Assembly: GCF_000717915.1 (NCBI RefSeq)
Contig: NZ_JOCX01000039.1
Location: 1-37,753, forward strand
DNA: 37,753 bases
Direction: 5' to 3'
From: Streptomyces sp. NRRL S-244
Lineage (GTDB): Bacteria; Actinomycetota; Actinomycetes; Streptomycetales; Streptomycetaceae
Below, piece after piece: positions 1 through 37,753 of the stretch; position 1 is the stretch's first letter, and each line of letters starts with the position of its first letter. The position numbers were made by a program, and so were the translations under genes. The notes below the pieces were generated by a model. That model did no database searches. It was not told the origin of the DNA and saw nothing but the letters and a program-made list of their open reading frames with translations.

Positions 1-507
1 GGCCGAGGGGGCGGGCGGCTTGGGGGCGGCCGTCTTCGGCGGTACCGGCAGCGGGACCGGGACCTGCGGCAGGCTCTTCTGCGGCTTCGCCTGCACCTTG
101 GCGGAGGGGGATGCGGAGGCGGACGGGGTGGGCGAGGCGGAAGGGCTCGCCGAGGCCGACGGGGAAGGGGATGCGGACGGCGAGGGAGAGGCCGAAGGTG
201 ACGGGCTGCTCGCGTCGGGGCCCGCGGAGGCGCGGCCGGAGAGGTTGGCGAGGCCGCCCCCCTGCTGCTCGGTCACGGGGTCCGGACTCGGCGAGGCGTC
301 GGCCTCCGCCTCGGCTTGCGTTTTCGCGGCCGAGCCGTCGGCGCTGACACCGACATAGGGGAAGGAAGTGCCGACCGGCACCATGCCGGTGGTCACCGCC
401 GCCGTACCGAGGACCACGGCCACGGCCCCGCCCAGCAGGGCGGTGCGCACGAGGGTGCGGCGGTTGCCGTCGCGGCCCGGCGCGGCGTGAAGTCGGTGGC
501 GTCCCAT
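1..507 (-). CDS. Secreted or membrane-anchored Ser/Pro/Ala-rich protein, N-terminal part (partial)
   Basis: The reverse-strand reading starts at ATG 507-505 with an AAGGAAGG ribosome site about ten bases upstream and stays open to the window edge, so the C-terminus is missing. The 169 visible residues begin with an Arg-rich stretch followed by a hydrophobic segment at about residues 19-45, which looks like a signal peptide or signal anchor. After it comes a long low-complexity linker of Ser-Pro and Ala-Ser repeats (about residues 72-138), then Lys/Pro-rich sequence. Such linkers usually tether an extracellular domain to the envelope. In Streptomyces the gene next to acylphosphatase upstream of smc often encodes a CAP (SCP-like) domain protein; that domain is not in this window, so the identity is inferred from position only. 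It is divergent from acyP. Confidence 0.72.
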   Translation of the reverse strand, partial: MGRHRLHAAPGRDGNRRTLVRTALLGGAVAVVLGTAAVTTGMVPVGTSFPYVGVSADGSAAKTQAEAEADASPSPDPVTEQQGGGLANLSGRASAGPDASSPSPSASPSPSASPSPSASASPSASPTPSASASPSAKVQAKPQKSLPQVPVPLPVPPKTAAPKPPAPSA

Positions 508-544
508 CGGCGACGTGCCTTCCTTGCGGTCAAGATCATCCCTT

Positions 545-564
545 ACTCACCCAAATGGGTGAGT
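545..564. promoter_or_regulatory. 20-bp perfect palindrome in the divergent CAP-like/acyP region
   Basis: ACTCACCCAAATGGGTGAGT has perfect 9-bp arms around a 2-bp centre. It lies 38 bp upstream of the reverse gene and 77 bp upstream of acyP, as expected of an operator for one or both divergent genes. The core CTCACCC-N4-GGGTGAG recurs at 32642-32659. I do not recognise the regulator. Confidence 0.5.
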
Positions 565-641
565 TCACTGGTGCGCGACTGTACGCGATGGGGCGCCGGG
601 GCGATGTGGGGCGAAACTCTCCGCCCCGTTAGCGTTCACGC

Positions 642-923
642 ATGAATGAAGATGTCCGCATGACCGCGTGGGTGCGCGGCCGTGTACAGGGAGTGGGCTT
701 CCGCTGGTTCACCAGGGCCAATGCTCTGGAGATCGGCGAGGTCGTCGGGTTCGCGCTCAACCTCGACGACGGGCGAGTACAGGTGGTGGCCGAAGGTCAA
801 CGTGAGAATTGCCACCGGCTGCTCGACTGGCTGCGCTCCGCCGACACGCCCGGGAGGGTGGACGGAGTGACAGAGATCTGGGGCACACCGCGCGGTGGCT
901 ACGACGGGTTCGCGATCCGCTGA
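642..923 (+). CDS. acyP: Acylphosphatase
   Basis: A 93-residue protein that hydrolyses acyl phosphates to carboxylate and phosphate in the cytoplasm. The family signature V-Q-G-V-G-F-R at residues 15-21 supplies the phosphate-binding loop and the catalytic Arg21. The second catalytic residue, Asn40, sits in the usual context N-L-D-D-G-R-V. The C-terminus G-F-A-I-R is typical. Length matches the family (about 90 residues). The ATG at 642 is used here; an in-frame ATG at 660 (giving a protein starting MTAWVRG) is also possible because neither has a strong ribosome site. The gene stands alone, divergent from the secreted protein gene. Family assignment is secure; the physiological substrate in Streptomyces is not known to me. 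Confidence 0.93.
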
Positions 924-1177
924 GCGATCGGCTGATCATGTACTGATCACATCTCCCGACGGTCCGCACCAGGCCGGATCTGCGCGTTCCGCTGCCGATG
1001 CCTTGCCGGACGCGGCGTTCCGTGGAAGGGTCGAAGCAGCGGACGATCTCCACGTCCCTTGGGAGAGACGGGCTGCCCGCCGATACGGGGCGTGATCGTG
1101 TTGACCGTCAAACTTTTTGGTGAGACGCTGGAAGCCCCGCGCACCTGAGCTGTTTGGCAGTGCTGGCACTAGTAAGT

Positions 1178-1198
1178 GCAGTGACTGACAGTCGCTGC
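1178..1198. promoter_or_regulatory. 21-bp palindrome, candidate operator or hairpin
   Basis: Arms GCAGTGACTG and CAGTCGCTGC flank a single A; nine of ten positions are complementary and the tenth is a T opposite G, which would still pair as G-U in RNA. It is 77 bp upstream of the small coiled-coil gene. The binding factor is unknown. Confidence 0.4.
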
Positions 1199-1248
1199 CG
1201 GACATCCGCGGGTGCGATTCCCTCACGACCCACACCGCTCTCGGTCGG

Positions 1249-1261
1249 TCACTCAGTGTGG
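1249..1261 (+). promoter_or_regulatory. Near-consensus BldD box
   Basis: TCACTCAGTGTGG matches the published BldD consensus TNACNC(A/T)GNGTNA at eight of nine fixed positions (only the last A is G). The centre is the palindrome CACTCAGTG. It ends 13 bp before the ATG at 1275 and abuts the GGAGG-like ribosome site, so bound BldD would sit over the initiation region. The sequence match is direct; binding is inferred. Confidence 0.5.
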
Positions 1262-1274
1262 AGGACCATCCATC

Positions 1275-1490
1275 ATGGCAAAGGCGCTTCTCGGTTACGT
1301 CGGCGGTTCCGATCCGCGACTCCTCGCCGAGATGCGACGGCTTCAGCAGCGCGTCCAGGACCTCGAGTCCGAGCTCGTACGGATTCAGTCCGAAAATGAC
1401 GCGCTGAACGCGGCCGCCGCTCAGCACGGAGACTCGCTGTTGGACCGCATCGACATCGACGTACCCCAGGCGGAGCCTGCGCTCACCTGA
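1275..1490 (+). CDS. Small conserved coiled-coil protein upstream of smc
   Basis: A 71-residue protein starting MAKALLGYVGG at ATG 1275, with GTGGAGGA centred about ten bases upstream as ribosome site. An upstream in-frame ATG at 1212 exists but the ribosome site and protein start favour 1275. After a short Gly-containing N-terminus, residues 15-50 show a heptad-like pattern of Leu, Met and Val with alternating charges (R-R-L-Q-Q-R-V-Q-D-L-E-S-E-L), predicting a single alpha-helical coiled coil. The tail is acidic and ends after D-I-D-V-P-Q. No enzymatic motif is visible. I know of similar proteins only as hypothetical small actinobacterial proteins; function is unknown. It ends in a strong terminator, so it is transcribed apart from smc. 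Confidence 0.8.
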   Translation: MAKALLGYVGGSDPRLLAEMRRLQQRVQDLESELVRIQSENDALNAAAAQHGDSLLDRIDIDVPQAEPALT

Positions 1491-1535
1491 TCCGCGTTCT
1501 ACTCGTCGCTTCGACTCCAGCCCCGCATGATCTGC

Positions 1536-1566
1536 AAGGGACGCTTCGGCGTCCCTTCTTTCTTGG
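1536..1566 (+). terminator. Rho-independent terminator after the coiled-coil gene
   Basis: Perfect 9-bp stem AAGGGACGC / GCGTCCCTT with a TTCG tetraloop, followed by a CTTCTTTCTT tract. It lies 46 bp after the stop at 1490 and insulates the small gene from smc. Confidence 0.88.
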
Positions 1567-1710
1567 CCGCCTCGGCCGCCGGCCGCGTCCGTGGTCCGCG
1601 AGAGTGGCGCGCGAGCGCGTTGGGCCAGGTGGGGGACCGATTCCTTTAACGTCAGTTGTGCCCTGCACCTTCATGGGTGAAACCGAACGTGAAAGGTAGA
1701 GTCCGGCGGC

Positions 1711-4700
1711 GTGCACCTCAAGTCCCTGACCCTGCGTGGCTTCAAGTCCTTCGCCTCCGCAACCACCCTGCGCTTCGAGCCCGGCATCACGTGTGTCGTG
1801 GGCCCCAACGGCTCGGGCAAGTCCAATGTGGTGGACGCGCTGTCCTGGGTCATGGGGGAGCAGGGCGCCAAATCCCTGCGCGGCGGCAAGATGGAGGACG
1901 TCATCTTCGCCGGCACCACCGGGCGGCCGCCGCTCGGGCGGGCCGAGGTGTCACTGACCATCGACAACTCCGACGGCGCCCTGCCGATCGAGTACGCCGA
2001 GGTCACGATCACGCGCATCATGTTCCGCGGCGGCAGCAGCGAGTACCAGATCAACGGGGACACCTGCCGGCTGCTCGACATCCAGGAGCTGCTCTCCGAC
2101 TCGGGCATCGGCCGCGAGATGCACGTCATCGTCGGCCAGGGCCAGCTGGACTCCGTCCTGCACGCCGATCCGATGGGCCGGCGCGCCTTCATCGAGGAGG
2201 CGGCCGGCGTACTCAAGCACCGCAAGCGCAAAGAGAAGGCGCTGCGGAAGCTGGACGCGATGCAGGCGAACCTCGCGCGCGTACAGGACCTCAACGAGGA
2301 ACTGCGGCGCCAGCTGAAGCCGCTGGGGCGGCAGGCCGCGGTGGCCCGGCGGGCGGCCGTCATCCAGGCCGACCTGCGCGATGCGCGGCTGCGGCTGCTC
2401 GCCGACGACCTGGTGACGCTGCGGGGCGCGCTCGACGCGGAGATCGCGGACGAGGCGGCGCTGAAGGAGCGCAAGGAGGCGGCCGAGGCGCAGCTCGCGC
2501 AGGCCCTGCGGCGCGAGGCGGAGCTTGAGGAAACGGTGCGGCAGTTGACGCCGCGGCTCCAGCGGGCGCAGCAGACCTGGTACGAGCTGTCCCAGCTGGC
2601 CGAGCGGGTACGGGGGACTGCCTCCCTGGCCGATGCCCGGGTCAAGTCGGCCTCGGCCGCGGCCCCCGAGGAGGAGCGGCGCGGCCGCGATCCGGAGGAC
2701 ATGGAGCGGGAGGCCGCCCGGATCCGCGAGCAGGAGGCGGAGCTGACGGCCGCGCTGGAGGCGGCGTCGCGGGCGCTGGAGGACACCGTCGAGCACCGGG
2801 CGGAGCTGGAGCGGTCGCTGGCCGCGGAGGAGCGGCGGCTGCGGGACGCGGCGCGGGCCATCGCCGATCGGCGCGAGGGGCTGGCGCGGATGAGGGGGCG
2901 GCTGGGCGCGGCCCGGTCCCGGGCCGGGGCGGCGCAGGCGGAGATCGACCGGCTGGTGGCGGCGCGGGACGCGGCCGAGTCCCGGGCCGGGGCCGCGCAG
3001 GCGGAGTACGAGGCACTGGCCGAGGAGGTCGGCGGGCTCGAAGACCCGGCGGTGGACGAGGAGTACGCGGCGGCGCGGGCGGAGCTCGCGGCGGCGGAGG
3101 CCGCGCTGGCGCAGGCGCGGGACGCGGTGGCGGCCGCGGAGAAATCACGGGCGGCGGTGTCGGCGCGGCGGGACGCGCTGGCGCTCGGGCTGCGGAGGAA
3201 GGACGGCACGGGGGCGCTGCTCGCCGCGCGGGAGCGGCTGGCGGGGCTGCTCGGCCCGGCGGCGGAGCGGCTGTCGGTGACCCCGGGGTACGAGGTCGCG
3301 GTGGCGGCGGCGCTGGGAGCGGCGGCGGATGCGCTGGCGGTGTCCTCGCCGGGCGCGGCGGCCGCCGCCATCCGGCACCTCAGGGATACGGACGCGGGCC
3401 GGGCCACCCTCCTGATCACGCACGCACCGACCGGGGTCCCGATCCCGGGCCAGGCCGATGCCGAGCCCCTGGCGGGTGCGGCGGATGCGCCGTCGGGGAT
3501 CCCGTTCCCGGGCCAGGCTGCCACCGGCGTCGATGCCGCGGATCCGGCGCGGCCTTCGGCCGAGACCCCGGTCGCGGGGGAGTGCGCGGCCGACGGGGTC
3601 GCGCCGGGGGGAGCTTTCCCCCACCCCGCCCCTTCCCGGAACCGAGGCTCCGCCCCGGACCCCGCGGCTCAAACGCCGGCGGGGCCGGAGGGGTCTGACC
3701 GGGGCTCCGCCCCGGGGACCGGCGCTCAGGCAGTGGCATGGCCCGCCGCGGGGGCCGTGTCGGCGCCGACGTCTGTCGCCGGCGGTGTCGTGCCCGCCGG
3801 GGGGCTGGTGCAGGGGGATGCCGGGCTGGTGCGGGCCGTGGGGTGGGTGCTGCGGGAGTACGTCGTCGTCGGGGGGCTCGACGAGGCCGAGCGGGTCGTC
3901 GGGGCGCGGCCCGATCTCGTGGCCGTGACCCTGGACGGGGACGTGCTCGGTGCGCACCTCGCGCACGGCGGGTCCGCCGGGGCTCCCAGCCTGATCGAGG
4001 TGCAGGCCGCCGTCGACGAGGCGGATGACGAGCTGGTCCGGCTGGATGCCGAGTGCGCGGAACGCGGCTCGGCGCGGGAGCGGGCCCACGAGCTGCGGCG
4101 GGAGCTCGTGGCGCGGGTCGAGGAGATCGGTGAGCGGCGGCGGGCCGGGGAGCAGGCCCGGGCCGGGGTGGCGCAGCAACTGGGGCGCCTCGCCGGGCAG
4201 GCGAAGGGCGCCGCGGGCGAGGCCGAGCGCAGCGCCGCCGCCGCGGCCAAGGCCCAGGACGCCCTGGAGCAGGCGCTGGCCGAGGTCGAGGAGTGCGCCG
4301 AACGGCTCGCCATCGCCGAGGAGAACGACCCCATCGGGGACGGTGGCGCGGGGGAGCCGGACACCGCCGTGCGCGACCGGCTCGCCGCCGACGGGGCCAA
4401 CGCCCGCCAGACCGAGATGGAAGCCCGGCTCCAGCTCAGGACCCACGAGGAGCGGGTCAAGGGGCTGGCCGGACGGGCCGATTCCCTGGACCGCGGCGCC
4501 CGCGCAGAACGCGAGGCCCGCGCCCGCGCCGAGCGCCGCCGGGCCAGGCTGCGCCACGAGGCCGAGGTGGCCCGCGCCGTCGCCGACGGGGCCCGGCAGC
4601 TCCTCGCGCACCTGGAGGTCTCGCTCCACCGGGCGGAGCAGGAGCGCGCCGCCGCCGAGTACGCCAAGGGCCTGCGCGAACGGGAGCTCGGCGAGGCCCG

Positions 4701-5586
4701 GACCCGGGGCCGCGACCTCAAGGGCGAGCTCGACAAGCTCACCGACTCCGTGCACCGCGGCGAGGTGCTCGGCGCCGAGAAGCGGCTGCGCATCGAGCAG
4801 GTGGAGTCGCGTGCACTGGAGGAGTTCGGGATGGAGTCGGCGAGCCTCGTCGCCGAGTACGGGCCGGACCAGCCCGTACCGCCGAGCCCGCCCGCCGACG
4901 GGGAGGACCCGGACGCCGACGCCGAGCCGGGGCCCTTCGTACGGGCGCAGCAGGAGAAGCGGCTGAAGGCGGCTGAGCGCGCGTACCAGCAGCTCGGCAA
5001 GGTCAACCCGCTCGCCCTGGAGGAGTTCGCGGCGCTGGAGGAGCGCCACCGCTTCCTCAGCGAGCAGTTGGAGGATCTGCGCAAGACCCGGGCCGATCTC
5101 CTTCAGGTAGTGAAGGAAGTCGACGAGCGTGTCGAGCAGGTGTTCAGCGAGGCCTACCGGGACACGGCCCGGGAGTTCGAGGGGGTGTTCTCGCGGTTGT
5201 TCCCCGGCGGCGAGGGCCGGCTGATCCTCACCGATCCCGACAACATGCTGACCACCGGCGTGGACGTGGAGGCCCGCCCGCCGGGCAAGAAGGTCAAGCG
5301 GCTTTCGCTGCTCTCCGGCGGCGAGCGCTCGCTGACCGCCGTCGCCCTGCTGGTGTCCATCTTCAAGGCCCGGCCCAGCCCGTTCTACGTGATGGACGAG
5401 GTCGAGGCCGCGCTCGACGACACCAACCTGCAGCGGCTGATCCGGATCATGGAGGAGCTGCAGGAGAGCTCGCAGCTGATCGTGATCACGCACCAGAAGC
5501 GGACGATGGAGGTCGCCGACGCGCTGTATGGCGTCTCCATGCAGGGCGACGGCGTCTCCAAGGTCATCAGCCAGCGGCTTCGCTGA
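1711..5586 (+). CDS. smc: Chromosome segregation protein SMC with an enlarged hinge
   Basis: SMC is the ATPase core of bacterial condensin and acts with ScpA/ScpB in chromosome folding and segregation. The 1291-residue protein starts with GTG at 1711 and the family N-terminus HLKSLTLRGFKSF. Walker A GPNGSGKSN is at residues 31-39, the signature motif LSGGERS at 1201-1207, Walker B VMDEVEAALDD at 1227-1237 and the switch-region ITHQK close behind. Long Ala/Glu/Arg-rich coiled coils (about 165-480 and 770-1100) flank the hinge. Streptomyces SMCs are usually near 1180-1200 residues; the excess lies in the hinge, where about residues 571-697 are Ala/Pro/Gly-rich low-complexity sequence containing the repeats G-V-P-I-P-G-Q-A and G-I-P-F-P-G-Q-A and two R-G-S-A-P units. 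The insert interrupts the hinge between a GRATLLI strand and the LVRAVGWVL helix. The reading frame is intact. A weak AAAGG ribosome site lies upstream. Confidence 0.96.
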   Translation: MHLKSLTLRGFKSFASATTLRFEPGITCVVGPNGSGKSNVVDALSWVMGEQGAKSLRGGKMEDVIFAGTTGRPPLGRAEVSLTIDNSDGALPIEYAEVTITRIMFRGGSSEYQINGDTCRLLDIQELLSDSGIGREMHVIVGQGQLDSVLHADPMGRRAFIEEAAGVLKHRKRKEKALRKLDAMQANLARVQDLNEELRRQLKPLGRQAAVARRAAVIQADLRDARLRLLADDLVTLRGALDAEIADEAALKERKEAAEAQLAQALRREAELEETVRQLTPRLQRAQQTWYELSQLAERVRGTASLADARVKSASAAAPEEERRGRDPEDMEREAARIREQEAELTAALEAASRALEDTVEHRAELERSLAAEERRLRDAARAIADRREGLARMRGRLGAARSRAGAAQAEIDRLVAARDAAESRAGAAQAEYEALAEEVGGLEDPAVDEEYAAARAELAAAEAALAQARDAVAAAEKSRAAVSARRDALALGLRRKDGTGALLAARERLAGLLGPAAERLSVTPGYEVAVAAALGAAADALAVSSPGAAAAAIRHLRDTDAGRATLLITHAPTGVPIPGQADAEPLAGAADAPSGIPFPGQAATGVDAADPARPSAETPVAGECAADGVAPGGAFPHPAPSRNRGSAPDPAAQTPAGPEGSDRGSAPGTGAQAVAWPAAGAVSAPTSVAGGVVPAGGLVQGDAGLVRAVGWVLREYVVVGGLDEAERVVGARPDLVAVTLDGDVLGAHLAHGGSAGAPSLIEVQAAVDEADDELVRLDAECAERGSARERAHELRRELVARVEEIGERRRAGEQARAGVAQQLGRLAGQAKGAAGEAERSAAAAAKAQDALEQALAEVEECAERLAIAEENDPIGDGGAGEPDTAVRDRLAADGANARQTEMEARLQLRTHEERVKGLAGRADSLDRGARAEREARARAERRRARLRHEAEVARAVADGARQLLAHLEVSLHRAEQERAAAEYAKGLRERELGEARTRGRDLKGELDKLTDSVHRGEVLGAEKRLRIEQVESRALEEFGMESASLVAEYGPDQPVPPSPPADGEDPDADAEPGPFVRAQQEKRLKAAERAYQQLGKVNPLALEEFAALEERHRFLSEQLEDLRKTRADLLQVVKEVDERVEQVFSEAYRDTAREFEGVFSRLFPGGEGRLILTDPDNMLTTGVDVEARPPGKKVKRLSLLSGGERSLTAVALLVSIFKARPSPFYVMDEVEAALDDTNLQRLIRIMEELQESSQLIVITHQKRTMEVADALYGVSMQGDGVSKVISQRLR
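3615..3727 (+). repeat. Streptomyces intergenic-type GC-rich repeat inside smc
   Basis: Within the hinge insert the DNA resembles the GC-rich hairpin repeat widely seen between Streptomyces genes: a CCACCCCGCCCCTTCCCGG-like start, a CTCAAACGCCGGCGGGGC block, and two copies of GGCTCCGCCCCGG at 3646-3658 and 3703-3715. The copies are exactly 57 bp (19 codons) apart. The second forms the hairpin CCGGGGC-TCC-GCCCCGG (3699-3715), whose exact reverse complement occurs in the glnD-ffh spacer. Assignment to that repeat class is from memory of Streptomyces sequences. Confidence 0.6.
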
Positions 5587-5596
5587 GCTGACCCTC

Positions 5597-5615
5597 GTTC
5601 ATTCGAGAAATGAAC
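5597..5615. promoter_or_regulatory. Inverted repeat upstream of glcP
   Basis: GTTCATT-N5-AATGAAC, perfect 7-bp arms, ten bases after the smc stop. Its right half is part of a motif TTCGAGAAATGAACGC (5602-5617) that recurs as TTCAAGAAATGAACAC (5678-5693), 76 bp away, between the -35 and -10 of the glcP promoter. Candidate operator pair. Confidence 0.45.
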
Positions 5616-5672
5616 GCCGTGCATCGAACCGTGCCCGATCCGCCTGATCTCATGCGAACTTCTCCCACCCTA

Positions 5673-5700
5673 TTGACTTCAAGAAATGAACACATAGGCT
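5673..5700 (+). promoter_or_regulatory. glcP promoter
   Basis: TTGACT (-35, 5673-5678), 16-bp spacer, TAGGCT (-10, 5695-5700): a very good match to the Streptomyces vegetative consensus. The repeated motif TTCAAGAAATGAACAC fills the spacer. It predicts a leader of about 107 nt before the TTG start of glcP. Confidence 0.65.
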
Positions 5701-5813
5701 CGCTCCCGCTGCCTTTCCCTTCGGGTGGTGCCGGATCTTCAGCTGTGCGCCACTGGAAGGAACCACCCCCACCCGAGCCCGTCACCGCAGCCGGGCACCC
5801 GCAGGAGCAGACC

Positions 5814-7250
5814 TTGACCAGCAGCACAGCGCAGTCGCCGGTGCCGGGCGGCGGCGGCCGGGCCGCCCACCCCGACCACCTCGGGCACGTCATCTTCATC
5901 GCCGCCGCGGCCGCCATGGGCGGCTTCCTCTTCGGCTACGACAGCTCGGTCATCAACGGCGCGGTCGTCGCCATCCGCGAGCGGTTCGACGTCGGTTCGG
6001 CCGTACTCGCCCAGGTGATCGCCGCCGCACTGATCGGCTGCGCGCTCGGCGCGGCCACCGCCGGCCGCATGGCCGACCGGATCGGCCGCATCCGCTGCAT
6101 GCAGATCGCCGCGGTCCTCTTCACCGCGAGCGCGATCGGCTCCGCCCTCCCCTTCGCCCTCTGGGACCTCGCCTTCTGGCGCGTCGTCGGCGGCTTCGGC
6201 ATCGGCATGGCCTCCGTCATCGGCCCCGCCTACATCGCCGAGGTCTCCCCGGCCGCCTACCGCGGTCGGCTCGCCTCGTTCCAGCAGGCCGCGATCGTCA
6301 TCGGCATCGCCGTCTCCCAGCTCGTCAACTGGGGGATCCTGAACCTCGCCGACGGCGACCAGCGCGGGGAGATCGGCGGCCTGGAAGCCTGGCAGTGGAT
6401 GCTCGGCGTCATGGTCGTCCCGGCCGTGCTCTACGGGCTGATGTCCTTCGTCATCCCGGAGTCCCCCCGCTTCCTCGTCTCCGTCGGCCGTACCGACGAC
6501 GCCAAGAAGGTGCTGACCGAGGTCGAGGGCTCGAAGATCGACCTGGACGGGCGCGTCGCCGAGATCGAGCACGCCATGCGCTCCGAGCACAAGTCCACCT
6601 TCAAGGACCTGCTCGGCGGCCGCTTCGGCTTCCTGCCCATCGTCTGGATCGGCATCGGCCTGTCCGTCTTCCAGCAGCTCGTCGGCATCAATGTGATCTT
6701 CTACTACAGCTCCTCGCTGTGGCAGTCGGTCGGCATCGACCCGAGCTCCTCGTTCCTGTACTCCTTCGAGACCTCCGTCGTGAACATCATCGGCACGGTG
6801 ATCGCGATGATCTTCGTCGACCGGATCGGCCGCAAGCCGCTCGCGCTCATCGGCTCGGTCGGCATGGCGATCTCCCTGGGGCTCGCCGCGTGGGCCTTCT
6901 CCTACAAGGACACCAGCGGCGGTGACATCGCCCTGCCGCACACCCAGGGGCTCGTCGCCCTCGTCGCCGCCAACTGCTTCGTGCTCTTCTTCGCCCTGTC
7001 CTGGGGCGTGGTGGTCTGGGTGCTCCTCGGCGAGATGTTCCCCGGACGCATCCGCGCCGCCGCCCTCGGCGTGGCGGCCGCCGCCCAGTGGATCGCCAAC
7101 TGGGTCATCACCGTCACGTTCCCGTCGCTGTCGGACTGGAACCTGTCCGGTGCGTACGTCATCTACGCGATCTTCGCCGCGCTCTCGATCCCGTTCATCC
7201 TCAGGTGGGTGCCGGAGACCAAGGGCAAGGCGTTGGAGGAGATGGGGTAA
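5814..7250 (+). CDS. glcP: Sugar porter family MFS permease, glucose permease GlcP
   Basis: A 12-segment major facilitator of the sugar porter family, 478 residues if started at TTG 5814, which has AGGAG at the right distance; a longer reading from 5610 would add a non-hydrophobic tail overlapping the promoter and is unlikely. Family motifs are present: G-F-L-F-G-Y-D-S-S-V-I-N-G-A in the first membrane segment, GRMADRIGR in the loop 2-3, PESPRFL after segment 6, QQLVGINVIFYYS in segment 7, VDRIGRKPL in loop 8-9 and PETKG at the C-terminus. In S. coelicolor the gene directly downstream of smc is glcP1 (SCO5578), the main glucose/H+ symporter; position and motifs agree. It has its own promoter and an insulated convergent terminator. 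Confidence 0.9.
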   Translation: MTSSTAQSPVPGGGGRAAHPDHLGHVIFIAAAAAMGGFLFGYDSSVINGAVVAIRERFDVGSAVLAQVIAAALIGCALGAATAGRMADRIGRIRCMQIAAVLFTASAIGSALPFALWDLAFWRVVGGFGIGMASVIGPAYIAEVSPAAYRGRLASFQQAAIVIGIAVSQLVNWGILNLADGDQRGEIGGLEAWQWMLGVMVVPAVLYGLMSFVIPESPRFLVSVGRTDDAKKVLTEVEGSKIDLDGRVAEIEHAMRSEHKSTFKDLLGGRFGFLPIVWIGIGLSVFQQLVGINVIFYYSSSLWQSVGIDPSSSFLYSFETSVVNIIGTVIAMIFVDRIGRKPLALIGSVGMAISLGLAAWAFSYKDTSGGDIALPHTQGLVALVAANCFVLFFALSWGVVVWVLLGEMFPGRIRAAALGVAAAAQWIANWVITVTFPSLSDWNLSGAYVIYAIFAALSIPFILRWVPETKGKALEEMG

Positions 7251-7284
7251 CCACCCCCGCCAACACCCCCTCTCCTCTTACGGC

Positions 7285-7325
7285 AGGTGCTGCCCCCGCT
7301 CAGTCCTTGAGCCGGGGCAGCACCT
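7285..7325. terminator. Bidirectional terminator hairpin overlapping the flavin oxidoreductase 3' end
   Basis: Arms AGGTGCTGCCCC (7285-7296) and GGGGCAGCACCT (7314-7325), then a C-C mismatch and an inner GCTCA/TGAGC stem with loop GTCCT: 17 bp in all. It serves convergent glcP and the reverse oxidoreductase gene, whose stop codon (7302-7300) and last eight codons lie inside it. Confidence 0.75.
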
Positions 7326-8286
7326 GTTCGCACAACAGGTGCAGGCTGCGCCAGCCCTCGTCCAGCGGCATCCCGCCGCACAGCGGGTGCAGCACCAGGT
7401 TCCCCGCCTCGCCCGCCCCCCGGGCGTACGCGACCGCCTCGTCCGGGGTCAGCACCCGGTACACGCCCTCCGCGCGCAGCTCCGCCACCGAGCGCGCGGC
7501 CGACCGTACGGCGCTGCGGATGTCCTTCGACTGCCACGAGGCGTACATGCCCGCCTCGTGCAGGAAGCGGTCGCCGTACTCGGCCCAGACCCGGTCCGGG
7601 TCCTCCGCGATGTGCAGCAGCGGAGTCTCGGCCGCGGGCATCATGCAGAAGCCATCCGTCCCGTGCTCCGCGAGCTGCGCCTGGTAGTACGCCTCCAGCT
7701 CCGGCAGGTGCGCGCTGGGGAAGAACGGCAGCCCGAGCCGGGCCGCACGGCGGGCCGCGGCCTTGGAGCTGCCCCCGACCAGGAGCAGCGGGTGCGGCTG
7801 CGTGAACGGCCGCGGGGTGACCCGTACGGTACGGCCGCGGTACTCGAACGGCTCGCCGGTCCACGCCCGCAGCAGGGTCTCCAGCAGCTCGTCCTGGAGC
7901 CGGCCGCGCCGGCCCCACTCGACGCCGTGCTGCTCGTACTCCTCGGGCCGGTAGCCGATGCCCGCGACCGTGACGAGACGGCCGCCGCTCAGCAGGTCGA
8001 GGACCGCGATGTCCTCCGCCACCTTCAGCGGGTCGTACAGCGGGCCGATGATCGCCGAGACGGTGACCGCGATCCGGCGGGTGGCGCCGAAGACCGCGCC
8101 CGCGAAGGCGAACGGCGAGGGCAGCCAGTTGTTGGCGGCGCCGTGGTGCTCCTCGGTCTGGACGGTGTCGATGCCGCGGTCGTCCGCGTACCTCGCCATC
8201 TCCAGCGCGGCCTTGTAACGGGCGGAGAGGGTCTCGGGGGTGCCGTTCGGGTCGACGAGATTGAACCGGGCCACGGTGATGGGCAT
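7300..8286 (-). CDS. LLM-class (luciferase-like) flavin-dependent oxidoreductase
   Basis: A 328-residue cytoplasmic monooxygenase-type protein of the bacterial luciferase superfamily, which uses reduced flavin (FMN or F420) to oxidise small molecules. It begins MPITVARFNLVD and contains the typical early TEEHHG motif (residues 45-50), the GRLVTVAGIG(Y) segment with R-P-E-E-Y, and the flavin-binding LLLVGGSSKAAARRAARLG region near residues 170-190. Start ATG 8286 has a GGGGGA ribosome site that is part of a 13-bp hairpin. It follows the permease gene by 63 bp on the same strand and is probably its operon partner, so a permease-supplied substrate is plausible. The substrate cannot be read from sequence. 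Confidence 0.88.
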   Translation of the reverse strand: MPITVARFNLVDPNGTPETLSARYKAALEMARYADDRGIDTVQTEEHHGAANNWLPSPFAFAGAVFGATRRIAVTVSAIIGPLYDPLKVAEDIAVLDLLSGGRLVTVAGIGYRPEEYEQHGVEWGRRGRLQDELLETLLRAWTGEPFEYRGRTVRVTPRPFTQPHPLLLVGGSSKAAARRAARLGLPFFPSAHLPELEAYYQAQLAEHGTDGFCMMPAAETPLLHIAEDPDRVWAEYGDRFLHEAGMYASWQSKDIRSAVRSAARSVAELRAEGVYRVLTPDEAVAYARGAGEAGNLVLHPLCGGMPLDEGWRSLHLLCEQVLPRLKD

Positions 8287-8292
8287 GGAGAA

Positions 8293-8333
8293 GTCCCCCT
8301 TCGCCGGATGTGGGTGCGCGGGCGAAGGGGGAC
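8293..8333 (-). promoter_or_regulatory. Hairpin masking the ribosome site of the flavin oxidoreductase
   Basis: On the transcribed strand, a 5' arm GTCCCCCTTCGCC, a 15-base loop and the perfectly complementary arm GGCGAAGGGGGAC lead directly into TTCTCC-ATG. The 3' arm is the only Shine-Dalgarno-like sequence. A second hairpin, CTGACG-TGG-CGTCAG (8339-8353), covers the stop codon of the upstream permease. Together they fill the intercistronic space. Confidence 0.65.
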
Positions 8334-8349
8334 GTTAGCTGACGTGGCG

Positions 8350-9852
8350 TCAGTTGGACAGGGATCCGGCGGAGGCGAGCGCGGGCTCCCCGGCCCCGGC
8401 CGCGGGGGCGGCCGGAGCCGCCGTGCGCGGCAGTACGGCGTACAGCACGCCGGACGTGACGATGCCGGCCGCCCAGCCCAGGCCGTTCTGCCCGATCCAG
8501 GTGTCGGCGAGCGGCCCGCCGAACCAGTCGACCTTGGTGAAGAGCAGCCCCACGACCAGGGCCACGCCCCACGCGGTCATGGCCTGCCAGGCGTACCCGC
8601 CCCGGTACCAGTAGGCGCTGGTGCGGGTGGTGTCCAGCAGCGCGGCGCCGTCGTACGAGGTCCTCCGCAGCATGTCGACGCCGAAGACGCCGATCCACGC
8701 GGAGAACGCCACGGCCAGCAGCGTCAGGAAGGAGATGAACGAGCCGAAGAAGCTGGTCGCGACCACCATCAGCAGGAAGCCGAAGACCAGGCTGATGACG
8801 GCGTTGACGCTGACGGCCGCCGCGCGCGGGACCTTGATGCCGAGGGTCTGCGCCGTGAAGCCGGCCGAGTACATGGACATCGAGTTGATCAGCAGCATGC
8901 CGACGAGCGCGATCAGCAGGTACGGCACCGCGATCCAGGCGGGCAGCAGATTGCCGATGAAGGAGACCGGGTCCTGCGCCGTGGCCAGGTCCGGGGTGCC
9001 GACCGCCATGACCGCGCCCATGAGCACCATCGGGATCACGACGACGGCCGCGCCGCCGATCGTCGCGCCGACCATGCCCTTGGCGGAGGCCGTACGCGGC
9101 AGGTAGCGGGTGAAGTCCGGGCCGGACGGGACCCAGCTGATGCCGCCCGCGGCGATGGTGCCGATGCCGGCGATCATCATCGCCGTCGAGCCGGCCGGCT
9201 TGTCGAAGACGGCGGACCAGTCGGTCTCCGCGACCAGATAGCCCAGCACGAGCACGCTGAAGGCGCCGAAGAGGTACGTCGACCAGGTCGAGCACTTGCG
9301 CAGCGCGCTGATGCCGAGGCCCGACACCAGGAAGGTGCAGCCGACGAAGAGCAGCAGGGTGACCATGATCAGGGCGGTGTTCTTCCGCACGCCGAACAGC
9401 AGGTCCAGCACGGTGAGCATGGCGAAGGCGCCGCTGACCGCGTTGATGGTCTCCCAGCCCCAGCGGGCGACCCAGATCAGGGCGCCGGGGAAGAGGTTGC
9501 CGCGCTGGCCGAACACGGCCCGCGAGAGCGCCATGCCGGGGGCGCCGCCGCGCTTGCCGGCGATCGAGATCAGCCCGACGATCCCGTACGAGACGACCGG
9601 CGCGGCGATCGCCACGACCAGCACCTGCCAGATGTTGAGCTTGTTGAAGATGACCAGGCCGGCGCCCATGGTCAGCAGCAGCACGCTGATGTTGGCGGCG
9701 ACCCAGGTGGGCACGAGCTCGCGGACCCGGCCGCTGCGCTCGCTGTCCGGGACGGGCTCCAGGCCGCGGGTCTCCACCGACGTCTCGGCCGAGGCCGGGG
9801 CGGAGGTCTCGGTCGGCGTCGGTATCGCGCCGTCGGCGGGCTCGGCAGGCAT
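8350..9852 (-). CDS. NCS1-family nucleobase (cytosine/purine-type) permease
   Basis: A 500-residue inner-membrane symporter. ATG 9852 is chosen because GGAG lies eight bases upstream; a longer reading from 9921 lacks a ribosome site. After a polar N-terminus of about 45 residues, some twelve hydrophobic segments follow. NCS1 features include the WVAANISVLLLTMGAG segment, the conserved ARWGWETINAVSGAFA region, GGISWVPSGPDFTRYLPR (a typical cytosine permease motif) and a SMSMYSAGFTAQTLGI segment. The C-terminus is Ala/Pro-rich. NCS1 carriers import cytosine, purines, allantoin, hydantoins or thiamine precursors; which one cannot be decided here. It is the first gene of a likely two-gene leftward operon with the flavin oxidoreductase, divergent from ftsY. 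Confidence 0.88.
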   Translation of the reverse strand: MPAEPADGAIPTPTETSAPASAETSVETRGLEPVPDSERSGRVRELVPTWVAANISVLLLTMGAGLVIFNKLNIWQVLVVAIAAPVVSYGIVGLISIAGKRGGAPGMALSRAVFGQRGNLFPGALIWVARWGWETINAVSGAFAMLTVLDLLFGVRKNTALIMVTLLLFVGCTFLVSGLGISALRKCSTWSTYLFGAFSVLVLGYLVAETDWSAVFDKPAGSTAMMIAGIGTIAAGGISWVPSGPDFTRYLPRTASAKGMVGATIGGAAVVVIPMVLMGAVMAVGTPDLATAQDPVSFIGNLLPAWIAVPYLLIALVGMLLINSMSMYSAGFTAQTLGIKVPRAAAVSVNAVISLVFGFLLMVVATSFFGSFISFLTLLAVAFSAWIGVFGVDMLRRTSYDGAALLDTTRTSAYWYRGGYAWQAMTAWGVALVVGLLFTKVDWFGGPLADTWIGQNGLGWAAGIVTSGVLYAVLPRTAAPAAPAAGAGEPALASAGSLSN

Positions 9853-9894
9853 GCGGTACTCCGGTGGGCAGGGCGTACGGGTAAGTCGCCCATC

Positions 9895-9921
9895 ATCGTA
9901 GATGTGCCGCCAAGTCCACAA
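9895..9921 (-). promoter_or_regulatory. Possible promoter for the NCS1 permease
   Basis: On the reverse strand TTGTGG, a short 15-bp spacer and TACGAT lie about 43 bp before the start codon. The -10 fits TANNNT; the spacing is short, so this is tentative. Confidence 0.3.
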
Positions 9922-9980
9922 ATAGAGACTTACGGCCCAGCCGGAACCGCCGGAGACGGGGGTCCGGGGCCGCCGTGGCC

Positions 9981-9986
9981 GATACT
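9981..9986 (+). promoter_or_regulatory. Putative -10 of ftsY, near-leaderless
   Basis: GATACT lies nine bases before the ATG of ftsY, with no Shine-Dalgarno sequence between. This would place the transcript start within a few bases of the start codon. No clear -35 is visible. Confidence 0.4.
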
Positions 9987-9995
9987 GGACGGGTT

Positions 9996-11216
9996 ATGGA
10001 CATCCTCATCCTTGCTGTAGTCATCGCCCTGGTCGCGGTCGGCGCGATCAGCGGGCTCGTGGTCAGCAGCCGCAAGAAGAAGCAGCTGCCGCCCTCGCCG
10101 CCGCCGAGCACGCCGACCATCACTGCCCCGCCCGCCGAACCGCAGGTGGGGGAGGACGCCGTAGAGACGGCGGAAGAACCCCGCCGCACGATCGAGGAGG
10201 TCGTCCTCCCCGAAGCGGAGGCTGCGGCTCCCGAGGCGCCCGCCGTCGTCGCCGAGCCCGAGGCGCCGGCCGCCCCCGAGATCGAGGTGCCCGAGCCCAC
10301 CGCCGGCCGCCTGGTCCGGCTGCGCGCCCGCCTCGCCCGGTCGCAGAACTCGCTCGGCAAGGGGCTGCTCACGCTGCTGTCGCGCGAGCACCTCGACGAG
10401 GACACCTGGGAGGAGATCGAGGAGACCCTCCTGATCGCCGACGTCGGTGTCGTGCCGACGCAGGAGCTCGTGGACCGGCTCCGCGAGCGGGTCAAGGTGC
10501 TCGGCACCCGCACCCCCGCGGACCTGCGCGCCCTGCTCAAGGAGGAGCTGCTGACCCTGGTCGGCACCGACTTCGACCGCGCCGTGAAGACCGAGAGCGG
10601 CACCGACACCCCGGGCGTCGTGATGGTCGTCGGCGTCAACGGCACCGGCAAGACCACCACCACCGGCAAGCTGGCCCGCGTGCTCGTCGCCGACGGCCGC
10701 TCCGTGGTGCTCGGCGCGGCCGACACCTTCCGCGCCGCCGCCGCCGACCAGCTCCAGACCTGGGGCGACCGCGTGGGCGCCCGTACGGTGCGCGGCCCCG
10801 AGGGCGGCGACCCGGCCTCGATCGCCTACGACGCGGTCAAGGAGGGCATCGCCGAGGGAGCCGACGTGGTGCTCATCGACACCGCCGGCCGCCTCCACAC
10901 CAAGACCGGCCTCATGGACGAGCTCGGCAAGGTCAAGCGCGTCGTGGAGAAGCACGGCCCGCTGGACGAGGTCCTGCTGGTCCTGGACGCCACCACCGGC
11001 CAGAACGGCCTGACCCAGGCCCGCGTCTTCGCCGAGGTCGTGGACATCACCGGCATCGTGCTGACCAAGCTCGACGGCACCGCCAAGGGCGGCATCGTCG
11101 TCGCCGTCCAGCGCGAGCTCGGCGTCCCGGTCAAGCTCGTCGGCCTCGGCGAGGGCCCCGACGACCTCGCGCCCTTCGAGCCGGAGGCGTTCGTGGACGC
11201 CCTGATCGGCGACTGA
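9996..11216 (+). CDS. ftsY: Signal recognition particle receptor FtsY
   Basis: FtsY is the membrane-bound SRP receptor GTPase that docks Ffh-ribosome complexes at the Sec translocon. The 406-residue protein starts MDILILAVV at 9996; an upstream in-frame start at 9975 would place a polar tail before the membrane segment. Residues 2-24 form an N-terminal transmembrane anchor, followed by a stop-transfer S-R-K-K-K, then an acidic Pro/Glu linker to about residue 105 and the NG domain. GTPase motifs: GVNGTGKTT at 213-221, DTFRAAAADQL, DTAGRLH and TKLDGTAKGG. An N-terminal membrane segment in place of only an amphipathic helix is usual for actinobacterial FtsY. It ends at a strong terminator shared with the convergent next gene. 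Confidence 0.96.
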   Translation: MDILILAVVIALVAVGAISGLVVSSRKKKQLPPSPPPSTPTITAPPAEPQVGEDAVETAEEPRRTIEEVVLPEAEAAAPEAPAVVAEPEAPAAPEIEVPEPTAGRLVRLRARLARSQNSLGKGLLTLLSREHLDEDTWEEIEETLLIADVGVVPTQELVDRLRERVKVLGTRTPADLRALLKEELLTLVGTDFDRAVKTESGTDTPGVVMVVGVNGTGKTTTTGKLARVLVADGRSVVLGAADTFRAAAADQLQTWGDRVGARTVRGPEGGDPASIAYDAVKEGIAEGADVVLIDTAGRLHTKTGLMDELGKVKRVVEKHGPLDEVLLVLDATTGQNGLTQARVFAEVVDITGIVLTKLDGTAKGGIVVAVQRELGVPVKLVGLGEGPDDLAPFEPEAFVDALIGD

Positions 11217-11237
11217 GCGCAGCCCGTACGCATGACG

Positions 11238-11271
11238 GCGCCCCCGCGTTCCGCCCGGAACGCGGGGGCGC
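11238..11271. terminator. Bidirectional terminator between ftsY and the prim-pol gene
   Basis: A perfect 15-bp stem GCGCCCCCGCGTTCC / GGAACGCGGGGGCGC with a GCCC loop, 21 bp after the ftsY stop and 13 bp beyond the end of the convergent gene. No T tract follows, which is common in Streptomyces. Confidence 0.8.
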
Positions 11272-11284
11272 TGCCGTATGCCCT

Positions 11285-11959
11285 CTAGCGCCGCAGCCGG
11301 TGGCAGATGTACGCGAGGGTGCCGAGCAACAGCCGGGCCTGCGGCGGGCCGCCCGCGGAGTCCAGCGCGGGCGGGCGCAGCCAGCCGACCGGGCCCAGGC
11401 CCGCGTGGTCGGACGGCGGGGCGGTCAGGAAGGCGCCGGGCCCCAGGGCCCGCAGGTCGAGGTCGGCGTCGTCCCAGCCCATCCGGTACAGCAGCTGCGG
11501 CAGCTCGGCGGCCGCGCCCGGGGCCACGAAGAACTGGGCCCGGCCGTCCGGGGTCGCGGTGACCGGCCCGAGCGGCAGGCCCATCCGCTCCAGGCGCACC
11601 AGCGCCCGGCGCCCGGCCTCCTGCGAGACCTCGATGACGTCGAAGGCGCGGCCGACGGGGAGCAGTACCGCCGCGCCGGGGTAGCCGCCCCAGGTCTCGG
11701 TGACCTCGTCGAGGGTGGCGCCGGCCGGGACCGTCGGGGCGAGGGGCAGCGGATGGGCCCCGGGCGCGCTGCAACTCGTATGACCGCAGGAGCAGCCGCG
11801 GGCGGGGGCCGCGGCCCGGGCGCCGGGGACCACGTCCCAGCCCCACAGTCCGGTGTACTCCGCGACCGCCGTGCACTCCGACGTCCGGCCGCGGCGCCGC
11901 GAGCCGGAACGGAACTCCTTGGTGCTGCGGCTGCCGCCGATCGTGAAGCCCATGCCCAT
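11285..11959 (-). CDS. Standalone bifunctional primase/polymerase (prim-pol) N-terminal-type domain protein
   Basis: A 224-residue protein starting MGMGFTIGG; GGAGG lies just upstream of ATG 11959, and the in-frame ATG 11953 two codons later is equally possible. An Arg-rich N-terminus is followed by Y-T-G-L-W-G-W-D-V-V-P-G, resembling the opening strand of archaeo-eukaryotic prim-pol folds, then a cysteine cluster C-S-C-G-H-T-S-C at about residues 56-63, and an acidic G-W-D-D-A-D-L-D-L segment. There is no helicase or primase C-terminal domain, unlike plasmid and phage primases. Such solo proteins are widespread in Streptomyces and usually annotated only by the domain. Catalytic competence is not demonstrated. 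Convergent with ftsY and divergent from nsdA. Confidence 0.75.
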   Translation of the reverse strand: MGMGFTIGGSRSTKEFRSGSRRRGRTSECTAVAEYTGLWGWDVVPGARAAAPARGCSCGHTSCSAPGAHPLPLAPTVPAGATLDEVTETWGGYPGAAVLLPVGRAFDVIEVSQEAGRRALVRLERMGLPLGPVTATPDGRAQFFVAPGAAAELPQLLYRMGWDDADLDLRALGPGAFLTAPPSDHAGLGPVGWLRPPALDSAGGPPQARLLLGTLAYICHRLRR

Positions 11960-12093
11960 GCCCCCTCCAACGGGTCGGACGCGCAGGTGGTTACGACGTC
12001 GGTGGGACGGGATGCGGGGCCGGGTGCGAGCCCGGTGCCCGGAGGGGCTGCCCGGCGCACTCCTCGCCGCGCGCGCCCCTGCTGCACTCCCGT

Positions 12094-12122
12094 ACATCCG
12101 ATCGTTTTCGCCTCGGTGTCAA
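12094..12122 (-). promoter_or_regulatory. Candidate promoter of the prim-pol gene
   Basis: On the reverse strand a perfect -35 TTGACA is followed after 17 bp by GGATGT, a poor -10. The leader would be about 125 nt. Confidence 0.4.
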
Positions 12123-12186
12123 GTGAATCGCGCCTGGCGGGTGGCTAGTTCATTCAAAGGGGTGGCGAATGGTGGCGTTTCTGGAA

Positions 12187-12216
12187 TCGACCTCGCGGAG
12201 GGGGTGATCGTAGGAT
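12187..12216 (+). promoter_or_regulatory. Candidate nsdA promoter
   Basis: TCGACC, 18-bp spacer, TAGGAT. The -10 is an excellent Streptomyces match. Predicted start near 12223, giving a leader of roughly 140 nt that contains the 15-codon reading frame. Confidence 0.5.
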
Positions 12217-12286
12217 TACTTTCAGTGCACCAAACCCCGAAGGCGGGCCGTCCGTGGTTATGCCGGAGGCAACCTGTGGAGGATCT

Positions 12287-12334
12287 GTGAAGGTCCGTGG
12301 CGGCGCTCGCCGGCCCAGCCAGGGTTTCGTGTGA
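12287..12334 (+). CDS. Possible 15-residue leader peptide upstream of nsdA
   Basis: GTG 12287 preceded by a perfect GGAGG four bases upstream, reading V-K-V-R-G-G-A-R-R-P-S-Q-G-F-V and stopping with TGA at 12332-12334. The stop is ten bases before a possible nsdA GTG at 12344 and 28 before the one at 12362. The Arg-rich composition and position would suit a translational leader for nsdA. It may equally be chance; evidence is only the ribosome site and placement. Confidence 0.3.
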   Translation: MKVRGGARRPSQGFV

Positions 12335-12361
12335 AGAGGCTGAGTGGATGGGGGCGTTCCA

Positions 12362-13867
12362 GTGAGCGGCAACGGCGCAAGCGGAACGAGCGTGGAGCCG
12401 GAGGTCCCGGGCTCCGCGGCCCGCAATGAGCAACTGACCTCCTGGTTCGTCCGCAGCGGCTGGTCGAAGGGCGAGCTCGCCCGCCAGGTGAACCGGCGCG
12501 CCCGGCAGATGGGCGCCCACCACATCAGCACGGACACCTCCCGGGTGCGCCGCTGGCTCGACGGCGAGCAGCCCCGCGAGCCCGTCCCGCGGATCCTGTC
12601 CGAGCTGTTCTCCGAGCGCTTCGGCTCCGTCGTCGCCATCGAGCAGCTGGGGCTGCGCACCGCCCACCAGACGCCCTCCGTCTCCGGCGTCGACCTGCCC
12701 TGGGCCGGCCCGCAGACCGTCGAGCTGCTCGGTGAGTTCTCCCGCAGCGACCTGATGCTGGCCCGCCGCGGCTTCCTGGGGACCTCGCTGGCCCTCTCCG
12801 CCGGCCCCGCCCTCATCGAGCCCATGCAGCGCTGGCTCGTCCCGGTCGCCGCCGCCGACCAGGGCCCCCGCGAGGCGGGTGCTTCCGGCGCCCTCAGCGG
12901 CCACCGCCCGCCCCGGCTCTCCGAACCGGAACTCGGCCTCCTCGAAGCCACCACCGTCATGTTCCGCCAGTGGGACGCCCAGTGCGGCGGCGGACTGCGC
13001 CGCAAGGCCGTCGTGGGCCAGCTGCACGAGGTGACCGACCTGCTCCAGGAGAACCACCCGGCCCCCGTCATGCGCCGGCTCTTCAAGGTCGCCGCGGAAC
13101 TCGCCGAACTGGCCGGCTGGATGAGCTACGACATCGGGCTGCACCCCACCGCGCAGAAGTACTTCGTCCTCGCGCTGCACGCCGCCAAGGAGGGCGGGGA
13201 TAAGCCGCTCGGCTCGTACATCCTCTCCAGCATGAGCCGCCAGATGATCCACCTCGGCCGCCCCGAGGACGCCCTGGAACTCATCCACCTCGCCCAGTAC
13301 GGCAGCCGCGACTGCGCCGGCCCGCGCACCCAGGCCATGCTGTATGCGATGGAGGCCCGCGCCTACGCCAACATGGGCCAGCCCAGCCGCTGCAAACGAG
13401 CCGTCCGGATGGCCGAGGACACCTTCTCCGACGTCGACTTCGGCGGCGAGCCCGAACCCGACTGGATCCGGTTCTTCTCCGAGGCCGAGCTGAACGGCGA
13501 GAACTCCCACTCGTACCGCGACCTGGCCTACGTGGCCGGGCGCAGCCCCATGTACGCCTCGCTCGCCGAACCGGTGATGCAGCGGGCCGTGGACCTCTTC
13601 GAGAAGGACGACGAGCACCAGCGCTCGTACAGCCTCAACCTGATCGGCATGGCCACCGTGCACCTGCTCCGGCGCGAGCCCGAGCAGGCCGTCGTCCTCG
13701 TCGACCGCGCCCTGAAGGTGGCGGAAAAGGTGCGCTCCGAACGGGTCAATACGCGGATCCGCAAGACCGTCGACACCGCCGCCCGTGAGTACGGAGACGT
13801 CGCCGACGTGGTCCAGCTGACCGACCAGCTCGCCTCCCGGCTCCCCGAAGCCGCGGAGGCCGTCTGA
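12362..13867 (+). CDS. nsdA: NsdA-type negative regulator of sporulation and antibiotic production
   Basis: NsdA was described in S. coelicolor as a TPR-containing protein whose loss increases sporulation and antibiotic production. The protein here is 501 residues from GTG 12362 (GGGGG seven bases upstream); GTG 12344 with GAGG four bases upstream is the alternative. Residues 22-98 look like a helix-turn-helix-type domain (W-S-K-G-E-L-A ... S-R-V-R-R-W-L-D-G-E). Residues 200-490 are Ala/Leu-rich helical repeats consistent with TPRs, including AMLYAMEARAYANMGQPSR and a later LIGMATVHLLRREPEQAV. Between them a segment RRGFLGTSLALSAG (135-148) resembles a Tat motif but is far from the N-terminus. 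Position next to ftsY and amtB matches S. coelicolor SCO5582. Own promoter region; stands alone. Confidence 0.9.
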   Translation: MSGNGASGTSVEPEVPGSAARNEQLTSWFVRSGWSKGELARQVNRRARQMGAHHISTDTSRVRRWLDGEQPREPVPRILSELFSERFGSVVAIEQLGLRTAHQTPSVSGVDLPWAGPQTVELLGEFSRSDLMLARRGFLGTSLALSAGPALIEPMQRWLVPVAAADQGPREAGASGALSGHRPPRLSEPELGLLEATTVMFRQWDAQCGGGLRRKAVVGQLHEVTDLLQENHPAPVMRRLFKVAAELAELAGWMSYDIGLHPTAQKYFVLALHAAKEGGDKPLGSYILSSMSRQMIHLGRPEDALELIHLAQYGSRDCAGPRTQAMLYAMEARAYANMGQPSRCKRAVRMAEDTFSDVDFGGEPEPDWIRFFSEAELNGENSHSYRDLAYVAGRSPMYASLAEPVMQRAVDLFEKDDEHQRSYSLNLIGMATVHLLRREPEQAVVLVDRALKVAEKVRSERVNTRIRKTVDTAAREYGDVADVVQLTDQLASRLPEAAEAV

Positions 13868-13894
13868 CGGTCCGCGCGGCCGCCCCCGAAGGCC

Positions 13895-13968
13895 CCGGCC
13901 GCGGCAGTCACCCCGTGAAGCCCGATCAGGCTCCCCCAGCCAGGTCCCCCGGGTACTGCCGCGGCCGG
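13895..13968 (+). terminator. Long-loop inverted repeat after nsdA
   Basis: CCGGCCGCGGCAGT (13895-13908) pairs perfectly with ACTGCCGCGGCCGG (13955-13968), a 14-bp stem with a 46-base loop. It begins 28 bp after the nsdA stop, so it likely ends the transcript, although the loop is long for an intrinsic terminator. Confidence 0.5.
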
Positions 13969-13985
13969 TTTGCGTCCCGGTCCCG

Positions 13986-14032
13986 TTCATGGACGCGTAA
14001 CACAGCCGACCTCTTCGTCACGGACGCGAAAC
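13986..14032 (+). promoter_or_regulatory. Two GlnR-type nitrogen boxes upstream of amtB
   Basis: TTCAT-GGACGC-GTAAC (13986-14001) and GTCAC-GGACGC-GAAAC (14017-14032) share an identical central hexamer and are spaced 31 bp, about three helical turns. The second is a perfect match to the Streptomyces GlnR pattern GTNAC-N6-GAAAC; the first is degenerate. Placement upstream of amtB-glnK-glnD, a known GlnR target, supports activation under nitrogen limitation. The 316-bp spacer 13868-14183 holds no gene. Confidence 0.75.
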
Positions 14033-14183
14033 ACCCAGCGGCGCCGCCGGAAACCCCCCTGCGCGAATCTCAGGGCCAATAACCGGCCAGCCCCCAGGCC
14101 CCCACCCCCCGGCCTTACGCCTTGCGCCGCTCAGGTTTTCACGATCGCCCGCACGCGAACGTACCGACGACGAGGAGACGCCG

Positions 14184-15865
<1,682 letters not shown>

Positions 15866-15882
15866 GCGACGGGAGCTCCTGG

Positions 15883-18324
15883 GTGACGAGTGCCGAACAG
15901 ACCATGACGGGCGATGCGAACGATCCGTCCGGCTCGGGACCCAGCGGGTACGCCGCGGCCCGGCTGCGACTCCTCCAGGAGGAGTCGCGGTCCGGGCCTT
16001 CGCGGCGTTCCGCGCTGGCCGGGCTGACCGACGACTGGCTGAACGCCCTGTTCACCACGGCCCTGCGGGAGACCGGGGTACGGGGTGCCACCCTCGTCGC
16101 CGTCGGCGGCTACGGGCGGGCCGAGCTCTCCCCGCGCAGCGACCTCGACCTGCTGCTGCTCCACGACGGCAAGGCGGAGCCGCGGGCGCTGAGCGCGCTG
16201 GCCGACCGCATCTGGTACCCCGTGTGGGACCTGGGCGTGGCCCTCGACCACTCGGTGCGGACCCCGGCCGAGGCCCGCAAGACCGCAGCCGAGGATCTCA
16301 AGGTGCACCTGGGGCTGCTGGACGCCCGGCCGGTCGCGGGCGACGCGGGGCTGCTCGCGGGCCTGCGCACCTCGGTGCTGGCCGACTGGCGCAACCAGGC
16401 CGCCAAACGGCTCCCGCAGCTGCACGCGCTGTGCCGGGAGCGGGCCGAGCGGGCCGGGGAGCTGCGCTTCCTGCTGGAACCCGACCTCAAGGAGGCCCGC
16501 GGCGGGCTCCGCGACGCCACCGCGCTGCGGGCGGTCGCCGCGTCCTGGCTCGCCGACGCCCCGCGCGAGGGGCTGGCCGAGGCACGGCGGCGGCTGCTGG
16601 ACGCGCGCGACGCCCTGCACCTGGTGACGGGCCGGGCGACCGACCGGCTCGCGCTCCAGGAACAGGACCAGGTCGCGGCCCAGCTGGGGCTGCTCGACGC
16701 GGACGCGCTGCTGCGCGAGGTGTACGAGGCCGCGCGGGTCGTCGCGTACGCCGGTGACGTGACCTGGCGGGAGGTCGGGCGGGTCCTGCGGGCCCGGGCG
16801 GCCCGGCCGAGGCTGCGCGGGCTGCTGGGGACGCGGGGGGCCGCGGCGGCCGAGCGGGCACCGCTCGCGGAGGGGGTCGTGGAGTCCGACGGCGAGGCCG
16901 TCCTGGCCCTGGCCGCCCGGCCCGACCGGGACCCGGTGCTGGCGCTGCGGTTCGGGGCCGCGGCCGCGCAGGCCGGGCTGCCGGTGTCGCTGCACGCCGT
17001 ACGACGGCTCGCGGCGCAGGCCAAGCCGCTGCCGGTGCCGTGGCCCGCGGAGGCGCGGGAGCAGTTGCTGACCCTGCTGGGGGCGGGGGAGCCGACCGTC
17101 GCGGTCTGGGAGGCCCTGGAGGCGGAGGGGCTGATCACCCGGCTGCTGCCCGACTGGGAAAGGGTGCGGTGCCGGCCGCAGCGCAATCCCGTGCACACCT
17201 GGACGGTGGACCGGCACCTGGTGGAGACGGCGGTACGGGCCTCAGCCCTGACCCGCCGGGTCGGCCGGCCCGACCTGCTGCTGATGGCCGCCCTGCTGCA
17301 CGACATCGGCAAGGGCTGGCCGGGGGACCACTCGGTGGCGGGCGAGACGATCGCCCACGACGTGGCCGTACGCGTCGGCTTCGACGAGCGGGATGCCTCC
17401 GTTCTGGGCGTGCTCGTACGGCACCACCTGCTGCTGATCGACACCGCGACGCGGCGCGACCTCGACGACCCCGCGACGGTCCGCTCGGTCGCGGAGGCCG
17501 CGGGATCGCTCGGCACGCTGGAAATACTGCACGCGCTGACCGAGGCGGACGCGCTGGCCACCGGCCCGGCGGCGTGGAGCACGTGGCGGGGCTCGCTGGT
17601 GGCGGACCTGGTGGCGCGGGTGGCCGCGGTGCTGCGGGGCGCGCCGCCCGCCGCGGCGGAGCCGGCCATCGCGACGACCGATCAGGAACGCCTCGCGGTG
17701 GAGGCGCTGCGCACCGGGGAGCCGGTGCTGGCGCTGCACGCGCGCCAGGAGGAGGACGACGCGGTCGGGGTCGAGCTGGTGGTGGCGGTCCCGGACCAGC
17801 CGGGGGTCCTCCCCGCGGTGGCCGGCGTCCTGGCCCTGCACCGGCTCACGGTCCGGGCCGCGGACCTGCGCTCGATGGAGCTGGCGGAGCTGGCGGGCGA
17901 GGTGCTGGTCCTGCGGTGGCGGGTGGCGGCGGAGTACGGGGCGCTGCCGGAGGCGGCGCGGCTGCGGACGGACCTGATCCGGGCGCTGGACGGCTCGCTG
18001 GACGTCCCGGCGAAGCTGGCGGACCGCGAGGCGGCGTACCCGCGGCGGCGCGGGGTGGTCCCGCCGCCGCCCCGGGTCACGGTGGTCCCTGAGGTGTCCT
18101 CGCTGGCCACGGTCCTGGAGGTGCGGGCTCCGGACGCGGTGGGTCTGCTGCACCGGATCGGGCGCGCGCTGGAATCCTCCGGCGTGCGGGTGCGCAGCGC
18201 GCACGTCTCGACGCTGGGCGCCAACGCGGTGGACTCCCTGTACGTGGTCGACCCCGACGGCAAACCGCTGCCGCCTGCCGCCGCCGCGGCCCTGGCCGCC
18301 GGCCTGGAGGCCGCCCTCCGCTGA
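15883..18324 (+). CDS. glnD: PII nucleotidyltransferase GlnD
   Basis: GlnD modifies and demodifies GlnK in response to nitrogen status; the Streptomyces enzyme acts as an adenylyltransferase. The 813-residue protein begins at GTG 15883 with GGGAG eight bases upstream; longer in-frame readings overlap glnK. Nucleotidyltransferase motif GGYGRAELSPRSDLDL is at residues 75-90. The HD domain has LLHDIGKGWPGDHS with His473-Asp474. Two C-terminal ACT domains follow: V-A-V-P-D-Q-P-G-V-L at about 629-640 and V-R-A-P-D-A-V-G-L-L near 747-756. All four domains are in the usual order. Last gene of the nitrogen operon; a GC-rich hairpin repeat lies in the spacer to ffh. Confidence 0.95.
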   Translation: MTSAEQTMTGDANDPSGSGPSGYAAARLRLLQEESRSGPSRRSALAGLTDDWLNALFTTALRETGVRGATLVAVGGYGRAELSPRSDLDLLLLHDGKAEPRALSALADRIWYPVWDLGVALDHSVRTPAEARKTAAEDLKVHLGLLDARPVAGDAGLLAGLRTSVLADWRNQAAKRLPQLHALCRERAERAGELRFLLEPDLKEARGGLRDATALRAVAASWLADAPREGLAEARRRLLDARDALHLVTGRATDRLALQEQDQVAAQLGLLDADALLREVYEAARVVAYAGDVTWREVGRVLRARAARPRLRGLLGTRGAAAAERAPLAEGVVESDGEAVLALAARPDRDPVLALRFGAAAAQAGLPVSLHAVRRLAAQAKPLPVPWPAEAREQLLTLLGAGEPTVAVWEALEAEGLITRLLPDWERVRCRPQRNPVHTWTVDRHLVETAVRASALTRRVGRPDLLLMAALLHDIGKGWPGDHSVAGETIAHDVAVRVGFDERDASVLGVLVRHHLLLIDTATRRDLDDPATVRSVAEAAGSLGTLEILHALTEADALATGPAAWSTWRGSLVADLVARVAAVLRGAPPAAAEPAIATTDQERLAVEALRTGEPVLALHARQEEDDAVGVELVVAVPDQPGVLPAVAGVLALHRLTVRAADLRSMELAELAGEVLVLRWRVAAEYGALPEAARLRTDLIRALDGSLDVPAKLADREAAYPRRRGVVPPPPRVTVVPEVSSLATVLEVRAPDAVGLLHRIGRALESSGVRVRSAHVSTLGANAVDSLYVVDPDGKPLPPAAAAALAAGLEAALR

Positions 18325-18353
18325 CCGGTGCTCGGGGGCCCGCCGCGCGGCGT

Positions 18354-18372
18354 CCCGGGGCGGAGCCCCGGG
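18354..18372. repeat. GC-rich hairpin repeat in the glnD-ffh spacer
   Basis: CCCGGGGC-GGA-GCCCCGGG, an 8-bp stem with a 3-base loop, 30 bp after the glnD stop. The inner 17-mer is the exact reverse complement of the hairpin inside the smc hinge insert at 3699-3715. It belongs to the same kind of Streptomyces intergenic repeat and may act as the glnD terminator. Confidence 0.6.
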
Positions 18373-18419
18373 GCCGCGAACGGGCGGGTCCCCGGACGGG
18401 GGGAGGGCCCGATACCCTG

Positions 18420-18439
18420 GGGGGCGACCACACGCCCCC
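18420..18439 (+). promoter_or_regulatory. Hairpin in the ffh leader
   Basis: GGGGGCG-ACCACA-CGCCCCC, a 7-bp stem directly downstream of a putative -10 TACCCT (18413-18418) and just upstream of the GAGGAA ribosome site. It would form the 5' end of the ffh transcript, possibly stabilising it. Confidence 0.4.
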
Positions 18440-18461
18440 GACCCGAGGAATCGCGACCACC

Positions 18462-20033
18462 GTGTTCGATACGCTTTCCGACCGCCTCAGCGCGACCTTC
18501 AAGTCCCTCCGGGGCAAGGGCCGCCTCTCCGAGCAGGACATCGACGCTGCGGCGCGGGAAATCCGTATCGCCCTCCTCGAGGCCGACGTCGCCCTGCCCG
18601 TCGTCCGCTCCTTCATCGCGAACGTCAAGGAGCGCGCCCGCGGCGAAGAGGTCTCCAAGGCCCTGAACCCGGGCCAGCAGGTCCTCAAGATCGTCAACGA
18701 CGAGCTCGTGTCGATCCTCGGCGGCGAGACGCGGCGGCTGCGCTTCGCCAAGACGGCGCCCACCGTGATCATGCTCGCCGGCCTCCAGGGTGCCGGTAAG
18801 ACCACCCTCGCCGGAAAGCTCGGCCTCTGGCTCAAGGGCCAGGGCCACTCCCCGCTGCTCGTCGCCTGCGACCTCCAGCGCCCCAACGCCGTCAACCAGC
18901 TCAGCGTCGTCGCCGAGCGCGCCGGCGTCGCGGTCTACGCGCCCGCCCCCGGCAACGGCATCGGCGACCCGGTGCAGGTGGCCAAGGACTCCATCGAGTA
19001 CGCCCGCACCAAGCAGTACGACATCGTCATCGTCGACACCGCCGGCCGCCTCGGCATCGACTCCGAGCTGATGCAGCAGGCCGCGGACATCCGTGACGCC
19101 GTCAGCCCCGACGAGATCCTCTTCGTCGTCGACGCCATGATCGGCCAGGACGCGGTCAACACCGCCGAGGCCTTCCGCGACGGCGTCGGCTTCGACGGCG
19201 TCGTGCTCTCCAAGCTCGACGGCGACGCCCGGGGCGGTGCCGCGCTCTCCATCGCGCACGTCACCGGCAAGCAGATCATGTTCGCCTCGAACGGCGAGAA
19301 GCTCGACGAGTTCGACGCGTTCCACCCCGACCGCATGGCGGGCCGGATCCTCGACATGGGTGACATGCTCACCCTCATCGAGCAGGCCGAGAAGACCTTC
19401 AGCCAGGCCGAAGCCGAGAAGATGGCGGCCAAGCTGGCGAAGGGTCCCAAGGAGTTCACGCTCGACGACTTCCTGGCCCAGATGGAGCAGGTCCGGAAGA
19501 TGGGCTCCATCTCCAAGCTGCTCGGCATGCTCCCCGGCATGGGGCAGATCAAGGACCAGATCAACAACATCGACGAGCGCGACGTCGACCGCATGGCCGC
19601 GATCATCAAGTCGATGACCCCGGCCGAGCGGCACGACCCGCACCTCATCAACGGCTCGCGCCGCGCCCGTATCGCCAAGGGCTCCGGCGCCGAGGTCAGT
19701 GCCGTCAAGAACCTCGTCGAGCGCTTCTTCGAGGCCCGCAAGATGATGTCCCGCATGGCGCAGGGCGGCGGGATGCCGGGGATGCCGGGCATCCCCGGGA
19801 TGGGCGGCGGCCCCGGCCGGCAGAAGAAGCAGATCAAGCAGGCCAAGGGCAAGCGCAAGAGCGGCAACCCGATGAAGCGCAAGGAAGAGGAGGCGGCGGC
19901 AGCCGCCCGCCGCGAGCAGGGCCCGCAGAGCGCCCCGCCCGCGACCGGCAGCCCGTTCGGCCTGCCCGCCGGCGGCGGCCAGGCCGGCCAGGACTTCGAC
20001 CTTCCGGACGAGTTCAAGAAGTTCATGAAGTAG
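18462..20033 (+). CDS. ffh: Signal recognition particle protein Ffh
   Basis: Ffh binds signal sequences and 4.5S RNA and docks at FtsY. GTG 18462 is preceded by GAGGAA; the protein is 523 residues. N domain up to about 95, then G domain with GLQGAGKTT at 107-115, DLQRPNAVNQL (the Ffh version of the DTFRAAA loop), DTAGRLGID and SKLDGDARGG. The methionine-rich M domain follows, with the SRP RNA-binding LINGSRRARIAKGSG. The C-terminus has a flexible M-P-G-M-P-G-I-P-G-M repeat, a Lys/Arg patch and a conserved end D-F-D-L-P-D-E-F-K-K-F-M-K. Only the protein is encoded here; I see no SRP RNA gene in the window. Confidence 0.97.
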   Translation: MFDTLSDRLSATFKSLRGKGRLSEQDIDAAAREIRIALLEADVALPVVRSFIANVKERARGEEVSKALNPGQQVLKIVNDELVSILGGETRRLRFAKTAPTVIMLAGLQGAGKTTLAGKLGLWLKGQGHSPLLVACDLQRPNAVNQLSVVAERAGVAVYAPAPGNGIGDPVQVAKDSIEYARTKQYDIVIVDTAGRLGIDSELMQQAADIRDAVSPDEILFVVDAMIGQDAVNTAEAFRDGVGFDGVVLSKLDGDARGGAALSIAHVTGKQIMFASNGEKLDEFDAFHPDRMAGRILDMGDMLTLIEQAEKTFSQAEAEKMAAKLAKGPKEFTLDDFLAQMEQVRKMGSISKLLGMLPGMGQIKDQINNIDERDVDRMAAIIKSMTPAERHDPHLINGSRRARIAKGSGAEVSAVKNLVERFFEARKMMSRMAQGGGMPGMPGIPGMGGGPGRQKKQIKQAKGKRKSGNPMKRKEEEAAAAARREQGPQSAPPATGSPFGLPAGGGQAGQDFDLPDEFKKFMK

Positions 20034-20046
20034 GCGCGGCCGCACA

Positions 20047-20105
20047 AGGACGTACGGGGAAGGGCCCTGGCGGGATCATCGCCAGGGCCCTTCCCCGTAC
20101 GTCCT
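20047..20105 (+). terminator. Very strong hairpin terminator after ffh
   Basis: A perfect 26-bp stem (20047-20072 with 20080-20105) and a seven-base loop GGATCAT, starting 13 bp after the ffh stop. No T tract follows. Confidence 0.82.
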
Positions 20106-20168
20106 GCGGGCGCAATGGTGCGTTATATCCCTTATGGTCGGCCACGAGGACGGCAGTAAGGAGGCCAC

Positions 20169-22091
20169 GTGCCCAGCCCCACCCCCGTACCGCCTCGCGA
20201 ACGCGCCGACACGCCCTGGCGCTCCGAGGGCGCGCCGACGCCGCCGCCCAAGAGGAAGATGCCCGGGGGCTGGCGCGGACTGGTCCTCGCCGCACTGATC
20301 GTCTTCCTGCTCGCCAACGTGGCCCTGTCGTACTTCAACCAGGGCGACGAGCCGACCGTCTCGTACACGGAGTTCAGCAAGCAGGTCGCCGACGGCAACG
20401 TCTCGAAGATCTACTCCAAGGGCGACGCCATCCAGGGCGAGCTGAAGAACAAGCAGCCGCTGCCCGACGGCGGCAAGGGCGACTACACGAAGTTCGTCAC
20501 CCAGCGCCCGGCCTTCGCCGACGACGACCTGTGGGCGAACCTCAGCAAGCACAACGTCGTCGTCACGGCCTCCCCGGTCGTCGTGCAGCGCAGCTTCCTG
20601 GCCAATCTGCTGATCTCGCTCGCTCCGATGCTGCTGCTGGTCCTCCTGTGGGTCTTCATCGCCCGCCGCATGGGCTCGGCCATGGGCGGCGTCGGCGGGC
20701 TGGGCCGCAAACAGCCGCCCAAGCCCGTCGAGCTGGAGGGCGGCAAGCGCACCACCTTCGCCGACGTGGCCGGCATCGACGAGGTCAAGGGCGAGCTCAA
20801 CGACGTCGTGGACTTCCTCAAGAACCCCCAGCAGTACCGGGCCATGGGCGCCAGGATGCCCGGCGGGGTGCTGCTCGCCGGACCGCCCGGCACGGGCAAG
20901 ACGCTGCTGGCGCGGGCGGTCGCGGGCGAGGCCGGGGTGCCGTTCTTCTCCGCCTCCGCCTCCGAGTTCATCGAGATGATCGTCGGCGTGGGCGCCTCCC
21001 GGGTCCGTGAACTCTTCTCCGAGGCGCGCAAGGTGGCCCCCGCGATCATCTTCATCGACGAGATCGACACCATCGGCCGGGCCCGCGGCGGCGGGGCCGC
21101 CATGGGCGGCCACGACGAGCGCGAACAGACCCTGAACCAGATCCTGACCGAGATGGACGGCTTCTCCGGCTCCGAGGGCGTCGTCGTCCTCGCCGCCACC
21201 AACCGGCCCGACGTCCTCGACCCGGCGCTCACCCGCCCCGGCCGCTTCGACCGCACGGTCTCGGTCTCCCCGCCCGACCGGGCCGGGCGCGAGGCCATCC
21301 TGCGGATCCACACCCGGGACATCCCGCTCGCCGCCGACGCCGACCTCGACCAGGTGGCCCGCACCACTCCCGGCATGACCGGCGCCGACCTCGCCAACCT
21401 GGCCAACGAAGCCGCCCTCCTCGCGGTGAAGCGCAAGCAGGGCCAGGTCACCCAGGCCGACTTCATGGACGCCCTGGAGAAGGTCCAGCTGGGCGCCGCC
21501 CGGTCGCTGGTCATGCCGGAGGAGGAGCGCCGCCGCACGGCCTACCACGAGAGCGGCCACGCCCTGCTGGGCATGCTCCAGCCGGGCGCCGACCCGGTCC
21601 GCAAGATCACCATCGTGCCGCGCGGCAGGGCGCTCGGCGTCACCCTCTCGACCCCCGACGCGGACCGCTACTCGTACACCGAGGAGTACCTGCGTGGCCG
21701 CATCATCGGCGCCCTGGGCGGCATGGCCGCCGAGCACGTCGTGTTCGACGTCATCACCACGGGCGCGGAGAACGACCTGGAACAGGTCACCAACCTCGCC
21801 CGCGGCATGGTCGGCCGCTGGGGCATGAGCGAGCGCGTCGGCCGCCTCACCGCGATCCCGGCGGACGCGCAGAGTCCGTACGGGCTGCTCGCGGCCCCCG
21901 CCACCCTCGACGCGGTGGACCACGAGATGCGCCGGATCGTCGACGAGTGCTACCTGGAGGCCTGCCGGCTGCTGCGCGAACACCGGCCGAAACTCGACGC
22001 GCTGACCGAGGCCCTGCTGGCGAACGAGACCCTCGACGAGCCGGCCGCCTACGAGGCCGCGGGCATCCCCCGCCTCTCGAAGGAGGCGTAG
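20169..22091 (+). CDS. ftsH: FtsH-family ATP-dependent zinc metalloprotease (second-copy type)
   Basis: FtsH is a membrane-anchored AAA+ protease that removes misassembled membrane proteins. GTG 20169 has a textbook AAGGAGG six bases upstream; a possible -10 TATGGT lies at 20133-20138. The protein is 640 residues: polar Pro-rich N-terminus, TM1 at about 35-53, periplasmic domain, TM2 near 140-160, then AAA+ with Walker A GPPGTGKT (238-245), Walker B IIFIDEID, second region of homology [19 protein letters not shown], and peptidase HESGH at 460-464 with [10 protein letters not shown] supplying the third zinc ligand. Position after ffh corresponds to the S. coelicolor ftsH2 (SCO5587) as I recall it, distinct from the ftsH near hpt/folE. 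It lacks the long C-terminal extension of the main FtsH. Confidence 0.95.
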
Positions 22092-22100
22092 GGGGTGCCT

Positions 22101-22124
22101 CGGCGGCGCGGGCCCCCGCCGCCG
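22101..22124. terminator. Hairpin between convergent ftsH and methyltransferase genes
   Basis: CGGCGGCG / CGCCGCCG, an 8-bp stem with an 8-base loop, located in the 39-bp gap between the two convergent stop codons. A bidirectional terminator is the likely role. Confidence 0.45.
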
Positions 22125-22130
22125 CCACGG

Positions 22131-22808
22131 CTACGGCACGCGGGCGATCACGTAGCGGAAGATGTTCGGCAGCCACACGGCGCCGTCCGGCCGCTCGTAC
22201 GGGTGAAGCGCCTCGGTCAGCTCCTTCTCGACCTGCGCCGGATCGGACGAGGACTCGTACAGCCCCGTCGACAGCAGCCCCCGTACCGCGCTGTCCACGT
22301 CCGCGTACCCGAACGGGCAGAACACCCGGCCCGATCCGTCGGGCGTGAGCCCGGCCCGCGCCACCATCGCGTCCAGGTCCCGCGGCGCGGGACCGCCGCC
22401 CAGGACCGCGGGCACCGTGCACCGCTCCGCCGGGCCCCAGTCGGCCAGCACCACCGCCCCGCCCCGCCGGACCGCCGGCAGGGCCGCGTCGAGGGCCGCC
22501 GCGGACGGGGAGAAGGCCAGCAGCACGTCGTACGGGCGCCCGCCGTCCGGCGGGGCCGGGACCACCTCCAGCAGCCGCTCGCGCGCCAGCGCCCGGCGCG
22601 CCGGGTCCGCCTCCACCCCCGTGGCGGCGGCTCCCCGCCCCGCGGCCAGCAGCAGGGCCAGCCCCGACCCGCAGTCCAGGCCGAGCAGCCGGTCGCCCGG
22701 CCCGACCTCCAGCCGGTCGTAGACCGCTTCGTACAGCGGTACCAGCATCCGTTCCTGGATCTCCGCCCAGTCCCGGGCGACGAGCGTCGCCGTCGGCGTC
22801 GGTGTCAT
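22131..22808 (-). CDS. Class I SAM-dependent methyltransferase
   Basis: A 225-residue protein starting MTPTPTATLVARDW at ATG 22808; AGGAG lies about twelve bases upstream. The S-adenosylmethionine-binding motif I is LLGLDCGSGLALLLAAGRG (about residues 42-60), followed by the acidic residue ending strand 2 in T-G-V-E-A-D. Later segments D-V-L-L-A-F-S-P and G-G-A-V-V-L-A-D-W-G fit motifs II and III. Length suits a small-molecule or protein methyltransferase; the substrate is unknown. It is convergent with ftsH and divergent from proS. The W-L-P-N-I-F-R-Y-V-I-A-R-V-P C-terminus resembles the final strands of the fold. Confidence 0.82.
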   Translation of the reverse strand: MTPTPTATLVARDWAEIQERMLVPLYEAVYDRLEVGPGDRLLGLDCGSGLALLLAAGRGAAATGVEADPARRALARERLLEVVPAPPDGGRPYDVLLAFSPSAAALDAALPAVRRGGAVVLADWGPAERCTVPAVLGGGPAPRDLDAMVARAGLTPDGSGRVFCPFGYADVDSAVRGLLSTGLYESSSDPAQVEKELTEALHPYERPDGAVWLPNIFRYVIARVP

Positions 22809-22926
22809 CGAAAGAGCGCTCCTGATTCCTTGTCGCCCCCTTGCCCCCGTTGCCAGAGAACTCCCCATTCGCCCCCGCGTCCAGAGGAGTGCGCCACCCG
22901 ATTCACGCTCGACGCGCCCGGCGCCG

Positions 22927-22932
22927 TACCAT
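22927..22932 (+). promoter_or_regulatory. -10 of proS predicting a leaderless mRNA
   Basis: TACCAT lies seven bases before the proS ATG and there is no ribosome site in front of it. This predicts transcription starting at or within a base or two of the start codon. Confidence 0.45.
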
Positions 22933-22939
22933 TCGCGCC

Positions 22940-24352
22940 ATGGCAAAGGCACCCGTTCTCACCCCCCAGGCGGAGGATTTCCCCCGCTGGTACCAGGATC
23001 TGATCAACAAGGCCGAGCTGGCCGACAACGGTCCGGTACGCGGCACCATGGTCATCCGACCGTACGGCTACGGGCTGTGGGAGCGGATGCAGCAGGAGAT
23101 GGACGCGCGCATCAAGGACGCGGGCGCCCAGAACGCGTACTTCCCGCTGTTCATCCCGCAGTCGTACCTGACGCGCGAAGCCGAGCACGTCGAGGGCTTC
23201 GCCCCCGAGCTCGCGGTCGTCACGCACGGCGGCGGCAAGGAGCTGGACGAGCCGGTCGTGGTCCGGCCCACCTCCGAGACGATCATCAACGACTACTTCT
23301 CGAAGTGGGTCCAGAGCTACCGCGACCTGCCCCTTCTGATCAACCAGTGGGCGAACGTGGTCCGCTGGGAGATGCGCCCGCGCGTCTTCCTCCGTACGAG
23401 TGAGTTCCTCTGGCAGGAGGGCCACACCGCCCACGCCACGTACGAGGACGCCCGCGACTACGCCGCCCGCATCCACACGGACGTGTACGGCGACTTCATG
23501 ACGAACGTGCTCGGCATCGACGTCGTGCTCGGCCGCAAGACCGCCAAGGAGCGCTTCGCCGGCGCCATCAACACCCTCACCCTCGAGGGCATGATGGGCG
23601 ACGGCAAGGCGCTGCAGCTGGGCACGAGCCACGAGCTCGGCACCAACTTCGCCAAGGCCTTCAACACGCAGTACCTGTCGAAGGAAGGCAAGCAGGAGCT
23701 CGTCTGGCAGACGTCGTGGGGCGTCTCGACCCGCATGGTCGGCGGTCTGATCATGTCCCACGGCGACGACAACGGCCTCCGTGTCCCGCCGCGCCTCGCG
23801 CACGTCCAGGTCGTCGTCATGGCGATCAAGGGCGACGAGGCCGTGACGAAGGTCCGCGAGCTCGGCGCGCAGCTGAAGGCCGCCGGCATCCGCGTGCACG
23901 TCGACGACCGCGTCGACACCCCCTTCGGCCGCCGCGCCGTGGACTGGGAGCTCAAGGGCGTACCGGTCCGCGTGGAGATCGGCCCCCGCGACCTGGAGGC
24001 CGGCACCGCGATGCTGGCCCGCCGGATCCCGGGCGGCAAGGAGCCCGTGCAGATCGACGCGCTCGCCGACCTGCTGCCCAAGGTGCTCGAGGAGGACCAG
24101 GCGCAGCTGCTGCGCGAGTCCCGCGAGCGCCGCCTGGCCCGCACCTCCGACGTCTCCACCATCGAGGAGGCCGCCGAGGCCGCCGTCGCCGGCGGCTGGG
24201 CGCGGATTCCGTGGGCCGACCTCGGCCCCGAAGGCGAGGCCAAGCTGGGCGAGCAGGCCGTCTCCGTACGCTGCCTGATCGCCGCGGACGGGTCGGTTCC
24301 GGAGGCGGACGACGCCCCCGGTACGCTCGCGATCGTCGCGCGCTCGTACTGA
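22940..24352 (+). CDS. proS: Prolyl-tRNA synthetase, archaeal/eukaryotic-type short form
   Basis: Charges tRNA-Pro with proline. The start MAKAPVLTPQ at ATG 22940 gives 470 residues. Class II core motifs are visible: FPLFIPQSYLTREAEHVEGF (motif 1 region), RPTSETIINDYFSKWVQSYR, RTSEFLWQEGHTAH and SWGVSTRMVGGLIMSHGDDNG. There is no editing insertion between motifs 2 and 3, and the last residue is Tyr, both hallmarks of the archaeal/eukaryotic-type ProRS found in some bacteria. The usual bacterial-type ProRS is longer, about 560 residues. Streptomyces genomes generally also carry the bacterial type elsewhere, which would make this a second ProRS. Divergent from the methyltransferase; strong terminator downstream. 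Confidence 0.95.
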   Translation: MAKAPVLTPQAEDFPRWYQDLINKAELADNGPVRGTMVIRPYGYGLWERMQQEMDARIKDAGAQNAYFPLFIPQSYLTREAEHVEGFAPELAVVTHGGGKELDEPVVVRPTSETIINDYFSKWVQSYRDLPLLINQWANVVRWEMRPRVFLRTSEFLWQEGHTAHATYEDARDYAARIHTDVYGDFMTNVLGIDVVLGRKTAKERFAGAINTLTLEGMMGDGKALQLGTSHELGTNFAKAFNTQYLSKEGKQELVWQTSWGVSTRMVGGLIMSHGDDNGLRVPPRLAHVQVVVMAIKGDEAVTKVRELGAQLKAAGIRVHVDDRVDTPFGRRAVDWELKGVPVRVEIGPRDLEAGTAMLARRIPGGKEPVQIDALADLLPKVLEEDQAQLLRESRERRLARTSDVSTIEEAAEAAVAGGWARIPWADLGPEGEAKLGEQAVSVRCLIAADGSVPEADDAPGTLAIVARSY

Positions 24353-24370
24353 TCTGCGCCGTCTGACCAG

Positions 24371-24420
24371 GGACCGGCCCCGGCGCACGGCACGAGCCGT
24401 GCGCCGGGGCCGGTCCTTTT
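24371..24420 (+). terminator. Rho-independent terminator after proS
   Basis: A perfect 21-bp stem (24371-24391 with 24396-24416), ACGA loop and a TTTT tract. It starts 18 bp after the proS stop. Confidence 0.93.
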
Positions 24421-24563
24421 GGTCGACGTTACGTACCGACTCATCCTGGGATCGGCGCACCCGTCCTCGTCGGGACGCATGAGACTGAACTGACTGGTAC
24501 GTGCAAAAAATTTGGAATGGCCCGGAATCGGAACACCGGGGCACCCCGGCTCGTTGTCACGAC

Positions 24564-25163
24564 GTGAGCACGACACCACCTGTTCTCGCCGCAGAGCTGG
24601 CGCAGGCGTGGGCCGACATTCAGCGGTACCACTCCGAGCTGCCTGACCTTGCCGCGCCCGAGTCCCTGATCGGAGAGTCCTCGTCCGCCTGCGGCGCCGA
24701 GCTCTCCTTCGAGCGACTGCTGCACGAGGCAGTCCACGGCATCGCCGCCGCCCGCGGAGTGCGCGACACCTCGCGGGCAGGCCGCTACCACAACCGCAGA
24801 TTCCTCGCGATCGCCGAGGAGATGGGGCTGGACCACTCCGACGAGCCGCACGCCAGCAGCGGCTTCTCACTGGTCTCGCTCAATCCCGAGGCGAAGAAGC
24901 GCTACCGCCCCACCATGGAGCGGCTCCAGCGCGCACTGAAGGCGCACACGGCCGCGACGGCCGCCGACACCAAGCGCAGCTTCCGCGGGCCGGCCGCCCG
25001 GCACGGCTCCTCGGGTGGCGGTGTCCGCGTCAAGGCGGTCTGCGACTGCGGGCGCAACGTGCGGGTGGTCCCCTCCGTGCTGGCCCAGGCGCCGATCGTG
25101 TGCGGCGGCTGTATGAAGCCGTTCCGCATCCCCGAGGTGGCCGTCTCGGCCGCCGCCTCCTGA
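24564..25163 (+). CDS. SprT-like zinc metallopeptidase-fold protein
   Basis: A 199-residue protein from GTG 24564 (no clear ribosome site; a possible promoter CTGACT-17-TGGAAT sits at 24490-24518). Residues 50-60 contain the gluzincin motif H54-E-A-V-H58, and 18 residues later G-R-Y-H76-N-R-R-F supplies a likely third zinc ligand, the pattern of SprT/Spartan domains. The C-terminal region has a zinc ribbon: C160-x-C162 and C180-x2-C183. The helical segment after H76 (F-L-A-I-A-E-E-M-G-L) is also typical. SprT-family proteins in eukaryotes degrade DNA-protein crosslinks; bacterial versions are mostly uncharacterised. Usually annotated as hypothetical. It lies alone between proS and the rpsP operon. 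Domain call by motif reading only. Confidence 0.72.
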   Translation: MSTTPPVLAAELAQAWADIQRYHSELPDLAAPESLIGESSSACGAELSFERLLHEAVHGIAAARGVRDTSRAGRYHNRRFLAIAEEMGLDHSDEPHASSGFSLVSLNPEAKKRYRPTMERLQRALKAHTAATAADTKRSFRGPAARHGSSGGGVRVKAVCDCGRNVRVVPSVLAQAPIVCGGCMKPFRIPEVAVSAAAS

Positions 25164-25203
25164 GCCCGGCAGACTCCCCGCGAGAAGCGCCGCAGGCATG
25201 TGG

Positions 25204-25209
25204 CACAAT
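25204..25209 (+). promoter_or_regulatory. Possible -10 of the rpsP operon
   Basis: CACAAT, 134 bp upstream of the rpsP start, fits the two most conserved -10 positions (A2 and T6). No good -35 is seen. A similar GCACAAT precedes the DUF2469 gene. Confidence 0.3.
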
Positions 25210-25291
25210 GGCTAGCTGTACTCGACAGTCGCATAGGACCCCTCTCTCCTCCGGCTGACGCGTCCATCGGGCACCCGAGTACCGCAACCCC

Positions 25292-25319
25292 ACGTGGCAT
25301 CTCATGTGCCCAACCACGT
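25292..25319 (+). promoter_or_regulatory. Stem-loop in the rpsP leader
   Basis: ACGTGG (25292-25297) pairs with CCACGT (25314-25319), loop of 16 bases, ending seven bases before the AGGAG of rpsP. It could be an autoregulatory or stability element; I know of no named family. Confidence 0.35.
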
Positions 25320-25342
25320 CAAGTTCAGGAGACACCACTCCA

Positions 25343-25783
25343 GTGGCAGTCAAGATCAAGCTCAAGCGCCTCGGCAAGATTCGCCAGCCGCACTACCGCA
25401 TCGTCGTCGCCGACGCCCGCACCCGCCGTGACGGTCGCGCGATCGAAGAGATCGGTATCTACCACCCGACGTACAACCCGTCGCGCATCGAGGTCAACGC
25501 CGAGCGTGCGCAGTACTGGCTGTCTGTTGGCGCCCAGCCCACCGAGGCTGTTCTCGCCATCCTGAAGCTGACCGGTGACTGGCAGGCCCACAAGGGCCTC
25601 CCGGCCCCCGCGCCGCTGCTGCAGCCGGAGACGAAGGAGAGCAAGCGTCGCTCCTTCGACGAGTTCGCCAAGGCCCTCGAGGGCATCGGCGAGACCAAGG
25701 GCGAGGCCATCACGCAGAAGGCGAAGAAGGCCGACAAGAAGGCGGACGAGGCTGAGGCCGCCGCCGAGTCGACCGAGGCCTGA
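25343..25783 (+). CDS. rpsP: 30S ribosomal protein S16
   Basis: S16 is an assembly protein of the 30S body and platform. GTG 25343 has AGGAG ten bases upstream and gives [20 protein letters not shown], the family N-terminus; an earlier in-frame ATG (25304) has no ribosome site. The 146-residue protein has the S16 core to about residue 85 and a charged C-terminal extension rich in Lys, Ala and Glu, longer than the roughly 80-residue E. coli form but normal for actinobacteria. First gene of rpsP-khpA-rimM-trmD-rplS. Confidence 0.97.
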
Positions 25784-25785
25784 TC

Positions 25786-26025
25786 ATGCTCGAGGAGGCT
25801 CTTGAGCACCTCGTAAAGGGCATTGTGGACAACCCCGACGAAGTGCAGGTCGCCTCGCGCAACCTGCGTCGCGGGCAGGTGCTCGAGGTCCGGGTTCACC
25901 CGGACGACCTCGGGAAGGTGATCGGCCGCAACGGCCGCACCGCGCGTGCCCTGCGTACCGTCGTGGGCGCCATCGGCGGCCGGGGGATCCGCGTCGACCT
26001 CGTCGACGTGGACCAGGTCCGCTGA
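25786..26025 (+). CDS. khpA: KH-domain RNA-binding protein (KhpA/YlqC family)
   Basis: A 79-residue single KH domain protein that starts two bases after the rpsP stop. The KH signature G-R-N-G at residues 48-51, in V-I-G-R-N-G-R-T-A-R-A-L, is intact. KhpA homologues bind many transcripts and affect cell size in firmicutes; the function in Streptomyces is not established. The location between rpsP and rimM is conserved across Gram-positives. A large hairpin follows before rimM. Confidence 0.93.
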   Translation: MLEEALEHLVKGIVDNPDEVQVASRNLRRGQVLEVRVHPDDLGKVIGRNGRTARALRTVVGAIGGRGIRVDLVDVDQVR

Positions 26026-26057
26026 GACTTGGTTCATTGAGAACGTGAATCACCGGC

Positions 26058-26095
26058 ACGGGCCGGGGAGGGCATTCGTGCCCGCCCCGGCCCGT
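26058..26095 (+). promoter_or_regulatory. Long hairpin between khpA and rimM
   Basis: Arms ACGGGCCGGGG (26058-26068) with CCCCGGCCCGT (26085-26095), one A/G mismatch, then GGGCA-TTCG-TGCCC: 16 pairs capped by a TTCG tetraloop. It ends 13 bases before the rimM ribosome site. There is no T tract. It could be a partial terminator, a processing site or a stabilising element within the operon. Confidence 0.72.
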
Positions 26096-26118
26096 CGTCG
26101 TCTGAACAGGAGAAATAG

Positions 26119-26682
26119 GTGGAGCTGGTAGTCGCGCGGATCGGCCGCGCCCACGGGATCAAGGGTGAGGTCACCGTCGAGGTGCGGACCGACGAGCCGG
26201 AGCTGCGGCTCTCGCCCGGCGCCGTTCTGCGGACCGAACCGGCGGCGGCGGGTCCGCTGACCATCGAGACGGGCCGCGTGCACAGCGGGAGGCTGATGCT
26301 CCGCTTCGCCGGCGTCAAGGACCGCACCGGTGCCGAGGCGCTGCGCAACATCCTGCTGATCGCCGACGTCGACCCGACGGAGCTCCCCGAGGAAGAAGAC
26401 GAGTACTACGACCACCAGCTGATGGACCTGGACGTGGTGCTCGAGGACGGTACCGAGATCGGCCGGATCACCGAGATCTCCCACCTGCCCTCGCAGGACC
26501 TCTTCATCGTCGAACGCCCCGACGGCACCGAGGTGATGATCCCGTTCGTCGAGGAGATCGTCGCCGAGATCGACCTGGAGGAGCAGCGCTGCGTCATCAC
26601 GCCGCCGCCCGGGCTGATCGACGACCGCGCCGAGATCGTCTCCACGCGTGACGACGGGGCCGAGGCCGGGGAAGAAGCCTGA
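26119..26682 (+). CDS. rimM: 16S rRNA processing protein RimM
   Basis: RimM binds S19 and helps mature the 30S head. GTG 26119 is preceded by GGAG. The 187-residue protein opens [17 protein letters not shown], the family N-terminus, and has the PRC-barrel half with Y-Y-D-H-Q-L-M-D-L and MIPFVEEIV near residues 136-144. A short acidic tail ends the protein. Its TGA overlaps the trmD ATG by one base, so the two are translationally coupled. Confidence 0.95.
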
Positions 26683-27503
26683 TGCGTCTCGACGTCGTCA
26701 CGATCTTCCCCGAGTACCTGGAGCCGCTCAACGTCTCCCTCGTCGGCAAGGCGAGGGCCCGCGGGCAGCTCGACGTACACGTCCACGACCTGCGGGACTG
26801 GACGTACGACCGGCACAACACGGTCGACGACACCCCCTACGGCGGCGGTCCCGGCATGGTCATGAAGACCGAGCCGTGGGGCGAGGCCCTCGACACGGCC
26901 CTGGCCGACGGATACGAGTCCGGCGCGCGCGGGCCCGTCATGGTCGTCCCCACGCCCAGTGGCCGCCCGTTCACCCAGGAACTGGCCGTCGAGCTCTCCG
27001 AGCGGCCCTGGCTGATCTTCACGCCGGCCCGGTACGAGGGCATCGACCGCCGGGTCATGGACGAGTACGCCACGCGCATGCCGGTCTACGAGGTCTCCAT
27101 CGGCGACTACGTGCTGGCGGGCGGCGAGGCCGCCGTCCTGGTGGTCACCGAGGCCGTGGCCCGGCTGCTGCCCGGAGTGCTCGGCAACGCCGAATCACAC
27201 CGCGACGACTCCTTCGCACCCGGCGAGATGGCGAACCTGCTGGAGGGGCCGGTCTACACGAAGCCCCCGGAGTGGCGCGGCCGGGGCATCCCGGACGTGC
27301 TGCTCAGCGGCCACCACGGGAAGATCGCCCGCTGGCGCCGGGACGAGGCCTTCCGCCGGACCGCGCGGCACCGCCCCGATCTGATCGAGCGCTGCGAGGC
27401 CTCCGCCTTCGACAAGAAGGACCGCGAGATCCTGAGCATCCTGGGCTGGCGGCCCGCCGCCGACGGCCGATTTTGGCGTAGGCCGGAGGCCGTGGAAGAA
27501 TAG
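26682..27503 (+). CDS. trmD: tRNA (guanine37-N1)-methyltransferase
   Basis: TrmD methylates G37 next to the anticodon, preventing +1 frameshifts. The 273-residue protein starts [21 protein letters not shown]-knot features are present: [33 protein letters not shown] and [10 protein letters not shown]. Length is slightly above the E. coli form. The gene overlaps rimM and is followed by a 133-bp leader before rplS. Confidence 0.97.
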
Positions 27504-27636
27504 GCGGCTGCTGTGTGCTCGCGTGCGCCCCTGCCACAGGGGGACAGTCGCCCGCCGAGTGACGCGGCTCCCGAATTCTCTCCGGAAACCCGCACCGGCG
27601 GCCTGTGGCGTCGTGCGAAGAAAGCAGACGAAGAAC

Positions 27637-27987
27637 ATGTCTCACCTGCTCGATGGCGTCAACGCCGCCTCGATCCGCTCCGACGTCCCGGCCTTCCGCC
27701 CGGGTGACACGATCAACGTGCACGTCCGCGTCATCGAGGGCAACCGCTCCCGTATCCAGCAGTTCAAGGGTGTTGTCATCCGTCGCCAGGGCTCTGGCGT
27801 CTCCGAGACCTTCACCGTTCGCAAGGTCTCCTTCAGCGTCGGCGTCGAGCGCACCTTCCCGGTGAACTCCCCGATCTTCGAGAAGATCGAGCTCGTCACC
27901 CGCGGTGACGTGCGTCGCGCCAAGCTGTACTTCCTCCGTGAGCTCCGCGGCAAGGCCGCGAAGATCAAGGAGAAGCGCGACCGCTGA
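27637..27987 (+). CDS. rplS: 50S ribosomal protein L19
   Basis: L19 sits at the 30S-50S interface. ATG 27637 gives the 116-residue protein starting [20 protein letters not shown], the family N-terminus; a longer in-frame reading from 27523 is leader sequence. The core [14 protein letters not shown] and F-P-V-N-S-P are canonical. The ribosome site is weak (GAAGAA). A short CCCCTG/CAGGGG dyad lies in the leader at 27528-27542. Last ribosomal gene of the operon; the next hairpin terminator is inside the following sipW gene. Confidence 0.97.
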
Positions 27988-28017
27988 TCTCCTCTCCGGG
28001 TTCCGGGGGCGGCCGGA

Positions 28018-28023
28018 TAGGCT
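28018..28023 (+). promoter_or_regulatory. -10 of sipW predicting a leaderless mRNA
   Basis: TAGGCT is eight bases before the sipW ATG and no ribosome site is present. No clear -35. If used, the transcript would begin essentially at the ATG. Confidence 0.4.
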
Positions 28024-28031
28024 CGCCCTCG

Positions 28032-28817
28032 ATGGACACCGAAGCAGAGCTCACACAGCGCGGCCACTCCTCCCCCGAATCGGGGGAGGGGCGGCCGCGT
28101 TTTGCGTTGTGGGGGCGCCGCGCGCTGCCCGGGTGGCGGGTCTTCCTGACGCTGCGGGGGGCCGCGGCGCTCGGCGTGCTCTGCACGGGCTTCCTGCTGC
28201 TGGTCAGCAACTTCGTCGTACAGCCCTTCCAGATCCCGAGCCGGTCGATGGAGCCGACGCTCCAGGTCGGGGACCGGGTGCTGGTGAACAAGCTGGCGTA
28301 CCGTTTCGGCGACCGGCCGAAGCGCGGGGACGTGGTGGTCTTCGACGGCACGGGCTCCTTCGTACGGGAGCGGCCCGAGGGCAATCCGATCGGCGAGGCC
28401 CTGCACGGCGCGGCCTCCGCGCTCGGGATCGGCGAGCCGTCCGAGACCGACTTCGTGAAGCGGGTCGTGGGCGTCGGCGGGGACGACGTGGTGTGCTGCG
28501 ACGCAGGAGGGCGGATCAAGGTGAACGGGGTTCCGGTGGAGGAGCCGTACCTGTACCCCGGCGACGCGCCCTCGAAGGTGCCCTTCCGGATCGTCGTACC
28601 CCTGGGGACCCTGTGGGTCATGGGTGATCATCGTTCCCAGTCCCGGGACTCCCGGGACCACCTGGGGGAACCGGGCGGGGGGATGGTGCCGGTGGAGAAG
28701 GTGATCGGGCGGGCCGACTGGATCGGCTGGCCGGTATCGCGGTGGGGATCGACTCCTACGACTCCTGCGGCGACCGCGTCCACGGCGACACCGTCCTCCG
28801 GTGGCGGTCATGGGTAG
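28032..28817 (+). CDS. sipW: Type I signal peptidase SipW
   Basis: A membrane serine-lysine protease that removes signal peptides on the outer face of the membrane. The 261-residue protein has a transmembrane segment at about 42-60, catalytic Ser72 in I-P-S-R-S-M-E-P-T-L and Lys143 in F-V-K-R-V-V-G-V-G-G-D, and the box V-M-G-D-H-R-S-Q-S-R-D-S-R. The N-terminal 25 residues are encoded by a terminator-like hairpin. First of four sip genes; in S. lividans sipW-sipX-sipY form one operon, which fits the spacing here (sipX overlaps this gene). Start choice is by reading-frame opening; no better ribosome site is seen downstream. Confidence 0.9.
   Translation: MDTEAELTQRGHSSPESGEGRPRFALWGRRALPGWRVFLTLRGAAALGVLCTGFLLLVSNFVVQPFQIPSRSMEPTLQVGDRVLVNKLAYRFGDRPKRGDVVVFDGTGSFVRERPEGNPIGEALHGAASALGIGEPSETDFVKRVVGVGGDDVVCCDAGGRIKVNGVPVEEPYLYPGDAPSKVPFRIVVPLGTLWVMGDHRSQSRDSRDHLGEPGGGMVPVEKVIGRADWIGWPVSRWGSTPTTPAATASTATPSSGGGHG
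28059..28103 (+). terminator. Terminator-like hairpin inside the 5' coding region of sipW
   Basis: Arms 28059-28077 and 28081-28099 form about 18 pairs with one A/C mismatch and one G-U, around CTCCCCCGAATCGGGGGAG, followed directly by TTTT. It begins 72 bp after the rplS stop and spans sipW codons 10-23. It is the first plausible terminator for the rpsP operon and also lies within the first 70 nt of a sipW transcript. Confidence 0.7.
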
Positions 28818-29838
28818 CCGGGGGCGGCCCAGAGGCGGCCGGGTCCCCGAGCCGGAGCCGGATCCGGAGCCCGAGCCGAGGCGGACGCCCCAGCCCCCGC
28901 CCGCGCCCCAATTCTGGCGTGCACCCGAGACGCCGGGCGGCCCCGCGCCCCGGCGGGAGCCCGAGCCCCGGCGGGAGCCCGAGCCCGCCGCGGTCCCCGA
29001 GCGGCCGGTGCGGGAGCCCGGGTCGCGGCGAGGGGCCAAGGCGCAACCCGTCGCGGCCGAGAGCGGCGGCCGGGCCGAGCGGCGCCGGCTGGCCCGCCGG
29101 GTCAAGCGGCGCAGGCGTACCCGCCGGGTGGGCGAGGTACCGCTGCTGATCATCGTGGCGCTGTGCATCGCGCTCGTCCTCAAGACCTTCCTCGTGCAGG
29201 CCTTCTTCATCCCGTCCGGATCCATGGAGCAGACGATCCGGATCGGCGACCGCGTGCTCGTCGACAAGCTGACGCCGTGGTTCGGCTCCAAGGTCGAGCG
29301 CGGTGACGTCGTGGTGTTCAAGGACCCCGGCGGCTGGCTCAAGGGCGAGGCCGCGCGCCCGCCCCAGGACCCGGTCGGCGTCAAGCAGATCAAGGAGACG
29401 CTGACCTTCATCGGCCTGCTGCCCTCCGCCGACGAACAGGACCTGATCAAGCGGGTCATCGGCGTCGGCGGCGACACCGTCGTGTGCTGCGACGCCAAGG
29501 GCCGCGTCACCGTCAACGGAACGGCGCTCGACGAGCCGTACGTGAATCCCGGCAACGCCCCCTCCGAAATCCGGTTCGAGGTGCAGGTGCCCCGCGGCCG
29601 GCTCTTCGTGATGGGCGACCACCGGGCGAATTCGGCCGATTCCCGCTACCACCTCGACGAGGCCTTCGACGGCACCATCGACGAGAAGGGGGTCGTGGGT
29701 CAGGCCGTCGTCATCGCCTGGCCGTTCGACCACTGGCGCAAGCTCGAACAGCCCGTGACCTTCCGTTCGGTTCCCGATCCGGCCCCGAGCGGGCGACGCG
29801 GCCGCCGGCGGCGCCGCCGCGGTCCACCGTTCGCATAG
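28810..29838 (+). CDS. sipX: Type I signal peptidase SipX
   Basis: A 342-residue signal peptidase with a long cytoplasmic N-terminus. ATG 28810 overlaps the sipW end; GTG 28801 is the alternative. Residues 12-75 are rich in Pro, Glu and Arg with repeats such as R-R-E-P-E-P, and residues 90-107 are a strongly basic Arg/Lys patch directly before the membrane segment (about 109-126). Catalytic Ser138 is in I-P-S-G-S-M-E-Q and Lys214 in L-I-K-R-V-I-G-V-G-G-D. The box V-M-G-D-H-R-A-N-S-A-D-S-R is intact. The C-terminus is Arg-rich without a clear second membrane segment. Confidence 0.93.
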   Translation: MGSRGRPRGGRVPEPEPDPEPEPRRTPQPPPAPQFWRAPETPGGPAPRREPEPRREPEPAAVPERPVREPGSRRGAKAQPVAAESGGRAERRRLARRVKRRRRTRRVGEVPLLIIVALCIALVLKTFLVQAFFIPSGSMEQTIRIGDRVLVDKLTPWFGSKVERGDVVVFKDPGGWLKGEAARPPQDPVGVKQIKETLTFIGLLPSADEQDLIKRVIGVGGDTVVCCDAKGRVTVNGTALDEPYVNPGNAPSEIRFEVQVPRGRLFVMGDHRANSADSRYHLDEAFDGTIDEKGVVGQAVVIAWPFDHWRKLEQPVTFRSVPDPAPSGRRGRRRRRRGPPFA

Positions 29839-29939
29839 TGTGTCCTCGGTCTCCCGCGCCTTAGGGAACTCCCGCTCGTTAAGGGAGGGGAGGGCCCGTA
29901 TCCGAATTCGGCGCGGGCGGCGATCTGCGAGGTTGAGGA

Positions 29940-30845
29940 GTGGATGTGGGGGATGTGGCGGTAGGCGCGCGATCCGGACGCGATGAAGGCGAGGAGCGGC
30001 CGGACGATGCCGAGCGCGAGGCCGAGGAGGGTGCCGACGCGAAGCCGCACCGCTCGTTCTGGAAGGAGCTCCCGCTCCTCATCGGCATCGCCCTGCTGCT
30101 CGCCCTGCTGATCAAGACCTTCCTGGTGCAGGCGTTCTCGATCCCGTCCGACTCGATGCAGAACACCCTGCAGCGGGGCGACCGGGTGCTCGTGGACAAG
30201 CTGACCCCGTGGTTCGGCTCGGAGCCCGAGCGCGGCGAGGTCGTGGTCTTCCACGACCCCGCGAGCTGGCTGGCCGGGGAGCCCACCCCGGAGCCCAACT
30301 TCGCGCAGCAGATCCTCAGCAAGATCGGCCTGATGCCGTCCGCGGACGAGAAGGACCTGATCAAGCGGACCATCGCCATCGGCGGTGACACGGTCGAGTG
30401 CAAGAAGGGCGGACCGGTCGTCGTCAACGGCAAGGAGCTCGACGAGCCGTACATCTACCCGGGCAACACCCCGTGCGACGACGCCCCGTTCGGTCCGATC
30501 ACGGTGCCCAAGGGCAAGATCTGGGTGATGGGCGACCACCGGCAGAACTCGCAGGACTCCCGCTACCACATGCAGGACTCCACCCAGGGCTTCGTCCCGG
30601 TCGACAAGGTCGTCGGGCGGGCCGTGGTCGTGGCCTGGCCGATCACCCGCTGGGCGACCCTGCCCATCCCGGACACGTTCGACCAGCCCGGCATCGGGAA
30701 CCAGACCAAGGCGACCGCGATGGGCCTCGGGGCCGCCGGGCTGGCGCCCGTCGGGCTCGGACCGGCCGCGCTGGGCCTGGCCGGAGCGGTTCCGGTCGTG
30801 ATGTGGCGCCGGCGGAGGCTGACCAGCGGGACTACCGGCAGGTAG
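29940..30845 (+). CDS. sipY: Type I signal peptidase SipY
   Basis: A 301-residue signal peptidase. GTG 29940 follows TTGAGGA closely; GTG 29946 with better spacing from GAGGA is an alternative. After an acidic cytoplasmic region (to residue 35), a membrane segment spans about 44-60. Catalytic Ser72 lies in I-P-S-D-S-M-Q and Lys142 in L-I-K-R-T-I-A-I-G-G-D; the box V-M-G-D-H-R-Q-N-S-Q-D-S-R is intact. A second membrane segment near 266-290 ends in W-R-R-R-R. SipY is reported as the main peptidase in S. lividans. A 101-bp spacer separates it from sipX. Confidence 0.94.
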   Translation: MDVGDVAVGARSGRDEGEERPDDAEREAEEGADAKPHRSFWKELPLLIGIALLLALLIKTFLVQAFSIPSDSMQNTLQRGDRVLVDKLTPWFGSEPERGEVVVFHDPASWLAGEPTPEPNFAQQILSKIGLMPSADEKDLIKRTIAIGGDTVECKKGGPVVVNGKELDEPYIYPGNTPCDDAPFGPITVPKGKIWVMGDHRQNSQDSRYHMQDSTQGFVPVDKVVGRAVVVAWPITRWATLPIPDTFDQPGIGNQTKATAMGLGAAGLAPVGLGPAALGLAGAVPVVMWRRRRLTSGTTGR

Positions 30846-30848
30846 GGT
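30819..30848 (+). promoter_or_regulatory. sipZ promoter overlapping the sipY stop codon
   Basis: CTGACC (30819-30824), 18-bp spacer, TAGGGT (30843-30848), whose first three bases are the sipY stop TAG. Both boxes fit the Streptomyces consensus. It agrees with the separate sipZ operon described in S. lividans. Confidence 0.6.
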
Positions 30849-30889
30849 GCCGCCCAGGTCGTCGATCCCGGAAGTGTGGGGGCGCTGCA

Positions 30890-31711
30890 ATGGGCGAAAC
30901 GCTGAAAACGCAGACAAGCGGTACCGAGGGCATACGCGGTACCGGAGCAACACGCGGTGGCAAGGACGGCCGCGGCGGTCTCGGCAACGTGCTGTCGGGA
31001 GTCGCCGTGGCCGTCGGCTTTGTCCTCTTCCTGGGCGCCTTCGCCTGGGGGGCCTTCACCTACCGGCCGTACACGGTGCCGACCGACTCGATGATGCCGA
31101 CGGTGAACCCCGGCGACCGCGTGATCGCCCAGCGCATCGACGGCGGTCAGGTGCGGCGCGGCGACGTCGTCGTGTTCACCGACCACGCGTGGAGCGACTC
31201 GCCCATGGTCAAGCGCGTCGTCGCCGTCGGCGGCGACACCGTGAAGTGCTGCGCGGCGGGCGGCCGCCTCACCGTCAACGGCCAGGAGCTCGACGAGCCG
31301 TACCTCGAGCACGCCCTGCCCGAGGGGGAGCCCGCGAACAGCGCCGCGGTGCCGGCCTCCGACACTCCCTTCGAGGTCACGGTGCCCGAGGGCAACCTCT
31401 TCCTGCTGGGCGACCGGCGCGCCGCCTCGCTCGACTCCCGGTCCCACCTCCAGGAGGCCGGCCAGGGCACCGTGCCGCGGTCCGCGGTACAGGCCCGGGT
31501 CGACGCCCTCGCCTGGCCCACGGTGAAGATGCTGGAGCGGCCCGCCACGTACGCCTCCCTGCCCGGCGGGACCTCGCGGCCGGGGCCGCTGCGCCTCCAG
31601 CTGGCCGCGGTGGCGGCCGGAGCCGCCCTGGTGTTGCTGGGGGCCGCGTACGGGCCTCTCGTACGGGTCCTGGGGCGCGGGCGGCGGCGGGAGCCGGCCG
31701 GTGCCCGCTGA
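30890..31711 (+). CDS. sipZ: Type I signal peptidase SipZ
   Basis: A 273-residue signal peptidase starting MGETLKTQTS at ATG 30890. Membrane segment at about 36-56; catalytic Ser67 in V-P-T-D-S-M-M-P and Lys108 in M-V-K-R-V-V-A-V-G-G-D. The usual G-D-H-R-x2-S-x-D-S-R box reads G-D-R-R-A-A-S-L-D-S-R, with Arg for His. A second membrane segment lies near 237-258. First gene of a coupled group with the NUDIX gene, whose GTG lies before the sipZ stop. Probably transcribed from the promoter at 30819-30848. Confidence 0.92.
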   Translation: MGETLKTQTSGTEGIRGTGATRGGKDGRGGLGNVLSGVAVAVGFVLFLGAFAWGAFTYRPYTVPTDSMMPTVNPGDRVIAQRIDGGQVRRGDVVVFTDHAWSDSPMVKRVVAVGGDTVKCCAAGGRLTVNGQELDEPYLEHALPEGEPANSAAVPASDTPFEVTVPEGNLFLLGDRRAASLDSRSHLQEAGQGTVPRSAVQARVDALAWPTVKMLERPATYASLPGGTSRPGPLRLQLAAVAAGAALVLLGAAYGPLVRVLGRGRRREPAGAR

Positions 31712-32207
31712 CGCGGCCGCCGCGGGCGGCCCCCGCAGGGTGTCCCGGGTGATCCTGCTGGACCCCGAGGACCGGATCCTGCTGCTGCACGGCTTCGAAC
31801 CGGACAATCCCGCGGACCACTGGTGGTTCACCCCGGGCGGCGGGCTCGAAGGCGGCGAGACCCGGGAGCAGGCGGCGCTGCGGGAGCTCGCCGAGGAGAC
31901 GGGGATCACAGAGGTGGATCTGGGGCCGGTGCTGTGGCAGCGGTACTGCTCGTTCCCGTTCGACGGGCGGCGCTGGGAGCAGGACGAGTGGTACTACCTG
32001 GCCCGGACCGCGCGGACGCGGACCGAGATGAGCGGGCTCACCGAGCTGGAGCGACGCAGCGTCAGCGGTGCCAGGTGGTGGACCTCCGAGGAACTTCTCT
32101 CGGCCCATGAGACGGTGTACCCGACCAGACTCGCCGAGCTGCTCCGTACGCTGCTCGACGACGGTCCCCCGGGTGCGCCGGTGGTCCTGGCCCCGGAAAT
32201 CGTTTAG
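31701..32207 (+). CDS. NUDIX hydrolase
   Basis: A 168-residue protein from GTG 31701 with GGGAG eight bases upstream, overlapping the sipZ end by 11 bp. The complete Nudix box G-x5-E-x7-R-E-U-x-E-E-x-G-U is at residues 47-69, with the metal-binding E-E pair intact. NUDIX enzymes hydrolyse nucleoside diphosphates linked to other groups; the substrate (oxidised nucleotide, ADP-ribose or other) is not evident. It is the second gene of the sipZ operon; in mycobacteria rnhB occupies the comparable place after lepB. Confidence 0.9.
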   Translation: MPADAAAAGGPRRVSRVILLDPEDRILLLHGFEPDNPADHWWFTPGGGLEGGETREQAALRELAEETGITEVDLGPVLWQRYCSFPFDGRRWEQDEWYYLARTARTRTEMSGLTELERRSVSGARWWTSEELLSAHETVYPTRLAELLRTLLDDGPPGAPVVLAPEIV

Positions 32208-32262
32208 GGGCGCACGGGCCTGGCGCACAATAGGGGGACGCACGGCTGAAGGGGAACATGCC

Positions 32263-32571
32263 ATGAGCGCCGAGGACCTCGAGAAGTACGAGACCGAGAT
32301 GGAGCTGAAGCTCTATCGCGAGTACCGCGACGTCGTCGGGCTGTTCAAGTACGTGATCGAGACCGAACGTCGTTTCTACCTCACGAACGACTACGAGATG
32401 CAGGTGCACTCGGTCCAGGGGGAGGTGTTCTTCGAGGTCACGATGGCCGACGCCTGGGTGTGGGACATGTACCGGCCGGCCCGCTTCGTGAAGCAGGTGC
32501 GGGTGCTGACCTTCAAGGACGTGAACATCGAGGAGCTCAACAAGAGCGACCTCGAGCTGCCGGGCAGCTGA
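32263..32571 (+). CDS. DUF2469 family protein
   Basis: A 102-residue actinobacterial protein starting MSAEDLEKYETEMELKLYRE, with AAGGGGAA before the ATG. It is strongly charged and has a conserved central Y-E-M-Q-V-H-S-V-Q-G-E-V-F-F-E-V and A-W-V-W-D-M-Y-R-P-A-R-F-V-K. No catalytic motif is obvious. The family is known as DUF2469, conserved with yraN, the Mg-chelatase-like gene and lepB in actinobacteria, M. tuberculosis Rv2901c included. Function unknown. A putative -10 CACAAT is at 32226-32231. Confidence 0.9.
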   Translation: MSAEDLEKYETEMELKLYREYRDVVGLFKYVIETERRFYLTNDYEMQVHSVQGEVFFEVTMADAWVWDMYRPARFVKQVRVLTFKDVNIEELNKSDLELPGS

Positions 32572-32640
32572 CGCCCGGCCCTTCGCCGCCTGCGTGCGCT
32601 CCCGCCCCCGCGCCCGCGCCCACTGCCCCGGCCCTCCCGG

Positions 32641-32660
32641 CCTCACCCTCACGGGTGAGG
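32641..32660. promoter_or_regulatory. CTCACCC-N4-GGGTGAG palindrome before yraN
   Basis: CCTCACCC-TCAC-GGGTGAGG, an 8-bp perfect dyad. Its inner 7-bp arms and 4-bp spacing are the same as those of the palindrome at 545-564. It may be a DUF2469 terminator or an operator. Confidence 0.45.
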
Positions 32661-32663
32661 GGG

Positions 32664-32700
32664 TTGTCCACAATGCCCTCGCTGTCCACCAAGATCCACA
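32664..32700 (+). promoter_or_regulatory. DnaA box and two degenerate neighbours
   Basis: TTGTCCACA (32664-32672) is the Streptomyces consensus DnaA box. CTGTCCACC (32682-32690) and AGATCCACA (32692-32700) are degenerate copies in the same orientation. They occupy 37 bp in the 174-bp DUF2469-yraN spacer. Confidence 0.5.
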
Positions 32701-32745
32701 AGGTGGGCGGGGCCGCGGGATCGTCGGGGGCGGAGGTGGTGCCCG

Positions 32746-33117
32746 ATGAACGCGAAGGGCGTGGCACGGCAGGCGTTGGGGCGGTACGGCGAGGAACTCG
32801 CGGCGCGGCGGCTGACCGAGGCCGGCATGACGGTGATCGCGCGGAACTGGCGGTGCCGCAGCGGGGAGATCGACATCGTCGCGCGGGACGGGGACGCCCT
32901 CGTCGTGTGCGAGGTCAAGACGCGCCGGGCGGGGGATTTCGAACACCCCATGGCCGCCGTCCGGCCCGGCAAGGCCGAGCGCTTGCGCCGGCTCGCGGGG
33001 CGCTGGCTCGCCGACCACGGCGGACCGCCCCCGGGCGGGGTGCGGATCGACCTCGTGGGAGTCCTGCTGCCGCGGCGCGGTGCGGCCGTGGTGGAGCACG
33101 TCCGGGGGGTGTCGTGA
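32746..33117 (+). CDS. yraN: YraN family (UPF0102) nuclease-fold protein
   Basis: A 123-residue protein with GGAGG about nine bases before ATG 32746. It has the restriction-endonuclease-like core [20 protein letters not shown], whose D and E-x-K residues fit a PD-(D/E)xK active site. The family is suspected to act on Holliday junctions or in DNA uptake but is not well characterised. It overlaps the next gene by one base (TGATG) and forms a run yraN-yifB-dprA that is common in bacteria. Confidence 0.93.
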
Positions 33118-34757
33118 TGGGGTTCGCACGAGCCTGCTCGGTGGCCCTGGTGGGTGTCGACGGCGTGGTGGTGGAGGTCCAGGCCGATCTGGAGCCCGGG
33201 CTCGCGGCGTTCACCCTGGTGGGGCTGCCCGACAAGACGCTGACCGAGAGCCGGGACCGGGTGCGGGCCGCCGTCGTGAACTCGGGCGCGACCTGGCCGC
33301 AGAAGAAGCTCACCGTCGGGCTCAGCCCGGCCTCCGTACCGAAATCGGGCGCGGGATTCGACCTGGCCGTCGCGGCCGCCGTGCTGGGCGCCGCCGAGGT
33401 GGTCGACCCCGCCGCCATCGCCGATCTGGTGCTCATCGGGGAGCTGGGGCTGGACGGCCGGGTGCGGCCGGTGCGGGGCATCCTGCCGGCGGTCCTCGCC
33501 GCGGCCGACGCCGGGTACCTCAACGTGGTGGTGCCGCAGCAGTGCGCCGCCGAGGCCATGCTCGTCCCGGACGTCAGCGTGCTGGGCGTGCGCAGCCTGC
33601 GCCAGCTGATCGCCGTCCTCACCGACGGGGAGGTCCCCGAGGAGGAACCACCGGATCCACCGGGGCGGCCCGATCCGATGCTGGCCGGGCTGGTGGTCCC
33701 GGGCGCGGGCATCGGCACCGGGATCTCCCGCGGCGGGGGCCGGGCCGGCGAGGGGGAGGCCCCGGACTTCCCCGACCTCTCCGATGTCGCCGGGCAGCAC
33801 GGCGCCCGCCGGGCCCTGGAGGTGGCCGCCTCCGGGGGCCACCACCTCTTCCTCAGCGGACCGCCGGGAGCCGGCAAGACGATGCTGGCCGAGCGGATCC
33901 CCTGGATCCTCCCGCCGCTGTGCCGTCAGGACTCCCTGGAGGTCACGGCCGTGCACTCGGTCGCCGGGGTCCTGCCGCCCGGGGAACCGCTGGTCGCCCG
34001 GCCCCCGTACTGCGCGCCGCACCATTCGGCGACCATGCAGTCCCTGGTCGGCGGCGGCGCGGGAGTGCCGAGGCCCGGGGCGGTCTCCCTGGCCCACCGG
34101 GGCGTGCTGTTCCTCGACGAGGCCGCCGAGTTCAGCACCAAGGCCCTGGACGCGCTGCGCCAGCCCCTCGAATCGGGGCACGTGGTCATCGCCCGGGCCG
34201 CCGGGGTGGTGCGGCTGCCGGCCAGGTTCCTGATGGTCCTCGCGGCGAACCCCTGCCCGTGCGGGCGGCACACCCTGCTCGGGGCCGGCTGCGAATGCCC
34301 GGCCTCGGTGGTCCGGCGCTACCAGGCCAGGCTGTCGGGGCCGCTGCTGGACCGGGTGGACCTGCGGGTGGAGGTCGAGCCGGTCACCCGCTCCGACCTG
34401 CTGGGGCGCGGGGGCAGAGGGGAGTCCACGACGGTCGTCGCCGACCGGGTGCGGGAGGCCAGGGACCGCACCGCGGCCCGGCTCGCCGACACCCCGTGGC
34501 GGCTCAACGCCGAGGTGCCCGGGCACGAGCTGCGCACCCGCTGGCAGGCGGCCCCGGGGGCGCTGGCCCAGGCCGAGCGCGACCTGGAGCGCGGGCTGCT
34601 CACCGCCCGCGGGCTGGACCGGGTGCTGCGGGTCGCCTGGACCGTGGCCGACCTGCGGGGACGGGACCGCCCCGAGGCCCTGGACGTGGCCGTCGCCCTC
34701 GAACTGCGCACCGGCATCGCCCGCGGTGCGGCCCTGGCCATGGGGGCGCAGTCATGA
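33117..34757 (+). CDS. comM: YifB/ComM family AAA+ ATPase (Mg-chelatase-like)
   Basis: A 546-residue AAA+ protein starting [16 protein letters not shown] at ATG 33117, coupled to yraN. N-terminal Lon-type fold with D-K-T-L-T-E-S-R-D-R-V-R and S-P-A-S-V-P-K-S-G-A-G-F-D-L. Walker A G-P-P-G-A-G-K-T follows the G-Q-H-G-A-R-R-A-L-E segment; Walker B is G-V-L-F-L-D-E-A. The Cys-rich N-P-C-P-C-G and C-E-C-P-A-S-V-V-R-R-Y and the C-terminal domain are intact. In Vibrio ComM promotes branch migration of incoming DNA; in Streptomyces the role is not established. The stop overlaps the dprA start (ATGA). A low-complexity linker near residues 180-215 is somewhat long. Confidence 0.93.
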   Translation: MGFARACSVALVGVDGVVVEVQADLEPGLAAFTLVGLPDKTLTESRDRVRAAVVNSGATWPQKKLTVGLSPASVPKSGAGFDLAVAAAVLGAAEVVDPAAIADLVLIGELGLDGRVRPVRGILPAVLAAADAGYLNVVVPQQCAAEAMLVPDVSVLGVRSLRQLIAVLTDGEVPEEEPPDPPGRPDPMLAGLVVPGAGIGTGISRGGGRAGEGEAPDFPDLSDVAGQHGARRALEVAASGGHHLFLSGPPGAGKTMLAERIPWILPPLCRQDSLEVTAVHSVAGVLPPGEPLVARPPYCAPHHSATMQSLVGGGAGVPRPGAVSLAHRGVLFLDEAAEFSTKALDALRQPLESGHVVIARAAGVVRLPARFLMVLAANPCPCGRHTLLGAGCECPASVVRRYQARLSGPLLDRVDLRVEVEPVTRSDLLGRGGRGESTTVVADRVREARDRTAARLADTPWRLNAEVPGHELRTRWQAAPGALAQAERDLERGLLTARGLDRVLRVAWTVADLRGRDRPEALDVAVALELRTGIARGAALAMGAQS

Positions 34758-36043
34758 GCGCCCGGGAGGAGCCCGAGCCGGCGTACGGGACCGGACCGGC
34801 CACCGATTCCGAGCCGGCCGGCGGGTCCGGGACGGCGACTGATTCCGAGCCGGCCGACGGGTCCGGGACGGCGGCCGACCCTGACCCGGAGTTGCTGGCG
34901 CGGGCCGCGCTGACCCGGGTGTTGGAGCCCGGGGACGAGCACGGCGGGCGGTGGCTGCGCGAGCACGGCGCCGTCGGGCTGATACGGCTGCTGACCGGCC
35001 CGGACACCGCGGCGGCAGCCCTCGCCGGAGTGGGGGAGCAGCGGCTCGCCGGCTACCGCAGACGCGCCGCGCTCGCCGACCCCCGGCGGGACCTGGCGGC
35101 CGCCGCCCGCAGCGGCGGCCGGTTCATCTGCCCCGGCTCCCCGCAGTGGCCGACCCAGCTGGACGACCTCGGCGACGCCCGGCCCATCGGGCTCTGGCTG
35201 CGGGGCCGGCCGGACCTGCGGACCTGGGCCCTGCGCTCCGTCGCCGTGGTCGGCGCCCGCGCCTGCACCCCGTACGGCGCGCACATGGCCCAGACCCTGG
35301 CCGCCGGACTCGCCGAGCGGGGCTGGGTGGTGGTCTCGGGAGCGGCGTACGGGGTCGACGGCGCGGCCCATCGAGGGGCCCTCGCCTCGGGCGGCGCCAC
35401 CGCCGCGGTGCTCGCCTGCGGGGTGGACATCGCCTACCCGCGCGGCCACGCCGAGCTGCTCGGCCGGATCGCCGCGCAGGGACTCGTACTGGGGGAGCTG
35501 CCGCCCGGCAGCCACCCCACCCCGAGCCGGTTCGTGCTGCGCAACCGGGTCATCGCCGCACTGACCCGGGGCACCGTGGTGGTCGAGGCGGCCCACCGCA
35601 GCGGCTCCCTGGTCACGGCCCGGCGGGCCCAGCGGCTCGGGCGGTTCACCATGGGCGTCCCCGGGCCGGCCACCAGCGGGCTCTCGGGCGGGGTGCACGA
35701 ACTGCTGCGCGGCGAGGCCGTGCTCGTCACGGACGCCGCGGAAGTGGTCGAGCTGGTCGGCGGCATGGGCGAACTGGCCCCCGAGCGGCGCGGCCCGGTG
35801 CTCGCCCGGGACCTGCTGGACCGGGACACCGCCCGCGTGCTCGAAGCGCTCCCGGCCGGCCGCCTCGCGCACGCCGACCAAGTGGCCCTCGCCGCCGGCA
35901 CCGGCACCGATGAAGTCATCGGCAGACTGTACGAACTTCACTCTCTGGGGTTCGTCGAACGGCAGGGCGAGGGCTGGCAGTTGACCAGACAATCACCTGA
36001 AGGAGGCACAGAAACCGGTGGCACCCGGCGAGGCGGTCATTGA
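34754..36043 (+). CDS. dprA: DNA-processing protein DprA
   Basis: DprA binds single-stranded DNA and loads RecA, known from natural transformation. The 429-residue protein starts MSAREEPEPAYG at ATG 34754, within the yifB stop. Residues 10-44 are a tandem low-complexity repeat of a 12-residue unit T-D-S-E-P-A-x-G-S-G-T-A, from a 36-bp DNA repeat. The Rossmann-like core has V-A-V-V-G-A-R-A-C-T-P-Y-G, V-V-S-G-A-A-Y-G-V-D-G-A-A-H-R-G-A-L and V-V-V-E-A-A-H-R-S-G-S-L-V-T-A, and a C-terminal winged-helix-like segment. The body is normal; only the N-terminus is expanded. Natural transformation is not known in Streptomyces. Confidence 0.94.
   Translation: MSAREEPEPAYGTGPATDSEPAGGSGTATDSEPADGSGTAADPDPELLARAALTRVLEPGDEHGGRWLREHGAVGLIRLLTGPDTAAAALAGVGEQRLAGYRRRAALADPRRDLAAAARSGGRFICPGSPQWPTQLDDLGDARPIGLWLRGRPDLRTWALRSVAVVGARACTPYGAHMAQTLAAGLAERGWVVVSGAAYGVDGAAHRGALASGGATAAVLACGVDIAYPRGHAELLGRIAAQGLVLGELPPGSHPTPSRFVLRNRVIAALTRGTVVVEAAHRSGSLVTARRAQRLGRFTMGVPGPATSGLSGGVHELLRGEAVLVTDAAEVVELVGGMGELAPERRGPVLARDLLDRDTARVLEALPAGRLAHADQVALAAGTGTDEVIGRLYELHSLGFVERQGEGWQLTRQSPEGGTETGGTRRGGH
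34802..34873 (+). repeat. 36-bp tandem repeat at the 5' end of dprA
   Basis: Two adjacent copies (34802-34837 and 34838-34873) that differ at two positions. The unit is a multiple of three, so copy-number change would keep the frame. It encodes T-D-S-E-P-A-(G/D)-G-S-G-T-A twice. Confidence 0.85.
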
Positions 36044-36252
36044 CCTGGGGTGTTCCGGTGAAAGAGTGAAGCCGATGAGAGACGCGGTCTCCCCGGTGGC
36101 AGCCGCCGGGACCGAGCGCCAGGCGCCGGTCCCGGGTCGCCCGCGCGAGTCAGGACGCCCCGGTGCCCATGCGCGATCCCGTACTCTTCGCGCACCGCGA
36201 CACTTCCGTCACGCTACGCTCCCAAGGAATCCGGCTCCGGCAAAGGCGAAGC

Positions 36253-37089
36253 ATGCCCCAGCACACCTCAGGGTCTGACCGCGCAGCGGTGCCCCCCGCT
36301 GCCCGCGGCAGCGTGCGGACCACCGCGCCCTCGTCCCTCGAGGTGCTGTGGCGCTCGTACAAGGAGAGCGGTGACGAGCGGCTGCGGGAGCAGCTGATCC
36401 TCCACTACTCGCCCCTGGTGAAGTACGTGGCCGGCCGGGTCAGCGTGGGCCTGCCGCCCAATGTGGAACAGGCCGACTTCGTCTCCTCCGGGGTCTTCGG
36501 GCTGATCGACGCCATCGAGAAGTTCGACATCGAGCGGTCCATCAAGTTCGAGACGTACGCGATCACCCGCATCCGGGGCGCGATGATCGACGAGCTGCGC
36601 GCCCTGGACTGGATCCCGCGCTCGGTCCGGCAGAAGGCGAGGGCCGTGGAGCGGGCCTACGCCACCCTCGAAGCCCAGCTGCGCCGCACCCCGTCGGAGC
36701 ACGAGGTCGCCGGAGAGATGGGCATCGCCGTGGAGGAACTCCACGCCGTGTTCAGCCAGTTGTCGCTGGCCAACGTGGTCGCCCTGGAGGAGCTGCTGCA
36801 CGCCGGCGGCGAGGGCGGCGACCGCCTCTCGCTGATGGACACCCTGGAGGACACCGCCGCCGACAACCCGGTGGAGGTGGCCGAGGACCGCGAGCTGCGC
36901 AGGCTCCTGGCCAGGGCGATCAACACCCTCCCGGAACGCGAGAAGACCGTGGTCACGCTGTACTACTACGAGGGCCTCACGCTGGCCGAGATCGGCAACG
37001 TACTGGGCGTCACCGAAAGCCGGGTCAGCCAGATCCACACCAAGTCGGTGCTCCAGCTGCGGGCCAAGCTGGCGGATGTCGGCCGGTGA
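36253..37089 (+). CDS. whiG: Sporulation sigma factor WhiG
   Basis: WhiG is the FliA-like sigma factor that starts sporulation in aerial hyphae; in Streptomyces it is held by the anti-sigma factor RsiG with c-di-GMP. ATG 36253 (AAAGG upstream) gives 278 residues beginning [12 protein letters not shown], matching the known S. coelicolor start; a longer frame from 36163 is leader. Region 2 has [18 protein letters not shown] and [18 protein letters not shown]; region 4 has [20 protein letters not shown] and [10 protein letters not shown]. The 209-bp upstream region contains a possible -10 TACGCT (36215-36220) and a weak BldD half-site (36209-36221). It directly follows dprA. Confidence 0.97.
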
Positions 37090-37105
37090 GCTTGCGGCAC
37101 CTCCG

Positions 37106-37111
37106 TAGAGT
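37106..37111 (+). promoter_or_regulatory. -10 of the TetR gene predicting a leaderless mRNA
   Basis: TAGAGT lies six bases before the GTG start and no ribosome site is present, so transcription would start at about the start codon. Confidence 0.4.
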
Positions 37112-37117
37112 GGACCT

Positions 37118-37699
37118 GTGCCCAGGATTCGAGCGGCCTCCGTGGCCGAGCACCGGTCGATGCAGCGCGGCGCCCTGCTGGACGCCGCGCGCTCCCTGTT
37201 GTCCGAAGGCGGGACGGAAGCGCTGACCTTCCCCGCCCTGGCGGAGCGCACCGGTCTCGCCCGGTCCTCCGTGTACGAGTACTTCCGCTCCCGCGCGGCC
37301 GTGGTCGAAGAGCTGTGCGCGGTGGACTTCCCCGTGTGGGCCGCCGAGATCGAGGCGGCGATGGAGCAGGCCGAGTCGCCCGAGGCCAAGGTCGAGGCCT
37401 ATGTGCGGAGCCAGCTGGGACTGGTCGGAGACCGGCGGCACCGGGCGGTGGTCGCGATCTCGGCCAGTGAGCTGGATGCGGGGGCGCGGGAGAAGATCCG
37501 CGCCGCGCACGGGGGTCTCGTGGCGATGATCGTGGAGGCGCTGGGCGCCCTCGGCCACGAGCAGCCCCGGCTCGCGGCGATGCTGCTGCAAGGGGTCGTC
37601 GATGCGGCCGTGCGGCGCATCGAGCTGGGCGCCGCCGAAGACCCCGGCGTGGTGACGGAGGCTGCCGTGGCCATGGCTCTCCGGGGCGTGCGGGGCTGA
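37118..37699 (+). CDS. TetR/AcrR family transcriptional regulator
   Basis: A 193-residue regulator from GTG 37118. The N-terminal helix-turn-helix is in L-T-F-P-A-L-A-E-R-T-G-L-A-R-S-S-V-Y-E-Y-F (about residues 36-56), a clear TetR signature. The remaining helical domain (about 70-190) is of unknown ligand specificity. It lies 28 bp downstream of whiG on the same strand; its own start appears leaderless, so it may have a separate promoter. Its target cannot be inferred; no neighbouring gene is divergent from it in the window. Confidence 0.9.
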   Translation: MPRIRAASVAEHRSMQRGALLDAARSLLSEGGTEALTFPALAERTGLARSSVYEYFRSRAAVVEELCAVDFPVWAAEIEAAMEQAESPEAKVEAYVRSQLGLVGDRRHRAVVAISASELDAGAREKIRAAHGGLVAMIVEALGALGHEQPRLAAMLLQGVVDAAVRRIELGAAEDPGVVTEAAVAMALRGVRG

Positions 37700-37753
37700 G
37701 ACCCCGAGACCCCCGGGGGCTCCCCCCCCGCCCCCACCCCCCTCCTTCTGCCC
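37700..37753 (+). terminator. Hairpin and C-rich tail after the TetR gene
   Basis: The dyad CCCCCGGGGG lies at about 37711-37720 in GAGACCCCCGGGGGCTC, followed by a run of C and a CTCCTTCT tract. It may be the terminator of whiG/TetR; the window ends here. Confidence 0.35.

Follow-up and report, generated by a model that had tools for sequence, protein, structure and literature searches.

Probable in-frame capture of intergenic hairpin repeats by the hypervariable hinge loop of SMC and by other conserved proteins in Streptomyces

Introduction

REP and BIME elements, which go with RAYT (Y1) transposases, are small hairpin repeats, commonly placed 3′ of a gene or between two convergent ones. 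As a review describes them (PMC10969869), Rickettsia palindromic elements (RPEs; Ogata 2000 and 2002) are short palindromic repeats of about 150 bp that each encode a conserved peptide and occur in many copies, some located between genes and others reading in frame with the unrelated genes that hold them. The enterobacterial small mobile sequences RU-1, RU-2 and RU-3 (Delihas 2007) are described as MITE-like and as intergenic yet also present inside annotated genes with the open frame kept; neither SMC nor HemA appears among its section headings (PMC2759123). Within open-licence PMC text, no paper was found that, by title or abstract, concerned such repeats in Streptomyces coding regions, and the papers holding one of the core strings in their text were, by title, on other subjects.

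Here we describe two unrelated repeats, A and B, in the hinge loop of Streptomyces SMC proteins, starting from the SMC encoded in a 37,753-nucleotide stretch of the Streptomyces sp. NRRL S-244 genome (hereafter, the window). With REP and BIME elements, repeat A shares the small hairpin form, and A and B taken together a frequent position between convergent genes. Repeat A is also like the RPEs in being found in many copies, between genes and in frame within genes, but it has a 75-bp consensus, comes from a different phylum and, within one genome, is read in four of the six repeat frames (+0, −0, −1 and −2) and in both orientations, rather than as one conserved frame and peptide. As far as the RPE description goes, A resembles RPE capture without the fixed frame or peptide. 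In the same way, A is like the RU sequences in its intergenic and open-frame intragenic positions, but those sequences are described as similar to MITEs, and for A the alignment of its diverged loop copies identified no target duplication.

Results and discussion

The smc gene (1711..5586, + strand) is open for 1,291 codons, and its product scored 902 bits against the equivalog TIGR02168 (cut-off 567), identifying it as chromosome segregation protein SMC, the bacterial condensin. Because smc can be deleted in Streptomyces, the word 'essential', which the original prediction had attached to it, is best handled with care. The hinge match to PF06470 was confined to a first half at residues 511–574 (3241..3432, +; 51.1 bits, profile positions 2–66 of 116), and alignment to relatives restarted at residue 707, where a second half (residues 707–760; 3829..3990, +) was recognized from that alignment, its invariant GG and a fold match to solved hinges. 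Between them lies a hypervariable loop of 137 residues (570–706; 3418..3828, +). In an AlphaFold2 model of the hinge (54-row alignment, from 67 stretches), mean pLDDT was above 90 in most hinge-core blocks and about 41–60 for most of model residues 80–190, with no helix or strand across model residues 75 to 193. The loop branches off where the strand GRATLLI ends, at the junction of the two hinge halves. The modelled core matched the solved SMC hinges 5h69, 1gxj and 3nwc, which have the same core fold (Foldseek E of 3e-9 to 7e-7); the hinge of a relative also matched by sequence, and sequence alignments place a short connection at the loop site in the solved hinges 5h69, 3nwc and 4rsj. The loop is predicted from this model to be disordered and the hinge core intact, in agreement with the earlier expectations of a flexible segment joining two hinge elements and of a disordered loop outside the hinge core.

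To place this loop among its relatives, we compared 120 SMC proteins, the window's included (18 of 78 loci, and L162 of 60 others, had no full-length frame and were dropped; at least one genome is duplicated, as L043 and L156). Loop lengths ranged from 27 to 361 residues, with a median of 53: loops of 27–31 residues were common among Streptomyces, long loops were present in several clades, and an exact repeated peptide of at least 8 residues occurred within 20 of the 120 loops. All 14 non-Streptomyces rows of a FastTree phylogeny (built from the SMC protein minus the loop, with six further rows, L043, L114, L049, L054, L068 and L089, dropped) had loops of 28–36 residues, and loops of 66–100 residues were found in Nonomuraea, Cryobacterium, Brevibacterium and Bifidobacterium, whose rows lie outside the tree. 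Relative to the non-Streptomyces rows in the tree, the window SMC has approximately 100–109 extra loop residues, such that the extra low-complexity segment first noted is real and its count lower than the roughly 125 residues then proposed. Two sister proteins (L150 and L151) were 94–98% identical to the window SMC outside the loop and approximately 50% identical inside it, as had been foreseen for a segment absent or variable in near relatives; both have long loops of different sequence, with a possible remnant of A in L150. On these alignments, the hinge connection is a hypervariable hot spot for both length and sequence, and an insertion at this position, originally considered unexpected, is therefore not so. 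Provided that translation of the long frames follows the prediction, disordered inserts of more than 300 residues would be tolerated by the SMC hinge, which would constrain models of hinge opening.

Two further features of these proteins were observed. Hinge loops of 331–361 residues in L175, L189, L191 and L192 carry a recurring VPGTR motif; considered as a third repeat unit, it had no BLAST match above noise in the flanking DNA examined. In three assemblies (L079, L096 and L099), SMC is split over two frames, through genuine frameshifts or through errors in sequencing the GC-rich DNA.

Part of the window loop was identified as repeat A. The sequence GGCTCCGCCCCGG is present at 3646–3658 and 3703–3715, at the spacing of exactly 57 bp first reported and with the frame intact throughout, and the full direct repeat around it measures 46 nt at 72% identity. 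Profiles for A and B were built only from intergenic, non-SMC copies (24 of 30 for A and 27 of 30 for B), and 360 control segments (the reversed loops plus two coiled-coil segments per SMC) reached at most 7.6 bits for A and 9.1 bits for B. The window loop scored 56.7 bits for A, delimiting a putatively captured copy at 3586..3704 (+), read in repeat frame +0 (FPHPAPSRNRGSAPDPAAQTPAGPEG), with own-genome BLAST matches mostly within 3602–3690. A partial second tandem copy (3698..3730, +), which holds the second GGCTCCGCCCCGG at 3703, is recognized from the direct repeat; its profile score of 6.4 bits is below that of the best control. Together, the approximately 90–120 bp of A and the partial second copy account for roughly one-quarter to one-third of the loop, and A supplies some 30–40 of the extra residues, the remainder being other low-complexity sequence. 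A direct-repeat search also recovered an internal tandem copy of 37 nt at the start of the loop (3419–3455 and 3482–3518, 81% identical; 3419..3518, +), and in the loop of L164 the A peptide is repeated in series, as RGSAPDPAPQTPAGLDV or a variant of it. A caution is in order here: peptides like SAPDPAPQTPAGL in the loops of Streptomyces proteins represent repeat DNA and not domains.

The same repeat is numerous elsewhere in the genome. A search of the strain's own 7.1-Mb genome with 3602–3730 gave at least 47 matches at E ≤ 1, smc included (40 of 126 candidates from a first pass went on to scoring); apart from smc itself, the best had an E of 5.6e-24. The 75-bp consensus built from own-genome copies folds into two hairpins. 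By our own codon-usage gene predictor, 14 of the 28 distinct own-genome A sites examined lay within predicted frames (smc included), 3 over a frame end and only 11 outside, a coding proportion lower than expected if 87% of the genome is taken to be coding (a calculation made on 13 of 28). Across genomes, and by the same predictor, A and B are mostly intergenic: one copy taken from each of 30 genomes (the own genome included) was intergenic in 25 cases for A, with 5 inside frames, one of these the own HemA copy, and a corresponding sample for B, again of 30 genomes, placed 27 copies between genes, 2 within frames and 1 on a frame edge. Of the 52 intergenic copies of A and B together, 26 were between convergent genes. 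These locations cover 30 of the 60 genomes with an A match and 30 of the 32 with a B match; several of the A genomes have only 1–5 matches, and some of these, as in L236, may not be genuine copies. Near relatives are over-represented among the genomes, as 60 were taken from roughly 150 places and 382 genomes had an SMC match. The initial assignment of the loop DNA to an intergenic repeat class is borne out by these results.

Loop content tended to follow genome content. In 64 genomes, the A core (≤2 mismatches) had a median of 85.5 copies in the 10 genomes with A in the loop (range 17–331, the highest in G188), versus 9.5 in the 54 others, and B had a median of 65 copies in 9 genomes with B in the loop, versus 0 in the other 55; 456 B copies were counted in G228. 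The excess held within each clade (P = 0.003 and 0.002, uncorrected for relatedness). Exceptions were G227 (102 A copies) and G096 (295), neither with A in the loop by profile, the former keeping VPHPAPSRDG, perhaps an A remnant; G079, whose loop lacks B despite 274 genomic B copies; and G285, with 161 A copies and a 29-residue loop that was read rather than profiled.

We also assessed how the two repeats are distributed over the SMC phylogeny. Repeat A was found in 10 of the 120 loops, the weakest at 16.7 bits, and in one of them (L166, 27.6 bits) it lies on the opposite strand; B was found in 17 of the 120 at 16.8 bits or more, leaving out two loops (L069 and L082) at 9–11 bits. The nine same-strand A rows all fell within one 22-row clade (support 99), with the inverted-A row as its sister, and all 17 B rows fell within a separate 42-row clade (support 99). 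Read from the peptides, the A-bearing loops of the former clade share a common frame, (F)PHPAPSRN(R/W)GSAPDPAPQTPAG, or remnants of it, which fits a single ancestral capture with later loss; most simply, inverted A and B represent independent captures. A was probably captured in the ancestor of the 22-row clade rather than in this strain, such that arrival by insertion is upheld in the sense of a captured genomic repeat and not as a recent event here. Among these proteins, we found no SMC site that had recently been empty and showed clean junctions or a target duplication, and alignment of the loop DNA, which is too diverged to align well, identified no clean junction or target duplication either. 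Given the long, different loops of the two sisters and the possible remnant in one of them, the capture is old, with gain distinguished from loss by inference.

SMC is one of many A-bearing frames and is not special among them. In the own genome, A is located between the dehydrogenase and dimerization domains of glutamyl-tRNA reductase (HemA; L004), within the frame of the HrpB helicase, inside the BT domain of a biotin carboxylase/MCC-alpha-like protein, between the domains of a two-domain ABC ATPase, of an AtuA protein (which has two) and of a UvrD/PD-(D/E)XK protein, and within the frame of a SpoIIE-type phosphatase whose Pfam domain is matched in two stretches. In a weaker group, no pair of flanking domains was matched: an FHA protein, a phosphoesterase, a DUF2637 protein, a NERD protein (near the stop), L024 (at a contig start) and L026. 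For HrpB and HemA, sites with and without the repeat could be compared among relatives, with repeat frames read by eye. The A profile matched 11 of 24 HrpB loci, and in the loop between RWRxEARRLERAA and DDAAAGLVAALAFPERVA (4 of 23 loci were not parsed by the flank motif) A is present in different frames in G000, G199, G278, G054, G042, G257 and others, and gives no match in the short loops, with the same flanks, of G074, G173, G209 and the sister G134; the sister G071 likewise has no A match. In HemA, A matched 14 of 30 loci (L270–L299), and the linker (VSCTGATG to LLDL) is 18 and 25 residues long in G006 and G089, versus 131–204 residues in the other 28 of the 30 Streptomyces genomes. Together, these comparisons suggest that conserved proteins have taken up genomic repeats time and again in this group. 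They outline a concrete route by which non-coding repeats can be incorporated into such proteins in a high-GC bacterium, documented by sites with and without the repeat, by the use of several frames and by two families that are unrelated to each other.

We consider it highly probable that the SMC loop reflects chance in-frame capture of repeat A in a permissive disordered loop, followed by tandem copying and decay, with the passenger serving as a flexible spacer. The connection between the hinge halves would be a disordered, length-tolerant loop, in which an ancestor of this Streptomyces group may have captured the intergenic hairpin repeat in frame; the captured copy would then have been partly duplicated in tandem, would now be decaying and would act only as a spacer. 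The same process could account for inverted A in one relative's loop, for B in the loop of another clade and for A in other conserved proteins, with unstructured loops tolerating capture and structured parts presumably not, in line with the lower than expected proportion of coding copies. Capture would be easy because the repeats are GC-rich and open in most frames: 5 of 6 frames are stop-free for A and 6 of 6 for B, so that copying into a coding loop likely keeps the frame if the length fits. Shuffled sequences are about equally open (means of 4.6 and 5.7 of 6), so the openness is no more than composition predicts, and selection of the repeat to be stop-free was ruled out. The direction from intergenic to coding DNA, the neutrality of the insert, and its translation and retention in the mature protein are, in this account, what we infer.

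Some features of the A segment lie outside what pure neutral decay would predict. The segment is nearer to the repeat consensus than is the rest of the loop, and the stem of its hairpin is swapped pairwise in SMC, as C..G or T..A (SRNRGS or SRNWGS), between L164, L168 and L180 on the one hand and the window, L169 and L179 on the other (L167 is mixed). In a small sample of 24 exact sites from 9 genomes, the stem pairs were T-A (10), C-G (11), C-A (2) and T-G (1), and point mutation by itself does not readily account for a paired change of this kind within coding sequence. A bolder and more tentative proposal, which we think somewhat less likely to hold than to fail, would be that 'protein-invading' hairpin repeats operate genus-wide: families belonging to individual clades would repeatedly enter, in whichever frame, a few shared permissive loops, among them those of the SMC hinge, the HemA linker and HrpB. 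There they would expand in tandem and be refreshed by recombination with genomic copies, of which the swapped stems would be the trace, and conserved proteins would owe many of their new disordered segments to them, as a main source.

The paired stem changes, the single A frame kept in the A-bearing loops of one clade and the occurrence of long loops in several clades would also be consistent with a functional loop and repeat, in which a disordered segment, or a hairpin in the mRNA or DNA, is under selection, for example for hinge opening, protein contacts or translation speed. Such a function is unlikely, however, given how strongly loop length and sequence vary among close relatives (approximately half identical inside the loop in sisters that are nearly identical outside it), the many Streptomyces with loops of 27–31 residues, the other frames of A that are read in other genes and the disorder predicted by AlphaFold.

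Chance capture was also weighed against a mobile element with its own machinery, such as REP elements with a Y1 transposase, actively targeting coding loops. The hundreds of copies in some genomes, and the way in which SMC, HemA and HrpB are each matched recurrently in one particular loop, would fit such an element, but we regard it as improbable to a similar degree: Y1_Tnp (PF01797) was detected in only 7 of 20 genomes and gave no match in the other 13, including the own genome (G000), G074 (168 A copies) and G096; coding copies are fewer than the assumed coding share would give; and no target duplication was demonstrated. Because its presence does not track repeat number across the 20 genomes, the Y1/RAYT transposase was rejected as the mover.

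Outward spread of the repeat from smc into intergenic regions found no point in its support and is very improbable, as A is numerous in genomes whose SMC loop lacks it by profile (G227 and G096) and the loop of another clade holds B, not A. Least likely of all, with next to no probability, is a chance likeness of GC-rich low-complexity coding DNA to GC-rich repeats without any insertion, which BLAST noise reaching approximately 1e-7 in GC-rich coding controls might suggest but which the profile control scores rule out, with the reversed core patterns (B, 0 in all 64 genomes; A, 0–2 in 62 of the 64, with 15 in G096 and 6 in G372) and the flat codon-position GC also against it.

That noise was the reason for not relying on plain BLAST of loops against flanks: at E ≤ 1e-3 it matched 55 of 120 loops but, among the controls, also 33 of the 120 reversed loops and 77 of the 120 coiled-coil segments, and a few loops without A or B reached 2e-8 to 2e-9. 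GC at codon positions 1, 2 and 3 was 0.81/0.81/0.81 in the A segment, versus 0.79/0.50/0.95 in residues 1–500 (about 0.8/0.5/0.95 in the coiled-coil parts of the window SMC), as expected for former non-coding DNA, and just 5 of 1,248 windows of the smc gene had a codon-usage score as low as that of the A segment.

Elsewhere in the window, a weak A match (10.4 bits) lies at 18355–18391 (−), just past a predicted gene end at approximately 18321. Finally, a PGQ(A/G) motif (LPGQA, VPGQG) recurs in the SMC loops of several clades and in the DUF2637 protein of the own genome (L020), and may be another captured, or a convergent, low-complexity unit.
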